A model generated the notes under the pieces. The model was not told the DNA's origin, did not search any database, and worked only from the letters and a program-made list of their open reading frames with translations. A DNA stretch of 64,000 bases from Aliidiomarina iranensis (lineage in GTDB: Bacteria; Pseudomonadota; Gammaproteobacteria; Enterobacterales; Alteromonadaceae), in NCBI RefSeq assembly GCF_003987135.1, contig NZ_PIPJ01000002.1, positions 124,001-188,000 on the forward strand, given 5' to 3'. Of this stretch, positions 1 to 64,000 are shown piece by piece. Both the position numbers and the translations under genes were made by a program. How positions within the stretch are numbered: position 1 is the stretch's first letter; each line of letters opens with the position of its first letter.

Positions 1-108
1 TTTTATCGCATGTGGAACTATTATCTTTGCTATTGCGAAGGCGGTTTTAATCAACGCAGTATTAGCGCAGTGCAACTGAAGGCCACGAAGAATGCAAATC
101 TGGCGTAA
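1..108 (+). CDS. cfa: Cyclopropane-fatty-acyl-phospholipid synthase, C-terminal end (partial)
   Basis: Frame 1 is open from the window edge to a TAA at 106-108 and encodes 35 residues containing YYLCYCEGGF, the hallmark C-terminal motif of SAM-dependent cyclopropane fatty acid synthases, which add a methylene bridge to unsaturated phospholipid acyl chains at the inner membrane. Only the tail is visible, so catalytic residues cannot be checked. It overlaps the next gene by 17 nt. Having cfa in front of DUF2878, chalcone-isomerase-like and DUF3833 genes matches a gene neighbourhood known in many gammaproteobacteria and linked to singlet-oxygen or light stress regulons (family knowledge). Confidence 0.85.
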   Translation, partial: FYRMWNYYLCYCEGGFNQRSISAVQLKATKNANLA

Positions 109-688
109 TTGGCTCAAGTTAAAGCACCAACTGTTAAATTTGCATCGAAACCCTCGGTTAGCGGGTTTTGTGATTTTCGATTTTGTTTGGTTGAGTGCCG
201 TACTTGGGCGAGAACAGTGGATATGGCTCACGGCCTTATTGATATTACTTATGTTCGCAGCAACACCTAAGTTGCTGTGGGAGCGCCGGTATGCATTTCT
301 ACTCGTTTTAACAGCAGGCTTGGCGGCTGAACTGTTAACCGTTCTTACCGGCGTGATTTCTTTCACGGGTACGAATGGGTTACCCCCATGGTTGATTTTA
401 TTGTGGGTGGGTTTCACGGGTATGTCGCTTATTGTTTTTGATTGGCTTCGAGGCAAGGCTTTATTAGGCGCGTTATTTGGCGCCATTTTCGGACCCATCA
501 CTTATTTCGCGGGAACGCGGATAAACGCGGCGGAAATTTTAGTGAGCTTTCCCGTGGCAGTGGCGGTTTACGCAACCATGTGGGCTTTATTAATGGTACT
601 AGTAGCGAAGTTAGTTACGCCGCTACCACCGGTGAACCCGAATGCTAGAACAGCTCTATCAGCGGAGGATGAACGTCATGAAAAGTAA
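92..688 (+). CDS. DUF2878 integral membrane protein
   Basis: This 198-residue, strongly hydrophobic protein has about five to six membrane segments (for example around residues 23-60, 66-90, 97-115, 120-140 and 148-175) and a short polar C-terminus. Its small size and the start of the hydrophobic region (FVIFDFVWLSAVLG) fit the DUF2878 family, a companion of cfa genes. The function is unknown; a role in membrane lipid modification or its regulation is inferred from context only. It overlaps cfa upstream and the next gene by 11 nt, so translation is probably coupled. The ribosome binding site is weak (GAAG). Confidence 0.75.
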   Translation: MQIWRNWLKLKHQLLNLHRNPRLAGFVIFDFVWLSAVLGREQWIWLTALLILLMFAATPKLLWERRYAFLLVLTAGLAAELLTVLTGVISFTGTNGLPPWLILLWVGFTGMSLIVFDWLRGKALLGALFGAIFGPITYFAGTRINAAEILVSFPVAVAVYATMWALLMVLVAKLVTPLPPVNPNARTALSAEDERHEK

Positions 689-1235
689 ACATGTGAGAAA
701 CTTGCTAGTATCCGGAGTTGCTAGTTTGAGTATGCTTAGTTTAACCGCTACGGCTAGTAGTTGTGGTGCTGATGTAGTTTCGGGAGTAAATTCAGCGAGC
801 GGTTCAGCATTGGAGAAAGTGGGTGAAACGCGCTTACGAGTTATGTTCTTCAGAATTTATGATGCGGAATTATTTACCGAAACAGGACGTTTCGAGGATG
901 CTGAGGAGCTTCTTCTTCGCTTAGAGTATGCGCGTAATTTTACCGCTGCAAAGTTAGCGGAACAGACGCAAGACGAGTGGGAGCGAATGGGTTATCCAGA
1001 TAATGAAGAATCACAAAGCTGGATTGAAGAATTAACCACAATGTGGCCGGACGTTAGCTCCGGTGATTGTATCGTAGCGCACAAAAATCCAGAAGGCAGT
1101 GTTACTTTTTACGGTAATGATGGTGAATTAGGCACGATTGAAAGTAATGTGTTTGCAGATCAATTCTTATCAATTTGGTTGTCTGAAGAAGCACGGTACC
1201 GTGACAGCCGTGATGAACTAGTGGGAGTGGAATAA
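678..1235 (+). CDS. Chalcone isomerase-like periplasmic protein
   Basis: The 185-residue product starts with a signal peptide (MKSKHVRNLLVSG, hydrophobic core, ATAS) and carries a bacterial chalcone-isomerase-like fold signature: V-GETRLRVMFFRIYDAELF near the start and FADQFLSIWLSE near the end. These proteins do not make flavonoids; their biochemical role is unknown and they recur beside cfa and DUF2878/DUF3833 genes. I chose the ATG at 678 because AGCGGAGG lies 9 nt upstream; an in-frame ATG at 669 and a longer frame from 642 exist but have poorer initiation sites. The stop overlaps the next start (TAATG). Confidence 0.75.
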   Translation: MKSKHVRNLLVSGVASLSMLSLTATASSCGADVVSGVNSASGSALEKVGETRLRVMFFRIYDAELFTETGRFEDAEELLLRLEYARNFTAAKLAEQTQDEWERMGYPDNEESQSWIEELTTMWPDVSSGDCIVAHKNPEGSVTFYGNDGELGTIESNVFADQFLSIWLSEEARYRDSRDELVGVE

Positions 1236-1756
1236 TGCGTATTTTAGCAATGGCTGCAGCTGCAGTGCTTTTTTTAGCAGGTTGTTCTGCGAAAATAGAA
1301 GATTATCGAGGTGATTCACCTCAGCTACACCTTGATGAGTACTTTGTGGGTGATATTGTGGCCTATGGTATGGTTCAAGATCGCTCTGGCAAAGTAACTC
1401 AGCGCTTTCGTGCAGATATCGTTGGTACCTGGAACGGTAACGAAGGCGAATTAGATGAAGTTTTCTACTGGGATGATGGCCGTGAGCAAACACGAGTTTG
1501 GAAAATAACGAAAACAGGCCCGAATAGTTATGAAGGCACTGCGGGTGATGTGAAAGGCGTTGCTAACGGCACAACCGCTGGTAACGCCTTGCATTGGGTA
1601 TACCAATTGGAAGTGCCATTCCGAGATGGCACTATTGCGGTAACCCTTGATGATTGGATGTATTTGCTCGACGAAGACAGATTAGTGAACCGTACAGAAA
1701 TGCGTAAGTTCGGTTTCCGAGTAGGGGAAATTACTATTTACATGGAAAAGCAGTAA
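1235..1756 (+). CDS. DUF3833 family lipoprotein
   Basis: The 173-residue protein has a clear lipoprotein signal peptide with lipobox LAGC (Cys about residue 17). The mature part is lipocalin-like in composition: repeated beta-strand-like segments such as DIVAYGMVQDRSGKVTQRFRADI and WKITKTGPNSYEGTAGD. It fits DUF3833, last gene of the cfa-associated set. Function is unknown; an outer-membrane or periplasmic lipid-handling role is inference. It overlaps the upstream gene by one base, so all four genes are probably one operon. Confidence 0.75.
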   Translation: MRILAMAAAAVLFLAGCSAKIEDYRGDSPQLHLDEYFVGDIVAYGMVQDRSGKVTQRFRADIVGTWNGNEGELDEVFYWDDGREQTRVWKITKTGPNSYEGTAGDVKGVANGTTAGNALHWVYQLEVPFRDGTIAVTLDDWMYLLDEDRLVNRTEMRKFGFRVGEITIYMEKQ

Positions 1757-1780
1757 CCGACTTACCCCAAGGCAAATAGT

Positions 1781-1812
1781 TAAAAAAAGAGTAGCAGCGT
1801 GATGCTGCTACT
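1781..1812 (-). terminator. Rho-independent terminator of the minus-strand basic-protein gene
   Basis: The arms AGTAGCAGC (1790-1798) and GCTGCTACT (1804-1812) form a perfect 9-bp stem with a 5-nt loop. Read on the minus strand the stem is followed by a T-rich run (complement of 1782-1788). The stem overlaps the last codons of the minus-strand gene. Confidence 0.75.
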
Positions 1813-2164
1813 GCATTCCTCTTGGAAGGCGAGCATCTGGGCTTTTTTCTAGATGCTGTTTCCACAATTCTTTGGCAGTTAAGCCACCGCTACTTTTTCC
1901 TTTGCTTGCTTTTTTGCTGCTGGTTTTAGCTTTGGTGCTAGTTTTTTTACTGGTAGATTTAGCTGCTGTTGGCTTTTTAGCCGATTTTACCGAACCACTC
2001 TTTAATTCCTCGGTAAGTTCAGCAACTTGCGCCAAGCGCACATTTTTATCACCATTGATGCTGTACCAACCGCTTTTCTCTTCAACCGTGGGCGCTTTAC
2101 CGTGAGCGCTTGTATAGGCTTCGGTAAAATCGGCAAGCACCTGTTCTTTATCAAGTTTGCTCAT
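1808..2164 (-). CDS. Lysine-rich basic protein with histone-H1-like linker
   Basis: This 118-residue protein has three visible parts. Residues 1-52 are a mixed N-terminal module containing GWYSINGDKNVRLAQVAEL. Residues about 55-92 are a low-complexity K/S/T/A linker (repeats such as SAKK, STSKK, SSKKASKGK). The C-terminal tail is LTAKELWKQHLEKSP followed by RLPRGM. The linker resembles histone H1-like and AlgP-type basic tails, which suggests nucleic-acid binding, but I do not recognise the family. A good ribosome binding site (AAGGG) precedes the ATG. It is a single-gene unit, divergent from the Nif3-family gene and with its own terminator. Confidence 0.7.
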   Translation of the reverse strand: MSKLDKEQVLADFTEAYTSAHGKAPTVEEKSGWYSINGDKNVRLAQVAELTEELKSGSVKSAKKPTAAKSTSKKTSTKAKTSSKKASKGKSSGGLTAKELWKQHLEKSPDARLPRGMQ

Positions 2165-2237
2165 CGTGTGTTCCCTTTGTGTTAAGATATTTGTGTACTA
2201 TGTTTTTATACCTATTTTTAGCGTGAGTGTCTAATTT

Positions 2238-2993
2238 ATGCAACGTAATGAGTTTTTGAACCGTTTAAATGAATGGCTGATACCCGAGCAAGTACAAGAT
2301 TACTGCCCCAATGGCCTTCAGGTTGAAGGGCGAGAATCAATAAGCCATTTAGTAACGGGAGTAACCGCCAGCCAAGCACTTGTGGACGCTGCAGTTGCAG
2401 CAGGTGCCGATGCATTACTTGTTCACCATGGTTACTTCTGGAAAGGTGAATCGCAGCCTATAATCGGCATGAAGCGAAAACGTATAGGCGCGTTGTTAGC
2501 CGCCGATATGAACCTCTTTGCGTATCATTTGCCCCTTGATATTCATCCTGATTTTGGGAACAACGCACAGCTTTTAGGGTTGCTTGGCGTAACCAAAGTT
2601 GAGCCAGTAACTGGAATGACGCCTACGGGGATTTTACAAATTGGTACTTTGAGTGCGGAGATTTCCGGTACAGAACTCGCTCAACGTTTAACTCAGATAT
2701 TAAATCGGGAGCTGGTAGCAACCGAGATTTCATCGGCGATGGTTAAGCGCATCGCCGTTTGTACCGGCGGTGGCCAAGGCTTTATTGAAGATGCATTAGC
2801 AGCAGGTGCGGATGTGTTCATTACTGGCGAGGTTTCTGAACAAACTATTCATGTAGCGCGTGAATGTGGCATTCAATTCATCGCTGCTGGGCACCATGCC
2901 ACTGAGCGTTACGGTGTAAAAGCGCTTGGTGAGAAAATAGCGGCGGAAATGGGCTTAAAGGTAACATTTATTGACATCGATAATCCTGCATAA
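2238..2993 (+). CDS. Nif3-like dinuclear metal-centre protein (YbgI family)
   Basis: At 251 residues it matches the usual YbgI/Nif3 length. Visible family motifs are YCPNGLQVEG near residue 22, LLVHHGYFWKG (metal-binding His pair) near residue 60, AYHLPLDIHPDFGNN, and the C-terminal GHHATERYGVKALGE. These hexameric proteins bind two metal ions, and E. coli YbgI has been discussed as a GTP cyclohydrolase-like or DNA-repair-linked enzyme, but the true substrate is not settled. It diverges from the basic-protein gene across a 73-bp AT-rich region. Confidence 0.88.
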   Translation: MQRNEFLNRLNEWLIPEQVQDYCPNGLQVEGRESISHLVTGVTASQALVDAAVAAGADALLVHHGYFWKGESQPIIGMKRKRIGALLAADMNLFAYHLPLDIHPDFGNNAQLLGLLGVTKVEPVTGMTPTGILQIGTLSAEISGTELAQRLTQILNRELVATEISSAMVKRIAVCTGGGQGFIEDALAAGADVFITGEVSEQTIHVARECGIQFIAAGHHATERYGVKALGEKIAAEMGLKVTFIDIDNPA

Positions 2994-3056
2994 TTCTCTT
3001 TATTAAAACCGAGTTCGATTTTCTGATTCGGTTCCATCATTCTAAGGCGTAAATCA

Positions 3057-3830
3057 TTGGATCGTGAATTTGATGTAGATGTTGAGCGGTTTGCTAAGAA
3101 TATCTACGAAACTGAAAAAGGGCGGATACGTGAGGCGGTGCTCAGTGCTGATTTAGATTTCTTGTATCAGCCAATATCTGGCTCTTCTGATTCTGCACCT
3201 ACATGTCTCGATGTTGGCGCTGGCCTTGGGCAAATTAATCGCCTTTTTGCTGAGGCGGGATATCAGGTTACGCACACAGATATAGCCGCAGAAATGGTGA
3301 GTAGTGCTGCCGATTTCCATAACCAATTGGGCTTGCAGGGGCAATATCGGTATATTCACTCAAGCGTGCAAAATTTATCCCAAGCAATTGGCGATGAAAA
3401 GTTTGATGTTGTACTTTGCCATGCAGTGCTCGAATGGCTTGCCGATCCCTTCACTGCGTTGAGTTTATTGATCGAAAGAGTAAGGCCTGGTGGGTGGCTC
3501 TCGTTAATGTTCTACAACATTGATGCGAAACGAATGGCGAATATGATTTATGGCAACTTCGATTATGTGAATGCCGGCCTAAAAGTGAAGAAAAAAGTGA
3601 GGTTTAGCCCGAATAACCCACTTAAGCCAGATGATATTTTGGCGCGTCTCGGGCAATATCCCGTAAGTTTGATCACACACTCAGGCGTGCGTTGTTTTCA
3701 TGATTACATGCGAAAGCCCGATCATGATGCGGAACAATTACTCGCTCTTGAATTACAATATCGGAAGCAATCGCCTTATCGACAGCTGGGGCGGTATCAA
3801 CACCTCTTATTAAAAAAGGATACAAAATGA
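3057..3830 (+). CDS. cmoM: tRNA 5-carboxymethoxyuridine methyltransferase CmoM
   Basis: The 257-residue protein aligns along its length with CmoM (formerly SmtA), which methylates cmo5U34 to mcmo5U34 in tRNA wobble positions using SAM. Visible features: N-terminal FAKNIYETEKGRIREA, SAM-binding CLDVGAGLGQ, then LCHAVLEWLADP and SLMFYNIDAKRMANMIYGNFDYV, and C-terminal HDYMRKP and ELQYRKQSPYRQLGRY. No ATG fits; the start is TTG at 3057, preceded by TAAGGCG, and it matches the conserved N-terminus of the family. It overlaps the next gene by 4 nt (ATGA). Confidence 0.88.
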   Translation: MDREFDVDVERFAKNIYETEKGRIREAVLSADLDFLYQPISGSSDSAPTCLDVGAGLGQINRLFAEAGYQVTHTDIAAEMVSSAADFHNQLGLQGQYRYIHSSVQNLSQAIGDEKFDVVLCHAVLEWLADPFTALSLLIERVRPGGWLSLMFYNIDAKRMANMIYGNFDYVNAGLKVKKKVRFSPNNPLKPDDILARLGQYPVSLITHSGVRCFHDYMRKPDHDAEQLLALELQYRKQSPYRQLGRYQHLLLKKDTK

Positions 3831-4702
3831 CAACTTCAGTAGCATTTATTGGGCTTGGCGTAATGGGTTACCCAATGGCTGGACACCTACAGAATGCAGG
3901 TTATGACGTTTGTGTTTTTAATCGTACAACAGCGAAAGCGCTGAAATGGCAAGAGGAATATGCTGGCAGAGTTGCTAAAACGCCTGGAGAAGCAGCTAAC
4001 GGCGCTGATGTGGTTTTTGTGTGTGTTGGCAACGACGATGATGTTCGAAGCGTTGTATATGGTGATACGGGTGTTTTAAATGGCATGGCTGCCGATAGTA
4101 TCTTAGTCGACCATACAACTGCATCGGCAGAATTAGCACGAGAATTAGCTGATGCTGCGGCAGAGCATAAAATTGCGTTTCTCGATGCGCCCGTATCTGG
4201 TGGACAAGCCGGCGCTGAAAACGGTCAGCTCACTATCATGGTAGGCGGTGAATCAAACGATTTATTGCAAGTTTCTGCGATGTTAGATACGTACGCAAAG
4301 CATGTTGGTTTGCAGGGGCCCGTTGGTTCTGGGCAATTAGCAAAGATGGTAAATCAAATTTGTATCGCGGGCGTGGTGCAGGGCCTCGCCGAGGGATTGC
4401 AATTTGCTAAAAATGCTGGGTTAGATCAGGAAAAATTAGTGGCGGCTATTAGCCAAGGTTCTGCTGGTAGTTGGCAAATGGAAAATCGCTCAAAAACCAT
4501 GTGGGCGGGCGAGTTTGAGTTCGGTTTTGCAGTTGATTGGATGCGTAAAGATCTAAATATTGCATTACAAGAAGCACATAAAAATGGTTCGTCACTACCC
4601 GTTACCGCATTAATCGACCAATTTTATGCCGATGTACAACAAAATGGTGGAAGTCGCTTCGACACCTCGAGTTTGATAACTCGTTTTAGTAAAAAGTTAT
4701 AA
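3827..4702 (+). CDS. NAD(P)-dependent beta-hydroxyacid dehydrogenase (3-hydroxyisobutyrate dehydrogenase family)
   Basis: The 291-residue enzyme has the Rossmann dinucleotide motif GLGVMGYPMAGHL at the N-terminus, the substrate-binding signature DAPVSGGQAGAENGQL at about residue 120, and the catalytic lysine in GSGQLAKMVNQ near residue 170. Family members oxidise short beta-hydroxyacids such as 3-hydroxyisobutyrate, tartronate semialdehyde precursors or succinic semialdehyde. The exact substrate cannot be read from sequence; no valine-degradation genes are nearby, so a generic call is safer than mmsB. It is translationally coupled to cmoM and followed by a strong terminator. Confidence 0.85.
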   Translation: MTTSVAFIGLGVMGYPMAGHLQNAGYDVCVFNRTTAKALKWQEEYAGRVAKTPGEAANGADVVFVCVGNDDDVRSVVYGDTGVLNGMAADSILVDHTTASAELARELADAAAEHKIAFLDAPVSGGQAGAENGQLTIMVGGESNDLLQVSAMLDTYAKHVGLQGPVGSGQLAKMVNQICIAGVVQGLAEGLQFAKNAGLDQEKLVAAISQGSAGSWQMENRSKTMWAGEFEFGFAVDWMRKDLNIALQEAHKNGSSLPVTALIDQFYADVQQNGGSRFDTSSLITRFSKKL

Positions 4703-4742
4703 ATATCCACTCAAGATGAGTTGAAGTAGTTATCTAGGAAAT

Positions 4743-4773
4743 AAAAAAGGCTGAGTAAATACTCAGCCTTTTT
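4743..4773. terminator. Bidirectional rho-independent terminator
   Basis: Six A residues, GGCTGAGT, a 4-nt AAAT loop, ACTCAGCC and five T residues form a symmetric stem suited to stop transcription from both the dehydrogenase gene (+) and the DUF1329 gene (-), which converge here. Confidence 0.88.
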
Positions 4774-4791
4774 ACACTTTCTAAACGAATT

Positions 4792-6144
4792 TTAACGGAT
4801 ACCCATACGGCGTAGCGCTTGTTGGGTAAACTCTTGACGACTAGGTTCGATATCGAAGTTCATGAAATCGCCTTCTTCGTTGGCTAAGCCAAGTACTAGA
4901 TAACGCCCGTTGTTTAGGTCATACAGCGCTTCAGCTGCCATCCAAGGTACGTCGTTGCCGTAATATTGCACGTTGTAAGCTTCACCTACACGCCACAATT
5001 CACCGCGTCCATCGTAATGGTCAATTACTGAAGCGGTCCAAGTGTCTTCATCAATGAAGAAGTTACGCTGAGCGTAAATGTGACGCTCGCCATCTTTCAC
5101 TGTTGCCTCAACAACCCAAACCCGATGCAATTCATAACGCACATGGTCTTGATTCATATGGCCTGGCTGTATGATTTGATCGTAGGTGAGGCTGTCATCC
5201 AACAACTTGTAGTTGTTGTAAGGGATATACATCTCTTTCTTGCCTACCAGTGTCCAATCGTATTTATCTGGTGCACCATTGAACATATCTAAGCCATCAG
5301 AGGTACGCAAACCATCTGAAGCTGTGCCTGGTCCATCGTATGCAACGTTAGGAGCTCGACGCACACGGCGTTGACCAGCATTGTACAACCATGCCCGGCG
5401 GCTTTCTTTCGCTTGGTTAATCGTGTCGTGTAATAACAACACGGTTCCGGTTAAACGTGCTGGAGCAAGAACCTCTTGCAAGAAGTAGAATAGAATATTG
5501 TCGTCTGCACGCTCATCACGGCCACCGCTGAGCTCTTCTGGCCACACGAGTTGCTCGCGCAAGCGAACCATTTCATAAGTACCGTTTGCCTGAACAGGGA
5601 ACTGACCAACTGTACGTTGCACTGCACCGCCACGATAACGTGTTAAATGATTCCAAATAACCTCTAAACCATCATTTGGCACAGGAAAAGGTACGTAACC
5701 ACTGAATCCTTCAAGGCCATTACCACCTTCTACGAGTGACGCATTTTCTGCGTTAGCTTTTACGATATCGTAGATTTCTTGCGGGTAAGCTGCAGTACGC
5801 CGTGTTTGGTAAATGTGCATCTTATACGTGTCGTAACGCTCAAACATGGCAATTTGCCCGGGGCTTAAACGTTCCCGATGCTCATCTAAATTCTCGCTAG
5901 TGATGGTGTAGAGCGGTTCGTCGTCCGGAAATGGATTCTGTGGACGATGAATATCTTCACCAGGGCGCGATAAACCGCCAGTCCATTCTGGAATTGAGCC
6001 GTCGGCGTTGCCAGCACGCTCAGCGCCTAACGGAGTTAAGTCTTGCGCCAAACGTGCGGCATTTTCTTCTGAAACTGCTGCGTTGACGCCCGCGGAGACA
6101 AGCGAAAGCGCCATAACCCCAGCAGTAAGCATGATTTTTTTCAT
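4792..6144 (-). CDS. DUF1329 outer-membrane-associated protein
   Basis: The 450-residue protein has a cleavable signal peptide (MKKIMLTAGVMALSLVSAGVNA) and DUF1329 features: LTPLGAERAGNADGSIPEW just after cleavage and a C-terminal region rich in beta strands (RVWVVEATVKDGERHIYAQRN, FIDEDTWTASVIDHYDGRGEL). As far as I recall DUF1329 resembles the LolA/LolB lipoprotein-carrier fold, implying binding of hydrophobic ligands in the periplasm. It diverges from the YCF48-like/MMPL pair across 226 bp that contain two imperfect palindromes. DUF1329, YCF48-like and MMPL genes recur together in other proteobacteria, often with DUF1302, which is absent here. Ribosome binding site AAGGA. Confidence 0.85.
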   Translation of the reverse strand: MKKIMLTAGVMALSLVSAGVNAAVSEENAARLAQDLTPLGAERAGNADGSIPEWTGGLSRPGEDIHRPQNPFPDDEPLYTITSENLDEHRERLSPGQIAMFERYDTYKMHIYQTRRTAAYPQEIYDIVKANAENASLVEGGNGLEGFSGYVPFPVPNDGLEVIWNHLTRYRGGAVQRTVGQFPVQANGTYEMVRLREQLVWPEELSGGRDERADDNILFYFLQEVLAPARLTGTVLLLHDTINQAKESRRAWLYNAGQRRVRRAPNVAYDGPGTASDGLRTSDGLDMFNGAPDKYDWTLVGKKEMYIPYNNYKLLDDSLTYDQIIQPGHMNQDHVRYELHRVWVVEATVKDGERHIYAQRNFFIDEDTWTASVIDHYDGRGELWRVGEAYNVQYYGNDVPWMAAEALYDLNNGRYLVLGLANEEGDFMNFDIEPSRQEFTQQALRRMGIR

Positions 6145-6192
6145 TGTCGTTGTCCTTAAGTTCCTGTGCGTTCTTTATTATTGGAACACCAG

Positions 6193-6208
6193 TCCGAAAT
6201 AATTCGGA
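6193..6208. promoter_or_regulatory. Imperfect palindrome, possible operator for the DUF1329 / YCF48-MMPL divergon
   Basis: TCCGAAATAATTCGGA is a 16-bp element with 7 of 8 symmetric pairs, lying 49-64 bp upstream of the DUF1329 start in the shared divergent region. A second imperfect palindrome, 6271-6290 (CGGG arms, 8 of 9 pairs), overlaps the proposed -35 of the rightward promoter. No regulator gene is adjacent; the binding protein is unknown. Confidence 0.35.
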
Positions 6209-6276
6209 TGGGGTTAATTATGTAAGCTACACCAATTTTCAACAAAATAAAATACAAGAAAATTTCAATTCGGGGG

Positions 6277-6304
6277 TTTTCAAACGCCCGTTAGACTATA
6301 CAAT
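6277..6304 (+). promoter_or_regulatory. Candidate sigma-70 promoter for the YCF48-like / MMPL operon
   Basis: TTTTCA (6277-6282) and TACAAT (6299-6304) are 16 bp apart and about 60 bp upstream of the start codon. Four of six and five of six consensus bases match. The -35 element lies inside an imperfect palindrome. Confidence 0.35.
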
Positions 6305-6370
6305 CAGGTACGAGAATAATTTTAATCAGATCAAATACCGGTCTGTGATGACATCTGGAGTACCTAAAAT

Positions 6371-7504
6371 ATGAAACGGATTGCTTTAGCAGGTATGGTT
6401 TCAGCGCTTTTAACCGGCGCTGCACTCAGCCAGCCAGTGGTTGCCGAAACCTACGATCCGCTCTTTACCGCTGCGCCAAATGCGCCTCGTGCCACCCAAG
6501 GTTTATTGTTAGGGGCAGAAAAAATCGGGCAAAATTTTGTTGTTGTTGGCGATTACGGCACTATCTTAATCGGTTCTCCCGCATCTGAATGGCAACAAAG
6601 CAATGTTCCTACCAGTATTCTTCTAACCTCCGTATCGGTTATTGATGATAATTATATGTGGGCTGCTGGTCACCAAGGGGTGCTTTTACAAAGCACCAAC
6701 GGCGGTGAAGATTGGCGAATGGTTCTTGATGGTCATGAGCTTCTAGAGCTTGAGTATTCTTGGCTACAAGAAAAAGAAGCTGAGCTTGCGGCAGCAATTG
6801 AAGATACCGAAGATGAATATGAGCGAGAAGAGCTTGAATATGCTCTCGATGAATTATCGTTTCAAATGGGTGGTGCTGAAATACAGTTCGAGGTAGGGCC
6901 CACAAAGCCGTTGCTTGATGTGCATTTTTTCAATCGCGATGTTGGTATGGCGGTTGGCGCCTTTGGTACTATTTTACGGACAACCGATGGTGGCGCCAGC
7001 TGGCAGGTAGCGAATGATGCAATTGATAACGTGATTGGCTATCACATTAACAAGCTGGTAGCTGGCCCAAACGATAGCTTGATTTTGATCGGTGAAGCAG
7101 GTTTGTTAGCGCGCAGTGATGATATGGGCGAAACCTTCGAAATGCTAGACTCACCCTATCATGGCTCATTATTCGGTGCGTTGTTCGATGATAATGGTGG
7201 CCTTTGGGTTTATGGTTTGCGCGGCAATGTATTCGTGGCAGAAGATGGCTATAACTTTACGCCGGTTGATGTGGATACTCGATATAACCTGAACGGCGGT
7301 GTAGCACTAGCAGATGGCCGTATCGTGCTGGTGGGGCACGCAGGGGTGATGGCGGTTATCGAGCCTGATACTATGCAAGTAAACGTTTTCAATCATCCAT
7401 CCGGTTCTCCGATAAGCGACATTCAGCAAGGTATCGGAAACGAAGTGATTTTATTGGGCCGTGCTGGCCTGCAAACTTTTGCGCTGCCGGCTACTGGCCA
7501 ATAA
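6371..7504 (+). CDS. YCF48-like beta-propeller protein, periplasmic
   Basis: The 377-residue protein begins with a signal peptide (MKRIALAGMVSALLTGAALSQPVVA) and contains repeats of the YCF48/BNR photosystem-assembly-like type: VVGDYGTILIG, WAAGHQGVLLQSTNGGEDW, AVGAFGTILRTTDGGASW, IGEAGLLARSDDMGETF. An acidic helical insert (about residues 125-165, rich in E and L) interrupts the propeller. In bacteria such proteins sit beside MMPL/RND transporters, where they are thought to be accessory periplasmic subunits; that partner role is inferred from the 14-bp spacing to the transporter gene. Confidence 0.85.
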   Translation: MKRIALAGMVSALLTGAALSQPVVAETYDPLFTAAPNAPRATQGLLLGAEKIGQNFVVVGDYGTILIGSPASEWQQSNVPTSILLTSVSVIDDNYMWAAGHQGVLLQSTNGGEDWRMVLDGHELLELEYSWLQEKEAELAAAIEDTEDEYEREELEYALDELSFQMGGAEIQFEVGPTKPLLDVHFFNRDVGMAVGAFGTILRTTDGGASWQVANDAIDNVIGYHINKLVAGPNDSLILIGEAGLLARSDDMGETFEMLDSPYHGSLFGALFDDNGGLWVYGLRGNVFVAEDGYNFTPVDVDTRYNLNGGVALADGRIVLVGHAGVMAVIEPDTMQVNVFNHPSGSPISDIQQGIGNEVILLGRAGLQTFALPATGQ

Positions 7505-7518
7505 GGGGATAGAAGTAA

Positions 7519-9900
7519 ATGCAAGATTCAAATAAAGCAAACCCACCAAAGGCTAACGGTCAGGTGGAAACTTATGGCAAAGCTTCGTTCGCTGAAAATA
7601 TGCTATTTCGCTATCGCATGTTTTGGGTGGTGGTATTTGCAGCTATCACAGCTTTTTTACTCTATCACGCCGCGCAAGTTCGGCCAGACGCTAGTTTACA
7701 AAAAATGATTCCTGCGAATCATGAGTTTGTACAAAATTACTTTAAATACGGTGATGATTTATCTGCGCTCGGTAATGCCATTCGCGTTTCTGTGGAAACC
7801 ACCGAGGGTGATATTTTTGATCCTGAATATCAAGATTTGCTTCGGCAAGTAACCGATGAACTATCATTTTTGAATGGTGTTAACCGCTCTGGCATGCGTT
7901 CTATTTGGACCCCGAATGTAAGGTGGTCTGAGGTTACTGAAGATGGTTTTGTTGGTGGGCCTGTTATTCCACAAAACTATGATGGCAGCGAAGAATCGCT
8001 AGCGCAGCTACGGCAGAACATTTTGCGCTCTGGTACCGTTGGCGATCTTGTAGCTAATAACTTTCGTTCTGCACTAATATACGTTCCCTTGAATGAGATC
8101 GATCCCGAAACTGGCGAAGCGCTGGATTATCATCAATTCTCACAACGAATTGAAAGCGAAATTCGTAACAAGTTCGAATCTGAAAATATCAATATTCAAG
8201 TGGTTGGCTTCGCCAAGGTTGTTGGTGATCTGATTGATGGCGCCTTACTTGTGGGCGTGTTTTTCATTATCGCGATGGTTATCACCTTTGGAATGCTGTT
8301 CTGGTACAGCCGGTGTTTACGCTCATCAGCTGTTGTACTGCTGTGTTCCGTGATCGCGGTAATTTGGCAATTAGGTATCATTAAGCTTATCGGTAGCGGC
8401 ATTAACCCATATTCAATGTTGGTACCATTTTTGGTGTTCGCCATTGGGGTGAGTCATGGTGTGCAAATCATTAATGCGGTTGTGGCAAATCATGCCGATG
8501 GCGCCAATAAAATTGATGCCTCGCGTCTTGCGTTCCGTGGCTTATACATTGCCGGCCTAACCGCGTTAGTTTCTGATGCCGTTGGCTTCACCACGCTGAT
8601 GGTTATTGATATCGCCGTAATTAAAGAGCTCGCGATTGCTGCGAGTATCGGGGTTGCGGTTATCGTACTTACTAATCTAGGCCTACTGCCCATCCTCACA
8701 TCATACCTTGGCGTGAGCAAAGGTGGGGTGGCTTACATGAAGCGAGTACAAGGGGAAGATCACCCAATTTTTCAGCTATTTGATAGATTCACGCAACGCA
8801 AATGGGCGTTTGGCGCTGTAGGTGTCGCCGTGCTAATGAGCATTTGGGGTGTTTATCAAGCTCAAAACTTGCAAATTGGTGACCTCGATAGCGGTGCGCC
8901 TGAATTACGCGCAGATTCTCGTTACAACTTGGATAATGCCTTTCAAGTGGCTAATTATAGTGCCAGTACCGATATATTCGTGGTTATGGCGGAAACAGCG
9001 CCTGGTGAATGTATTGCTTATGAGAATTTAGCCTTGATTGATCGCTTCCAATGGCACATGGAAAACGTGCCGGGTGTGCAAGCCGTGCGCTCAATCGTTT
9101 ACGTATCAAAGCTGGGTATGGCCGGAACCAATGAAGGTAACTTGAAGTGGTCGAGCGTTAACCGCGATAATTTCATTATCAACGCTTCTATCTCGCAAGC
9201 ACCGAGTGGTTTGATCAATAATGATTGCAGCATGGCGCCTATCATTATTTATCTGAACGATCATAAAGCGGATACTTTAAATCGAGTGGTTGATGAGGTG
9301 CGTGGCTTCTCTGAGCAATACCCCTCGGATTCCGTTAACTTCCTACTGGCAGCTGGTAATTCCGGGATTGAAGCAGCCACTAATGTGGTGATAGAGGATG
9401 CTCAGTTTCGCATGTTAGTTTGGGTTTACGGTGTGGTAATTGTGCTTTGCTTTATTACCTTCCGGAGCATTCGAACTGTGTTGTGTATCGTGCTTCCGCT
9501 CATGTTCACTACCATCATGAGCCAAGCGTTAATGTCGATGCTCGGTATTGGCGTGAAAGTTGCTACCTTGCCTGTTATTGCGCTGGGGGTAGGGATAGGC
9601 GTTGATTATGGTATCTACATCTATAGCAAAATGCGGGAAGCCCTGAATAAAGGCGAGAACCTTACCGAGAGTTACTTGTTTGCACTATCAAAAACCGGTA
9701 AAGCGGTTGGATTCACCGGCTTAACGTTAGCTATTGGTGTAGCAACTTGGATTTGGTCACCGATTAAGTTCCAAGCCGACATGGGATTACTACTTACCTT
9801 TATGTTTATTTGGAACATGTTAGGTGCACTTATACTAATTCCAGCCTTGGCTTGTTTATTTAAAGTAGGGCCAAAACAACAAACCAAGCCAACAACATAA
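7519..9900 (+). CDS. MMPL/RND-family transporter
   Basis: The 793-residue inner membrane protein has the two-fold RND layout: one membrane helix near residues 33-52, a periplasmic loop, five helices about 230-400 (including VGVFFIIAMVITFGMLFW and MLVPFLVFAIGVSHGVQI), a second helix near 425, a second loop, and five helices from about 630 to the end (VIALGVGIGVDYGIYIYSK). The paired GxSHG and GxGVDY motifs are the proton-relay helices typical of MMPL/sterol-sensing-type exporters of hydrophobic molecules. It follows the YCF48-like gene by 14 bp and ends at a strong terminator. The substrate is unknown; a lipid or other hydrophobic compound is inferred. Confidence 0.88.
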   Translation: MQDSNKANPPKANGQVETYGKASFAENMLFRYRMFWVVVFAAITAFLLYHAAQVRPDASLQKMIPANHEFVQNYFKYGDDLSALGNAIRVSVETTEGDIFDPEYQDLLRQVTDELSFLNGVNRSGMRSIWTPNVRWSEVTEDGFVGGPVIPQNYDGSEESLAQLRQNILRSGTVGDLVANNFRSALIYVPLNEIDPETGEALDYHQFSQRIESEIRNKFESENINIQVVGFAKVVGDLIDGALLVGVFFIIAMVITFGMLFWYSRCLRSSAVVLLCSVIAVIWQLGIIKLIGSGINPYSMLVPFLVFAIGVSHGVQIINAVVANHADGANKIDASRLAFRGLYIAGLTALVSDAVGFTTLMVIDIAVIKELAIAASIGVAVIVLTNLGLLPILTSYLGVSKGGVAYMKRVQGEDHPIFQLFDRFTQRKWAFGAVGVAVLMSIWGVYQAQNLQIGDLDSGAPELRADSRYNLDNAFQVANYSASTDIFVVMAETAPGECIAYENLALIDRFQWHMENVPGVQAVRSIVYVSKLGMAGTNEGNLKWSSVNRDNFIINASISQAPSGLINNDCSMAPIIIYLNDHKADTLNRVVDEVRGFSEQYPSDSVNFLLAAGNSGIEAATNVVIEDAQFRMLVWVYGVVIVLCFITFRSIRTVLCIVLPLMFTTIMSQALMSMLGIGVKVATLPVIALGVGIGVDYGIYIYSKMREALNKGENLTESYLFALSKTGKAVGFTGLTLAIGVATWIWSPIKFQADMGLLLTFMFIWNMLGALILIPALACLFKVGPKQQTKPTT

Positions 9901-9916
9901 AGCTCAAAAAATTATT

Positions 9917-9953
9917 AAAAAGCGCTAATCATAAAGATTGGCGCTTTTTTTTT
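9917..9953 (+). terminator. Rho-independent terminator after the MMPL transporter gene
   Basis: Arms 9917-9930 and 9936-9949 (AAAAGCGCTAATC against GATTGGCGCTTTT, one G-T pair) enclose a 5-nt loop and run into nine T residues. Confidence 0.88.
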
Positions 9954-10003
9954 CGTTATTTAGGAACTTTTTAAAAATTAACTGAATTTGTGCGTTCGTT
10001 ATG

Positions 10004-10115
10004 TTGATTTTCGAGGTTGATTAACATTATTATGACATTTAGCTTGTAGGTTAGATAGGTACATGGCAGCAAGAGCGCCTGTAAGCGAAATTTGAGCAGC
10101 ACTCGTTAATATAAT
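10004..10115 (+). promoter_or_regulatory. Candidate promoter region of the TonB-receptor gene
   Basis: Two possible promoters are visible in the 367-bp gap 9901-10267: TTGATT (10004-10009) with TATTAT (10028-10033) at 18 bp, and a perfect TATAAT at 10110-10115 that lacks a good -35. Either gives a long leader (about 150-230 nt) containing a large stem-loop. No small gene is apparent in the gap. Confidence 0.35.
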
Positions 10116-10151
10116 TTAAACAATAAATACATAAGAAGTTGGCTTTAAATC

Positions 10152-10217
10152 TTAATTTTATTGTTGTTAATCCGCTGAAAAGTCAGCCGTTGTATGTGTT
10201 AACAACAGCAAAATTAA
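10152..10217 (+). other. Long stem-loop in the leader of the TonB-receptor gene
   Basis: Two 19-nt arms, 10152-10170 and 10199-10217, are inverted repeats with 17 of 19 pairs. The 28-nt loop holds a nested hairpin, GCTGA (10174-10178) and TCAGC (10183-10187) around AAAG. The element ends 50 nt before the ATG. There is no T-run after it, so it is not a simple terminator; a cis-acting RNA element or a protein-binding site is possible. Confidence 0.6.
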
Positions 10218-10267
10218 ATTTGAACGCACAACACGCAAGCGGCTATACACCCCCGGGGAGTAACTAA

Positions 10268-13213
10268 ATGTTTACTAATAATAAAATAAGCAAATCTGTT
10301 CGTTTAGCTTTGGCTTTCGGCGCAGCATCTACTTTAGCCTTTGCAGGTTCAGTAAGTGCTCAGGAAGACGAAGACGAAGAGGAAGTAGAAAGTGACCGCC
10401 CTGAAAGGATTCAGGTTGTAGGATCTCGTATTCGTACTGATGGTCTCGATAGTGCCACTCCAATCGACATCATTAGCGCTGAACTCGCTACTGAGCAAGG
10501 TTTAAATACGCTCGGCGAATTATTGCGCACTGCAACTATTGCAACAGGTTCAAACCAGCTTATCGCATCTCAATCAGTTGGTGCAGTTACGCCAGGCGGC
10601 GCAGGTGCGGAATCTATCTCGATGCGAGGCTTAGGTGCGAATCGAACACTTGTGCTTCTTAATGGACGGAGAGCGGGACCAGCGGGTACGCGCGGTCAGG
10701 TTTCTGCGTTTGATATGAATGCGCTTCCAGTATCAGCGGTAGAACGAGTAGAGATCTTGAAGGATGGTGCTTCATCTCTTTATGGTTCGGATGCGGTTGC
10801 TGGCGTAATTAACATCATCACCAAGCGAGGCGATGAATCCGCTATCAACGTTAGTGGTAGTCAACCACTTGAGACAGGCGGCGAAAACTTTCGCGTGAAT
10901 GGTACTTGGGGTAAATCTTTTGATCGTGGCTCATTTCGCTTAGTAGCTGATTATAATTTACAAACAGAGTTGCAGCGTGGTGATAGAGACCACTATGAGT
11001 GTGGTCAACGATATGTATTCTCTCCCGAAACGGGTCAACAAGTAGATCCGGTTGATCCGCGCACAGGCAATCCGCATTGTAACGATTTACCATATGGTAT
11101 GTGGTTATGGGACGCTGGGGCTCCTAATTACTTATCACAAGTAACATACTTCGATCATACCGGATATTTTGCTGATAACCCTGTACCGGTATATGAGCAA
11201 ACACAAGTTGGCGATATTGCCGCTCCAGAGGGTTGGTTCCCAGCAGGATACGATAGACCTTCTGATGCTTGGATTAACAGCGATCACCCGTTTCAGTATT
11301 TGGAAACGATGATTCCGGAAACTGAAGTAACGTCAGTATTTATGCAAGGTGATTACGACTTGTCTGACACGATATCAATGTATGCTGAGCTATTACACAG
11401 CCGACGGGAAACAACCACGAATGGCTATCGCCAATTTTGGGAACCCTTTATTCCTGCATGGATAGGATTAGTTGATGGTTGGGACGGGTACGTTTATTTG
11501 GATCCAACAGCGGTTACTGATCACTCAGGTAATGTTACGACTGTAGATTATAGCCGTGCGGTGTTGGGCTTTGAAGGATCATTGGGTTACTGGAATTGGG
11601 ATGTTTCGTATCAAAGAACGGTAAACAGCGGTGAGTATCAACAAAAAATCATTTTAGATGATGCTCTTGTTATGGCTGCAAACGCAGTGTGGGGTGATCC
11701 CTGTGAAGGTGAGTTCTCGCCTATTTCAAACCGCCCTTGCTACGCGATTGATTTTTTCACGCCAGACTATATTTTCGGGAACTTTGATCAAGGCACTCGG
11801 GATTTTCTATTTGATACCGAAACCGGAAAAACTATCTACAAACAAGACACTCTCGATGCCTATATTACAGGTGACTTATATGATCTTCCTGCGGGTACTT
11901 TAGCTACCGCAATTGGTTTTTCTTATCAAACTGATGAAATTCAAGATACACCGGGTGAAATGACCCTCCAAGGCAACTCGTGGGGAATGACTAGCTCGGG
12001 TATAACTGCGGGTAAATCAAACACTAAAGCTGTGTATGCAGAAATAAATGCACCCTTACTTCGAGATCTTCCTTTCATTGAAGCTCTTGATGTTACAGGT
12101 TCAGTGCGCCATACGGATGTGTCAACTTATGGAACGGGGGACACATTCAAGTTGAGCTCAAACTGGACAATTGGCAACGGCTTCAGGCTCCGTGCCTCGC
12201 GCGGCACCTCGTTCCGTTCACCTGCGTTGTATGAATTATTTCTACAAGATCAAACGAGCTTCTTTCAGCAGACCAGCGACCCTTGTTTTGATTGGGCTGA
12301 GCGCCTTGACGCAGGCACACTAAATCCAATAGCGGCTGCGAATTGTCAATCCGATGGCATACCAGCGGATTACGCCTCTAACTATGGCTCAGCAACTGCA
12401 ATAACTCGAGGAGGGGCAGGTACACTTGAAGCTGAAACATCTGTTTCTGAAGGTATCGGTTTGGTTTGGTCTTCAGAAGATGATCGCTTTGCGGGCTCTG
12501 TAGATTACTATGACGTAACCATTCGTAATCAAATTAACAACTTAAGTGGTCCAGATATCCTATCACTCTGTTATAACTCGGAAAACTTTGAAACAGAACC
12601 TTACTGTAATCAGTTTGACCGTAATGATGGCGGTGAAGCCGGGGATAACTTCAATATCGTAGAAACTTACGGTGGGTATGAAAACATCGCGGAGCAGAGA
12701 GTTCGTGGTGCCGACGTTGTGTTTACCTACATGGATGAAACTCGGTTTGGTGGTTTACGAGTTCGTTTAGACCATACTATTCAGTTTGAGCGAAGTGTAA
12801 AACGTTTACCTAATAGCGAGAATATTAACTCTGTAGGCCGCTTGGGTAGCCCAAAACATTCTGGAACGCTGAATATTGGCTTGGTTCGCGACGCATTAAG
12901 TTTCAATTATGCTCTTCGTTATGTAAGTAAGGTAAGCAATGATAGCCTTTATACGAACGGTGCTTTTGGAACCTACCGTGGTGAGGAAGTACGCTTTGTA
13001 GCAAGTGCTCCAACTACCGTTTATCACACATTCTCAGTAAACAGAGAGTTTGGTGATGGTGTTGACCTTACCTTCGGCGTAAATAACCTGTTCGATAAGA
13101 AGCCACCTAAAGGAAGCCCATCACGTGCATACGTTACGGGTAACGCAATGATGTACTCACAATACGATCAAATTGGTCGTCGTGTGTTCTTTAACTTAGG
13201 TTACACTTTCTAA
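10268..13213 (+). CDS. TonB-dependent outer membrane receptor
   Basis: The 981-residue protein has a signal peptide (about residues 1-31, ending VSAQ), a short acidic stretch (EDEDEEEVESD), a plug domain (about 45-165, with SISMRGLGANRTLVLLNGRR, VERVEILKDGASSLYGSDAVAGVINI), and a C-terminal 22-strand-type barrel ending in the outer-membrane signature FFNLGYTF with terminal Phe. Length and plug sequence match the large receptors of marine Alteromonadales and Xanthomonadales that import nutrients other than classical siderophores. The ligand cannot be deduced. No exbB, exbD or tonB genes are nearby. A GGGGAG ribosome binding site sits 7 nt before the ATG. Confidence 0.9.
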   Translation: MFTNNKISKSVRLALAFGAASTLAFAGSVSAQEDEDEEEVESDRPERIQVVGSRIRTDGLDSATPIDIISAELATEQGLNTLGELLRTATIATGSNQLIASQSVGAVTPGGAGAESISMRGLGANRTLVLLNGRRAGPAGTRGQVSAFDMNALPVSAVERVEILKDGASSLYGSDAVAGVINIITKRGDESAINVSGSQPLETGGENFRVNGTWGKSFDRGSFRLVADYNLQTELQRGDRDHYECGQRYVFSPETGQQVDPVDPRTGNPHCNDLPYGMWLWDAGAPNYLSQVTYFDHTGYFADNPVPVYEQTQVGDIAAPEGWFPAGYDRPSDAWINSDHPFQYLETMIPETEVTSVFMQGDYDLSDTISMYAELLHSRRETTTNGYRQFWEPFIPAWIGLVDGWDGYVYLDPTAVTDHSGNVTTVDYSRAVLGFEGSLGYWNWDVSYQRTVNSGEYQQKIILDDALVMAANAVWGDPCEGEFSPISNRPCYAIDFFTPDYIFGNFDQGTRDFLFDTETGKTIYKQDTLDAYITGDLYDLPAGTLATAIGFSYQTDEIQDTPGEMTLQGNSWGMTSSGITAGKSNTKAVYAEINAPLLRDLPFIEALDVTGSVRHTDVSTYGTGDTFKLSSNWTIGNGFRLRASRGTSFRSPALYELFLQDQTSFFQQTSDPCFDWAERLDAGTLNPIAAANCQSDGIPADYASNYGSATAITRGGAGTLEAETSVSEGIGLVWSSEDDRFAGSVDYYDVTIRNQINNLSGPDILSLCYNSENFETEPYCNQFDRNDGGEAGDNFNIVETYGGYENIAEQRVRGADVVFTYMDETRFGGLRVRLDHTIQFERSVKRLPNSENINSVGRLGSPKHSGTLNIGLVRDALSFNYALRYVSKVSNDSLYTNGAFGTYRGEEVRFVASAPTTVYHTFSVNREFGDGVDLTFGVNNLFDKKPPKGSPSRAYVTGNAMMYSQYDQIGRRVFFNLGYTF

Positions 13214-13233
13214 GTAGTGGTTCATGATACGAG

Positions 13234-13265
13234 AAGCCCCAGCAATTGCTGGGGCTTTTTTTATT
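13234..13265 (+). terminator. Rho-independent terminator after the TonB-receptor gene
   Basis: AAGCCCCAGCA and TGCTGGGGCTT form a perfect GC-rich stem around a 2-3 nt loop and are followed by a run of seven T residues. Confidence 0.9.
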
Positions 13266-13332
13266 CTAAATTAGCAGACTGATAAAGTTTATGCTTTGCC
13301 AATACACTCGATAAGCTCAAAATTTCTAAGGT

Positions 13333-14790
13333 CTAAATCGCCATCAAATAATCGGCAAGAGATTTCAATATAGCCATCCTCTTCGGGTCTTGTTGATGCA
13401 ATTCAGCGAGCTGCTCCAGTTTCAGAACAAACTCATCACTCGATAAGAAACCATCGCCGCCGTGTACTAATCTACTTTGGCAATGTTGCTTCCAACGTTG
13501 CTGTTCATTAGCACTCAACGTTTGTGGAAAATTTCGTGCACGATAGCGGAAAAGCAAAGAGGGTAAGCGGGGATCATCAAAAGGCAAATCAAGCGCGGCG
13601 AGTTGTTCTGGGCTTGCTTGTTTGATCATGGTCATGTGCGTTTTCGCTTGTGTGCTAAAGAAACCGCCCGAGTAGAGTGCTAAATCCGGATCTTGTTCAC
13701 TAGCAGTGTTTCCATGATTTTCACCGTGCATGACCTCGTCGGATGTAAGGAATGCACCAATAAGGTGGTCCCGTAACTCACTATCTTCGGCGAGGCGAGT
13801 TCTGTTGTTTGTAATCGCTAAAACATCGATGCCCGCATGTTCTGCTTGTGGTCCTGCCAGAGTTTTCGCTGGTGCTAAAAAGGGGCATTGATTCAATGTA
13901 ATGGTTATCAAACCAGGGCGTTCACCCTTGAGGTCATCTCGGTTTGCATAAAGATTTTCCCGTATTTCAGCAGGGGATAGGGAACGCCACATTTCGGGAT
14001 CCCTATCTAAGCGCCATGCAATGAGCTGGTTCTTATTTTCCGGATGAAAAGCCAGAGGATACACCCAACTTACGTAGCGCGATTCTGCACCATAAAAACC
14101 ACTTACGTGAACCAGCATCGCTTGATTCACCAGCGCGCTCTCTACTAAATCAATTAGTTTCTTTTTTTGCCGAATGTTGAAACTGTAGGCATATAATTTC
14201 GGCTGTGTGTGCAGTATTTTTTTCGCAAGAGCAATGCTGGCGTAAACATCGGCCATGGCATCGTGCGCATCGCTGTGCTCAATTCCGTTGGCAGGTGCAA
14301 GTTTATCGAGTTTTAAACTTACTTGGCCTTCATCGTTTACCGGCCATTCTATGCCTTCAGGGCGCAGCGCATAAGTAGCGCGCACAAGAGTAAGTAAATC
14401 CCAGCGGGAATTTTCGTTTTCCCAGCTGTAGGCATAGGGGTCAATAAAATTTCGGTAGAACAAAAACCGGCTCATCTCATCGTCGTAGCGTATATTGTTG
14501 TAGCCTACGATCGTTGTTGCGGGTTGGCTAAACTCATGGTGAATTCTGCGCGCGAATTCACATTCAGGTAAGCCTCTTTGATTTGCCGCTTGAGGCGTAA
14601 TACCGGTAATCAAACACGCTTCAGGGTGGGGTAGATAATCGGGTGATAGTTGGCAGTACATTTTTAACGGCTTGCCGATAATGTTTAATTCTTGATCGGT
14701 GCGAATACCGGCAAATTGCATCGGCCTATCAGCGCGAGGATTAACACCTCCGGCCTCATAATCGTGCCAATAAATAGTTGGCGTTGTCAT
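13333..14790 (-). CDS. sbcB: Exodeoxyribonuclease I
   Basis: The 485-residue protein matches E. coli exonuclease I in length and motifs. It degrades single-stranded DNA 3' to 5' and acts in recombination and mismatch repair. The DEDDh nuclease residues are visible: DYE near residue 10, a central TTIVGYNNIRYDDEM motif, and HDAMAD near residue 180. The SH3-like and C-terminal helical parts of ExoI follow (CPFLAPAKTL, LLFRYRARNFPQTL). It is a single-gene unit; the following + strand gene starts 130 bp away. Confidence 0.92.
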   Translation of the reverse strand: MTTPTIYWHDYEAGGVNPRADRPMQFAGIRTDQELNIIGKPLKMYCQLSPDYLPHPEACLITGITPQAANQRGLPECEFARRIHHEFSQPATTIVGYNNIRYDDEMSRFLFYRNFIDPYAYSWENENSRWDLLTLVRATYALRPEGIEWPVNDEGQVSLKLDKLAPANGIEHSDAHDAMADVYASIALAKKILHTQPKLYAYSFNIRQKKKLIDLVESALVNQAMLVHVSGFYGAESRYVSWVYPLAFHPENKNQLIAWRLDRDPEMWRSLSPAEIRENLYANRDDLKGERPGLITITLNQCPFLAPAKTLAGPQAEHAGIDVLAITNNRTRLAEDSELRDHLIGAFLTSDEVMHGENHGNTASEQDPDLALYSGGFFSTQAKTHMTMIKQASPEQLAALDLPFDDPRLPSLLFRYRARNFPQTLSANEQQRWKQHCQSRLVHGGDGFLSSDEFVLKLEQLAELHQQDPKRMAILKSLADYLMAI

Positions 14791-14920
14791 GGCGTGTTTT
14801 CTCTTATGGTTTAAACTTATATGCTAAGGATAACACCGCAAAGGGCTTGTACGCGAGCAACAAGCGTGTTGATATTAAGCTATCTTTATAAAGCTGAAGA
14901 GAACTAGAATCGAGGATTTT

Positions 14921-16090
14921 ATGAACGATAATTGGGTTAAGAAGGCAAAGATGTTAAACAACAAAAAACGTTCGGGTACGGAAAAAAGTACAATGCGCTT
15001 GAAATCTAACATTCTGGCGAAGTTCCAAGGGTGTGCGATGCTACCTGCAATGGCACTCGCGGCAGCATTTGGGTTAACTGCTTGCAGTGATTCGCCAGAA
15101 GCCGAATCCACTACCTCAGATTTTTCAGCAACGCCAATCGCCATTGTTATTCATGGTGGCGCCGGCACTATTACCCGAGAAAGCATGAGTGCTGAGGGTG
15201 AAGCGCAATTTAATGCGGCCCTTGAGCTCGCGCTGGATATCGGTTATGAAATTTTAGAGGAAGGCGGGAGTAGCACTGATGCGGTAATCGCGGCCATTCA
15301 AAGCATGGAGGATAATCCGTTATTTAATGCGGGTAAAGGTGCTGTGTACACCTATGAGGGTGGCCATGAATTAGATGCCTCAATTATGCATGGCGGTACT
15401 CGTAATGCCGGTGCAGTTGCGGGTGTAGGGCGTGTTAAAAGCCCCATTGAGCTTGCTAGAAGCGTTATGGAAAACTCTCGCCATGTCATGTTAAGCGGCG
15501 TTGGCGCTGAACAGTTTGCTCGTGAACAAGGTTTAACCATGGTACACAACAGCTACTTCAATACCGAGCATCGGTTTGAGCAGTTGCAAAATGCAATTCG
15601 TAATTTGCAGAGTAATAGTGAAAACAATGATGCTCGGGTTATCGCCGCTACTGAGCATACTAATCCAATGTTTAACATGGGAACAGTGGGTGCCGTAGCG
15701 CTTGATATTGAGGGTAATTTGGTTGCCGGCACATCAACAGGTGGAATGACCGCGAAACAATATGGGCGTGTTGGCGATTCACCGATTATTGGTGCGGGAA
15801 CATGGGCCGATAATGCAAGTTGTGCCGTTTCGGCTACCGGCCATGGGGAATACTTTATTCGCTATCACGTAGCAGCGGATATTTGTAACCGCGTGAAATA
15901 CTTAGGAGAAACCATCACCGAAGCCGGCGAGCAAGTTATTCATGAAACTTTGTTGCCAGCGGGTGGTACCGGTGGCGTAATCATTCTTGATGCTGCAGGT
16001 AACGTGAGTATGCCGTTTAATACTGAAGGCATGTACCGTGGATACAAAACTAGCAAAGCAGGTAAAGAAATAGCCATCTATCGAGAGTAA
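14921..16090 (+). CDS. Isoaspartyl peptidase / L-asparaginase (Ntn-hydrolase), probable lipoprotein
   Basis: The 389-residue protein belongs to the plant-type asparaginase (IaaA) family, which autocleaves and removes isoaspartyl residues or asparagine amide. Key features are HGGAGTI near residue 80, the autocleavage site in MGTVGAVALD (Thr becomes the nucleophile), STGGMTAKQYGRVGDSPIIGAG and the end PFNTEGMYRGY. Unlike cytosolic IaaA it has a lipobox-like LTAC after a hydrophobic stretch. The ATG at 14921 has GAGG 6 nt upstream; an ATG at 14993 would give a normal-length lipoprotein signal peptide but has only a weak binding site, so the start is uncertain. Confidence 0.85.
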   Translation: MNDNWVKKAKMLNNKKRSGTEKSTMRLKSNILAKFQGCAMLPAMALAAAFGLTACSDSPEAESTTSDFSATPIAIVIHGGAGTITRESMSAEGEAQFNAALELALDIGYEILEEGGSSTDAVIAAIQSMEDNPLFNAGKGAVYTYEGGHELDASIMHGGTRNAGAVAGVGRVKSPIELARSVMENSRHVMLSGVGAEQFAREQGLTMVHNSYFNTEHRFEQLQNAIRNLQSNSENNDARVIAATEHTNPMFNMGTVGAVALDIEGNLVAGTSTGGMTAKQYGRVGDSPIIGAGTWADNASCAVSATGHGEYFIRYHVAADICNRVKYLGETITEAGEQVIHETLLPAGGTGGVIILDAAGNVSMPFNTEGMYRGYKTSKAGKEIAIYRE

Positions 16091-16117
16091 TCTGCTGTTT
16101 TAACAAGGAGTAAACCC

Positions 16118-16534
16118 ATGCGTTCGATTAAGATAAAAGATTATATGAATCGACATCCGTTAAAATTTACTCGAAAAATGCCGGTTGAAGAGGCGGTGGC
16201 GCTGCTCGTATCGGCGAATCAAAGCGGTGGTCCAGTGGTTGATCAAAATGCCCAAGTAATTGGGTTTTTATCAGAACAAGATTGCTTACAAATGATGTTG
16301 AAGGGCACTTACCATAACGAGCAATCAGCTAACGTGGAAGATTGCATGAGCGCTGAAGTGTTGACCGTGAACGTGGACACAGCGATTGTAGACCTAGCCC
16401 AAACTTTAGGAAGTAACAAACCAAAAGTATATCCCGTGGTTGATTATGAAGGGCAATTAGTGGGCGTAATTAGCCGAACTGACGTATTAAGGGCTATTGA
16501 TCTCTATCAACGCGAATCACATGGTAAGCATTAA
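16118..16534 (+). CDS. CBS-domain protein
   Basis: The 138-residue protein is two tandem CBS motifs with nothing else: MNRHPLKFTRKMPVEEAVALL...GGPVVDQNAQVIGFLSEQDCL and CMSAEVLTVNVDTAIVDLAQTL...VYPVVDYEGQLVGVISRTDVLRA. Stand-alone CBS pairs bind adenosine nucleotides and usually sense energy state for partner proteins. The partner is unknown. A strong AAGGAG site precedes the ATG. It follows the peptidase by 27 bp and may be cotranscribed. Confidence 0.88.
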   Translation: MRSIKIKDYMNRHPLKFTRKMPVEEAVALLVSANQSGGPVVDQNAQVIGFLSEQDCLQMMLKGTYHNEQSANVEDCMSAEVLTVNVDTAIVDLAQTLGSNKPKVYPVVDYEGQLVGVISRTDVLRAIDLYQRESHGKH

Positions 16535-16579
16535 TTAGGCAAGGCGTTTTCGAAAGCATGCCTGTTTCACATGGGCTTG

Positions 16580-16616
16580 GGCCGCTAGGTTTGCTAAACT
16601 TAGCGGCCTTGTTATT
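16580..16616 (+). terminator. Probable terminator after the CBS-protein gene
   Basis: Thirteen-base arms 16580-16592 and 16596-16608 (GGCCGCTAGGTTT against AAACTTAGCGGCC, one mismatch) form a stable hairpin followed by TTGTTATTG, a loose T-rich tail. Confidence 0.6.
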
Positions 16617-16655
16617 GGTGTAATTTTCTTTTCAGTATAGGAAGTATCTGTATTC

Positions 16656-19600
16656 ATGTCTGAGGTTTTAACTCGTGTCATTAAGTTTCCGGAACAGTTA
16701 CCAGTAGTTGCTGAGAAGGAACGCATTCAAACGGCAATTCGCGATCACCAAGTGGTTATTCTTGCTGGTGAAACGGGCTCGGGTAAAACTACGCAATTAC
16801 CAAAGATGTTGCTAGAAATGGGATATGCTGAACAAGGCATGATTGGGCATACGCAACCGCGCCGTTTAGCTGCTCGTTCGGTTGCGCAACGCATTGCGGA
16901 TGAGCTAGAAGAGCCGTTGGGAAAGACCGTTGGTTTTAAAATTCGTTTTCAAGATACGGCTTCTGCGGATACTGCCATTAAATTAATGACCGACGGTATT
17001 TTATTGGCAGAAATGCAACATGATCGTATGTTAAGAAAATACTCCGCGATTATCATTGATGAAGCTCACGAACGTTCCTTGAATATAGATTTCCTCTTAG
17101 GCGTATTGCGCCAGTTAATTGATAAAAGGCCAGATCTAAAAGTTATTATTACATCCGCTACCATTGAAACTGAGCGCTTTTCAGAACACTTTGCCAAGGC
17201 ACCGATTATTTCTGTGGAAGGGCGAACTTATCCAGTAGAAACTCGCTATCAACCCTTGCAAGAAGGCGATGATGAAAGCGAGCAAGATGTTATTCAAGGT
17301 ATTTGCGATGCTGCAAGTAGTTTGGTGCAAGAAGGCCCTGGCGATATTCTTGTGTTTTTGAGTGGTGAACGGGAAATTCGTGATAGCGCCGATGCTTTGA
17401 GTGAGCATTTCCGTGAGCGGCCACAGCCTATAGAAATTGTCCCTCTCTATGCGCGGTTATCAGCGAGTGAACAAAACCGAATTTTTCAGCCTCACAGTGG
17501 GCGGCGCATTGTACTTGCCACGAACGTAGCGGAAACCTCCTTAACCGTGCCGGGCATTCGTTATGTTATCGACCCGGGTACCGCACGTATTTCTCGTTAT
17601 AGCTATCGAACTAAAGTTCAGCGGCTACCTATTGAACCTATTTCGCAAGCCAGTGCAAACCAAAGAGCAGGGCGCTGCGGCCGAGTTGGCCCCGGCATTT
17701 GCGTGCGTTTGTACAGTGAAGAAGATTTTCTTAACCGGCCTGAGTTTACTGATCCTGAGATTCTGCGTACGAACTTAGCATCGGTTGTGCTGCAAATGGC
17801 TACGTTAAAATTAGGGAACATCCGTAAGTTTCCATTTCTACAACGGCCAGATGAACGCTTTATTACTGATGGTATTCGTTTACTCGAAGAACTTGGTGCA
17901 ATGCAAAGCCTTGGCCGTAAGCAAGCGCCAAAATTAACCCCGGTCGGCCGTTCGATAGGCCGAATGCCGATAGATCCAAGGCTTGGCCGAATGCTGCTAG
18001 CGGCAAGTGAGCTAGGGTGTGTGCGAGAACTACTGGTGATTACTGCAGCGTTAAGTATTCAGGATCCCCGCGAGCGGCCCCACGATAAACAGCAAAAAGC
18101 AGATGAGCTGCATAAACGTTTTCTTGATAAAGATTCTGATTTCCTTGGCTACTTGAACCTTTGGAACTATGTGCAAGCGCAACAAAAAGAGTTGAGCGGA
18201 AATCAATTTCGGAAACGTTGCAAACAAGAAATGATTCACTATTTACGTGTTCGTGAATGGCAAGATCTACACACACAACTGCGGCAAAGTGTTCGCGAGC
18301 AGGGAATCCGAATTAATGAAGAGCCGGCTGATTACACCAGTATACACCGAGCCCTGTTAACTGGCTTACTCTCTCACATAGGGAATAAGGATGAAAAGCA
18401 TCAGTATATGGGTGCGCGGCAAAGCCGATTCTTTATTTTTCCTGGTTCTGCGCTTTTTTCCGCAAAGCCAAAATGGTTAATTGCGGCTGAATTAGTAGAG
18501 ACATCGAGGTTATACGGCCGTTATGTCGCAAAAATTGAACCTGAGTGGATAGAACCTGCTGCTGAGCATTTAGTTAAGCGTAATTATCACGAACCTCGCT
18601 TTTCTAAAAAGCTCGGTGCGGTAGTGGCTACGGAACAGGTTACCCTCTATGGCTTGTTAATTGTTGCCGGCCGCCGTATTCAATACGGCCGCATCGATCC
18701 GGTTGAATCGCGGCGCATATTTATTCTTGAAGCATTGGTTAACGGCCAACTGCGGGAATCGCTTCCGTTTATGAAAACGAATCGTAAATTGATCGAATCG
18801 GTTCGTGAGTTAGAGGATAAATCCCGGCGTAGAGATATTCTCATTGATGAAGAAGCCTTATTTCATGCCTATGATGAGGTTTTACCAGAGGATATCTTTG
18901 ATGAACGTAGGCTAAAACGTTGGTGGCAAAACGCGCGCAAAGCGAACCCGCGGGTATTGCACTTTAGCCGCGAGCAGCTAATGCAGCAGGATGCCAGCCA
19001 CATTACTGCAGTTGATTATCCGGATGAGTGGGTGCAAGGCCGGTTGCGGTTGCCATTAACCTACATTTTTGAACCAAGTGACATTGATGACGGTGTTTCC
19101 GTGGATATTCCACTACCGGTACTGAATCAAGTTTCAGCTACGGGCTTTGATTGGCAAATTCCGGCGCTGCGGGAAACTTTGGTGATCGCCTTAATCAAAA
19201 GCTTGCCGAAAACGTTGCGGCGTAACTTTGTACCGGCTCCGAATTACGCGCAAGCATTTTTACAGGCTGTTAGTGCAGATGAACCCGATGGAGAACGCAC
19301 ACTGGTGCAGGTATTGAGCGCGCAGTTGAAACGCATGACGGGTGTAGAGGTGCCGGCTGAGGCTTGGAATTACGATGCGTTACCGGAACACGTGAAGATG
19401 AATTTCCGGATTCTTGATGAGAATGGAAAAGTACTTGCTCGTGCGCGGCATTTGAAAACGTTACAACAGCAAATGCAACCAAAGTTAACGGAAACTTTAG
19501 TGGCAACTGCCGGCGATGATATTGAAAGAGAAGGGCTTACAGATTGGGATTTCGGCACAGCACCGAGTGCGGTAGAAAAGAAAAGTGGGCGTTTTTCTAT

Positions 19601-20396
19601 TAAGGCATTCCCTGCGTTGAAAGACGAAGGGCGCACGGTTGCGATTCGGGTTTTTGATAGTGAGGCTGAAGCTCAAGGCTCAAATCGGCAAGGTTTACGA
19701 AAATTAGTGATGTTGCAGATACCTTCTCCGGTTAGCTATTTGCGGGCAAAGCTGCCGAATAAAGCTAAGTTGGCTATGTATTTTAATCCTTGGGGCAAAG
19801 TTGAAGCCCTAATAGAAGATTGTATGTTAGCGGCTATTGATGCCTTGATAGGCGAAGAGTTACCGAAAAACGATCGAGAGTTTCGAGCCCTTACAGATCG
19901 CGTTCGTGCAGAGTTAAACGATCAAACGTTGGCGATAGCAGTGCAAGTTGAGCGATGCTTATTGTTGAGCCATCAAGTGCAAAAATTGATTAAGGGCAAG
20001 ATTCCGCTAACACTCGTGCAATCTTACAATGATGTAAAAGCTCACCTTGAACGGCTAGTTTATCCTGGCTTTGTAAGCGATTTTGGCGTGGGTCGCTTAA
20101 CTGATGCCGAACGGTATCTGAAAGCGCTTGTGCAACGAGCGGAAAAGCTACCCGTTGACCCTAACAAAGATCGGATCAGAGGCCTGCAGCTCGAAAAACT
20201 GGAGCAACGTTGGCAAGATTTGTATAAGAAAGTGCCAAAAGGCGATCCAACTCCTAGTGAGCTTGTTGAGTTTCGTTGGTATTTGGAGGAATTTCGGGTT
20301 TCTACCTTTGCGCAGCAACTTGGAACGGCGTTCCCTGTATCCGAGCAACGTTTGAAACAAAGATTAGATGAGATTGAACAACTGCTACGTTGCTAA
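16656..20396 (+). CDS. hrpA: ATP-dependent RNA helicase HrpA
   Basis: The 1246-residue protein has all DEAH/RHA helicase motifs: GETGSGKTT (Walker A, about residue 39), DEAH at about 135, SAT, LVFLSGERE, TNVAETSLTVPG and QRAGRCGRVGPG. The helicase-associated and OB-fold regions follow, then the long HrpA-specific C-terminal part (about 600-1246). In E. coli HrpA helps fimbrial mRNA processing and rescues stalled or collided ribosomes. It is slightly shorter than the about 1300-residue E. coli protein, mainly at the N-terminus. It stands alone between the CBS gene and a convergent glutaredoxin gene. Confidence 0.93.
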   Translation: MSEVLTRVIKFPEQLPVVAEKERIQTAIRDHQVVILAGETGSGKTTQLPKMLLEMGYAEQGMIGHTQPRRLAARSVAQRIADELEEPLGKTVGFKIRFQDTASADTAIKLMTDGILLAEMQHDRMLRKYSAIIIDEAHERSLNIDFLLGVLRQLIDKRPDLKVIITSATIETERFSEHFAKAPIISVEGRTYPVETRYQPLQEGDDESEQDVIQGICDAASSLVQEGPGDILVFLSGEREIRDSADALSEHFRERPQPIEIVPLYARLSASEQNRIFQPHSGRRIVLATNVAETSLTVPGIRYVIDPGTARISRYSYRTKVQRLPIEPISQASANQRAGRCGRVGPGICVRLYSEEDFLNRPEFTDPEILRTNLASVVLQMATLKLGNIRKFPFLQRPDERFITDGIRLLEELGAMQSLGRKQAPKLTPVGRSIGRMPIDPRLGRMLLAASELGCVRELLVITAALSIQDPRERPHDKQQKADELHKRFLDKDSDFLGYLNLWNYVQAQQKELSGNQFRKRCKQEMIHYLRVREWQDLHTQLRQSVREQGIRINEEPADYTSIHRALLTGLLSHIGNKDEKHQYMGARQSRFFIFPGSALFSAKPKWLIAAELVETSRLYGRYVAKIEPEWIEPAAEHLVKRNYHEPRFSKKLGAVVATEQVTLYGLLIVAGRRIQYGRIDPVESRRIFILEALVNGQLRESLPFMKTNRKLIESVRELEDKSRRRDILIDEEALFHAYDEVLPEDIFDERRLKRWWQNARKANPRVLHFSREQLMQQDASHITAVDYPDEWVQGRLRLPLTYIFEPSDIDDGVSVDIPLPVLNQVSATGFDWQIPALRETLVIALIKSLPKTLRRNFVPAPNYAQAFLQAVSADEPDGERTLVQVLSAQLKRMTGVEVPAEAWNYDALPEHVKMNFRILDENGKVLARARHLKTLQQQMQPKLTETLVATAGDDIEREGLTDWDFGTAPSAVEKKSGRFSIKAFPALKDEGRTVAIRVFDSEAEAQGSNRQGLRKLVMLQIPSPVSYLRAKLPNKAKLAMYFNPWGKVEALIEDCMLAAIDALIGEELPKNDREFRALTDRVRAELNDQTLAIAVQVERCLLLSHQVQKLIKGKIPLTLVQSYNDVKAHLERLVYPGFVSDFGVGRLTDAERYLKALVQRAEKLPVDPNKDRIRGLQLEKLEQRWQDLYKKVPKGDPTPSELVEFRWYLEEFRVSTFAQQLGTAFPVSEQRLKQRLDEIEQLLRC

Positions 20397-20488
20397 TTGT
20401 GGATGCGCCTACGCTTAAGAGTACGCATACACTAAAGATTAATGATTAGTTTTGGCGCTTTTATAGCACTCGTGCAGGTGTTTTCTTT

Positions 20489-20546
20489 GCATCTACGTCG
20501 GCGTCTACGTCGGAATTAACGCCGACGTAAATGCCGACGTAAATGC
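20489..20546. repeat. Intergenic hairpin built from inverted pairs of a direct repeat
   Basis: Arms 20489-20513 and 20522-20546 are 25 nt each and pair at 22 positions, with the three differences allowing G-U pairs on one RNA strand. Each arm is itself a tandem repeat of a 12-nt unit related to CCGACGTAAATG. The loop is AATTAACG. It lies between the convergent hrpA and grxA genes. There is no T-run, so it is not a typical terminator; REP-like or protein-binding palindromic elements have this look. Confidence 0.7.
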
Positions 20547-20587
20547 CGCAAGTTTCCGAGAGTTCCAACTTATGGCCGCCGCTTGGC

Positions 20588-20851
20588 TTATGCGTACAAG
20601 CCTAAGTTAGCTTTTGCGTAGGCTTCAAACTCGGTGCAACCGCCCACGTGCGTCTCGTCAACAAAGATTTGTGGTACCGTCATTACCGGCTTGCCCACTG
20701 TTTTTTCCAGGTCAGCTTTAGTAATCCCTTCTTTTTGCATATCAACGTAGCGATACTCAAAATCATCGCGTGATGTTGCTAAGCGCTGTGCAATTTGTTC
20801 TGCACGCACACAAAAAGGACAGCCCGGGCGGCCAAAAATTACGGTTAACAT
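20588..20851 (-). CDS. grxA: Glutaredoxin 1
   Basis: The 87-residue protein is a class I glutaredoxin: VIFGRPGCPFCVRAEQIA holds the CPFC redox pair, TVPQIFVDETHVGGCTEF is the glutathione-binding TVP-cis-Pro and GG motif. It reduces the C-terminal disulfide of NrdA during deoxyribonucleotide synthesis. I placed the start at 20851 because AGGAGT lies 6 nt upstream on the minus strand and it matches the GrxA N-terminus; a frame from 20890 is longer but lacks such support. It is downstream of nrdA-nrdB-yfaE on the same strand, which fits its job. Confidence 0.9.
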   Translation of the reverse strand: MLTVIFGRPGCPFCVRAEQIAQRLATSRDDFEYRYVDMQKEGITKADLEKTVGKPVMTVPQIFVDETHVGGCTEFEAYAKANLGLYA

Positions 20852-20978
20852 AAGAACTCCTGCAAATAGATGATCCTGAGAGCGCGGCATTATGCCAAAG
20901 TTAAGGATGTTGTGGAAATCGATTCTTACGATGCCGCTGTTCTGTTAAAACGATTATTCGCTTTGCGCGGTGAGCGCG

Positions 20979-21242
20979 TTATTTGTGCTCTAATTGTAAA
21001 TCAGATTCAGCTTGGCAAACACAGGGTAGAATATCGCCCGGCCTGATGTAGGCAAGCGGATCTGTAGTATAGCGAACAGAGCCACTAAGAAGCTTAGTGC
21101 GGCAGGCGCCACAGAATCCATTACGACAATGGTAACGAGTTTCTAAACCTGACGTTTCCATAACCTCAAGTAAAGAGGCCGGGGCATCTGCCGCGACCTC
21201 AATGTGGATAACTTCGTTAACGATAATCTTGTAGGATGTCAT
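20979..21242 (-). CDS. yfaE: NrdAB-associated 2Fe-2S ferredoxin YfaE
   Basis: The 87-residue plant-type ferredoxin carries the cluster ligands in HCRNGFCGACRTK and ILPCVCQ. YfaE delivers electrons and helps maintain the diiron-tyrosyl radical cofactor of NrdB. Its start at 21242 lies 4 nt past the nrdB stop and aligns with E. coli YfaE; an upstream in-frame ATG pair at about 21275 would overlap nrdB. It is the third gene of the nrd operon. Confidence 0.9.
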   Translation of the reverse strand: MTSYKIIVNEVIHIEVAADAPASLLEVMETSGLETRYHCRNGFCGACRTKLLSGSVRYTTDPLAYIRPGDILPCVCQAESDLQLEHK

Positions 21243-21246
21243 GGGA

Positions 21247-22377
21247 TCAGAGATCGAAATCTCCAAAATCATCAATACTCACTTGGCTATCAATTTGCCC
21301 AACTAAGTAGGAGCTAATTTCAGCTTCCTGCGGCGCTACTTGCACGTTATCAGACACCAAGTATTTGTTCATCCATGGTAATGGATTATTTTTTTGCTCG
21401 AATTCAGGCTCAAAACCAATTGCTTGCATACGTAAGTTGGCAATGTATTCCACGTATTGGCAAAGAATCTGTTCGTTCAAACCAATCATCGATCCATGTT
21501 GGAACAAATATTTAGCCCATTGTTTTTCTTGGCTTACCGCTTTCAAGAATATTTGCCGGGCTTCCTCTCGGCATTCTTCCGCAATCTCTTTCATCTCTGG
21601 GTCGTCTTCACCGTATTGCCAAAGATTCAGAATGTGTTGCGTTGAGGTGAGGTGCAGGTTCTCATCACGGGCAATTAGCCTAATGATCTTTGCATTTCCT
21701 TCCATTAACTCGCGCTCGGCAAATGCAAATGAACACGCGAAGCTTACATAAAAGCGAATGGCCTCAAGTGCATTTACGGAATTGATGCACAAGAATAGCT
21801 TCTTCTTCAAATCACGAACACTAACATGATAGGTTTTATCATCGATGGTAATTGAACCTTCGCCATGGGTTTGCCATAGCTGGGTATAGAAAATCAAATC
21901 ATCGTAGTACTGGGAAATATCTACGGCACGCGTTTGAATTTCTTCGTTTACCATGATGTCGTTAAACACATGGCTTGGGTCAGTAAACAGATTCCGTAAA
22001 ATATGGGTGTATGAGCGTGAGTGAATAGTTTCCGAAAACGCCCAGGTTTCAATCCAAGTTTCTAACTCTGGCAGAGAAACGATTGGTAACAAAGCTACGT
22101 TTGGGCTGCGGCCTTGCACGGAATCAAGCAAAGTTTGATATTTTAAATTTGAAATGAAAACGTGCTTTTCGCTATCGGAAATCTTGTTGAAATCAACCCG
22201 ATCGCGGCTCACATCTACCTCTTCTGGGCGCCAGAAAAAGCTTAATTGTTTTTCGATTAGTTTTTCGAAAATAGGGTGGCGCTGCTGATCGTAGCGCGCC
22301 ACATTCACTGAGTTACCGAAAAACATAGGTTCATCGAGTGCGTTCGTATTTACTTTGCTAAATGTAGAATATCGCAT
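21247..22377 (-). CDS. nrdB: Ribonucleoside-diphosphate reductase class Ia, beta subunit
   Basis: The 376-residue protein matches E. coli NrdB from its first residues ([18 protein letters not shown]) to its last ([12 protein letters not shown]). It houses the diiron centre and the stable tyrosyl radical: [12 protein letters not shown] contains metal ligands and the radical Tyr, and [11 protein letters not shown] the C-terminal ligand pair. The start at 22377 has a GAGG site and agrees with the family; a longer frame to 22416 would overlap nrdA. The protein partners with NrdA to reduce ribonucleoside diphosphates under aerobic growth. Confidence 0.94.
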
Positions 22378-22384
22378 GCTTACC

Positions 22385-24721
22385 TCAAATTTTGCAGGCG
22401 CCGCCAGCACAATCATCGTCTTCTTCGATAACGGCAGTTACGGCTTGGTTTGCCTTCTCTTCAAGCTTTTTACGCATTTCTGCAGGCATATCTGTTTGGC
22501 TATCTGATGCACCGTCACGAGTGTTGTGATAGTACATTGTTTTCACACCTAGCTTATATGCGTACAACAGATCCTGCAGCAGCTGTTTCATTGGCACACG
22601 GCCACCTTCAAATTTGCCCGGATCGTAGTTTGTGTTTGCCGAGATGGTTTGGTCCACGAATTTTTGCATGATACCAACAAGCTCCAAGTACCCTTTATTA
22701 CTTGGAATCTGCCATAACAGTTCATACTTATCTTTTAAGTTTTCGTAGTCTGGTACCACTTGTTTCATCACACCATCTTTCGATGATTTTACGCTAACAT
22801 GGCCACGAGGTGGTTCAATACCATTAGTAGCATTAGAGATCTGGGAAGACGTTTCTGATGGCATTAACGCGGATAATGTTGAGTTACGCAGGCCATATTT
22901 TTTCACTGATTCACGCAGCGCTTCCCAATCGTAATGTAGAGGCTCAGAGCAAATTGCATCTAAGTCTTTTTTGTAGGTATCGATTGGTAAAATACCCTCA
23001 GAGTAGGTAGTTTCGTTAAATTTCGGGCACGCGCCTTTTTCTTTTGCGAGCTCATTCGATGCTTTCATCAGATAGTATTGAATGGCTTCAAATGTACGGT
23101 GGGTTAGCCTATTAGCGCTGCCATCGGAGTAACGAACACCGTTCTTGGCAAGGTAGTAGGCGTAGTTAATCACGCCGATACCGAGTGTACGCCGCGCCAT
23201 GGAGGCGTTTTCCGCTGCTGGTACGGGATAATCTTGGTAATCCAATAGGTTATCCAAAGCGCGTACGGCAAGATCAGCTAACTCTTCGAAATCATCAAGA
23301 GAGTTGATGGCACCGAGATTAAAAGCTGAAAGCGTACAGAGTGCAATTTCACCATTCTCGTCGTTTATGTGTTCAAGCGGTTTGGTTGGCAAAGCGATCT
23401 CTAAGCACAAGTTGCTTTGGCGAACCGGCGCTAGCTTCGGATTAAATGGGCTGTGGTTGTTGGTGTGATCCACATTCTGTAAATACATCCGGCCCGTGCT
23501 AGCGCGCTCTTGCATGAACAAACTAAATAACTCAATAGCCTTGATGCGTTTCTTACGGATATTCTCATCGGCTTCGTACTGCTCGTACAAACGCTCAAAC
23601 TCTTCTTGGTCTGCAAAGAAGGCATCGTATAGGCCTGGAACATCAGAAGGGCTGAATAACGTGATGTATTGATCTTTTACCAGCCGTTGATACATGGTTT
23701 TGTTGAATTGAACGCCGTAATCTAAATGGCGTACACGGTTTTCTTCAACACCACGGTTGTTTTTCAGCACAAGTAACGATTCAACCTCTAGGTGCCACAG
23801 TGGGTAGAATAGGGTAGCCGCACCACCGCGAACACCACCTTGGGAACAGCTTTTCACTGCGGTTTGAAAGTACTTAAAAAATGGAATGCAGCCGGTGTGG
23901 AAAGCTTCGCCATTGCGAATTGCACTTCCAAGCGCCCGAATACGGCCGGCGTTGATACCAATCCCTGCACGTTGCGAAACATATTTTACAATGGCGCTGG
24001 CAGTAGCATTAATAGAATCTAAGCTATCGCCACACTCAATCAACACACAAGAACTAAACTGGCGAGTTGGCGTACGCACACCCGACATAATCGGTGTCGG
24101 TAGGGAAATCTTGAACTGTGAGGTAGCATCATAAAAACGGCGGATATAATTTAAGCGGTTTTCTTTTGGATATTTGGCAAATAAACAGGCTGCCACGAGT
24201 AAATACAAAAACTGTGCGCTCTCATACACCACACCGGTGATCCGGTTTTGTACTAAATACTTGCCCTCTAGCTGTTTTACGGCAGCATAAGAGAAATCGA
24301 GGTCACGGCTGTGCTCTAGGAATGTATCCATTTCCTCAAGTTCAGCTTGCGTGTAATCCTCTAAGATATGCTTATCATATCGGTTCATGCTTACCATTTT
24401 GCTTACATGGTCATACAAGCGGGGTGGCTCAAACTGGCCATAGGCTTTTTTGCGTAAGTGAAAGATTGCTAATCGAGCGGCGAGGTATTGATAATCAGGC
24501 GCTTCTTCACTAATTAAATCGGCAGCGGCACGAATAATCGTTTCATGGATATCGGCAGTTTTAATGCCATCGTAGAATTGTATGCGCGAGCGCAGTTCTA
24601 CTTCAGAAACAGACACATTTTTCAGGCCTTCAGCGGCCCAACTAATAACCCGATGAATTTTTTCTAAATCCAGGACTTCGCGTGTGCCGTTGCGCTTTGT
24701 AACGTGAATAGGTTGGCTCAT
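22385..24721 (-). CDS. nrdA: Ribonucleoside-diphosphate reductase class Ia, alpha subunit
   Basis: The 778-residue catalytic subunit begins with an ATP-cone ([20 protein letters not shown]) that senses ATP/dATP. Active-site residues are visible: [19 protein letters not shown] (Asn, Cys, Glu) and [16 protein letters not shown]. The C-terminal CAGGAC pair transfers reducing equivalents from thioredoxin or glutaredoxin. It is 17 residues longer than E. coli NrdA. GAGGGAACC precedes the ATG. Two NrdR boxes lie just upstream, so repression by NrdR-ATP/dATP is expected. Confidence 0.95.
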
Positions 24722-24746
24722 GGTTCCCTCGCTGATGTTTTTCGAA

Positions 24747-24762
24747 GCACTATATATTGTGT
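24747..24762. promoter_or_regulatory. NrdR box, start-proximal
   Basis: GCACTATATATTGTGT matches the NrdR consensus (ACAC-AT-rich-GTGT) in reverse orientation, 26-41 bp upstream of the nrdA start. It is one of a pair whose centres are 42 bp apart, about four helical turns, which is typical for paired NrdR sites. Confidence 0.9.
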
Positions 24763-24788
24763 TGAATGAATGCTGTTGGAGTAATTTT

Positions 24789-24804
24789 ACACAATATATA
24801 GTGT
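24789..24804. promoter_or_regulatory. NrdR box, start-distal
   Basis: ACACAATATATAGTGT fits the NrdR consensus at every conserved position. With the partner at 24747-24762 it should bracket or overlap the nrdA promoter, so that NrdR tetramers or higher forms can repress when dATP is high. Confidence 0.92.
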
Positions 24805-24982
24805 TGCGTTGCTGGGAGCTATGCTAGTCATCTAGCGCCATTTGATCAAGCCTGAAATGATAGATTTTGTAAGAGAAATCGGTATTTTTTTGCTTGACGC
24901 AGTAGTGGTGGGCGTTACGGGGTCATAACTTTTTACTATTAAATATTTTGTTAATCGCACACAAGGGAATATATAACAAATT

Positions 24983-25008
24983 AACTAAACGTTCTGTTTA
25001 GTTTTTGC
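24983..25008. other. AT-rich hairpin between nrdA and the HAD phosphatase gene
   Basis: AACTAAAC (24983-24990) and GTTTAGTT (24996-25003) form an 8-bp stem followed on the + strand by TTT. It lies 43-68 bp downstream of the stop of the minus-strand HAD phosphatase gene and could end that transcript, but on the minus strand the T-run is weak. The rest of the 329-bp gap 24722-25050 holds the nrd promoter and NrdR boxes and nothing else I can identify. Confidence 0.35.
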
Positions 25009-25050
25009 AGGTGGTTCCGTTAAAACAGGCGCCAAATCAATTTTGCGATG

Positions 25051-25746
25051 TTAACCGCGATCAACCAGTAACTGCATTAATTCAAGCGGTGAATCAATAG
25101 CAAAATCAGCGCGCCAAGATGCCACATCATCTTCCGGTGCAATGTAGCCATAATTCGCTAACACGGTTTTCATCTTGGCCTGGCGGCCAGCCAAAATATC
25201 GCGCTCGGCATCACCTACATATAGGCAATTCGCTGGATTAATACTATTGGCATTGCTCGCTTGTAAACGCTCGCATGCATGCAGGAGGGGCGCAGGGTCG
25301 GGTTTGGCAACTTTTAGAGTATCACCACACACCACTACGCCAATCGCCGCTAAAGGCGGAATTTGTTGTAATACCAGCTCTGTATATAGCGTCGGTTTAT
25401 TGGTAACAATGGCTACCGGTATTTCCAAGGCTTGCAATTGTTGCAGTAGCTCAGTTACTTCATCAAACAAACGTGTATCAACGCAGACATGCTGTTCGTA
25501 AAAATCGAGAAATTGCTGCCGCAAGGTTAAGCGATTCTCGTCGTTGAAATCGGCGCCAAAACCAAGCTTTAACAGCCCATGGGAGCCGTGAGAAGCATAG
25601 GGCCTAATTTCAGCATTGCGTTTAATGGGCCGGTTGTGTGCTCGCAGCACCTGATTCAGTGCATGCCCAAGATCGGGGGCGGTATCGAGTAAGGTGCCAT
25701 CCAAATCAAATAATACTGCATCGGGTTGGTGCTTTGGCTTTATCAC
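25051..25746 (-). CDS. HAD-family phosphatase, phosphoglycolate phosphatase (Gph) / MupP type
   Basis: The 231-residue protein has the HAD motifs FDLDGTLLDT (nucleophile Asp), VTNKP (motif II), KPDPAP (motif III Lys) and VGDAERDI (motif IV). The nearest named families are phosphoglycolate phosphatase and MupP, the N-acetylmuramate 6-phosphate phosphatase of Pseudomonas cell-wall recycling, which is also encoded directly after ubiG. The C-terminal ANYGYIAPEDDVASWRAD resembles MupP. The gene starts 17 nt after the ubiG stop on the same strand. I cannot separate the two functions by sequence alone. Confidence 0.8.
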   Translation of the reverse strand: MIKPKHQPDAVLFDLDGTLLDTAPDLGHALNQVLRAHNRPIKRNAEIRPYASHGSHGLLKLGFGADFNDENRLTLRQQFLDFYEQHVCVDTRLFDEVTELLQQLQALEIPVAIVTNKPTLYTELVLQQIPPLAAIGVVVCGDTLKVAKPDPAPLLHACERLQASNANSINPANCLYVGDAERDILAGRQAKMKTVLANYGYIAPEDDVASWRADFAIDSPLELMQLLVDRG

Positions 25747-25762
25747 TGATTAACTCCGAAAT

Positions 25763-26488
25763 TTATTTGTCTGTGTGTTCGCTCGCTGGGCGTTCGCAGG
25801 CCACCAGATAATTTACATCAAGATTACGGTCACTAATGAAAAATTGGTTCAATATCGGATTGTAATGAATGCCGGTTGCCGCGAGTTCGCGTAATCCTGC
25901 TGCGTTAGCCATATCCATTAACTCCGCAGGACGAATAAATTTCTTGGCATCGTGAGTTCCTTGCGGAACCCAACGTAAAACATATTCTGCTGCATAAACA
26001 CCAAGTAGCTTTGCCTTTAATGTTCTATTCAATGTAGAGAAGATGATGCGGCCGCCCGGTTTTACCATGTGCGCGCAGGCTGCTATCACGGTTAACGGTT
26101 CGGGAACATGTTCGAGCATTTCTAAGCAGGTAACGATATCGAACTGATTAGCATGTGTTTCTGCGAATTCCTCTGCGGTGGTTTGCTGATAATCAATGGT
26201 TAATTCGCTATCCAACGCGTGTAACCGGGCAACGCTGAGCGCGTCCGGGCTCATATCTATTCCCGTTATCTGTGCGCCGGCTTGCGCTAGCGCCTCACTT
26301 AATAAGCCGCCGCCACAGCCAACATCGAGAACTTTCCGGCCCGCAACACCTAAACCGTGCTGCTCGATAAACTGCAGGCGCAACGGGTTGATTAAGTGTA
26401 GTGGCTTAAAATCACCATCAGGGTCCCACCAGCGTGAAGCCATAGCATTGAATTTTTCGATTTCTGCCGGATCGACATTTTGCTGCAT
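25763..26488 (-). CDS. ubiG: Ubiquinone biosynthesis O-methyltransferase UbiG
   Basis: The 241-residue SAM-dependent methyltransferase carries the UbiG signature: PAEIEKFNAMASRWWDPDGDFKPLHLIN at the N-terminus, SAM motif LDVGCGGGLLSEALA, and TCLEMLEHVPEP. UbiG performs both O-methylation steps of ubiquinone synthesis at the membrane. Its divergence from gyrA with nrd genes beyond is the same arrangement as in E. coli. It appears to head an operon with the HAD phosphatase. Confidence 0.94.
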   Translation of the reverse strand: MQQNVDPAEIEKFNAMASRWWDPDGDFKPLHLINPLRLQFIEQHGLGVAGRKVLDVGCGGGLLSEALAQAGAQITGIDMSPDALSVARLHALDSELTIDYQQTTAEEFAETHANQFDIVTCLEMLEHVPEPLTVIAACAHMVKPGGRIIFSTLNRTLKAKLLGVYAAEYVLRWVPQGTHDAKKFIRPAELMDMANAAGLRELAATGIHYNPILNQFFISDRNLDVNYLVACERPASEHTDK

Positions 26489-26650
26489 GTTGTGAATCCT
26501 TGTGCTAAAACTGATGACCTCGGAATGACCGGACGAGGATAGGAAAGCCTTGCAAGCGAATATTAGCTTCGGGCATATTGTTGATTCGAAGTGTACCGAA
26601 ATGAACTAGCACAAACTAGCGTTAAGTTGATTTTTCTCTGTGCTTTTGAG

Positions 26651-26679
26651 TCGTCATGAGCAGAGTGCTGTGGTATCCT
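26651..26679 (+). promoter_or_regulatory. Candidate gyrA promoter
   Basis: TCGTCA (26651-26656) and TATCCT (26674-26679) are spaced by 17 bp, and TGG before the -10 makes it an extended -10 type. It lies about 70 bp upstream of gyrA. Supercoiling control of gyrA is known in relatives but not visible here. Confidence 0.45.
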
Positions 26680-26750
26680 ATTTCGGTTGTTCAGTAAGGC
26701 GATTTACTCGAAAACTATAACGATATAAAGAGTACTGTTAGGGAAAAAAT

Positions 26751-29414
26751 ATGAGCGATCTTGCCAAAGAAGTAATGCCGATTAATATCGAAGACGAACT
26801 AAAGAATTCGTACTTAGATTACGCAATGAGTGTAATCATTGGGCGTGCTTTGCCGGATGTGAGAGACGGTTTAAAACCCGTACACCGCCGCGTATTATTC
26901 GCGATGAATGTATTGGGAAATGATTTCAACAAACCATATAAGAAATCAGCACGGGTAGTTGGTGATGTTATCGGTAAATACCACCCCCATGGTGATTCTG
27001 CGGTTTACGATACAATAGTTCGAATGGCACAGCCGTTCTCTTTGCGCTATATGTTGGCCGATGGCCAAGGTAACTTCGGTTCTGTAGATGGTGATTCGGC
27101 AGCTGCCATGCGTTATACCGAAGTGCGGATGTCGAAAATTGCGCATCAACTTTTGGCCGACCTCGATAAAGAAACGGTTGATTTTGTGCCTAACTACGAT
27201 GGCACAGAATTTATTCCAGAAGTGTTACCAACACGCATTCCAAATCTGTTGGCGAATGGTTCTTCCGGCATTGCCGTGGGCATGGCCACTAACATTCCAC
27301 CGCACAATCTTACAGAAGTGATTAATGGTTGTTTGGCGATGGTAGATAATCCGGATATCCAGCTCGAAGAGCTTATGGAACACATTCCGGGGCCTGATTT
27401 CCCAACTGCAGGGATTGTTTCTGGCCGTCAAGGTATTGTTGATGCCTACAGAACAGGCCGTGGCAAGATTTATATCCGAGCTCGTGCAGAAGTTATTACG
27501 GACGAAAATAACGGCCGCGATACCATTATCGTGCATGAGTTACCCTATCAGGTAAATAAAGCCAAACTAATCGAAAAGATTGCTGAACTTGTAAAAGAAA
27601 AGCGCATTGAGGGAATCAGTGCGCTGCGTGATGAATCTGACAAAGATGGCATGCGCGTTGTTATCGAGTTGAAACGTGGGGAATCAGGTGAGGTGATGCT
27701 CAATCATCTTTATCAAAACACCCAGATGCAAGTGGCTTTTGGCTTTAATATGGTTGCCTTGGATAAGGGCCAACCGAAGCTATTCACACTCCGCGAAATG
27801 CTCGAGTGTTTTATCACTCACCGCCGCGAAGTAGTAACACGCCGTACCGTATATGAATTAAGAAAAGCTCGAGAACGTGCACACATTCTCGAGGGGTTAG
27901 CGGTAGCGCTTGCGAACATCAATGAAATCATTGAAATGATTAAACGTTCGCCTTCGCCTGCTGAAGCGAAAGCGCAATTGATTGCCCAAGGCTGGAACCT
28001 AGGTGATGTATCGGTAATGCTTGAGCGTGCCGGTGTTGATGCTGCGCGGCCTGATTGGGTTGAGCAGGGTTTTGGTGTTGTTGATGGTATTTATCATCTA
28101 ACAGAAAACCAAGCTCAAGCGATTCTTGATTTGCGCCTACACAAACTCACAGGCCTTGAGCACGAGAAAATTCTTGATGAATATAAAGGCCTTTTAGATG
28201 TTATTGCTGAGTTAATGCATATTCTTGCCAGCTCTGAGCGATTAATGGAAGTAATTCGTGAGGAACTCGTGCAAGCGCAGGCTGAGTTTGGTGATGAACG
28301 CCGTACTGAAATTACTAACTCAAGCCACGATATCAATCTTGAAGATCTGATTGAGCAAGAAGATGTTGTGGTTACCTTATCCCATCAAGGTTATGTGAAG
28401 TATCAATCATTAACCGAATATGAAGCGCAAAAGCGTGGCGGTAAGGGTAAAGCGGCTACTAAGATGAAAGATGAAGATTTCATTGAGCGTTTATTAGTAG
28501 CCAATACTCACGATATGATTCTTTGCTTCTCGAGCCGTGGCCGCGTGTATTGGATGAAGACCTATAACCTGCCATACGCCAGCCGTGCCGCTCGCGGTAA
28601 GCCAATTGTAAACTTACTTCCATTACAAGATGATGAGCGCATTAACGCGATATTGCCGATTGCGAACTTCGAAGAAGATAAGTTTGTGATCATGGCAACA
28701 CGTAAAGGCACCGTGAAGAAAACGCCTTTAGCGGATTACTCACGCCCTCGATCGAGTGGTATTATTGCGCTTAATCTTACCGAAGGTGATGAATTAATTG
28801 GTGTAGATATTACCGATGGTAACAGTGAAATTATGCTGTTCTCAGATGCCGGCAAAGTGGTGCGATTTACCGAAGATCAAGTTCGTTCAATGGGCCGTAC
28901 GGCAACAGGTGTGCGGGGCATGCGTATTGAGCCGGAGCAGAAAATTGTATCCTTGTTAATTCCGCGCACGAACGAAGGTGCGGTATTAACGGTTACTGAG
29001 AACGGTTATGGTAAACGCACGCCACTTGCGGAATATCCAGCGAAGAGCCGGGCTACGAAAGGCGTGGTTTCCATTAAGGTATCGGAACGAAATGGCGCAG
29101 TAGTAGGTGCTATGGAAGTGGTTTCTGGCGAGCACCTTATGTTGATAAGTAATCGCGGCACGCTGGTTCGTACTCGGGTTGATGAAGTTTCTCAAGTTGG
29201 GCGGAACACGCAAGGGGTTACTTTGATTCGTACTGCAGCCGATGAGTTTGTAGTTGGCATGGCGCGAGTTGCTGAATTGGAAGAGGAAGATTTAGAAGCT
29301 CTCGAAGGCGAAGACTCTGAAGTGGTAGATGCTGCGGGGCCAGATTCGGCAGCGGATGATGTTGGGGGCGATGGCGCTGAGCCGAGCTCTGGAGATTCAG
29401 GTGATGATCTATAA
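26751..29414 (+). CDS. gyrA: DNA gyrase subunit A
   Basis: The 887-residue protein is full-length GyrA, the DNA breakage-reunion subunit. The quinolone-resistance region reads [19 protein letters not shown], with the wild-type Ser and Asp at E. coli positions 83 and 87; the catalytic Tyr is in [10 protein letters not shown]. The C-terminal DNA-wrapping domain has the GyrA box (QKRGGKGK) and beta-pinwheel repeats. An acidic tail (residues about 840-887, rich in E, D, A, G) is present. The last 11 nt overlap serC. Confidence 0.97.
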
Positions 29415-30483
29415 CTTTTCAGCGGGGCCGGCAATGTTGCCGGCCTCAGTTTTAAAGAAAGCACAAAAAGAATTACTCGATTGGCAAGGCTTGGGTATTT
29501 CGGTGATGGAAATTAGCCATCGAGACCCGATTTACATCCGCATGGCAGAAGAGGCGGAACAAGATCTTAGAGATCTCCTAGCTATTCCCGATAACTACAG
29601 TGTGCTGTTTATGCATGGAGGCGGGCGAGCTCACTTCTCTGCGGTGCCACAGAATATTGCGGCGGCGGACGCTACGGTTGATTATCTAAACTCTGGCGTT
29701 TGGTCGGATATTGCGATTAACGAAGCGAAGAAATACGTTGCTACAGTGAATGAAGTAGCAAGGGTTGCGGAAACGCCGCAGGGGAAAGCGATTCCGCCGG
29801 TGAATGAGTGGAAACTCTCGAAGAATGCCGCCTATTTACATTATTGCCCGAATGAAACCGTTGATGGCATTGCGTTACATGAGATTCCGAATGTCAATGT
29901 GCCCATCGTGGCTGATATGTCGTCGGTGATTTTGGCGGAGCCTATTGATGTATCGAAATTTGGTGTTATATACGCTGGGGCGCAAAAGAACATAGGTCCA
30001 TCTGGTCTATCGGTTGCCATTATTCGTAATGATTTACTTGAAACTCAGCAGCATCGTGTTTGTACGGTAATGAACTATAAAGTACAAGCTGAGCAAGGCT
30101 CCATGTACAACACACCGAATACCTTCGCGTGGTATCTCGCGGCCGAGGTATTCAAATGGCTTAAAGCCGAGGGCGGTGTGGAAGCTATGGCTGATTTGAA
30201 TCAGGCGAAAGCGAGGTTGTTGTATGAGTGTGTGGATAACTCATCTTTTTATCGGAACACCATAGCGCCGCAAAACCGCTCACGTATGAATATTCCGTTT
30301 CAATTAGCGGATTGCCAACTTGATAATGAATTTTTGGCAAAAGCTAAAGCCGAAGGTTTACTAGCCCTGAAAGGGCACCGTTTTGTTGGTGGTATGCGAG
30401 CAAGCTTATACAATGCTATGCCTCTCGCGGGTGCACAAGCATTGGTAGATTTTATGGCGCGTTTCGAAAAAGCCCATAAATAA
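29404..30483 (+). CDS. serC: Phosphoserine aminotransferase
   Basis: The 359-residue PLP enzyme converts 3-phosphohydroxypyruvate to phosphoserine in serine synthesis and also acts in pyridoxal phosphate synthesis. Motifs: [13 protein letters not shown] at the N-terminus, [12 protein letters not shown], and [12 protein letters not shown] with the PLP-binding lysine. I chose the ATG at 29404 (GGAG 9 nt upstream, family N-terminus), which overlaps the end of gyrA by 11 nt; longer frames inside gyrA are not supported. The gyrA-serC junction suggests translational coupling. Confidence 0.94.
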
Positions 30484-30569
30484 ATTCGCTTACGTTCTGC
30501 ACTACTATGCTGCGCCAATTGAAAGTAGCCCAGTAATTACCGAAAAATAGAAAATGAAAGAGGATTCTG

Positions 30570-31688
30570 ATGCAAGAGTTTGATGCAACAAGTTTAGCGC
30601 TACCTGGTATTCGTGAGCTTCAGCCTTACCAAGCTGGCAAGCCCATTGAAGAAGTAGAGCGCGAATTGGGAATTAGCAATATTGTAAAACTTGCTTCGAA
30701 TGAAAACCCATTAGGAGTAAGCCATGCAGTAAAGCAGGCACTTGCTAAAAAAATTACTGAGTTGGCTCGATATCCAGACGCCAATGGCTTCTATCTAAAA
30801 ACAGCGTTAGCCGAGAAATTTGCGATTGAAACGAACCAAATAACGCTCGGTAATGGCTCTAACGATGTGCTCGAATTACTTGCCAGAACCTATGTAACTG
30901 ATCAACATGAGGTGATTTTTTCTCAACACGCGTTCATGGTGTACCCATTGGTAACGAAAGCTATTGGGGCAAAGCCTGTAGCGGTTCCGGCGAAAGATTA
31001 CGGGCATGATTTGGATGCCATGCTAGCGGCCATCACTGATAAAACGCGCATGATATTTGTAGCGAATCCGAATAATCCAACTGGTACTTTTTTAACTACC
31101 GAAGCATTGCAAGCATTCATTGCTAAAGTTCCGAAAAATATCTTAGTAGTGCTAGATGAAGCCTATTACGAATATGTACCGAGCGACGTTCGAGCGCCTT
31201 CTTTCTCATGGATTTCAGAACATTCAAATCTAATTGTCACTCGGACGTTCTCCAAAGCATATGGATTAGCCGGGCTGCGGGCAGGTTTTGCCGTTTCTAA
31301 CGCGAAAGTTGCTGATTTGATGAATCGAATACGGCAACCTTTTAATATGAACGAGCTTGCACTAACCGCGGCGATGGCGGCGTTGGGAGATGAAGAATTT
31401 CTCGAGCACTCAATTCAAGTAAACGCTGAAGGAATGGCACAAGTAACCGCATTTTGCGATGCACGTGGCCTGAGTTACATTCCTTCGCATGGTAATTTCA
31501 TCACGATTCGTTTTGGTTCTGAAGCGGCAGCTATCAACCAGAAGCTCCTGCAAAAAGGCGTGATAGTGCGGCCCGTTGCTGGTTATGAGTTGCCAGAGCA
31601 CCTTCGAGTAAGCATTGGTTTGCCAGAAGAAATGGATGCGTTTTACCGGGCCTACGATGAGATTATTGCTGAACAATCGGGTGGCTAA
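30570..31688 (+). CDS. hisC: Histidinol-phosphate aminotransferase (HisC-type)
   Basis: The 372-residue class I/II PLP aminotransferase has KLASNENPLG near residue 40, ANPNNPTGTF and the lysine motif TRTFSKAYGLAGLRAGF near residue 225. It resembles the second HisC copy that gammaproteobacteria such as Pseudomonas carry between serC/pheA and aroA, which can act on histidinol phosphate and on aromatic keto acids. No other histidine gene is nearby, so a role in aromatic amino acid synthesis is equally possible. Confidence 0.88.
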   Translation: MQEFDATSLALPGIRELQPYQAGKPIEEVERELGISNIVKLASNENPLGVSHAVKQALAKKITELARYPDANGFYLKTALAEKFAIETNQITLGNGSNDVLELLARTYVTDQHEVIFSQHAFMVYPLVTKAIGAKPVAVPAKDYGHDLDAMLAAITDKTRMIFVANPNNPTGTFLTTEALQAFIAKVPKNILVVLDEAYYEYVPSDVRAPSFSWISEHSNLIVTRTFSKAYGLAGLRAGFAVSNAKVADLMNRIRQPFNMNELALTAAMAALGDEEFLEHSIQVNAEGMAQVTAFCDARGLSYIPSHGNFITIRFGSEAAAINQKLLQKGVIVRPVAGYELPEHLRVSIGLPEEMDAFYRAYDEIIAEQSGG

Positions 31689-31775
31689 GATAAGGTATTG
31701 GCAGAAGTTTTCCATAATCTTTGGTGAATATTTTTGGCGATTATTTTGGACAAATAGTAAGTGGTGAACGCCAAT

Positions 31776-33137
31776 ATGGATAATCTGACGTTATCGTATC
31801 GCGCTCGTGTAGCTGGCACGGTTCGCGTGCCCGGGTCAAAAAGTATCGCGAATCGTGCTTTGTTGTTAGCTGCGCTAGCAGAGGGCACTACTCAGCTTGA
31901 TAATATGCTGATAAGCGACGATACAGCGCGGATGCGTGAAGCTTTAACCGAACTCGGCGTGATGATTACCGAGGTAGATACTGTTGGTGCCAAGTGCACT
32001 TCGGTAAAAAACGCGAGCGAAAAACCGCAGGTTGAGAACCTTACAAGTTTACAGGTCACCGGTTTGGGCGGGCTTCCTGCATTCTCGGGGGCGCTATCTT
32101 TGTTTTTAGGTAACGCGGGTACGGCTATGCGCCCACTGGCCGCCGTTTTAAGTGCAAGCTCAGGGGAGTTCGAGCTAACCGGCGAGCCGCGCATGTATGA
32201 ACGCCCGATAGGGCCTCTAGTGGATGCATTAAAATCTCTTGGCGCTGACATCGAGTACCAACAAACGGAGGGCTTCCCACCGCTTTTAATTCGCGGTAAA
32301 GAACTGCAGGGTGGCCTTTTACGGGTAGATGGTTCGATGTCGAGCCAATATGTGAGTGCATTATTGATGCTTCTGCCATTACTGGCAGGTGATACTCGCT
32401 TACAACTCGTTGGTAACGTTGTTTCCAAACCGTACATTGATTTAACTATCGCCATGATGCGGTCTTTTTCTGCTCGTGTTGAACAAGTAAATGAACGCGA
32501 ATTTTTTATTCCCGGCCAACAGCAATATAAATCACCAGGCGTATATTGGATTGAGGGTGATGCATCCTCCGCATCGTATTTTCTTGCCGCTGGCGCTATT
32601 GGCCAAGGGCCGGTAACAGTAGAAGGTGTTGGAAGTGAGAGCTTGCAAGGCGATAGAGCCTTTGCCGATGTTTTAGAGGCAATGGGGGCGGAAGTTAGTT
32701 GGGGCGCGAGAAGTATTCGCGTAGCGGCAGGAAAGCAAGATTTGCAAGGTGGTGTGTTTGATTTGAATCACATTCCTGATGCGGCCATGACCATTGCAAC
32801 CACGGCCTTATTCGCGAGTGGCTCCACCGAGATACGGAATATAGCCAATTGGCGTTTGAAAGAAACCGATCGATTGCATGCGATGGCGACAGAATTACGC
32901 AAGTGCGGTGCCGACGTGGTAGAAGGTGACGATTGGATCCGTATCACGCCGCCGCCAGCGGGAGCGAATGGGTTACGGCATGCAGAAATTGCCACTTATG
33001 ATGATCATCGCATGGCCATGTGTTTTGCGTTAGTTAGTTTTGCCGAATGTGGTGTCACTATTCTTGATCCCGAATGTTGTAAAAAAACGTACCCTAACTT
33101 CTTTGCAGATTTCTCAGACATCGTTTACAGCAATTAA
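31776..33137 (+). CDS. aroA: 3-phosphoshikimate 1-carboxyvinyltransferase (EPSP synthase)
   Basis: The 453-residue enzyme joins shikimate 3-phosphate and PEP in the shikimate pathway. Class I signatures are present: VPGSKSIANRALLLAAL, LGNAGTAMRPLAA and GEPRMYERPIGPL, plus the end DDHRMAM. The start at ATG 31776 gives MDNLTLSYRARV, close to E. coli MESLTL; upstream GTG codons (31761, 31764) are in frame but would add an unusual leader. It is about 25 residues longer than E. coli AroA, partly from an insert near residues 75-90 before LQVTGLGGLPAF. Confidence 0.94.
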   Translation: MDNLTLSYRARVAGTVRVPGSKSIANRALLLAALAEGTTQLDNMLISDDTARMREALTELGVMITEVDTVGAKCTSVKNASEKPQVENLTSLQVTGLGGLPAFSGALSLFLGNAGTAMRPLAAVLSASSGEFELTGEPRMYERPIGPLVDALKSLGADIEYQQTEGFPPLLIRGKELQGGLLRVDGSMSSQYVSALLMLLPLLAGDTRLQLVGNVVSKPYIDLTIAMMRSFSARVEQVNEREFFIPGQQQYKSPGVYWIEGDASSASYFLAAGAIGQGPVTVEGVGSESLQGDRAFADVLEAMGAEVSWGARSIRVAAGKQDLQGGVFDLNHIPDAAMTIATTALFASGSTEIRNIANWRLKETDRLHAMATELRKCGADVVEGDDWIRITPPPAGANGLRHAEIATYDDHRMAMCFALVSFAECGVTILDPECCKKTYPNFFADFSDIVYSN

Positions 33138-33233
33138 GGTGCAATTTTTTGCATTCGCTGTATAATTTGCGCGCTCAATAATTTACTGAATCTCCGTTTG
33201 TTAGTGTATCGCAAACGGACACAAGGGGTTAGC

Positions 33234-33956
33234 ATGTCGGATATCGAACCGTCTACTAGCGAGAACACAGAGGCAGAAAAAGCGCCTGTGATTACTATCG
33301 ATGGGCCAGGCGGAGCAGGGAAGGGAACGCTGTGTCGTTTACTCGCTGAAAAGTTGGGCTGGCATTTGCTCGATAGCGGCGCCATTTATCGGGTATTGGC
33401 CGTTGCCGCAATGCACCACGATTTTAGTGCAGAAGATGAGGAAAGCTTAGTTGCACTGGCTACCGATTTGGACGTTGAATTCGTGCCTAATGACGAAACG
33501 GGCTTAACCCACGTTATCTTGGAAGGTGAAGATATTACGATGACAATCCGCACCGAATCCGTAGGGAGTATCGCTTCAAAAATAGCGGCAAAACCTTCGG
33601 TGCGTAAAGCATTGTTACATCGGCAACAGGCATTTCGTGACATGCCTGGTTTGGTGGCTGATGGCCGTGATATGGGCACAGTTGTGTTCCCAGATGCTGA
33701 AGCAAAAATATTCTTGACGGCAAGTGCCGAAGAGAGGGCTCGCCGCCGCTTCCTGCAATTGCAGGAAAAAGGCTTTGATGCTAATATAGACGAATTGATC
33801 ATTGAGATTAAAGATCGTGATGATCGAGACACGAATCGCTCTGTTGCGCCTCTAACGCCAGCGGAGGATTCGTTAATTCTGGATTCAACTACAATGTCGA
33901 TTCAGGAAGTACTCGAACAGGTGATGCAATACGCGCACTCACGATTAACAAATTGA
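33234..33956 (+). CDS. cmk: Cytidylate kinase
   Basis: The 240-residue CMP/dCMP kinase has the P-loop [11 protein letters not shown], the LLDSGAIYR motif, [14 protein letters not shown] and the AVAPL-type end ([17 protein letters not shown]). AAGGGG lies 7 nt before the ATG at 33234. The first 16 residues are an acidic extension before the kinase core. It follows aroA by 96 nt and precedes rpsA, the order seen across gammaproteobacteria. Confidence 0.94.
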
Positions 33957-34077
33957 AGCGGTTGTGCTGAGGTACTGCCATTCAAGGGTCGGGGCTAAGG
34001 ATTGCACCGATAATGTTGAACAACCCCGCCGAGATGGAATTCTGGTGGATGTCTAATAAATGAAGTTAACTAAACCT

Positions 34078-35754
34078 ATGACTGAAAATTTTGCCCAACT
34101 ATTTGAGGAAAGCCTCAAAGAAGTAGAAACCCGCCCTGGTTCGATTGTTAAAGGCACTGTTGTTGCCATTTCAAAAGGATTAGTTCTGGTTGACGCCGGC
34201 CTGAAATCTGAAAGTGCTATTCCAGCTGAACAGTTCATGAACGCCGATGGCGAGATGGAGATTGCAGTTGGTGATACGGTTGAAGTGGCGCTAGATGCTG
34301 TAGAAGATGGCTTCGGCGAAACTATTCTTTCTCGTGAAAAAGCGAAGCGCTTCGAAGCTTGGTTGCAGCTTGAATCAGCTCACGAAAATGAAGAAACCGT
34401 TATCGGTATCATTAGCGGTAAAGTGAAAGGCGGCTTCACAGTTGACCTTAACGGCGTTCGCGCATTCTTACCTGGTTCTTTGGTAGATGTTCGTCCTATC
34501 CGTGACACTGCACATTTAGAAAACCGCGATTTAGAATTCAAAGTTATCAAGCTTGATCAAAAACGTAACAACGTTGTTGTTTCTCGCCGCGCTGTGATTG
34601 AGAAAGAAAACAGTGCAGAGCGTGACGAATTGCTTGAAAACCTACAAGAAGGCCAAGAAGTTAAAGGTATCGTTAAGAACCTTACTGATTACGGCGCATT
34701 CGTAGATTTAGGCGGCGTAGACGGGTTACTTCACATCACTGATATGGCTTGGAAGCGTGTTAAGCATCCGAGCGAAATCGTGAATGTTGGCGATGAAATT
34801 AACTGTAAAGTTCTTAAGTTTGATCGCGATCGCACGCGTGTTTCTCTAGGTTTGAAACAGCTTGGCGAAGATCCTTGGAGCGATATTTCTGCACGTTACC
34901 CAGAAAACTCAACGTTAACTGGTCGTGTAACTAACCTAACTGATTACGGCTGCTTCGTAGAGCTGCAAGAAGGCGTTGAAGGTTTAGTTCACGTATCGGA
35001 AATGGATTGGACTAACAAAAACGTTCATCCATCTAAGATCGTTAACCTTGATGACGTTGTAGAAGTAATGGTGCTTGAAATCGACGAAGAGCGTCGTCGT
35101 ATTTCTCTTGGTATCAAACAATGTAAACCAAACCCTTGGGAAGAGTTCGCAAAAGGCTTCCAGAAAGGCGATAAAGTGAGCGGTAAGATTAAATCAATCA
35201 CTGATTTTGGTATCTTCATTGGCCTAGACGGCAACATTGACGGCTTAGTACATTTATCAGACATCTCTTGGAACGCAACTGGCGAAGAAGCCGTTCGTGA
35301 CTTTAAGAAAGGTGATGAAGTTGAAGCCGTAGTTCTTCAGGTTGACGCAGAACGCGAGCGTATTTCACTTGGTATCAAACAGATTTCTGAAGATCCAGTG
35401 AATAACTTCCTTGCAGCGAACAAGAAGGGTGCTATTGTTAAAGGTAGTATCACTGAAGTAGACGCTAAAGGCGCAACTGTGAAGTTGGCTGACGGTGTTG
35501 AAGGTTATGTTCGTGCATCAGATATCGCTCGTGAGCGTGTTGAAGATGCTTCTACTGTTCTTTCTGTTGGTGATGAAATCGAAGCTCGCTACGTCGGTAT
35601 CGATCGCAAAAACCGCGTAATCAGCCTTTCAATTAAGGCGAAAGATGAAGCGGAAGAGAAAGCAGCAATGGAAAACGTAAACAGTAGCGCTGAAGAAGCT
35701 GCATTTAGCAGTGCAATGGCAGAAGCGTTTAAAGCAGCCAAAACTGACGATTAA
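34078..35754 (+). CDS. rpsA: 30S ribosomal protein S1
   Basis: The 558-residue protein has six S1 OB-fold repeats (for example [63 protein letters not shown]) and so is a standard gammaproteobacterial S1, which brings mRNA to the ribosome. The family start is [13 protein letters not shown] at 34078. An ATG at 34060 is in frame. No good Shine-Dalgarno lies before 34078; E. coli rpsA also lacks one and is autoregulated by S1 through its leader. The 121-bp leader contains GGA motifs (33999, 34036, 34047), consistent with that. Confidence 0.96.
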
Positions 35755-35777
35755 TCATCGCCAGCTGGTTATCACCG

Positions 35778-35803
35778 GGGAGTTATAAGTAATTGTAACT
35801 CCC
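35778..35803 (+). other. Hairpin between rpsA and ihfB
   Basis: GGGAGTTA (35778-35785) and TAACTCCC (35796-35803) form a perfect 8-bp stem with a 10-nt loop. There is no T-run, so it may be a weak terminator or an mRNA 3'-end stabiliser. Confidence 0.55.
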
Positions 35804-35850
35804 TTACTGAGAGCAAATGGTTGTTTTGTTATCAGCATTAAGGATCTGTT

Positions 35851-36141
35851 ATGACGAAGTCGGAACTGATTGAGAAACTGATTAATAAGCAGCCTGAGCT
35901 GCAACCTAAAGACGTAGAGCGCGGTGTTCGGGAGATACTAGAAGTGATGGTGCATACCCTCGCTGCTGGTGATCGCATCGAGATTCGAGGATTCGGAAGC
36001 TTTTCGCTTCATTATCGCAAACCTCGAGTAGGTCGAAACCCGAAAACTGGTGACCAGGTTGAATTAGGTGGAAAATATGTTCCGCACTTCAAGCCAGGTA
36101 AAGCACTACGAGAGCGGGTGAACGATTCAGTACAGGCCTAA
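35851..36141 (+). CDS. ihfB: Integration host factor beta subunit
   Basis: The 96-residue protein is a HU/IHF-family DNA-bending subunit. [25 protein letters not shown] contains the beta-arm with the intercalating proline. It pairs with IHF-alpha (not in this window). Location after rpsA is conserved in gammaproteobacteria. The hairpin at 36167-36199 follows. Confidence 0.95.
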
Positions 36142-36166
36142 CTGCTTGGTTTTAACTCTGTTTTAC

Positions 36167-36199
36167 AAAAAGGCATGCTATAATAGCGTGCCTTTTTTC
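36167..36199 (+). terminator. Terminator after ihfB containing a promoter-like -10 element
   Basis: Arms 36167-36180 and 36184-36197 (AAAAAGGCATGCTA against TAGCGTGCCTTTTT, one mismatch) with loop TAA, then a T-run. The stem and loop include TGCTATAAT (36176-36184), an extended -10 sequence that could start lapA transcription about 36 bp before its start codon. Confidence 0.8.
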
Positions 36200-36225
36200 T
36201 TTTCTACTTTGCACAGGGAAACGTT

Positions 36226-36516
36226 ATGGTACGTGTGATGCTAAGTTTAATACCCGTGTTAGTGCTATTTTTAATTGCTTTTATCCTTGGCCGTTATAAC
36301 GCCGAGGCTGTGCAAGTGAATCTATTATTTATGCGCGCCGAAACAACTATGGCAATGGTAATTGCGGTTACTCTGTTCATCGGTTTTTTGCTCGGTTTAG
36401 GTGTGATGAGTTTTGCGTATTTAAAAATACGGCTACAAAACAGAAAGTTAAAAAAGGCTGTTATCAAGATAAGTAAGCAAAACACCGATACGTCACCTGA
36501 GAATAAAGCGAGCTAA
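36226..36516 (+). CDS. lapA: Lipopolysaccharide assembly protein A (LapA, YciS family)
   Basis: The 96-residue protein has two membrane helices (about residues 4-22 and 42-68) joined by a short loop with AEAVQVNLLF, then a basic coiled C-terminus. This is the YciS/DUF1049 layout. LapA acts with LapB at the inner membrane in controlling LPS synthesis through LpxC turnover. It is followed by lapB after 3 bp, the conserved partner. Confidence 0.9.
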   Translation: MVRVMLSLIPVLVLFLIAFILGRYNAEAVQVNLLFMRAETTMAMVIAVTLFIGFLLGLGVMSFAYLKIRLQNRKLKKAVIKISKQNTDTSPENKAS

Positions 36517-36519
36517 CGC

Positions 36520-37677
36520 ATGCTTGAACTGCTGTTCCTACTGCTTCCAGTTGCTGCGGCCTACGGATGGTTCATGGGGCGAAACAGCGTGCGTGCTGAA
36601 CAACGCAAAGAGCATGAAGAGTTTTCAAGGAACTATGTTACCGGCATCAATTTACTACTTTCTGAACAAAGCGATAAAGCCGTAGATCTGTTTATCGATA
36701 TGCTTGATATCGATAGTGAAACCATAGAAACGCACTGGACTTTGGGCAAGCTTTTCCGCCGTCGTGGTGAAGTGGATCGGGCTATTCGCATACACCAAAA
36801 TTTAATTTCTAGGCCATCTCTCTCAGTGGAAGAACGCCAGCACGCCATGTACGAGCTGGGCCAGGATTATCTTTCAGCTGGTATTTATGATCGTGCCGAA
36901 CAAATGTTTCGAGAATTACAGCAACACACAAATTATCAAGCACAAAGCCTGAAAAGTTTATTAGCCCTTTATGAGGCCACCCACGAGTGGGATAAAGCGA
37001 TTCGTATTGGTTTGAAAATTGCGCGCAAAGATAAGGCTGTGGAAGTGGTTATCGCGCAGTTTTATTGTGAACTGGCAGAGCTGCAAGATGAACCCTCCCA
37101 AACACTGAAGTTTTATGGCAAAGCCCTTAAACACGATCACCAATGTGTTCGAGCAAGAATAGCATTAGCGCGTTGGTGGATAGGGCAAAGTAAACATCAA
37201 AAAGCGATTACTTATATTCTACCCATTACAGAACAACAACCCGATTTCATTCCTGAAATATTACCCTTATTTCGAGAATGTTATGAGGGTATGGGCGATT
37301 CGGAAGGATTGGTTGCGTTGCTTCACGATATCGTTCTTGAGCACCCATGCGCTAGCGCGGTTGTGATGTTAGGGGATATTATCGCTCGCCGCAATAATGT
37401 AGAAGCCGCTGAGCAATTTATGTTAGCGGCATTACAAAAAAGCCCAACGATGAAAGCATTCCATAAGCTCATACAATTTCATGTTGCTTCTGCCGACGAT
37501 GGGCGAGCACGAAAGAGCCTCATGTTGCTAGGTTCGATGGTAGCCGAGCAATTAAAGCAGCGTTCAACGCACCGCTGCAGGCAATGCGGTTTCGCAAGCC
37601 AAACACTTTACTGGCATTGCCCGAGTTGCAAAACCTGGGGCACGATTAAACCAACACGAGGGTTAGATGGCGAATGA
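36520..37677 (+). CDS. lapB: Lipopolysaccharide assembly protein B (LapB, YciM)
   Basis: The 385-residue protein has an N-terminal membrane anchor (about residues 2-20), a run of TPR helices ([42 protein letters not shown], and others), and a C-terminal rubredoxin-like zinc site (CRQCGF and CPSC). LapB recruits FtsH to degrade LpxC, so balancing LPS and phospholipid. It overlaps pyrF by 4 nt (ATGA). Confidence 0.93.
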
Positions 37678-38381
37678 TCGATAAACCAATTATTGTGGCC
37701 TTAGATTATGCAAAGCCAGCAGCTGCGTTGCGCTTTGTTGATAGCTTAAATCCAGATTTATGCCGCCTAAAGGTTGGCAAAGAACTATTTACTGCTGGCG
37801 GCCCAGACCTTGTGCAAGCGTTACACGCTCGCAATTTTGACGTGTTTCTAGACTTAAAATTTCATGACATTCCAAATACGGTGGCAAAAGCCGTTGCTGC
37901 TGCCGCAGAGTTAGGTGTATGGATGGTTAATGTGCATGCAACTGGCGGTGCAGAAATGCTGAGAGCGGCCAGTGATGCATTGCGTCCTTACGGTGAAAAA
38001 GCGCCTATTCTGATTGCGGTTACTGTGTTGACTAGTATGTCGGCAGAACAGTTGGCGGCTACAGGGGTTGAGCGCAAGCTTGGGGATCATGTTGTGGCCT
38101 TAGCCAAGGATGCGCGCGATGCGGGTTTATCTGGGGTCGTTTGCTCGGCACAAGAAGCGCGCATATTGCGAGCAAAGTTAGGTGATGAATTTCTCTTGGT
38201 TACTCCGGGCATTCGACCAGCCGGCAGTGAGGCCCATGATCAAAAAAGAGTGATGACGCCGACACAAGCGATTACTGCAGGCGTTGATTACTTAGTGATG
38301 GGACGCCCAATTCGTGAAAGTGAAGATGCCAATCAACTGCTTTCAGCCATAAACCACGAGATTTCAGATATATCCCTCTAG
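37674..38381 (+). CDS. pyrF: Orotidine 5'-phosphate decarboxylase
   Basis: The 235-residue TIM-barrel enzyme converts OMP to UMP, the last step of pyrimidine synthesis. The active-site motif [14 protein letters not shown] (Asp and Lys) and LVTPGIRP are present, as is MGRPI at the end. It overlaps lapB by 4 nt, an arrangement shared with E. coli and relatives. Confidence 0.94.
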
Positions 38382-38405
38382 TCATAAGTTAGCCGAGCTC
38401 TATAA

Positions 38406-38438
38406 TTAAAACGCTACTAGGACGGTAGCGTTTTTTTA
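38406..38438 (+). terminator. Rho-independent terminator after pyrF
   Basis: AAACGCTAC and GTAGCGTTT form a 9-bp stem around TAGGACG-like loop sequence, followed by a seven-T run. It ends the lapA-lapB-pyrF unit before comEA. Confidence 0.88.
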
Positions 38439-38451
38439 TTAAGGAGCTTTT

Positions 38452-38799
38452 ATGTTAATTAAATCATTAATCGCAATTGCTTGTTCTGGGGCTTTTCTTT
38501 TCTCGGCCGAGGCCTCAGATAGTTCATCATCCAGTACTTCAATTCATAAAATTGACACCTTCGCTCAATATAGTGCTGTGCAAGAGGAACGTGAGAGCCA
38601 AACGCAGAAAGTGAATATCAATCGCGCCAGTGCGGAAGAACTTGCTGCTGCTCTTCGTGGAGTGGGTATGGCTCGTGCTCGCGCCATTATTAAATTACGT
38701 GAGGAGATTGGGCAGTTTACCGATGTTGAGCAGTTACTGCAGGTTCGTGGGCTCGGTGTTAAGGTGCTTAATGATAACCGCGAAAAAATCAGTTTGTAG
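38452..38799 (+). CDS. ComEA-family helix-hairpin-helix protein
   Basis: The 115-residue secreted protein has a signal peptide (about residues 1-21, cut near SAEAS), a serine-rich linker, and a C-terminal tandem helix-hairpin-helix: VNINRASAEELAAALRGVGMARARAIIKLRE and VEQLLQVRGLGVKVLNDN. Such ComEA/YbaV proteins bind double-stranded DNA in the periplasm during natural transformation, but many gammaproteobacterial copies are untested. Its own terminator follows. Confidence 0.85.
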   Translation: MLIKSLIAIACSGAFLFSAEASDSSSSSTSIHKIDTFAQYSAVQEERESQTQKVNINRASAEELAAALRGVGMARARAIIKLREEIGQFTDVEQLLQVRGLGVKVLNDNREKISL

Positions 38800-38951
38800 T
38801 TAAGGTTTTTGCAACAGTAGGGAGTAATTGTTGCCGTTGGTTGTAGTTTTAGCTGTTGTAACCAATTAAATGGGAAAGCAACAAGGATTGTTGCGGCCAA
38901 GGATGGCGTTGATACTTAGGCTTAAGATTTATTGTAAGCTTTATCAAAAGT

Positions 38952-38980
38952 AAAAAGCCGAGGGTGAACCTCGGCTTTTT
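38952..38980. terminator. Bidirectional terminator between comEA and rne
   Basis: Arms 38952-38963 and 38969-38980 (AAAAAGCCGAGG and CCTCGGCTTTTT) form a perfect 12-bp stem with loop GTGAA. The A- and T-runs allow use by both converging genes. Confidence 0.92.
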
Positions 38981-39065
38981 TATTTAGGATTTTGCTTATC
39001 CTTTATGCTCAGCTACAAGAGCCAGTTTTGAGATTAAACAAGTAATATCTCTAGCCCTAGCCGAG

Positions 39066-42000
39066 TTACTCTTTCGGTGGCGCAGCACGAGCAGGGCCAG
39101 CTTCAGCCTTGTTTAACGCACTACTAATACCAGAATAACGGCCAGAACGTTTTACCTCAGCACGGCGTTCTGCTGGAGCAGAACTCAGCGCTTGTATATC
39201 GGCAGTTGAATCTTGAACTGCCGCAGCTTTGGCCATAGGGGCCGAGGCAACATTCTTAGTAGATGCCACTTTAGCTTTTACTGCAGATTTAGCTTCTTCC
39301 GTTTTTGTGGGCACTTCTACCGCTTCGCTTTTTTCAGCAGCAGTATCGGCTACTTTATCTGCTTCGGCAGATTGAGTTTCGGCTTCTGGAGCAGGTTCAG
39401 CCGTTTCTAGCTCAGGTGCAGCTTCAGTTGCGCTTGCTTCAGAATTGTTTCCTTGCCCAGCCTCTACTTCCGGTTTTCCAACACCAGAATTTTCAGCGCT
39501 TGTTTTTTCACTAACTGGCTCACTAACTGGCTCGCTAGCTGCAGATTCCTCAGATTTAGCAGAACTTGTTTCGGTTCCATCATTACTATTTGCAGCGGTA
39601 TTCACCGCATCTTTTTCAGCAGTTGTGCTATCCGCTTTGGTTTCTCCTGCTAGCGATTCTGCTTGGCTTGCAGCATCACCATCAACTTTTTCTGCATCGC
39701 TATTTTTATTAGCGGCTTCCTGTTTTGCTTTTGCCGGCTTTCTGCGGGCACGTTTACGGGTTGGCTTCTCAGGAGCTTCCCCAGCTTGTATGGATTGGAC
39801 TACTTCGCTATTTACCTCGGTAGAGCTTGCATCAGATTGCTGTGTATCGGTAGATACTGCTTGTGAATCAACCTCATGAGAAGCAGCCGTTGCTACAGGT
39901 TTTTGCTCAGTAACGGTATCTGAAGTTGTTGCATTACTACTTTGTGCTTCTATGCTATTGCTTGCCGAAGCTGTGCTTTCAGCTTTACTCTCACTTGCCG
40001 TAGCAATGTTTTCAGCTTCTGCAGTGCCATTGGCGTCAGAAACTAGGCCTTTTTGCATGCGTACGCTCTTGCTTAGATTCCGACGTTGGCGCCGCTCTTT
40101 CGGCATCTGCGCACTCGTGTCTTCTTTCTTATCTTGGCTACGCTGTGGCTCTGCTTGCTGATTACCTTTGGTATTCTCAGAGTTGGTTTCTACAGCATTG
40201 CTTTCGTTTTGTGCGCCATTCGCAGATTGATTTTGTTTCTGCGAGTTTGGCTTCCGCCGACGATTGCGCCGAGGCCGCTGTTCAGATTTTTCGTTCGCAG
40301 CCTGTGTCTGCTTACTTTCTTCTGCGTCCGGTTTCTCATTACGTGTTTGGCTTTGCGGCTTGTTCGAACGATCATCTCGCTTACCGCCACGATTGCGATT
40401 TTGGTTTGGCCGGCGGCGGTTATTGTTTCTACGTTCTTGCTCAGAGCGTTTCGCCGCATTTGCTTTTTGTTCCGCTTTTCTTTTTTCTTCCGCTTTTTCT
40501 TCCTCAGACCCGGAGAATAGTTCACCAATCCATTTGCTGATACGGCTCATGATCCCAGGTTTATGGGTAACAGCAGCAGGTGCAGCACTAGGAGGCGGAG
40601 CAGTAGGGGCTACTAATGTTTTCAGTGCCGGCTCATCGGCAGCTTTTTCCCGCGGTGCAGCGAACTCAATTTCTTTAATTTCAGCGGCCTGTAACAAGCG
40701 GAAACTATGAACTTCCGACATTTCATCAGTGCGCAAGCGCTGCACATCGAAATGCGGCGTTTCTAAATGCTGGTTTGGAATTACCAAGATGGTTACTTTC
40801 GTACGATCTTCAATCACGCGCAATGCCGCACGTTTTTCATTTAGAAGATAGGTTGCAACGGTTACTGGCACTTGGGCGTTTACCTGCCCAGTGTTGTCCT
40901 TTAGGGATTCTTCTTCAATTAAACGCAACACCGAGAGCGCAAGTGATTCATCACCTCGAATCGTGCCTTGCCCATCACAACGGGGGCAAACCTGATTAGA
41001 TGATTCACCTAGAGAAGGCCGCAAGCGTTGCCGGGACATTTCTAGCAACCCAAAACGCGAAATTCGAGCTGTTTGCACGCGAGCACGATCTTGTTTAAGT
41101 GCATCTCGCAGGCGATTTTCAACTTCGCGCTGATGCTTAGGTGGTGTCATATCGATAAAATCAATCACGATTAAACCGCCAACATCGCGCAAACGCAGTT
41201 GCCGAGCGATTTCATCTGCTGCTTCCAAGTTGGTTTGGAACGCAGTTTCTTCAATATCGCCACCTTTAGTGGCTTTCGCCGAGTTTATATCAATCGAGGT
41301 TAATGCTTCAGTTGGGTCAATTGAAATAGAACCACCTGAGGGCAACCTTACCTCACGTTGAAAAGCTGTTTCGATTTGGCTTTCGATTTGATAGTGGCTA
41401 AATAAAGGAATCTCGCCTTGGTACAACTTAACCCGTTGTAAGAAATCAGGGCGAACAATTTTTATGTGGTCACAGGCTTGTTCATATATTGTTTGATCAT
41501 CAATCAATATTTCGCCAATGTCGCGGCGCAGGTAATCTCGAATTGCACGGAAAATTACGTTTGATTCTTGATGTACGAGGAACGGTGCGGAGCGGGTAGA
41601 GGACACTTGCTCAATTGCTGTCCAATGATGCAGCAATACATTTAAATCCCAGGCCAACTCTTCAGACGATTTGCCAACACCCGCGGTTCGAACAATTAAA
41701 CCCATACCATCAGGCACTTCGAGTGCGGACAACGCATCTTTCAATTCAGTGCGCTCATCGCCTTCGATACGGCGAGAAATACCACCTGCACGCGGATTGT
41801 TCGGCATTAAAACAAGATAACTACCGGCAAGTGAGATAAAGGTTGTTAACGCAGCACCTTTTTGGCCACGCTCTTCCTTGTCAATTTGCACAATAACTTC
41901 TTGGCCTTCCTTCACCACATCACGGATGTTTGGGCGACCATCAAATTTGTAACCTTTAGGAAAGTAAGTGCGGGCAATTTCTTTAAGTGGAAGGAATCCG

Positions 42001-42194
42001 TGTCGATCAGCACCGTAATCAACGAACGCAGCTTCTAAGCTTGGTTCAACACGGGTAATTTTACCTTTGTAGATGTTCGATTTTTTTTGTTCGTGACCTG
42101 GGCTTTCAATGTCCAAATCGTAGAGGCGTTGTCCGTCAACCAGCGCAACCCGAAGCTCTTCTTGTTGCGTGGCATTAATTAGCATTCTTTTCAT
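39066..42194 (-). CDS. rne: Ribonuclease E
   Basis: The 1042-residue endoribonuclease is the scaffold of the RNA degradosome. The catalytic half has the S1 domain (residues about 37-120), the metal-binding aspartates in [10 protein letters not shown] and VIDFIDM, and the Zn-link CPRC near residue 403. An amphipathic helix near 545-560 ([14 protein letters not shown]) matches the membrane-targeting segment. An arginine-rich RNA-binding stretch follows (about 575-690), then a low-complexity acidic A/E/S/T tail, and a C-terminal RSGRYSGIS motif typical of the PNPase-binding site. The long untranslated leader (up to 42782) would permit autoregulation by cleavage, as in E. coli. Confidence 0.95.
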
Positions 42195-42782
42195 ATAGTG
42201 TGACTCATACGTTTATGGGTACGAAATCACAACACTGCATTGCCGAATACGGCCCGTTCCGTTGCTAAATTGGCTACCGGCACCGTATCTATTGATGGTG
42301 CGCGCTACAAGGGCAGCTAATTTAATGCGAGTTATAAATACTGTTCTTTTATCTTTAACGCGGCTTCTTTGGAAGTTCGCGAGGTTACCCGTAGTTATTC
42401 TGCTTTGGTTGCTTCATCGAGGGCGTTTCAATCGCTCTTTGCGAATACAATAACGCTTAACCGGTGAGTACTTCCCCTAAATAACACTCTGAGAGTTTGT
42501 ATATTTAGTGCGAATTCTAAACTACGCATAACAATAAATTTCTTAATTGCCGAAACAGGCATTCACTGCTTTCAGTGTTGTGTTTTCCGAGAAAAATTCA
42601 TCGAGAAAAACATATTAAGGCAGACCCTTCAGATCTGACACCACATTGTCGCATTATCCCGGAGTGCTGACAAGCAACAAATAGGAGCTAGAATCGCCGT
42701 TTACGCTGTCATCGGTGAAGTTGCGCATGATATACTGCTAACTCATACCTCGATTTAACTGATTAAAGGCAAGCCTTTACGC
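42195..42782. other. 588-bp divergent region between rne and rluC
   Basis: This non-coding stretch holds the rne leader (leftward) and the rluC promoter (rightward). No convincing small gene, tRNA or terminator is visible. It contains short palindromes, for example TCAGATCTGA at 42629-42638 and CACTG-CTTT-CAGTG at 42564-42577. In E. coli the rne-rluC spacing is similarly long because the rne 5' UTR folds into hairpins that RNase E cleaves to control its own mRNA; I cannot identify homologous hairpins with confidence. Confidence 0.6.
42728..42736 (+). promoter_or_regulatory. Candidate extended -10 promoter of rluC
   Basis: TGATATACT (TG at 42728-42729, TATACT at 42731-42736) is a good extended -10 about 47 bp before the ATG. 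The -35 position has no clear consensus. A perfect palindrome AAAGGC-AA-GCCTTT (42765-42778) lies 4 nt before the start codon and would sequester the only purine-rich site. Confidence 0.4.
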
Positions 42783-43748
42783 ATGAGTGAGATTCAACAC
42801 CAAGTTCGCTTTCACACGATAGGCCCCGATGAGGGCGGCCAACGCATTGATAATTTCTTGCTTACCCAGCTAAAAGGGGTACCAAAGAGTATGGTTTATC
42901 GTATCGTACGAAAAGGCGAGGTGCGCGTTAATAAAAAGCGAATTAAACCTGATTATCGGTTGCAAGAGGGTGACGAAATACGGATACCTCCGGTTCGCGT
43001 GAATGAAAAGCCCGATTTACCAAATCCCAACCTAGATAAAATTTCACAGTTGGAAGGCTGTATCATCTTTGAAGACGATCACATGATCGTTGTGAATAAA
43101 CCGGCAGGTATGGCTGTTCACGGTGGCTCAGGTTTGCAGTATGGCTTGATAGAGGGATTGCGAGCCCTTCGCCCGAACGCTAAATTTCTTGAATTGGTTC
43201 ATCGCCTCGATCGAGATACTTCCGGCCTTCTCATGGTGGCTAAGAAGCGTTCTGCGTTGCGCTCTTTGCACGAACAGCTGCGCGACAAAGACATGGAAAA
43301 GACCTATATCGCGTTAGTGTTCGGCAGTTGGCCAGGTAAAATTAAGAAAGTTGATTCACCACTATTAAAAAATACCCTGCAATCAGGTGAACGGGTGGTT
43401 CGTGTTGATCCTGCGGGTAAAGCAAGCTTAACTCGTTTCAAAGTTCGCGAGCGTTATCCTCTTAGTAGTATAAATACCACCTTGGTAGAAGCCTCTCCCG
43501 TTACCGGCAGAACGCACCAAATTCGTGTTCATAGCCAATGCGTTGGTCATCCTATCGCACAAGACAACAAATATGGTATGCGAGGTTTCGATGAACAGTT
43601 GCGTAAAATAGGCTTGAATCGATTATTTCTTCATGCCGAGCGTTTAGCTATCAGCCATCCGAGTACGGGCGAACGCGTGCAGTTTTTTGCGCCATTAGAA
43701 AAACATTTAACTGATGTTTTGCTCACTTTAAGAAAGGGAAATACCTAA
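42783..43748 (+). CDS. rluC: 23S rRNA pseudouridine synthase RluC
   Basis: The 321-residue protein has an N-terminal S4 RNA-binding domain (QRIDNFLLTQLKGVPKSMVYRIVRKGEVRVNKKRIKP) and the RluA/RluC catalytic core with HRLDRDTSGLL holding the catalytic Asp. RluC modifies positions 955, 2504 and 2580 of E. coli 23S rRNA. The sequence is close to E. coli throughout. Divergence from rne is conserved in gammaproteobacteria. Confidence 0.95.
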   Translation: MSEIQHQVRFHTIGPDEGGQRIDNFLLTQLKGVPKSMVYRIVRKGEVRVNKKRIKPDYRLQEGDEIRIPPVRVNEKPDLPNPNLDKISQLEGCIIFEDDHMIVVNKPAGMAVHGGSGLQYGLIEGLRALRPNAKFLELVHRLDRDTSGLLMVAKKRSALRSLHEQLRDKDMEKTYIALVFGSWPGKIKKVDSPLLKNTLQSGERVVRVDPAGKASLTRFKVRERYPLSSINTTLVEASPVTGRTHQIRVHSQCVGHPIAQDNKYGMRGFDEQLRKIGLNRLFLHAERLAISHPSTGERVQFFAPLEKHLTDVLLTLRKGNT

Positions 43749-43751
43749 TCC

Positions 43752-44450
43752 ATGAATGCACCAGTAAACAATAGCCGTTACCCTCTTATCGTATTTGATT
43801 GGGATGGTACTTTGATGGATTCCGTGCCGAAAATTGTATCCTGCATGCAGCAAATGGCCGTTGCGGCTAACTTACCTGTGCCAGCTGAATCCGCTGTGCG
43901 CGATATCATCGGCTTGAGCTTATGGGTAGCATTAGAGCGCTTGTTTGATTGTTCAGAGAAAACCGAGCAGGAAGCATTGATTGCCATTTATCGAGAGTAT
44001 TATCTGCATAAAGATAAAACGCCATCGCCTCTGTTTCCGGATGCCTATGAAGTGCTTAGTGAATTAAATGGCAGCGGCTTAAAACTCGCGGTGGCAACTG
44101 GCAAAGCGCGGCAGGGGTTAAATCGCGCTTGGCGGGAAACGAATACGGGCCATTTTTTTCAAACATCACGATGCGCCGATGAGGCGAATTCAAAACCGCA
44201 TCCGCAAATGTTGAATGAAATACTCAGCGAAACAGGTGTTAACGCCCAACAAGCAATTATGATCGGTGATTCGCGCTATGATCTGCGTATGGCGAAGGCA
44301 GCAAACATGTCATCTCTTGGCGTGACCTGGGGTGTACACGATCATAATACCCTCAGTGCAGAATCACCCTTGGCTGTGTTAACTGATATCACAGAGCTAC
44401 CGAGCCTGCTCCGGAAGTTCGAAACCATGGCGACTGAGCAGATCAGTTAA
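43752..44450 (+). CDS. HAD-IA family hydrolase
   Basis: The 232-residue protein has HAD motifs VFDWDGTLMDS (Asp nucleophile), AVATGKARQGL (motif II), KPHPQM (motif III) and MIGDSRYDLRMAKAA (motif IV), with a helical cap. The gene follows rluC by 3 bp, an order also found in Pseudomonas. The substrate is unknown; phosphoglycolate phosphatase-like or a nucleotidase is possible. Its last 54 nt overlap the end of the convergent maf gene. Confidence 0.85.
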   Translation: MNAPVNNSRYPLIVFDWDGTLMDSVPKIVSCMQQMAVAANLPVPAESAVRDIIGLSLWVALERLFDCSEKTEQEALIAIYREYYLHKDKTPSPLFPDAYEVLSELNGSGLKLAVATGKARQGLNRAWRETNTGHFFQTSRCADEANSKPHPQMLNEILSETGVNAQQAIMIGDSRYDLRMAKAANMSSLGVTWGVHDHNTLSAESPLAVLTDITELPSLLRKFETMATEQIS

Positions 44451-45047
44451 ACGAATGAGGGGTAAACCAATTAAGCTATTTGGATCGTCGCCTTTCATTT
44501 TATGAAAAAGCGTTATGCCTAACCCCTCAGATTTAAAGCTGCCGGCGCAGTTGAGCGGCTGTTCAAGTTCAATGTAGTGGCGAACTTTAGTTTCTGTGAG
44601 TGTTCGAAAATACACGGAGTAGGGTTCGGTAATTGTGTAGGCTACACCACTCTCGCTATTTAACACACACAAGCCGGTATAGAAGGTTACCGCGCGCCCA
44701 CTAAAATGCAGTAATTGTTGTACTGCTGTTTCAACATTATTAGGTTTACCAAAAATACGCCCAGTGCAAACCGCTACTTGGTCGGAACCGATAATTAAGT
44801 GGGCAGGGAATTCAGCAGCTAGGGTTTTAGCTTTTGCCTCTGCCAAACGCTGCACGAGTTGTACATGAGTTTCATCCGCCAAGAGGCTTTCGTCGATGTT
44901 AGGGGCCTTAGCAATAAAGGGAACACGCAATTGTTTTAATAGTTGCTGCCGATATACTGAACTGGACGCTAAAACCAAAGGAAGATGATTGGTAATTTGG
45001 GGCTGTTTTGTTGTATCGAATAATCCAACGTGTTCCTTAGTGTGCAT
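44397..45047 (-). CDS. Maf-like nucleotide pyrophosphatase, YceF type (7-methyl-GTP pyrophosphatase)
   Basis: The 216-residue protein shows the Maf motifs LVLASSSVYRQQLLKQL (substrate-binding), IDESL, IIGSDQVAV (catalytic Asp) and GSFKSEGLGI, which are closest to YceF. YceF hydrolyses m7GTP to m7GMP, a housecleaning reaction. I chose the start at 45047 (AGAGG 6 nt upstream); a longer frame to 45101 lacks a clear site. The protein keeps a 24-residue leader before the family core. Its C-terminus is coded in a region overlapping the HAD gene end. Confidence 0.85.
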   Translation of the reverse strand: MHTKEHVGLFDTTKQPQITNHLPLVLASSSVYRQQLLKQLRVPFIAKAPNIDESLLADETHVQLVQRLAEAKAKTLAAEFPAHLIIGSDQVAVCTGRIFGKPNNVETAVQQLLHFSGRAVTFYTGLCVLNSESGVAYTITEPYSVYFRTLTETKVRHYIELEQPLNCAGSFKSEGLGITLFHKMKGDDPNSLIGLPLIRLTDLLSRHGFELPEQAR

Positions 45048-45160
45048 AACCAACCTCTGTGATAGAATATGTCTTTGAGTTATTTTGCCATGCTTTCCCA
45101 TTCAGAAAGTAACTTTTGCGCAGTTTTTCATAGAAACAGCGGCTTAGGGGTGAAATTTCT

Positions 45161-45189
45161 TTGACTATCAACCTATCAACCATTATTAT
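45161..45189 (+). promoter_or_regulatory. Strong sigma-70 promoter of yceD-rpmF operon
   Basis: TTGACT (45161-45166) and TATTAT (45184-45189) are 17 bp apart and match five of six consensus bases each. Transcription should start near 45196, only about 3 nt before the yceD ATG at 45199, so the message may be leaderless. Confidence 0.65.
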
Positions 45190-45198
45190 TCGCGCGCT

Positions 45199-45717
45199 AT
45201 GCAAAAGGTTCTAATACCGCTTTCGGTTGACCCAGTACGCAATTCTGGAAAACGGCTATCTTTTGATGGGTATATTCCGTCAAAAAATCTGCCGCGTTTT
45301 AATGAAGTACTGGCATCACCCTGTCCAGACGTAGAGGTCACGCTATGGTTTGGTACAGATGAGCAAAAGATACATAATTTTCGTGGTCAGGCGAAAGCTA
45401 ACGTTGAGCTAACGTGTCAGCGGTGTGGTGGAACCATGCCCTACAGTTTAGCAATAGAGTTTCAGTATGCGCCGGTAACGAAACGGCAAACTGCCGAAGA
45501 TATGCCGGAGCATTACGAAGCAGCTGAACTTAATGAACTAGGGGAAGTTCTGCTCCATCCCTTAGTTGAAGATGAGCTGTTACTCGCATTGCCGATAGTG
45601 GCAAAGCATACTGAGCAGGACTGTGCGATCAAGAGCGATACAATGAGTTACGGTGAGTTACCTGCGGAAGCAGAGAAGCCAAACCCATTCGCTGTATTGC
45701 AAAAGCTTAAGAAATAA
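45199..45717 (+). CDS. yceD: YceD/DUF177 family protein (large ribosomal RNA accumulation protein)
   Basis: The 172-residue protein matches E. coli YceD: MQKVLIPLSVDPVR at the N-terminus, zinc-like VELTCQRCGG, then EVLLHPLVEDELLLALP and C-terminal KPNPFAVLQKLK. YceD is linked to 23S rRNA accumulation and always precedes rpmF. There is no Shine-Dalgarno sequence, and the promoter sits immediately upstream, yet the N-terminus matches the family, so the start is well supported and initiation may be leaderless. Confidence 0.92.
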   Translation: MQKVLIPLSVDPVRNSGKRLSFDGYIPSKNLPRFNEVLASPCPDVEVTLWFGTDEQKIHNFRGQAKANVELTCQRCGGTMPYSLAIEFQYAPVTKRQTAEDMPEHYEAAELNELGEVLLHPLVEDELLLALPIVAKHTEQDCAIKSDTMSYGELPAEAEKPNPFAVLQKLKK

Positions 45718-45738
45718 TCGATTCAGGAGACCAGTCAA

Positions 45739-45906
45739 ATGGCTGTACAAAAAAACCGTAAAACTCGTTCTGCACGCGGCATGCGTCGTTCACACGATTC
45801 ATTAACTGGCGCAGAATTGTCTGTTGATCAGACAAGCGGCGAAACTCATCGTCGTCACCACGTAACCGCAGACGGTTACTACAAAGGTAAGAAAGTCATC
45901 GCTTAA
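45739..45906 (+). CDS. rpmF: 50S ribosomal protein L32
   Basis: This 55-residue protein begins [20 protein letters not shown] and ends [11 protein letters not shown], close to E. coli L32 along its full length. It lacks the four-cysteine zinc ribbon, as is normal for gammaproteobacterial L32. AGGAGA is 9 nt upstream of the ATG. It sits between yceD and plsX, its conserved place, linking ribosome and lipid synthesis. Confidence 0.95.
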
Positions 45907-45911
45907 GGCGT

Positions 45912-46946
45912 ATGGCCAAAATTACTTTAGTTATCGATGCGATGGGCGGCGACCGTGGTCCCGCCATCGTTGTTGCAGCGCTCATTAGAGCGCTGCACTC
46001 GTTTCCGGAAACTGATTTTATAGTTACCGGCGACGAACCTCGTTTGAAAGCTATTCTCGCCCGAGAAAGTAAAAATAATTCTGTCGATTTATCTCGAGTG
46101 CGAATTCAGCACACTTCTCAAATAGTACAGATGGATGATAAGCCAGGGCAGTGCATTCGCCAAAAAACTGATTCATCGATGCGAGCTGCTATCGATCTCG
46201 TTGCCGATGGTAGCGCTCAAGGCTGTGTGAGTGCCGGTAATACCGGTGCACTAATGGCGATGGCTTACATGTATTTAAAAACCTTACCCGGTGTATTAAG
46301 GCCAGCGCTGATTACCCCTGTTCCAAACCAATTTGGCAAGCAAGGGTTCTTGTTAGATATTGGTGCAAACCCCGTGTGTGATGCGGAAACCTTATTTCAA
46401 TTTGGGGTAATGGGTTCGGTGCTTGCTCGTGAACTAAACAACATAGAAAATCCTAAAGTTTCGTTGTTGAACATGGGAACCGAAGAAATCAAGGGGCCCG
46501 ACGTTGTGAAGCAAGCTGCGTTGCTTCTGAAAAATTCCAACTTTGTTAATTACACCGGTTTTGTGGAAGGCTCTGATCTGTTTACTGGCAGCGCTGATGT
46601 GATTGTTTGTGATGGGTTCACCGGTAACATTGCATTGAAAAGCTGCGAAGGCATGGCAAATATGGTGTACGAACATTTTCAACGGAACTTGAAAACTCAT
46701 TGGTTCAGCCGCGGTTTGGCATGGTTACTCTATAAACGGCAAAAGAAATCGTGGGCTTGGCTCAACCCCGACCAGTACAACGGTGCAAGTCTGGTAGGAT
46801 TGCGCGGTGTGGTTGTGAAGAGCCATGGTAACGCTTCAGCGAATGCATTTTATAGTGCGATTGCCCATGCGATTACAGAAACGCAATTGAACCTACCTGC
46901 GCGAATTCACAACCAAGTAGAAAAAGTGCTCTCAGAACAGCACTAA
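45912..46946 (+). CDS. plsX: Phosphate acyltransferase PlsX
   Basis: The 344-residue protein converts acyl-ACP to acyl phosphate for phospholipid synthesis at the membrane. Family motifs: [39 protein letters not shown] and [13 protein letters not shown]. It starts 5 nt after the rpmF stop. It precedes fabH, as in E. coli. Confidence 0.95.
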
Positions 46947-46995
46947 CCTTCTCGTCTTTATTGTAGCTTTTTGCGCAAGAGGGGCAGGAGATACA

Positions 46996-47982
46996 ATGAG
47001 GAGTGATATGTTCGCGCAACAACACCACGCAAAATTAACTGGCACAGGCCATTTTCTTCCCGCTCAACGCCTTACTAACGCAGAACTCGAACAGCGAGTG
47101 GATACCAGTGATTCTTGGATTCGTGAGCGCACAGGCATCCAAGAACGCCGAATAGCCTCGGCAGACGAATCGGTTGTAACTATGGGTGCGGAAGCGGCGA
47201 AACAAGCAATCGCTGCCGCGGGCATCCAGGCTAAAGATATCGACCTTATTGTGCTAGCAACAACTTCAGCGGATCGTGCGTTTCCCAGTGCAGCCTGTGA
47301 AATTCAACATGCGCTCGGCATCACCGATGTTCCAGCTTTTGATGTGGCGGCTGCCTGCTCTGGCTTTATTTTTGCACTTTCGGTAGCTGAGAAATATATT
47401 ATTAGTGGTGCAGCAAAACATGTTTTGGTGATCGGTAGCGATACGCTATCGCGAATGTGTCGGCCAGATGATAGAAATACCATTATTTTGTTTGGCGATG
47501 GTGCCGGCGCAGCTGTGTTGTCGCGAGCGGATGAACCTGGTGTTTTATCTACCCATATATTCAGTGCTGGAGAGTTTGCTTCTTTGCTAGGTGCTGATCA
47601 TCCGAGCCGCGATGATGCCGCATTGCAACAAGAAGCATGGCTATATATGAAAGGCCGCGAGGTTTTTAAGGTGGCGGTGGAAAAGTTAGCTGAGCTCGTA
47701 GCACAAACACTGGCCGCCAATCAGATGGAAGCCAAAGATTTAGATTGGTTGATTCCACACCAAGCAAATTATCGTATTATTCAGGCTACGGCACGGAAGT
47801 TAAAAATGCCCATGTCGCAGGTGGTGATGACACTTGCAGATACCGGAAACACCTCCGCTGCCTCAGTGCCTATAGCGCTCGACATCGCCATTCGTGATGG
47901 CCGTATACAGCCAGGCCAAAACTTACTCCTTGAGGCATTTGGCGGCGGTTTTGCCTGGGGCTCCGCGTTAATTAAGTATTAA
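46996..47982 (+). CDS. fabH: 3-oxoacyl-ACP synthase III (FabH)
   Basis: The 328-residue KAS III starts fatty acid synthesis by condensing acetyl-CoA with malonyl-ACP. The catalytic triad is visible: Cys in [11 protein letters not shown], His in PHQANYRI, Asn in [11 protein letters not shown]. Two possible ATGs occur, 46996 and 47008, each with its own GGAG; the first was chosen and the second gives a protein 4 residues shorter. Confidence 0.95.
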
Positions 47983-48006
47983 TTTTGATAAAAAAAGAGG
48001 GTTGTG

Positions 48007-48933
48007 ATGAGTCAACAAGTGGCTTACGTATTTCCAGGGCAAGGTTCGCAAACCGTAGGTATGTTAGCTGAGTTAGCTGAGCAATATCCACAAGTGCAAG
48101 CTACTTTCGCCGAAGCATCTGACGTTTTGGGTTATGATCTTTGGGATCTCGTGCAAAATGATAACGAAGGTAAACTCAATCAAACAGAAGTAACACAGCC
48201 GGCCTTACTTGCCGCTAGTGTTGCGGTGTATCGTTGCTTAAGTAATGGGCCTGTTCCCGCAATCATGGCAGGCCACAGCTTAGGTGAATATTCGGCGTTA
48301 GTATGTGCCGGCGCGCTTAACTTTGCCGATGCAATTAAATTAGTTGAACTGCGTGGGAAAGCGATGCAAAGTGCCGTTCCTTCAGGCACGGGCGCAATGG
48401 CTGCGGTAATTGGCTTGGATGATGAAAAAGTGCAAGCGGCGTGCCTGGAAGCTGCGCAAGGTGATGTTGTAGAAGCCGTAAACTTTAATTCACCGGGGCA
48501 AGTGGTGATCGCCGGCGAAAAAGATGCCGTTGCTCGCGCGGGTGATGCTTGTAAAGCAGCCGGAGCGAAACGGGTGTTGCCGTTGCCAGTAAGCGTGCCT
48601 TCTCACTGCGCATTAATGATGCCAGCGGCTGATGCACTTGCCGAGGCTCTCGATAGTGTTGAAGTGCAATTGCCGCGGATACCCGTTTTACACAATGTGA
48701 GTGTTACTGAGGCTAAATCACCGGAGGAACTTCGTGAGGCTCTAGTTGCCCAACTGTTCTCGGCTGTTCGTTGGACTGAAACCATCGAGGAAATGAAAAC
48801 ACAGGGCATCACTCATATTTACGAAATAGGCCCAGGTAAAGTGTTAACAGGCTTAACCAAGCGAATCGATCGTGAATTAGAAGGGGCAGCAGTGCACGAT
48901 AGTGAAGGTGTAAAGGCCTTGTGTATTGGCTAA
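48007..48933 (+). CDS. fabD: Malonyl-CoA:ACP transacylase (FabD)
   Basis: The 308-residue enzyme transfers malonyl groups to ACP. Motifs: VFPGQGSQTVGML at the N-terminus, active-site GHSLGEYSALVCAG, and VSVPSHCALM with the catalytic His. AGAGGG precedes the ATG at 48007; a GTG at 48004 is one codon upstream and in frame. It lies between fabH and fabG. Confidence 0.95.
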   Translation: MSQQVAYVFPGQGSQTVGMLAELAEQYPQVQATFAEASDVLGYDLWDLVQNDNEGKLNQTEVTQPALLAASVAVYRCLSNGPVPAIMAGHSLGEYSALVCAGALNFADAIKLVELRGKAMQSAVPSGTGAMAAVIGLDDEKVQAACLEAAQGDVVEAVNFNSPGQVVIAGEKDAVARAGDACKAAGAKRVLPLPVSVPSHCALMMPAADALAEALDSVEVQLPRIPVLHNVSVTEAKSPEELREALVAQLFSAVRWTETIEEMKTQGITHIYEIGPGKVLTGLTKRIDRELEGAAVHDSEGVKALCIG

Positions 48934-48979
48934 ACCCGTTATCTGATGGATTTTAACTAACCTTAATAGGGAGAGCAGA

Positions 48980-49720
48980 ATGTCGAGCTCATTAGCAGGC
49001 CAAATCGCTTTAGTAACCGGCGCCACGCGTGGAATTGGTAAAGCGATTGCTGAGAATTTAGTAGCCGCGGGCGCTACGGTAGTTGGCACCGCCACAAGCG
49101 AAAAAGGTGCGGCTACCATTAGTGAGTATCTGGGACAAAGTGGTACTGGCAAAACGTTGAACGTAACCGAGCCGGGCGCAATTGACCAACTCGTAGCGGA
49201 TGTACAAAAAGAATTTGGCAAAATTGATATCCTTGTGAACAATGCCGGAATCACACGGGATAACTTACTCATGCGCATGAAAGAGGATGAGTGGGATCAG
49301 GTGTTGGAAACAAACCTAACCGCTGTGTTCAAAATATCGAAAGCGGTGATGCGGGGAATGATGAAGAATCGCCATGGCCGCATTATCAATATCGGTTCAG
49401 TGGTTGGAACAACTGGCAACCCAGGGCAGGCGAATTACTGTGCTGCGAAAGCTGGTTTAATTGGATTTACTAAAGCCTTAGCAAAAGAAATCGCCTCTCG
49501 TGGGGTAACTGTAAACGCGGTTGCACCAGGTTTTATTGACACCGACATGACAAAAGCGTTAACTGACGAGCAAAAGGAGCGTATCTTTGATACTATCCCT
49601 GCCGGTCGGTTAGGGCGGCCTGAAGAAATTGCCGCTGCCGTTGGCTTTTTAGCCTCTGCTGGGGCAGCTTACATTACCGGTGAAACCATTCATGTGAATG
49701 GTGGTATGAGTATGGTTTAA
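48980..49720 (+). CDS. fabG: 3-oxoacyl-ACP reductase (FabG)
   Basis: The 246-residue short-chain dehydrogenase reduces beta-ketoacyl-ACP with NADPH. It shows TGATRGIGKAI (nucleotide binding), NNAGIT, the catalytic Ser in IGSVVG, Tyr and Lys in YCAAKAGL, and GETIHVNGGMSM. A small hairpin GAGGT-AAG-ACCTC (49741-49753) follows in the 126-bp spacer before acpP. Confidence 0.95.
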   Translation: MSSSLAGQIALVTGATRGIGKAIAENLVAAGATVVGTATSEKGAATISEYLGQSGTGKTLNVTEPGAIDQLVADVQKEFGKIDILVNNAGITRDNLLMRMKEDEWDQVLETNLTAVFKISKAVMRGMMKNRHGRIINIGSVVGTTGNPGQANYCAAKAGLIGFTKALAKEIASRGVTVNAVAPGFIDTDMTKALTDEQKERIFDTIPAGRLGRPEEIAAAVGFLASAGAAYITGETIHVNGGMSMV

Positions 49721-49846
49721 TAGGCCTAACGGACAACAACGAGGTAAGACCTCCGCCATTTGGGCAAATTTTTACTTTCATCATGTAGGCGTATTGCTTA
49801 CACTACACGCAAATTTATTCAAGATACCTTGATTTGAGGGTTACAC

Positions 49847-50083
49847 ATGAGCACTATCGAAGAACGCGTTAAAAAAATTGTTATTGAGCAACTAGGTGTT
49901 AAAGAAGAAGAAGTAAAGCCAGAAGCTTCTTTTGAAAACGACCTTGGTGCAGATTCTCTTGATACTGTAGAGCTAGTAATGGCTCTTGAAGAAGAATTTG
50001 AAACAGAAATTCCTGACGAAGAAGCTGAAAAGATTCGTACCGTTCAGGCTGCGATCGATTACATCAATAAGCATTCTGCTTAA
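49847..50083 (+). CDS. acpP: Acyl carrier protein
   Basis: The 78-residue acidic protein carries the [16 protein letters not shown] motif whose Ser receives phosphopantetheine. It shuttles acyl chains through fatty acid synthesis. A strong terminator follows, and fabF, which normally comes next, is absent. Confidence 0.97.
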
Positions 50084-50114
50084 TTGTAAATCTCAGCAAG
50101 TAAGAATTTTAATG

Positions 50115-50145
50115 AAAAGGCGGAATGAAAATTCCGCCTTTTTTC
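50115..50145 (+). terminator. Rho-independent terminator after acpP
   Basis: Arms 50115-50126 and 50131-50142 (AAAAGGCGGAAT and ATTCCGCCTTTT) form a perfect 12-bp stem with a GAAA loop and a T-run. It separates acpP from pabC. Confidence 0.93.
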
Positions 50146-50207
50146 TATTTGCGGTATGCTAAATCCCGTTGTATTAATCCTATTGAATTTCCGTAAGAGG
50201 CGCCAAA

Positions 50208-51020
50208 ATGAGAGCATTAATAAATGGTGAAGAAGGCGAACTCATTGGTGTTTCTGATAGAGGGTTAAACTATGGTGATGGATGTTTCACTACCATTGCG
50301 GTGCGTGAGCGAGAACTACAATTATGGCCTCGGCATTGGCAGCGGTTACAGCAAACCTGTGCACGGCTAAAAATACCACTAGTTGATGAACACACACTGC
50401 TTGCTGAGGCTAAGCTGTTAATTGAGCATCACGATAGTGTATCTGCGGTGATTAAAATTCTCATTTCTCGAGGTGAAGGTGGCCGTGGTTACGCGCCGCC
50501 GATGCCCAGTAATTCGAACCGAGTTGTTAGTATTTCGCATGTTCCCAGCCATTACGGGGCATGGCAGAAACAGGGGATCCGCATAGCCCAGGCGAGTTTT
50601 CGTTTAGCCATTCAGCCTGAGTTTGCAGGTTTAAAAACCTTGAATCGGCTCGAGCAAGTTATGCTGAAGCAAGAATTGCAAGATTTACGAGCGGTTATGG
50701 AGCCTAAGCCGGACGATTTGATTGTTTCTGATGCCGATGATTATATTTGCGAAACCACGATGGGGAATATCTTCTGGCGGCATAATGGCCAGTGGCATAC
50801 ACCTGATTTAACTAATGCGGGAATTGAGGGGGTTGTTCGTGCTGAGTTGTTAGCACAGAATCCGCAGGTGCGAATCGGCCGCTACCGCTTAGAATCTCTG
50901 TTGCAAGCTGATGAAATCTTTGTCTGTAACGCCTTGCTTGGCTTGGTGCCAGTGAGTAACATTAAGGGTATTGAATTATCCGTTCGAACTTATTCAAAAC
51001 ATTGGCAAACACTACTTTAA
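50208..51020 (+). CDS. pabC: Aminodeoxychorismate lyase (PabC)
   Basis: The 270-residue fold-type IV PLP enzyme releases 4-aminobenzoate for folate. Motifs: VSDRGLNYGDGCFTTIAV, the lysine region AGLKTLNRLEQVML, and ETTMGNIFW. AGAGG precedes the ATG. In E. coli pabC follows fabF; here it follows acpP after a terminator. Confidence 0.9.
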   Translation: MRALINGEEGELIGVSDRGLNYGDGCFTTIAVRERELQLWPRHWQRLQQTCARLKIPLVDEHTLLAEAKLLIEHHDSVSAVIKILISRGEGGRGYAPPMPSNSNRVVSISHVPSHYGAWQKQGIRIAQASFRLAIQPEFAGLKTLNRLEQVMLKQELQDLRAVMEPKPDDLIVSDADDYICETTMGNIFWRHNGQWHTPDLTNAGIEGVVRAELLAQNPQVRIGRYRLESLLQADEIFVCNALLGLVPVSNIKGIELSVRTYSKHWQTLL

Positions 51021-51071
51021 TCTGCAGCTACGCAATAGATGCGCATTTATCATGGCGGTAATGATTAGGTT

Positions 51072-52094
51072 ATGAAAAAAACGGTATTATCGATATCTTT
51101 GCTTCTTATCATACTGCTTGGTGCAGGAACTGCTGCGGGCTACGCTGCCGTGAATTGGTGGTTCTATAAAGGAAGTTCTGTTGCTCTTGCTACTGATGCA
51201 GAACAGCCTTTGCTATTTCAGGTTCCCCGGGGAAGTAATCCGCGGCGAATTGCGCAAGCTCTTGCTGCTGACGATTTAATTCCTCATGCAAAATTGAATG
51301 AATTAAGCTTTCGTTTATTCTTTCGCGGCCAGCGTGTTCAGGCCGGAGTTTATGCCATCAGGCCCACGGATACGGCGGCTAATATTTGGCAACGAATTGT
51401 TAGCGGCCGGCAACATTTGTTTTCCATCACTTTTGTTGAGGGGAGTGAGTTTAAACAATGGCAACAGCAATTAGCTGAGCACGAACACATTCAGGTCAAT
51501 CAGGACGCATTTACAGCCGATGAGCTGGCAAGCATACTCACAGATGGTGAACATGCCCATGTGGAAGGTTTATTATTTCCCGATACCTATCGTTTTTATG
51601 CTGGCACTACCGATTTACAAATCTATCAGCAAGCATATCAACGAATGCAAGCAACTCTCTCGGAATTATGGCTTAATCGTGATCGCAGCGTACCGGTAGC
51701 AACACCCTATGAATCCCTAATTTTGGCTTCCATTATCGAGAAAGAAACGGGTGCCGAGGAAGAGCGTGCATTGGTAGCCTCGGTATTTGTGAATCGATTA
51801 CGCACGGGAATGCGATTGCAATCAGACCCCACTATTATTTATGGTTTAGGGGATGCCTATCGTGGTGTTATTTACCGCTCAGATATTCAGCAAACCACGG
51901 CATACAATACCTATCGAATTGATGGGTTACCGCCAACACCAATTGCGATGCCCGGTAGAGCAGCTATCGCGGCAACTTTAGCGCCGGCAGAAAGTGAGTA
52001 TTTCTATTTTGTTAGCCGCAATGATGGCACCCATGTATTTTCCCGCACATTAGCGGAACACAATCGCGCTGTTCAGCGTTATCAGAGGAACTGA
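51072..52094 (+). CDS. mltG: Endolytic murein transglycosylase MltG
   Basis: The 340-residue protein has an N-terminal membrane helix (about residues 5-27) and the YceG/LysM-like core with [11 protein letters not shown], the catalytic Glu in [12 protein letters not shown], and [13 protein letters not shown]. MltG cuts nascent peptidoglycan to end strand extension. Its stop overlaps the tmk start by one base (TGATG). Confidence 0.93.
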
Positions 52095-52714
52095 TGCTAG
52101 GAAAGTTTATCGTTATTGAGGGGCTTGAGGGGGCAGGGAAAAGTACTGCGGTGGCTACGGTAAGCCAGTGGCTTGAAGCGCATAATATTCCCTTTATACA
52201 GGTTCGTGAACCAGGAGGCACACCCTTCGCTGAGGCATTGCGAGACATTGTAAAAGGTGATTGGCAGGAGCAAGTAACACCGCAAGCTGAACTCCTTCTT
52301 ATGTACGCAGCTCGCGTACAACTGGTAGAAAATCAAATTAAACCGGCCCTTGCTGCAGGCACCTGGGTTATTGGTGATCGCCATGATCTATCCTCCCGAG
52401 CCTACCAAGGCGGTGGCCGTGGCGTTGATAGCGGTGTATTACAACAACTCAAAGCATTTACGTTACAGGATTTCGCGCCGGACTTTACCCTGTATTTAGA
52501 TATTTCACCGGCAGTTGGTTTAGCGCGAGCCTCAAGCCGAGGCTCTCTGGATCGCTTTGAGCGTAGCAAAGCTGAATTTTTCACTCGAACACGAAACCGT
52601 TACTTAGAGATTGCAGCGCAAGAGCCGAGCATCGTGGTTATTAATGCGGAGCAAGATTTACCCTTGGTTCAGGCAGACATTCAGCAAGCTTTGGAACAAC
52701 AATGGCCAGAGTAG
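52094..52714 (+). CDS. tmk: Thymidylate kinase
   Basis: The 206-residue kinase phosphorylates dTMP. It has P-loop [20 protein letters not shown] and [16 protein letters not shown] (substrate and lid region). It is coupled to mltG and overlaps holB by 13 nt, the usual gammaproteobacterial arrangement. Confidence 0.94.
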
Positions 52715-53661
52715 CCTTCCCTTGGTTGCGGCCACTTTGGCAACAGCTGGCCACTGCAGCCCATTCCGGCCGCTTACCTCATGGTATGGGATTTACCTAT
52801 GCTACTGATTTTGGAATGGATGAGCTGTTACAGCAATTAGCCGCGTTTTTATTGTGCCAACAGTTAGGGCAAAAGCAAAAGGCTTGCGGCCAATGCAAGA
52901 GTTGTCAGCTTTGGCACGCCGGAACCCATCCTGATTACCTGCGTATTGAGCCGGAAACCGGAAAACAAATTGGTGTTGATGCGGTACGCAAAGTTGCTCT
53001 GCAGGTACAACAAACGGCTAGCCAAGGTGGGAATAAAGTAGTGCAAATTTTGCATGCGGATAGGATGACAGTGCAAGCTGCTAACGCTTTGTTGAAAACG
53101 CTGGAAGAGCCTCCGGAAAATACCTTTATTCAACTAGCCGCGGTGCGTTACTCACAATTATTACCTACTATTCGTAGCCGCCTGCTTGCTTACACCTTGC
53201 CGCAACCGAGTAAGGCGGAAATCAAATCCTGGCTTTATGAACACAGCAAGCAAGCTATTAGCGATAACCTCATATTAGAGCTTGCTTTGCAAAAGCCTCT
53301 TACGGTTTTGCAGCAACTACAGGATGATGAGCCGGTGCGCAGTTACTTGGGGCTACTCTGTAGGGGAGAGCTTGAACTGAGTAAAGATTTAGAGCAGGTA
53401 CATGCACTCTTAGCGCTTTTGCTTACCGAGATCCAAGTGGCTCACAGGCAAGTATTATTGGGAGAGCTACCGGCGGTAATTACAAATAGTATCAGCCAGC
53501 CAGCAGCACCGAAGCACCTAGCAAGTGCGCTCGAGGAAGGTTATCGAAGAGGTGTCAGCTTACGTAAGGCGTTACAAAGCGCGGGCATTAACGCACAAAT
53601 TCTAATGGCATCTTGGAGTGGTGAATTGACACGATCGCTCCGTGCCTCAGCCTACAATTAG
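52702..53661 (+). CDS. holB: DNA polymerase III delta prime subunit
   Basis: The 319-residue clamp-loader subunit shows a zinc site (CGQCKSC with a preceding Cys and following HAGTHPDY) and [18 protein letters not shown] with the SRC-like [11 protein letters not shown] region. It lacks a Walker A ATP-binding motif, as delta prime does. No pilZ follows, unlike Pseudomonas; tatD comes directly 8 bp later. Confidence 0.9.
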
Positions 53662-53669
53662 GAATAATT

Positions 53670-54452
53670 ATGTTTGTAGATTCCCATTGTCATTTAGATA
53701 AATTAAAAACCACGGAAACCGAAGGCATTGATAAAGTGCTAGCGGCTGCAAGGGCAGCAAGTATTGAGCACATGCTATGTATTGGCGTGGCTCTCGATGA
53801 TTTTGCAAAAATGCAGGAAATAGTTGGCCAACATAACGATGTGAGTTTCTCTTGTGGCGTTCATCCTTTGTATGTAGCGAAACACGGGTTTAACGAACGT
53901 GATTTGGCAAATCTTTGTGCCCGCGAGGACGTTGTGGCAGTAGGTGAAACTGGCCTCGATTACTATTACGATAAAGAGCATATCACTACTCAGCAGGAAA
54001 GTTTTGCTCGGCATATTGAAATTGCTAATCAAGTAAAAAAGCCTTTAATTATTCATACGCGTGATGCGCGCGAGGACACGATAGACATGTTACGGGAAGG
54101 CCGCGCCGAGAAATGCCGCGGTGTTATGCACTGTTTTACCGAGAGCATGGATATGGCGGAAAAAGCGCTAGAGCTTGGTTTTTATATTTCCATATCAGGA
54201 ATAGTAACGTTCGCTAGTGCCGAAGAATTGCGGCAAGTAGTGCGGCAAGTACCGCTAGAACGTTTACTTATTGAAACGGATTCGCCTTGGCTTGCGCCAG
54301 TGCCACATCGTGGGAAAGAAAATCAACCAGCCTTCGTAACTCATGTGGCTGAATGCGTTGCCGATTTAAAAGGTGTTGCGGTAGAAGAAGTAGCAGAGGT
54401 TACACGAAATAACTTCTATAATTTATTCAACATCAAGCGCCAAACCGCCTAA
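53670..54452 (+). CDS. TatD-family metal-dependent hydrolase (YcfH-like)
   Basis: The 260-residue TIM-barrel protein has the metal ligands DSHCHLD, GETGLDYYYD, HTRDA, HCFTES and ETDSPWLAP. Family members are 3'-5' exonucleases or DNases; the YcfH subtype is the one found after holB. Three hairpins follow the stop codon. Confidence 0.93.
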   Translation: MFVDSHCHLDKLKTTETEGIDKVLAAARAASIEHMLCIGVALDDFAKMQEIVGQHNDVSFSCGVHPLYVAKHGFNERDLANLCAREDVVAVGETGLDYYYDKEHITTQQESFARHIEIANQVKKPLIIHTRDAREDTIDMLREGRAEKCRGVMHCFTESMDMAEKALELGFYISISGIVTFASAEELRQVVRQVPLERLLIETDSPWLAPVPHRGKENQPAFVTHVAECVADLKGVAVEEVAEVTRNNFYNLFNIKRQTA

Positions 54453-54491
54453 CGCTGTTTTTAACAGCAATGTGTGATTTAAAATGGGGCA

Positions 54492-54531
54492 TAAAAAAGA
54501 AGAGCTCGGAACTAAGGGGGGTGTTCCGAGC
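54492..54531 (-). terminator. Terminator of the ansA unit, in a cluster of hairpins
   Basis: GCTCGGAAC (54504-54512) and GTTCCGAGC (54523-54531) form a 9-bp stem; on the minus strand a T-run (complement of 54493-54498) follows. Two other perfect hairpins flank it: GCTGTT-TTT-AACAGC (54454-54468) directly after tatD and AGGCTCA-ATTA-TGAGCCT (54541-54558). No gene is seen in the 294-bp gap 54453-54746. Confidence 0.75.
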
Positions 54532-54746
54532 CCAGGGAAAAGGCTCAATTATGAGCCTTGCGCTAAACGAAAAAATGGATGACAACAGCTGTGCTTTATA
54601 CCGCTTGAACACCTTTTGAATACCTTTTGGCATGCCACTACATCAATTTAAATATCAAATAAACCGGCAAGCCAGTAAAATAAAGTGTAGCCACTGTTTA
54701 TTATTTGTCCAATTTTTAGTTTGCTATTTTCCCTGATATCTTCGCT

Positions 54747-55775
54747 TTAATCTGAGTGCACTTCGTTTGTGAGCTCACCACGTAGGTTTTTCTTCAGTAA
54801 GCCTTTGATTTTTTCAACATCGTTAGTTTGGCTGAGCAAGAAATGTAGTTTTGTTAGCGCAGCTTCGATGGTCATATCTTGACCACTAATCACACCAACA
54901 TCGGCTAAGGCATTCCCAGTTGCGTAACCTGACATATTAACCGTGCCTTTGAAACACTGAGTACAATTTAAAACTATTATTTTCGCCTCGATAGCCCGTT
55001 TAATCGCATCAATCAAAGGCCCCCCTTGTGGCGCATTACCCACGCCGTAACTCTGCAAAATTAATGCTTTTACCGGGTGCTTCACCAAGTTATCAATAAT
55101 ATTCGCACTCATACCCGGATAAAGAGTCACTACGCCGATTTCTTGTGTAGTAACTTGGGCAACATCCAGGGGTAACGATTTAATCGGCTCAACTTTGCCA
55201 TTCAATAGCTCAATATCAATTCCTGCCTCAAGCAATGCAGGAAAGTTTGGCGAGGCAAAGGCATCAAAACCGTCGGCATCAGCTTTTGTACTGCGATTAC
55301 CTCGAAATAAACGATTGTTAAAAAACAAACTTACCTCATGAATGGGGTAGTGCGCAGCAATATACAACGCATTTAAAAGGTTAGTTTGGCCATCTGAACG
55401 TAAAGCGGCTAGAGGGATTTGTGAGCCAGTCACGATTACCGGTTTACCCAAATTTTGAAACATAAAGGATAAAGCCGAAGCGGTATAGGCCATTGTATCC
55501 GTGCCATGTAGGATCACAAAGCCATCATAATCCCCATAGTTACGCAAAATATCATCGGCAATGCGCTGCCAATCTGCCGGTGTCATATCTGAAGAATCCA
55601 TTAATGGCGAATATTCACATAAAGTAAATTCCGGCATTTCTGGACGATAGAATTCAGGCATTCCAGCAATACTTTTAGCTAAAAAACCGGGCGCAGGAAC
55701 GTAGCCATGCGCCGATTTCATCATACCGATTGTGCCGCCTGTGTAGGCAATGTAAATCTTTTTCTTTGTGCTCAT
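54747..55775 (-). CDS. ansA: L-asparaginase I, cytoplasmic
   Basis: The 342-residue protein has the asparaginase catalytic motifs AYTGGTIGM near the N-terminus and LHGTDTMAYTASALSFM near residue 90. There is no signal peptide, which fits the cytoplasmic type I enzyme. It follows sppA by 58 bp on the same strand, the same order as in E. coli (sppA-ansA). Confidence 0.93.
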   Translation of the reverse strand: MSTKKKIYIAYTGGTIGMMKSAHGYVPAPGFLAKSIAGMPEFYRPEMPEFTLCEYSPLMDSSDMTPADWQRIADDILRNYGDYDGFVILHGTDTMAYTASALSFMFQNLGKPVIVTGSQIPLAALRSDGQTNLLNALYIAAHYPIHEVSLFFNNRLFRGNRSTKADADGFDAFASPNFPALLEAGIDIELLNGKVEPIKSLPLDVAQVTTQEIGVVTLYPGMSANIIDNLVKHPVKALILQSYGVGNAPQGGPLIDAIKRAIEAKIIVLNCTQCFKGTVNMSGYATGNALADVGVISGQDMTIEAALTKLHFLLSQTNDVEKIKGLLKKNLRGELTNEVHSD

Positions 55776-55833
55776 CTATTTCTCTTCGCTAACTTTTTTA
55801 CATTTTAGCTTGCTACAAACACGCAACGGGTCG

Positions 55834-57693
55834 TTACTTAACTTGGCAATTCATGCAACGCAGATAAAGGTGCTGAGGATCATTAAATTCATTCACCGCC
55901 TTCACCTCATGTAACGCCCGCTGCATAGCTTGCTCCGTTAGAGTTCTGCTTGGTGTAGGCATAAGAATAGATTCCGGAAGCACAGCTCGAGCACCATTAA
56001 ATAATTGTGCGAGGAAAGCATCAAATCCAGAAAGTTCCGGGCTTGGGAAAGTTACGTTGTAATTCTCTAAACCCGCTAATTCTGCAGCACGTGAAGTAGC
56101 ATCATCAAGTTCACCAATGCTATCAATGAGGCCAAGTTCTAACGCTCTAGAACCTGTCCATACACGCCCCTGTGCAACCTCATGAACAGCTGCGGTGGTC
56201 ATGCCCCGTGCATCAGCAACTAACTCAAGGAAATCTTGATAGATGCGATCAACGCCACCTTGCAAAGCCTGTTGTGCGCCTTCGCTCAATGGCCGTGTGA
56301 TGTCAATGTAGGGGAGTTCGGTTGACGATACACCATCGCTATATACACCTATTTCCGCGAGGCTTTCATCAATTGAGAAAAACATTCCAAAAACGCCAAT
56401 TGAACCGGTTATGCTTGAACTTGGCGCCATGATTTCGTCACTGCCGGCAGCAATCCAATAGCCACCAGAGGCAGCAACAGAACTCATCGATGCAACAACT
56501 GGCTTACCAGCTTCGCGCAATAAAAGTAGTTCTTGACGGATCTGCTCAGAGGCGAATGCACTACCACCTGGGCTATCAATGCGAAGCACCACCGCTTTTA
56601 CGTTGTCATCTAAGCGAATATCACGTAATCGATTCGATAAAGTAACGCCGCCAACGGTTCCAGCGGGTTGGTTACCATCTAGAATAGTGCCGCTGGCAAA
56701 CACAACGCGCACTTCATCTCCTTCGGATGCTGTTTCTACGCCAATACGCTCGGCTTCGAGTGCTTGCTTATAGGCACGCCAACCAATACCTTGATAAGAT
56801 TTACTCTCTTCATCGTAACCAGCAATATCAATTAGTGCTTGGCGAATACCTTCACTATGGGAAAGGTTATCAACTAACCCTGCATTTAAAGCTAAGGTAG
56901 CCTGACTATTATTAGCCTGATCAAGTAGGGCAAGGAAATCATCCATACGGCCACTTAGAATCTCTGGCGAAATCTCTCGATGCCGAGTGATACCCGCTAA
57001 ATACTCATTCCACATTGCATCAACCCATTCTTGGTTCGCTTCCTTAGCTTCTGCCGACATGCTATCTCGGCTGTAGGGTTCAACGGCTGATTTAAAATCA
57101 CCGACGCGAAAGATATAGGTGGTTACCTTCAGCTTTTCTAGTAACGAGCTAAAGTAGGTGGGATACATGTGATAGCCATCAACCGCTACGGAGCCTTGTG
57201 GGTTCAAATACAAGGTATCGGCTTGGCTTGCCAAATAATATTGCGATTGGCTAAAGGAATTACCATAGGCAATAATCGGCTTACCGGCAGCACGCACTTT
57301 ATCTAAACGCTCTGCAATCATTTGCAGTTTGCTAAGCCCACCGCCCCAAAAGTTGCGTAAATCTAACACCACACCGCTAATTCGTTCATCGTCCACAGCG
57401 TCATCAATGGTAGCGAGCAAGGCATGTAAATCTGTTTCTGGCGCTGGGCTAGAACCAACGGCCTCATTAAAGAAGCGATCAGATGCAGAAAGATAAGTGG
57501 CTTCTTCTACCAGAACCCCATTCGGGTTTAACACCAGAAGCCCGCCTTCGGGAACAGTGGGTATATCTTCGCCCTGATTCAAAATCAGAAACACACCGAT
57601 TAACAGAATGAAAAATACAAGATTAACGATAACGCGGCGCACACCGTTAACGAAATTCCAAATCGGCCGTAGTAAGTTTGCTAAAAATTTCAT
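55834..57693 (-). CDS. sppA: Signal peptide peptidase SppA, 67-kDa type
   Basis: The 619-residue protein is of the two-domain long type. It has one membrane helix (about residues 22-41), the lysine of the Ser-Lys dyad in RVGDFKSAVEPYSRDSM near residue 205, and the nucleophile in MSSVAASGGYWIAAG near residue 405. It degrades cleaved signal peptides in the inner membrane. It diverges from ydjA across 259 bp. A C-terminal MNC-type Cys pair is unusual. Confidence 0.94.
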   Translation of the reverse strand: MKFLANLLRPIWNFVNGVRRVIVNLVFFILLIGVFLILNQGEDIPTVPEGGLLVLNPNGVLVEEATYLSASDRFFNEAVGSSPAPETDLHALLATIDDAVDDERISGVVLDLRNFWGGGLSKLQMIAERLDKVRAAGKPIIAYGNSFSQSQYYLASQADTLYLNPQGSVAVDGYHMYPTYFSSLLEKLKVTTYIFRVGDFKSAVEPYSRDSMSAEAKEANQEWVDAMWNEYLAGITRHREISPEILSGRMDDFLALLDQANNSQATLALNAGLVDNLSHSEGIRQALIDIAGYDEESKSYQGIGWRAYKQALEAERIGVETASEGDEVRVVFASGTILDGNQPAGTVGGVTLSNRLRDIRLDDNVKAVVLRIDSPGGSAFASEQIRQELLLLREAGKPVVASMSSVAASGGYWIAAGSDEIMAPSSSITGSIGVFGMFFSIDESLAEIGVYSDGVSSTELPYIDITRPLSEGAQQALQGGVDRIYQDFLELVADARGMTTAAVHEVAQGRVWTGSRALELGLIDSIGELDDATSRAAELAGLENYNVTFPSPELSGFDAFLAQLFNGARAVLPESILMPTPSRTLTEQAMQRALHEVKAVNEFNDPQHLYLRCMNCQVK

Positions 57694-57952
57694 CTTGAAA
57701 TCCTTGATATTGCGCGCTGGTTTCGCTGTACTACTGCTAAATCAAACTTTCCATTACATCGTTAATACCGTGGTAATCGAATAGCCAACTGATTCGTAAT
57801 AAAGCGTTACAGCGAAATAAGCATGAATATAGTATGCATGATAGTGTAACAACAAAGTTAGTTTACCGCGCCCAGCGCAGAATGCGTAGCTTAACTTTGT
57901 AACAAAATAATACGAATGCTAATGTACCTTTTTTCCCTTTATGGAAGCCCAT

Positions 57953-58516
57953 ATGGATGCCCTAGATTTACTATTAACGTGCTCCTCGATGCCAAGAGTG
58001 GGAGCCCCAGGCCCTAACTCAGATCAACTTAGCCAATTAGAGGCTGCGGCTTTACGTGTTCCCGATCACATGAATCTCACACCCTATAAATGCTTAATAT
58101 ATCAGGGAGCGGAACTGCAAAATTTAAGTGAGCTATTTGCCGCCACGGCTAAGCTAGAGGGATTAACGGAAGCAGAGCAGGCGCGAGCACCGCAACTACC
58201 GCTGCGTGCGCCTTGTATTATCGTTGTGGTTACCCAGTACCAAGAGCATCCGAAAGTGCCTCGCCAAGAACAATATGCAAGCGCCGCTTGTGCCACGATG
58301 GCGATGCAGCAAATGGCTTTTGCACAAGGATTAGGTGCGGTTTGGCGCACCGGTGTATATGCAGAATCGGAACATATGAAAGCGGGGCTTGGTATTAGCT
58401 CGGAGGAAGATATTGTTGGCTTTTTATACATCGGCACACCGGCCGTACCAACGCCAATTAAACCACAAAAGCAAAAAAGTATTTTTTTCTTCCCCGGGAG
58501 TGATGCAAAAACCTAG
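57953..58516 (+). CDS. ydjA: Nitroreductase-family protein YdjA
   Basis: The 187-residue FMN-binding protein matches YdjA in length and in APDHMNLTPYK-like (VPDHMNLTPYK), MQQMAFAQGLGAVWRTG and VGFLYIGTP motifs. It belongs to the minimal nitroreductase fold; its substrate is unsettled. The start at 57953 gives MDALDLLL, like E. coli MDALELL, with GGAAG upstream; an ATG at 57941 is in frame. The ydjA-sppA-ansA group is conserved with E. coli. Confidence 0.9.
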   Translation: MDALDLLLTCSSMPRVGAPGPNSDQLSQLEAAALRVPDHMNLTPYKCLIYQGAELQNLSELFAATAKLEGLTEAEQARAPQLPLRAPCIIVVVTQYQEHPKVPRQEQYASAACATMAMQQMAFAQGLGAVWRTGVYAESEHMKAGLGISSEEDIVGFLYIGTPAVPTPIKPQKQKSIFFFPGSDAKT

Positions 58517-58543
58517 CCTTGCAGAATTTCCACACCAAACAAA

Positions 58544-58561
58544 TGAATAATTAATCATTCA
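58544..58561. promoter_or_regulatory. Candidate ArgR (ARG) box upstream of the arginine operon
   Basis: TGAATAATTAATCATTCA is an 18-bp near-palindrome (8 of 9 pairs). Its first 14 bp match the E. coli ARG-box core TGAAT-4-ATTCA with one difference. It lies about 75-90 bp before the argCB start, where ArgR with arginine would repress. A possible promoter (TTGATT at 58577, TACCAT at 58600, 17 bp spacing) lies just downstream. Confidence 0.6.
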
Positions 58562-58634
58562 ATGCGCATAATAATGTTGATTGTGCGCAGCATTTTTTAT
58601 ACCATGAGCGCTATTCGGATTCTAAGTAGAAGCA

Positions 58635-60581
58635 GTGCAGATAAGTGGTATGAAGAACGTGGCAGAAAAACCTAAAGCAAAAAAGCCCAGAGAAGAAAAG
58701 CCTGAGGCCAACAAACTTAAGGCAATAGAGCACGGAGCGCCAAGCAAAATAGCCTTATGCAAACAAAAAGGTTTGCAAGTGGCCGTGTTCGGCGCCAGTG
58801 GCTATAGTGGCAACGAATTAGTGAGCCTTTTGAATAAAAATGCATACTTTGATGTAGCATTTGCATTTTCATCGGCTCGCAGTGAGGCTCAAGCATTTTC
58901 GGAATTGGCACCGCAGCTTGCAGGCACCGAAACTCTGGTTATAGAACCTTGGCAAGAAACCTATTTCCCTAAGGTTGCCGCAAAGTGCAGCGCGGTTTTT
59001 CTTGCATTGCCTCATGAAGCAAGCGCTGAGCTTGCTGCACGTTTTGTTGCTGCAGGGGTGGCTGTATTTGATCTCTCTGGTGCTTACCGTTTTGCTTCGG
59101 CCGAGGCATTTGCCAGTGCTTATGGGTTCTCGCACCCACATCCAGAACTATTAGCCGACGCACACTATATGCTTATGGAGTGGTTAGAGGCCTCATGCAA
59201 ACAAAACGTAGATAATCATTTACTGTTTAGCATTCCAGGTTGCTATCCAACCGCTGCAACTTTAGCTCTGAAACCACTTACAGAACATCATTTATTGGCA
59301 GCAAATGCCTCTCCGGTAATTACCGCCGTAAGTGGCGTTTCTGGTGCTGGACGAGGGCTCAATGCACGAACTTCATTTTGTGAGGTGAGCTTACAGGCCT
59401 ACGGTGTGTTAAATCACCGGCACACACCGGAAATAGCAAATAATTTACAGCGTACTGTGGTGTTCACGCCGCAACTGGGCAATTACAAACGCGGCATTGT
59501 AGCAACCTGTGTAGCGCAACTCGCTGAACAAGTAAATCCGGCCGACGTGTATCGAGCCTACGAGATAGCTTATGCAAGCCAGCCGTTTGTTCGGATTGTC
59601 GGGAAGCCGCCTGCTGTTGATGATGTTGTTAATACGCCGTTTTGTGATATCTACATAAAAGTAGAAGGTAACCAAGTGGTGGTTATTAGTGCGATTGATA
59701 ACTTAATTAAAGGGGCTGCTGGTCAAGCAATGCACGCTGCTAATTTTGTGTTTGGGTTACCTCTTACTGCGGGTTTTGAAAGCTCTTTTGCAAAAAAACG
59801 CCCTCAGGTAATTAAGGTTGGCGGTGCCTTGCTACAACCTGAAAATGCTGAAAGCGCCTTGTTGCCTTTATTATCCGCTTTAGCGGTAAGCGAGCTACCC
59901 GTTGTGTTTGTGCATGGCGGCGGTGATATAGTGGATAGCATGCTAAAGCAAGCAGGGTTAACCGCAGAAAAGCATGCAGGGCAGCGGATTAGTGCGGCGG
60001 AGCACATGGACATTATTATTGGTAGCCTAGCCGGAACTACCAATAAAAAACTTGTACAAGCGGCGCAGCAAGCTAGCTTATCGAGTGTTGGTATTAGCCT
60101 AGCCGACGGCCCATTGTGGCAAATGCAACACAACGCTCAGCTTGGCATGGTGGGGCAACCGGCGGCAACGGGGTTCAGCCCGCAAGGTAAAGCCTTATTA
60201 AAAACGCTGCTGCAAAATAACTTCACGCCTATTGTGAGCTCTATCGGCTTAACTACTGACCATAAACTGTGTAATGTAAATGCAGATTATGCCGCCGCGG
60301 CCATTGCTTTAGCGCTTGATGCTGATTTACTTTTGCTTACCGATGTTCCCGCTATTCTCAACGGTGAGAAAGAAAAGATTGGTGATATAAGTTTAAGTGC
60401 TGCAAAAGCATTGCTTCAGGAAACCTTCATTCAAGGCGGCATGAAAGTTAAGCTGGAAGCCGCAATTTTTGCCTCCGAATTTTCCCGACGAACCACTGCG
60501 ATTGCGGGTTGGGCTGATAGTTCTGCCGTGATCGCACACCTACAAGGGAATCCTCAGGGTACCCGAATAATTCCAGAATAG
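58635..60581 (+). CDS. argCB: Fused N-acetyl-gamma-glutamyl-phosphate reductase / acetylglutamate kinase (ArgC-ArgB)
   Basis: One 648-codon frame encodes two arginine enzymes. Residues about 47-381 are ArgC: VAVFGASGYSGNEL (NADPH), catalytic Cys203 in SIPGCYPTAA, HRHTPEI, NYKRGIVATC and NLIKGAAGQAMHAAN. Residues about 391-648 are an E. coli-type ArgB of about 258 residues: VIKVGGALL, VFVHGGGDIVD, IDIIIGSLAGTTNKKL-like HMDIIIGSLAGT, NVNADYAAAAIA, LLLTDVPAI and QGGMKVKLEAA. A linker of about 9 residues (ESSFAKKRP) joins them. A K/E/P-rich extension of about 46 residues precedes ArgC. The start may be GTG 58635, ATG 58650 or a later TTG/GTG. No frameshift is visible. It heads argF-argG-argH. Confidence 0.92.
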   Translation: MQISGMKNVAEKPKAKKPREEKPEANKLKAIEHGAPSKIALCKQKGLQVAVFGASGYSGNELVSLLNKNAYFDVAFAFSSARSEAQAFSELAPQLAGTETLVIEPWQETYFPKVAAKCSAVFLALPHEASAELAARFVAAGVAVFDLSGAYRFASAEAFASAYGFSHPHPELLADAHYMLMEWLEASCKQNVDNHLLFSIPGCYPTAATLALKPLTEHHLLAANASPVITAVSGVSGAGRGLNARTSFCEVSLQAYGVLNHRHTPEIANNLQRTVVFTPQLGNYKRGIVATCVAQLAEQVNPADVYRAYEIAYASQPFVRIVGKPPAVDDVVNTPFCDIYIKVEGNQVVVISAIDNLIKGAAGQAMHAANFVFGLPLTAGFESSFAKKRPQVIKVGGALLQPENAESALLPLLSALAVSELPVVFVHGGGDIVDSMLKQAGLTAEKHAGQRISAAEHMDIIIGSLAGTTNKKLVQAAQQASLSSVGISLADGPLWQMQHNAQLGMVGQPAATGFSPQGKALLKTLLQNNFTPIVSSIGLTTDHKLCNVNADYAAAAIALALDADLLLLTDVPAILNGEKEKIGDISLSAAKALLQETFIQGGMKVKLEAAIFASEFSRRTTAIAGWADSSAVIAHLQGNPQGTRIIPE

Positions 60582-60659
60582 AACCGCGATATGCGCTAGG
60601 CCAAATGGCCTAGGTAAAGGTTCTCCTGCATTTTCTCTATTTGATTAAGCGAGTTTCAC

Positions 60660-61568
60660 ATGCATTTACTATCATTATTTGATGTGTCGGCCATTCAGAT
60701 ACGGCATATCCTTACGATGGCGGGGTACATGAAAGCCCACCCGGTAAGTTTTCAACATTCATTAAAGAATAAATCAATTGCCATGCTGTTTGAAAAACCA
60801 AGTTTGCGCACCCGTGTTAGTTTCGAAGTAGGCATTCAGCAGCTCGGTGCGCAACCGATTTACTTAGATGCACAAATGGTTGAACCTGGCCAACGCGAGA
60901 GCGTTGAGGATATAGCCCGTAATCTTGCGTGCTGGACACACGGCATTGTTGCTCGGGTTTTTAAACATGAAACCTTACACAAGCTAAAGGCAGCTGGCAT
61001 TCCAGTTATTAATGCACTTTGTGATATTCATCACCCGTGTCAAACCTTGGCTGATTTACTAACCATTCAAGAGCGCTACCCAGTTGATATGAAAGTAGTG
61101 GATATTCTCTATGTGGGTGAGGGTAATAACGTGTGCCAAAGTTTAATGGTAGGAGCCGCTGCGCTAGATTTGCAGCTAACGGTAATAAGCCCTGAGGGTT
61201 TCGGCCCAAATAAGGATTTCCTTGCTGAGCTTACAGATAAGTATCCAAGCCACCGCATTAAACTTGGCAGCAATATCGATGAGGTTACTCACGCCGATGT
61301 GATTTACACCGATACCTGGCTTTCCATGGGGGACACGCGCAATTATTCGGAAACCTGCAAAATTTTCCAGCCTTACCAAGTTAATTCGGCACTTGTTAAA
61401 CGCCTGCAAGCTACCACGGTAATGCACTGTTTACCGGCGCATCGGAACAATGAGATTACTGATGAAGTTATGGATAGCACGATTAGTGCTGTGCTGCAGC
61501 AGGCGGAAAATCGTTTGTATGTGCAAAAAGCCGCGTTACATCATTTATTCGAGGAGATTTCCCAATGA
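60660..61568 (+). CDS. argF: Ornithine carbamoyltransferase
   Basis: The 302-residue enzyme makes citrulline from ornithine and carbamoyl phosphate. It has the carbamoyl-phosphate loop [24 protein letters not shown], the ornithine loop DTWLSMGDT and [13 protein letters not shown]. The SLRTR variant of the usual STRTR is seen in other Alteromonadales as I recall. The stop overlaps argG by 4 nt. Confidence 0.93.
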
Positions 61569-62806
61569 ACCACCTTAACCAGAGAGATATTACCCAAACT
61601 GCGGTGAGCAAAGTTGTATTGGCTTATTCCGGTGGTTTAGATACTTCCGCAATTATTCCTTGGTTATTAGAGAATTATAACTGTGAAGTTATTGCTTTCG
61701 TTGCCGATGTAGGCCAAGGCGACGAAGAGCTTGTTGGCATTGAAAATAAGGCTTTAGAATCAGGCGCCAGTTCCTGTTACGTGGTGGATCTAAAGGATAA
61801 ATTTGTGAACGAATTGATTGCACCAGCGATGCAAGCTGGGTGTATCTATGAGGAACAATATTTACTAGGAACCGCTTTGGCAAGACCAGTAATTGCAGAG
61901 GCGCAAGTGCAACTTGCTCTTGAAGTCGGTGCTGATGCGGTTTGCCATGGATGTACTGGCAAAGGTAACGATCAAGTGCGTTTTGAGAGTACGTTTGCAG
62001 CTTTAGCGCCGCAATTAACGGTAATTGCGCCATGGCGTGAGTGGTCAATGCGCTCGCGCCAAGAGCTACTTAATTACTTGGCCGAGCGGAATATTAAAAC
62101 TTCCGCTTCAGCGACCAAGATATACAGCCGTGATGCGAATTTATGGCACATTTCCCATGAGGGCGGTGAGTTAGAGGATCCATGGGAACAACCAACCGAT
62201 GGCGTTTGGACATTGAGCAATTCACCCCAACAGGCGCCCGATCAGCAAGAGGTACTGGAGCTAGAATTTTCTCAAGGTGTATTAACTCATCTGAATGGCC
62301 AAGCACTGAAGCAAACCGAAGCGTTAGTAATGCTAAACAAAATCGGTGCAGAGCACGGTGTAGGGCGGATTGATATTGTAGAAAACCGCTTGGTAGGCAT
62401 GAAATCACGAGGTTGTTATGAAACACCCGGTGGTACTATTTGGTACCAAGGTCTTCGTGCACTTGAAGAGTTGGTGCATGATCGTCCGTGTCAACGCTTG
62501 CGCCATGATCTTGGCCAACGGTTAAGTGATGTACTTTATGATGGTCAGTGGTTTACGCCCGTGCGCGAGGCGTTAGTTGCAGCCGTAAGTGCGCTAGCCA
62601 CGAAACTTACCGGTACGGTGCGAATTGCGTTATACAAAGGTAACGTTACGGTAATCGGCCGAAAATCACCGTTGAGTTTATATTCTGAAGCATTCGCCAC
62701 CTTTGAAGAAGATGAAGTGTACCAGCAGAGCGATGCCGAAGGCTTTATTCGCTTATTCAGCCTAGCAAGCCGTATTCGTGCACTTAAACAAGGAGGCATG
62801 GCATGA
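61565..62806 (+). CDS. argG: Argininosuccinate synthase
   Basis: The 413-residue protein joins citrulline and aspartate using ATP. P-loop [34 protein letters not shown] and [12 protein letters not shown] are visible. It is coupled to argF (ATGA) and to argH (ATGA). The N-terminus has about 15 residues before the conserved core, which may include a few non-conserved codons. Confidence 0.95.
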
Positions 62807-64000
62807 GTATGTGGGGAGGCCGCTTTGAGCAGGGGAGTGCGGCAGAGTTTTGTGAGTTTAATGATTCACTGAAATTCGATTACGTGCTGGCGCCTTTTGA
62901 TATTCAAGCAAGTAAAGCGTGGGTAAATGCATTAACCGAGCAAGCGTTGCTGACTAGCGAAGAGCAAAAGCAACTGCAGGACGGTTTAGCTGAGTTAGCT
63001 GCGGAAATACAAGTTAATCCTAAGTTGCCGCTTAGTAGCAATGCCGAAGATATTCACAGCTGGGTGGAAGAGGCGCTGCAAGATCGTTTAGGGAATGTAG
63101 CAAGGAAATTACATACGGGCCGATCCCGAAACGATCTTGTTGCTACCGATCTGCGCCTTTGGGCGATCGCTAAAGCCCATGTGATGGGTGAACAGATCGC
63201 TGCAACGATCGAAGCATTGATCGCTTTTGCGGAGCGCTATGAATTCAGTGTGATGCCAGGCTACACTCATTTGCAGCGGGCACAGCCGGTATTAGTATCA
63301 CATTGGGCGTTAGCCTATGTGGAAATGCTAGAGCGAGATTTGGATCGTTTAAAACAAGCTCGAGATCGTTTATCTACGCTACCTTTGGGTTGCGGAGCGC
63401 TCGCGGGATCTGGAATTGCGGTAAATCGATCATTGTTAGCAAAAGAACTAGGCTTTAATGATCTTTGCCGGAATAGTTTAGATGCGGTATCTGATCGTGA
63501 TTTTGTAATTGAGTTACTATCTATTGCAAGCTTGGGGATGGTTCATTTATCCAGGCTTTCGGAAGATCTTGTTTTCTATTGTTCGGGTGAGGCAGGTTTC
63601 TTTCTGTTGGGCGATGCAATTTCCAGTGGTTCATCGTTAATGCCACAGAAGAAGAACCCAGATGTATTTGAGTTAATTCGGGGGAAAACGGGACGCGTTA
63701 GCGGGCATTTGCAGGCCATGTTAATGACAGTGAAAGGGTTACCCCTGGCTTACAACAAGGACATGCAGGAAGATAAGGAAGGCTTCTTTGATGCGCTCCA
63801 GCAATGGCAACAATGCCTTGCCATCATGGCGTATGCATTGCCGCATCTAACGGTTGATGAAGCACTTGCACAGAAATCGGCTGAACTGGGCTACAGCAAT
63901 GCTACTGATTTAGCTGATTACTTGGTGGGTAAAGGCATTGCGTTTCGTGATGCTCACGAGATTAGCGGCAAGCTTGTACTCACAGCGCTGCGAAAAAAAG
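62803..64000 (+). CDS. argH: Argininosuccinate lyase, N-terminal part (cut by window end)
   Basis: About 399 codons are open to the window edge, starting [13 protein letters not shown], which is the ArgH N-terminus. It contains [30 protein letters not shown]-like ([13 protein letters not shown]) and the fumarase/lyase signature [12 protein letters not shown] near residue 280. ArgH is normally about 455-470 residues, so 60 or more are missing. In several Alteromonadales and Vibrio relatives argH is fused to an ArgA acetyltransferase domain; this cannot be seen here. The start overlaps argG by 4 nt. Confidence 0.93.

Follow-up and report, generated by a model that had tools for sequence, protein, structure and literature searches.

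A reductase-first argC-argB fusion in the arginine operon of Aliidiomarina iranensis and two related species

The fused frame and its operon

In the genome of Aliidiomarina iranensis, argC and argB, which encode acetylglutamyl-phosphate reductase and acetylglutamate kinase, are fused in one open reading frame. The order of the operon is argCB (fused), argF, argG and argH(A), and the last of these genes is cut by the end of the window, that is, the whole stretch of 64,000 nucleotides that was analysed. The features discussed below are the following.

58542..58559, + strand: ArgR-box-like site upstream of the operon (17 of 18 consensus positions)
58635..60581, + strand: argC-argB fusion open frame (648 aa, stop codon 60579-60581)
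58635..58778, + strand: in-frame 5' stretch, either an untranslated leader or a Lys-rich N-terminal extension (possible starts at 58635, 58650, 58659, 58773 and 58779)
58779..59777, + strand: ArgC part (Cys codon 59241-59243, His codon 59421-59423)
59778..59807, + strand: linker of 10 residues (30 nt), equal in length in three fused genomes and divergent in sequence
59808..60578, + strand: ArgB domain, acetylglutamate kinase (codon starts: Lys 59814, Arg 59985, Asn 60273, Asp 60285, Lys 60450)
60660..61568, + strand: argF, the next operon gene after the fusion
61565..62806, + strand: argG, overlapping argF by 4 nt
62803..64000, + strand: argH(A), cut by the window end and continued in L083:2504-4345 (613 aa, C-terminal GNAT domain)

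A preliminary description, made from the letters of this DNA, had claimed a stop-free frame from ArgC through ArgB with the reductase first, both domains of full length and both catalytic signatures intact. All of these claims were borne out, and no stop codon occurs in 58635..60581 between residues 381 and 391, where that description had allowed for a missed one. Residues 48-382 of the 648-aa frame match the NCBIfam ArgC model TIGR01850 with 321.6 bits (cut-off 233.6) over positions 2-339 of the 345 in the profile, and residues 392-615 match the ArgB model TIGR00761 with 169.1 bits (cut-off 151.3) over positions 3-223 of 231. Both enzymes are thus nearly completely covered at scores above the curated membership cut-offs, and no NCBIfam model among the matches listed for the fused protein covers the two together. 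At an E-value of 0.001, the Pfam content of the protein consists of semialdehyde dehydrogenase and AA_kinase domains only, the reductase part matching the Semialdhyde_dh families PF01118, PF22698 and PF02774.

The residues expected for catalysis are in place in both domains. The Cys of the PGCYPT motif and the His of the HRH motif, which we take to be the active-site residues of ArgC, are present, and they are C and H in 36 of 36 alignment rows that cover those columns. When the kinase domain was aligned with the E. coli enzyme (1gs5), the equivalents of the active-site residues Lys8, Arg66, Asn158, Asp162 and Lys217 (E. coli numbering) were all found. The R, N, D and second K are conserved in all 36 rows; the first K occupies 36 of the 39 rows that have a letter at its column, and the other three letters (E, D and L) are most likely the tails of ArgC rows. 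R66, N158 and K217 have been named as active-site residues of ArgB (PMC4490483).

The closest solved structures are those of separate enzymes, 3dr3 and 2g17 for ArgC and 1gs5 for ArgB, and no solved chain among the matches listed spans both domains. AlphaFold2 models were obtained for the fusion (pLDDT 92.9, pTM 0.84) and for the fused protein of a relative, G004 (pLDDT 92.5, pTM 0.85); their alignments have nearly all rows in common, so that the two models are not independent. In the predicted structure, both domains are confidently folded.

In the genome (2,647,903 bases, 36 contigs, completeness 99.93%), a single argC and a single argB exceed the cut-offs, both in the fused frame, and the best other matches reach only 38 and 31.6 bits. 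The fused protein is thus predicted to be, probably, the only source of both activities. As for step 1 of the pathway, no argA over cut-off and no match to argJ were found in the genome, the best argA score (76.3 bits) being that of the GNAT stretch of argH(A), and because of this argH(A) is the likely source of that step. By these assignments, steps 1 and 8 would probably be carried by one protein and steps 2 and 3 by another, and with argH(A) six arginine activities would probably be packed into four operon genes.

The 5' end of the frame is less definite than the rest. The preliminary description had let the frame run from 58635, and it is indeed open from there, but GTG 58635 is merely the first of five candidate ArgC start codons, followed by ATG 58650, GTG 58659, TTG 58773 and GTG 58779. 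Ribosome-site energies do not single out one of them, and residues 1-46 fall outside both the Pfam domains and the match to the argC model. A Lys-rich in-frame stretch (58650-58778) precedes ArgC, and possible starts 20-30 codons upstream also occur in several relatives (values for 10 genomes). A possible reading of these sequences is therefore an N-terminal extension of ArgC in this group.

Upstream of the operon, the ArgR-box-like site at 58542..58559, scored with a consensus that we presume to be that of the ArgR box, is a weak indication of regulation. An equally good match lies inside the fused gene (58829-58846), and the whole window holds no excess of such matches (10 found against 17.4 expected with up to 3 mismatches). 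Between this site and argC, a stem-loop of 10 base pairs with a run of T behind it (58563-58589, + strand) may terminate the gene upstream or serve the arg operon as a leader element. Promoter-like and terminator-like sites around the fused gene were in no excess over shuffled sequences. The only Rfam match in the window at gathering score is the small RNA SdsR/RyeB at 54496-54596 on the - strand (RF00111, 55.4 bits against a gathering score of 38).

Fused and separate genes within the genus

The fusion was found in 3 of 17 genomes of the genus, namely A. iranensis (G000), G004 (72% identical) and G002 (67%). These three are well diverged from one another: pairwise identity is 69.5-73.3% in ArgC and 64.3-71.7% in ArgB, and synonymous sites are near saturation (pS 0.72-0.80 in the domains), dS being saturated for ArgC. 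Non-synonymous differences are far fewer (pN 0.18-0.25 for ArgC, 0.20-0.28 for ArgB). Two complete enzymes are joined in three diverged genomes, which puts the frame beyond chance, and, judged from these sequences, a gene whose fused frame has persisted this long in three lineages is functional.

The remaining 14 genomes carry two distinct genes, argC and argB, which lie in different frames, and the argC stop overlaps the argB start, which we assigned as ATG in each, by 1, 4 or 8 bases. Tight coupling of the two genes has been described in I. loihiensis, where they overlap by 3 nt (PMC1382215). Separate genes at the same place in close relatives were regarded in the preliminary description as a finding against the fusion; they do exist in 14 of 17 genomes, but the fusion stands, as it is common to three species. 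Between the GAxGQA motif in ArgC and the K-GG motif in ArgB, the distance is 81 nt in each of the fused genomes. Of the 14 unfused genomes, 5 had a match to the motif and could be measured; there the distance is 95 nt (G012, G015 and G016), 110 nt (G006) or 80 nt (G011), always out of frame.

In maximum-likelihood trees, the fused three form one clade in ArgB (99/96), in ArgF+G+H (99/99) and in ArgC (90/87, a support under the usual mark), and therefore a single origin of the fusion is best supported by the sequences. The fusion would most likely have arisen once, in an ancestor of the three sampled species within one group of marine Idiomarina-type bacteria, through a minor net change in junction length by which the overlapping argC stop and argB start were lost and the two frames brought into register. 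Because the distance is 81 nt in the fused genomes and 95 nt in G012, G015 and G016, a net change of 14 nt relative to those three relatives, or an equivalent one, would have closed the frame. The earlier translational coupling would thereby have been replaced by a fixed 1:1 covalent link. The reductase-first order follows from this origin, as the 14 unfused relatives have the gene order argC-argB, and in itself it is no clue to function.

Separate ArgB might still be made from within the fused gene. Within 30 codons before the kinase motif, the sole in-frame start common to the fused three is a GTG 20 codons upstream, in the tail of ArgC, and its ribosome-site energy is 0, 0 and -1.7 kcal/mol; the 14 unfused argB starts lie between -3.1 and -11.0 kcal/mol. 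Thus, in the 30 codons searched, the three genomes have in common no internal start for ArgB that pairs at the ribosome site, and probably not much ArgB is produced separately. Some internal initiation may occur in G000 and G004 at an in-frame ATG 26 codons before the kinase motif, which has energies of -6.7 and -3.1 kcal/mol, respectively, within the range of the real starts; this ATG is absent in G002.

The divergence of ArgC+ArgB relative to that of ArgG+ArgH does not indicate relaxed selection on the fused sequences. The ratio is 2.61-3.15 in fused pairs (mean 2.81, n=3 pairs) and 1.69-5.01 in unfused pairs (mean 2.23, n=91 pairs), so that the fused values lie inside the unfused range, though above its mean. 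Whether or not the genes are fused, the mean divergence of ArgC and ArgB is more than twice that of ArgG and ArgH.

Occurrence beyond the genus and related systems

The fused protein was searched against draws of genomes from the family (395 genomes, 385 with a match), the order (394, 360), the class (274, 227) and the phylum (398, 385), and against a draw of 58 relatives (53 with a match). The draws overlap, and the whole genomes are all Pseudomonadota. Among the matches listed for the family, order, class and phylum draws, roughly the best 150-160 in each, no stop-free joined ArgC-ArgB was found other than those of G000, G002 and G004. In the order, at least 91 of 394 genomes give a match that extends through argC and argB in a single frame interrupted by one to four stops. 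In these genomes only one or a few base changes would seem to separate the two genes from fusion, and still none of the 91 is fused.

Several long open frames were inspected as candidates and rejected (G966, G1018, G788, G899, G841, G924, G989, G606, G527, G1041, G1097 and G1069, also G017 and G036). Each of these 14 proved to be a lone ArgC, sometimes preceded by an extended open stretch, or else ArgC and ArgB lying in separate frames; the length of an open frame alone does not make a fused gene, and a further candidate, G755 (577 aa, one stop), lies outside the inspected set. When the contigs of close relatives were scanned, one relative matched (L035). Among the best 20 of 150 plasmid records, 13 have separate argC and argB features, 1 has argC only and 6 are unannotated under the match.

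The same two enzymes are also derived from a single frame in fungi. In the Arg5,6 or arg-6 precursor, the kinase comes first, a NAT-type (DUF619) domain follows the kinase, and the precursor undergoes mitochondrial processing (PMC3329491, PMC4490483), in agreement with the preliminary description, which had named one precursor with the kinase in front that is later cleaved. Unlike the fungal protein, the Idiomarina fusion has its reductase (48-382) before its kinase (392-615), a linker of 10 residues and no NAT/DUF619 domain in Pfam at an E-value of 0.001; its kinase is nearest to the E. coli-type ArgB among solved structures.

Bacterial fusions involving arginine enzymes are known as well. 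In Haliangium ochraceum, the gene Hoch_4300 fuses NAGS to argC; it has been likened to the yeast gene, and the organism has an ArgB of its own besides (PMC4490483). Like the Idiomarina protein, Hoch_4300 joins an enzyme of the amino-acid-kinase family from the arginine pathway to ArgC, but its partner is the synthase of step 1, whereas here the partner is ArgB with ArgC in front, and no acetyltransferase domain is found in the Idiomarina fusion by Pfam. The NAGS/K of Xanthomonas and Maricaulis is likewise a bacterial bifunctional arginine enzyme containing the kinase (PMC4490483; see also PMC1865377); unlike the ArgC-ArgB chain, it combines steps 1 and 2 without ArgC. The argH(A) fusion has been known in the arginine operon of marine gammaproteobacteria, including I. 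loihiensis (PMC1382215). It belongs to the same operon and the same bacterial group as the ArgC-ArgB fusion and is present in the A. iranensis genome, but it joins the first and last steps of the pathway rather than consecutive ones.

A parallel in chemistry is found in the proline pathway. In P5CS (ProB-ProA), too, a kinase and a reductase act one after the other, with an unstable acyl phosphate as the intermediate (PMC8963878, PMC11061531), and a eukaryotic origin has been described for this enzyme (PMC11061531). Unlike that of P5CS, the reductase of the Idiomarina fusion is of the semialdehyde-dehydrogenase type, and no aldehyde-dehydrogenase family is matched in Pfam. The kinase comes first in P5CS, and its reductase (ProA) is of the ALDH type. 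No bacterial ArgC-ArgB fusion with the reductase first came up among the papers listed in searches of the open-licence PMC literature; the preliminary description knew of none either. The kinase-reductase pairing is already known with the kinase first.

How the fused chain may work

The linker, with its limits set by us at '..TAGF' of ArgC and 'VIKVGG' of ArgB, counts 10 residues rather than the about 9 first estimated. Its length is the same in the three fused species, while its sequence is only 10-30% identical (pN 0.53-0.61), with a Phe at the fourth position in each. Transcript slippage at the run of seven A in the linker was considered and dropped, as the run is missing, by eye, from G004 and G002.

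We consider it probable that the frame yields one bifunctional chain, ArgC in front and ArgB behind, which serves steps 2 and 3, arose once by a small length change and is likely the sole source of both activities. The kinase domain would phosphorylate N-acetylglutamate, and the reductase domain would reduce the resulting acyl phosphate to the semialdehyde. From the sequences, we infer that each domain has its activity and the chain remains whole, and that tethering would fix a 1:1 stoichiometry and bring the two sites close together. That the frame instead results from a mistake in sequencing or assembly, or from gene decay, is barely conceivable: the junction has the same length and frame in three genomes, the domains have changed far less at non-synonymous than at synonymous sites, and the genome contains no second copy of argC or argB over cut-off. 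A sequencing slip in particular is very unlikely, because the three diverged genomes share the frame and the length of the linker and not its sequence. Cutting of the chain after synthesis into ArgC and ArgB would have its precedent in the processed Arg5,6 precursors of fungi (PMC3329491, PMC4490483), but the processing of the yeast precursor is mitochondrial, and the linker here is just 10 residues long and unconserved, with no common cleavage site visible. Such a polyprotein is thus highly improbable.

A more ambitious reading is that the short linker of fixed length positions the active sites so that acetylglutamyl phosphate is passed on with little escape, and that the fusion was selected on that account. 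The constancy of linker length against its divergent sequence would fit, as would the short helix predicted at the linker in both AlphaFold2 models, the whole-chain pTM being 0.84-0.85. By analogy with P5CS, for which transfer of the acyl phosphate between domains in filaments has been proposed (PMC8963878), channelling of acetylglutamyl phosphate is possible. However, three sequences are few for inferring a constrained length, and argC and argB are already tightly coupled in the unfused relatives. Moreover, fusion by stop loss looks easy in at least 91 of 394 genomes of the order and none of these is fused, which argues against a strong general advantage. Channelling as the reason for the fusion therefore seems to us rather unlikely. 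Equally doubtful is the fuller form of this idea, a dedicated bacterial kinase-reductase channelling enzyme with its domain order reversed relative to published kinase-reductase fusions, in which the length of a helical linker, not its sequence, would be selected for active-site geometry.

The genus offers a natural experiment in which the same two enzymes, at the same place in the operon, are made either from overlapping genes or as one chain, so that the gain or cost of fusing enzymes around an unstable intermediate is directly testable there. The three fused genomes and their relatives also show a route from a stop/start overlap in an operon to a fusion via a small length change. Provided that both domains have the activities inferred for them, the genomes show in addition that an enzyme pair with the reductase in front is workable in cells.
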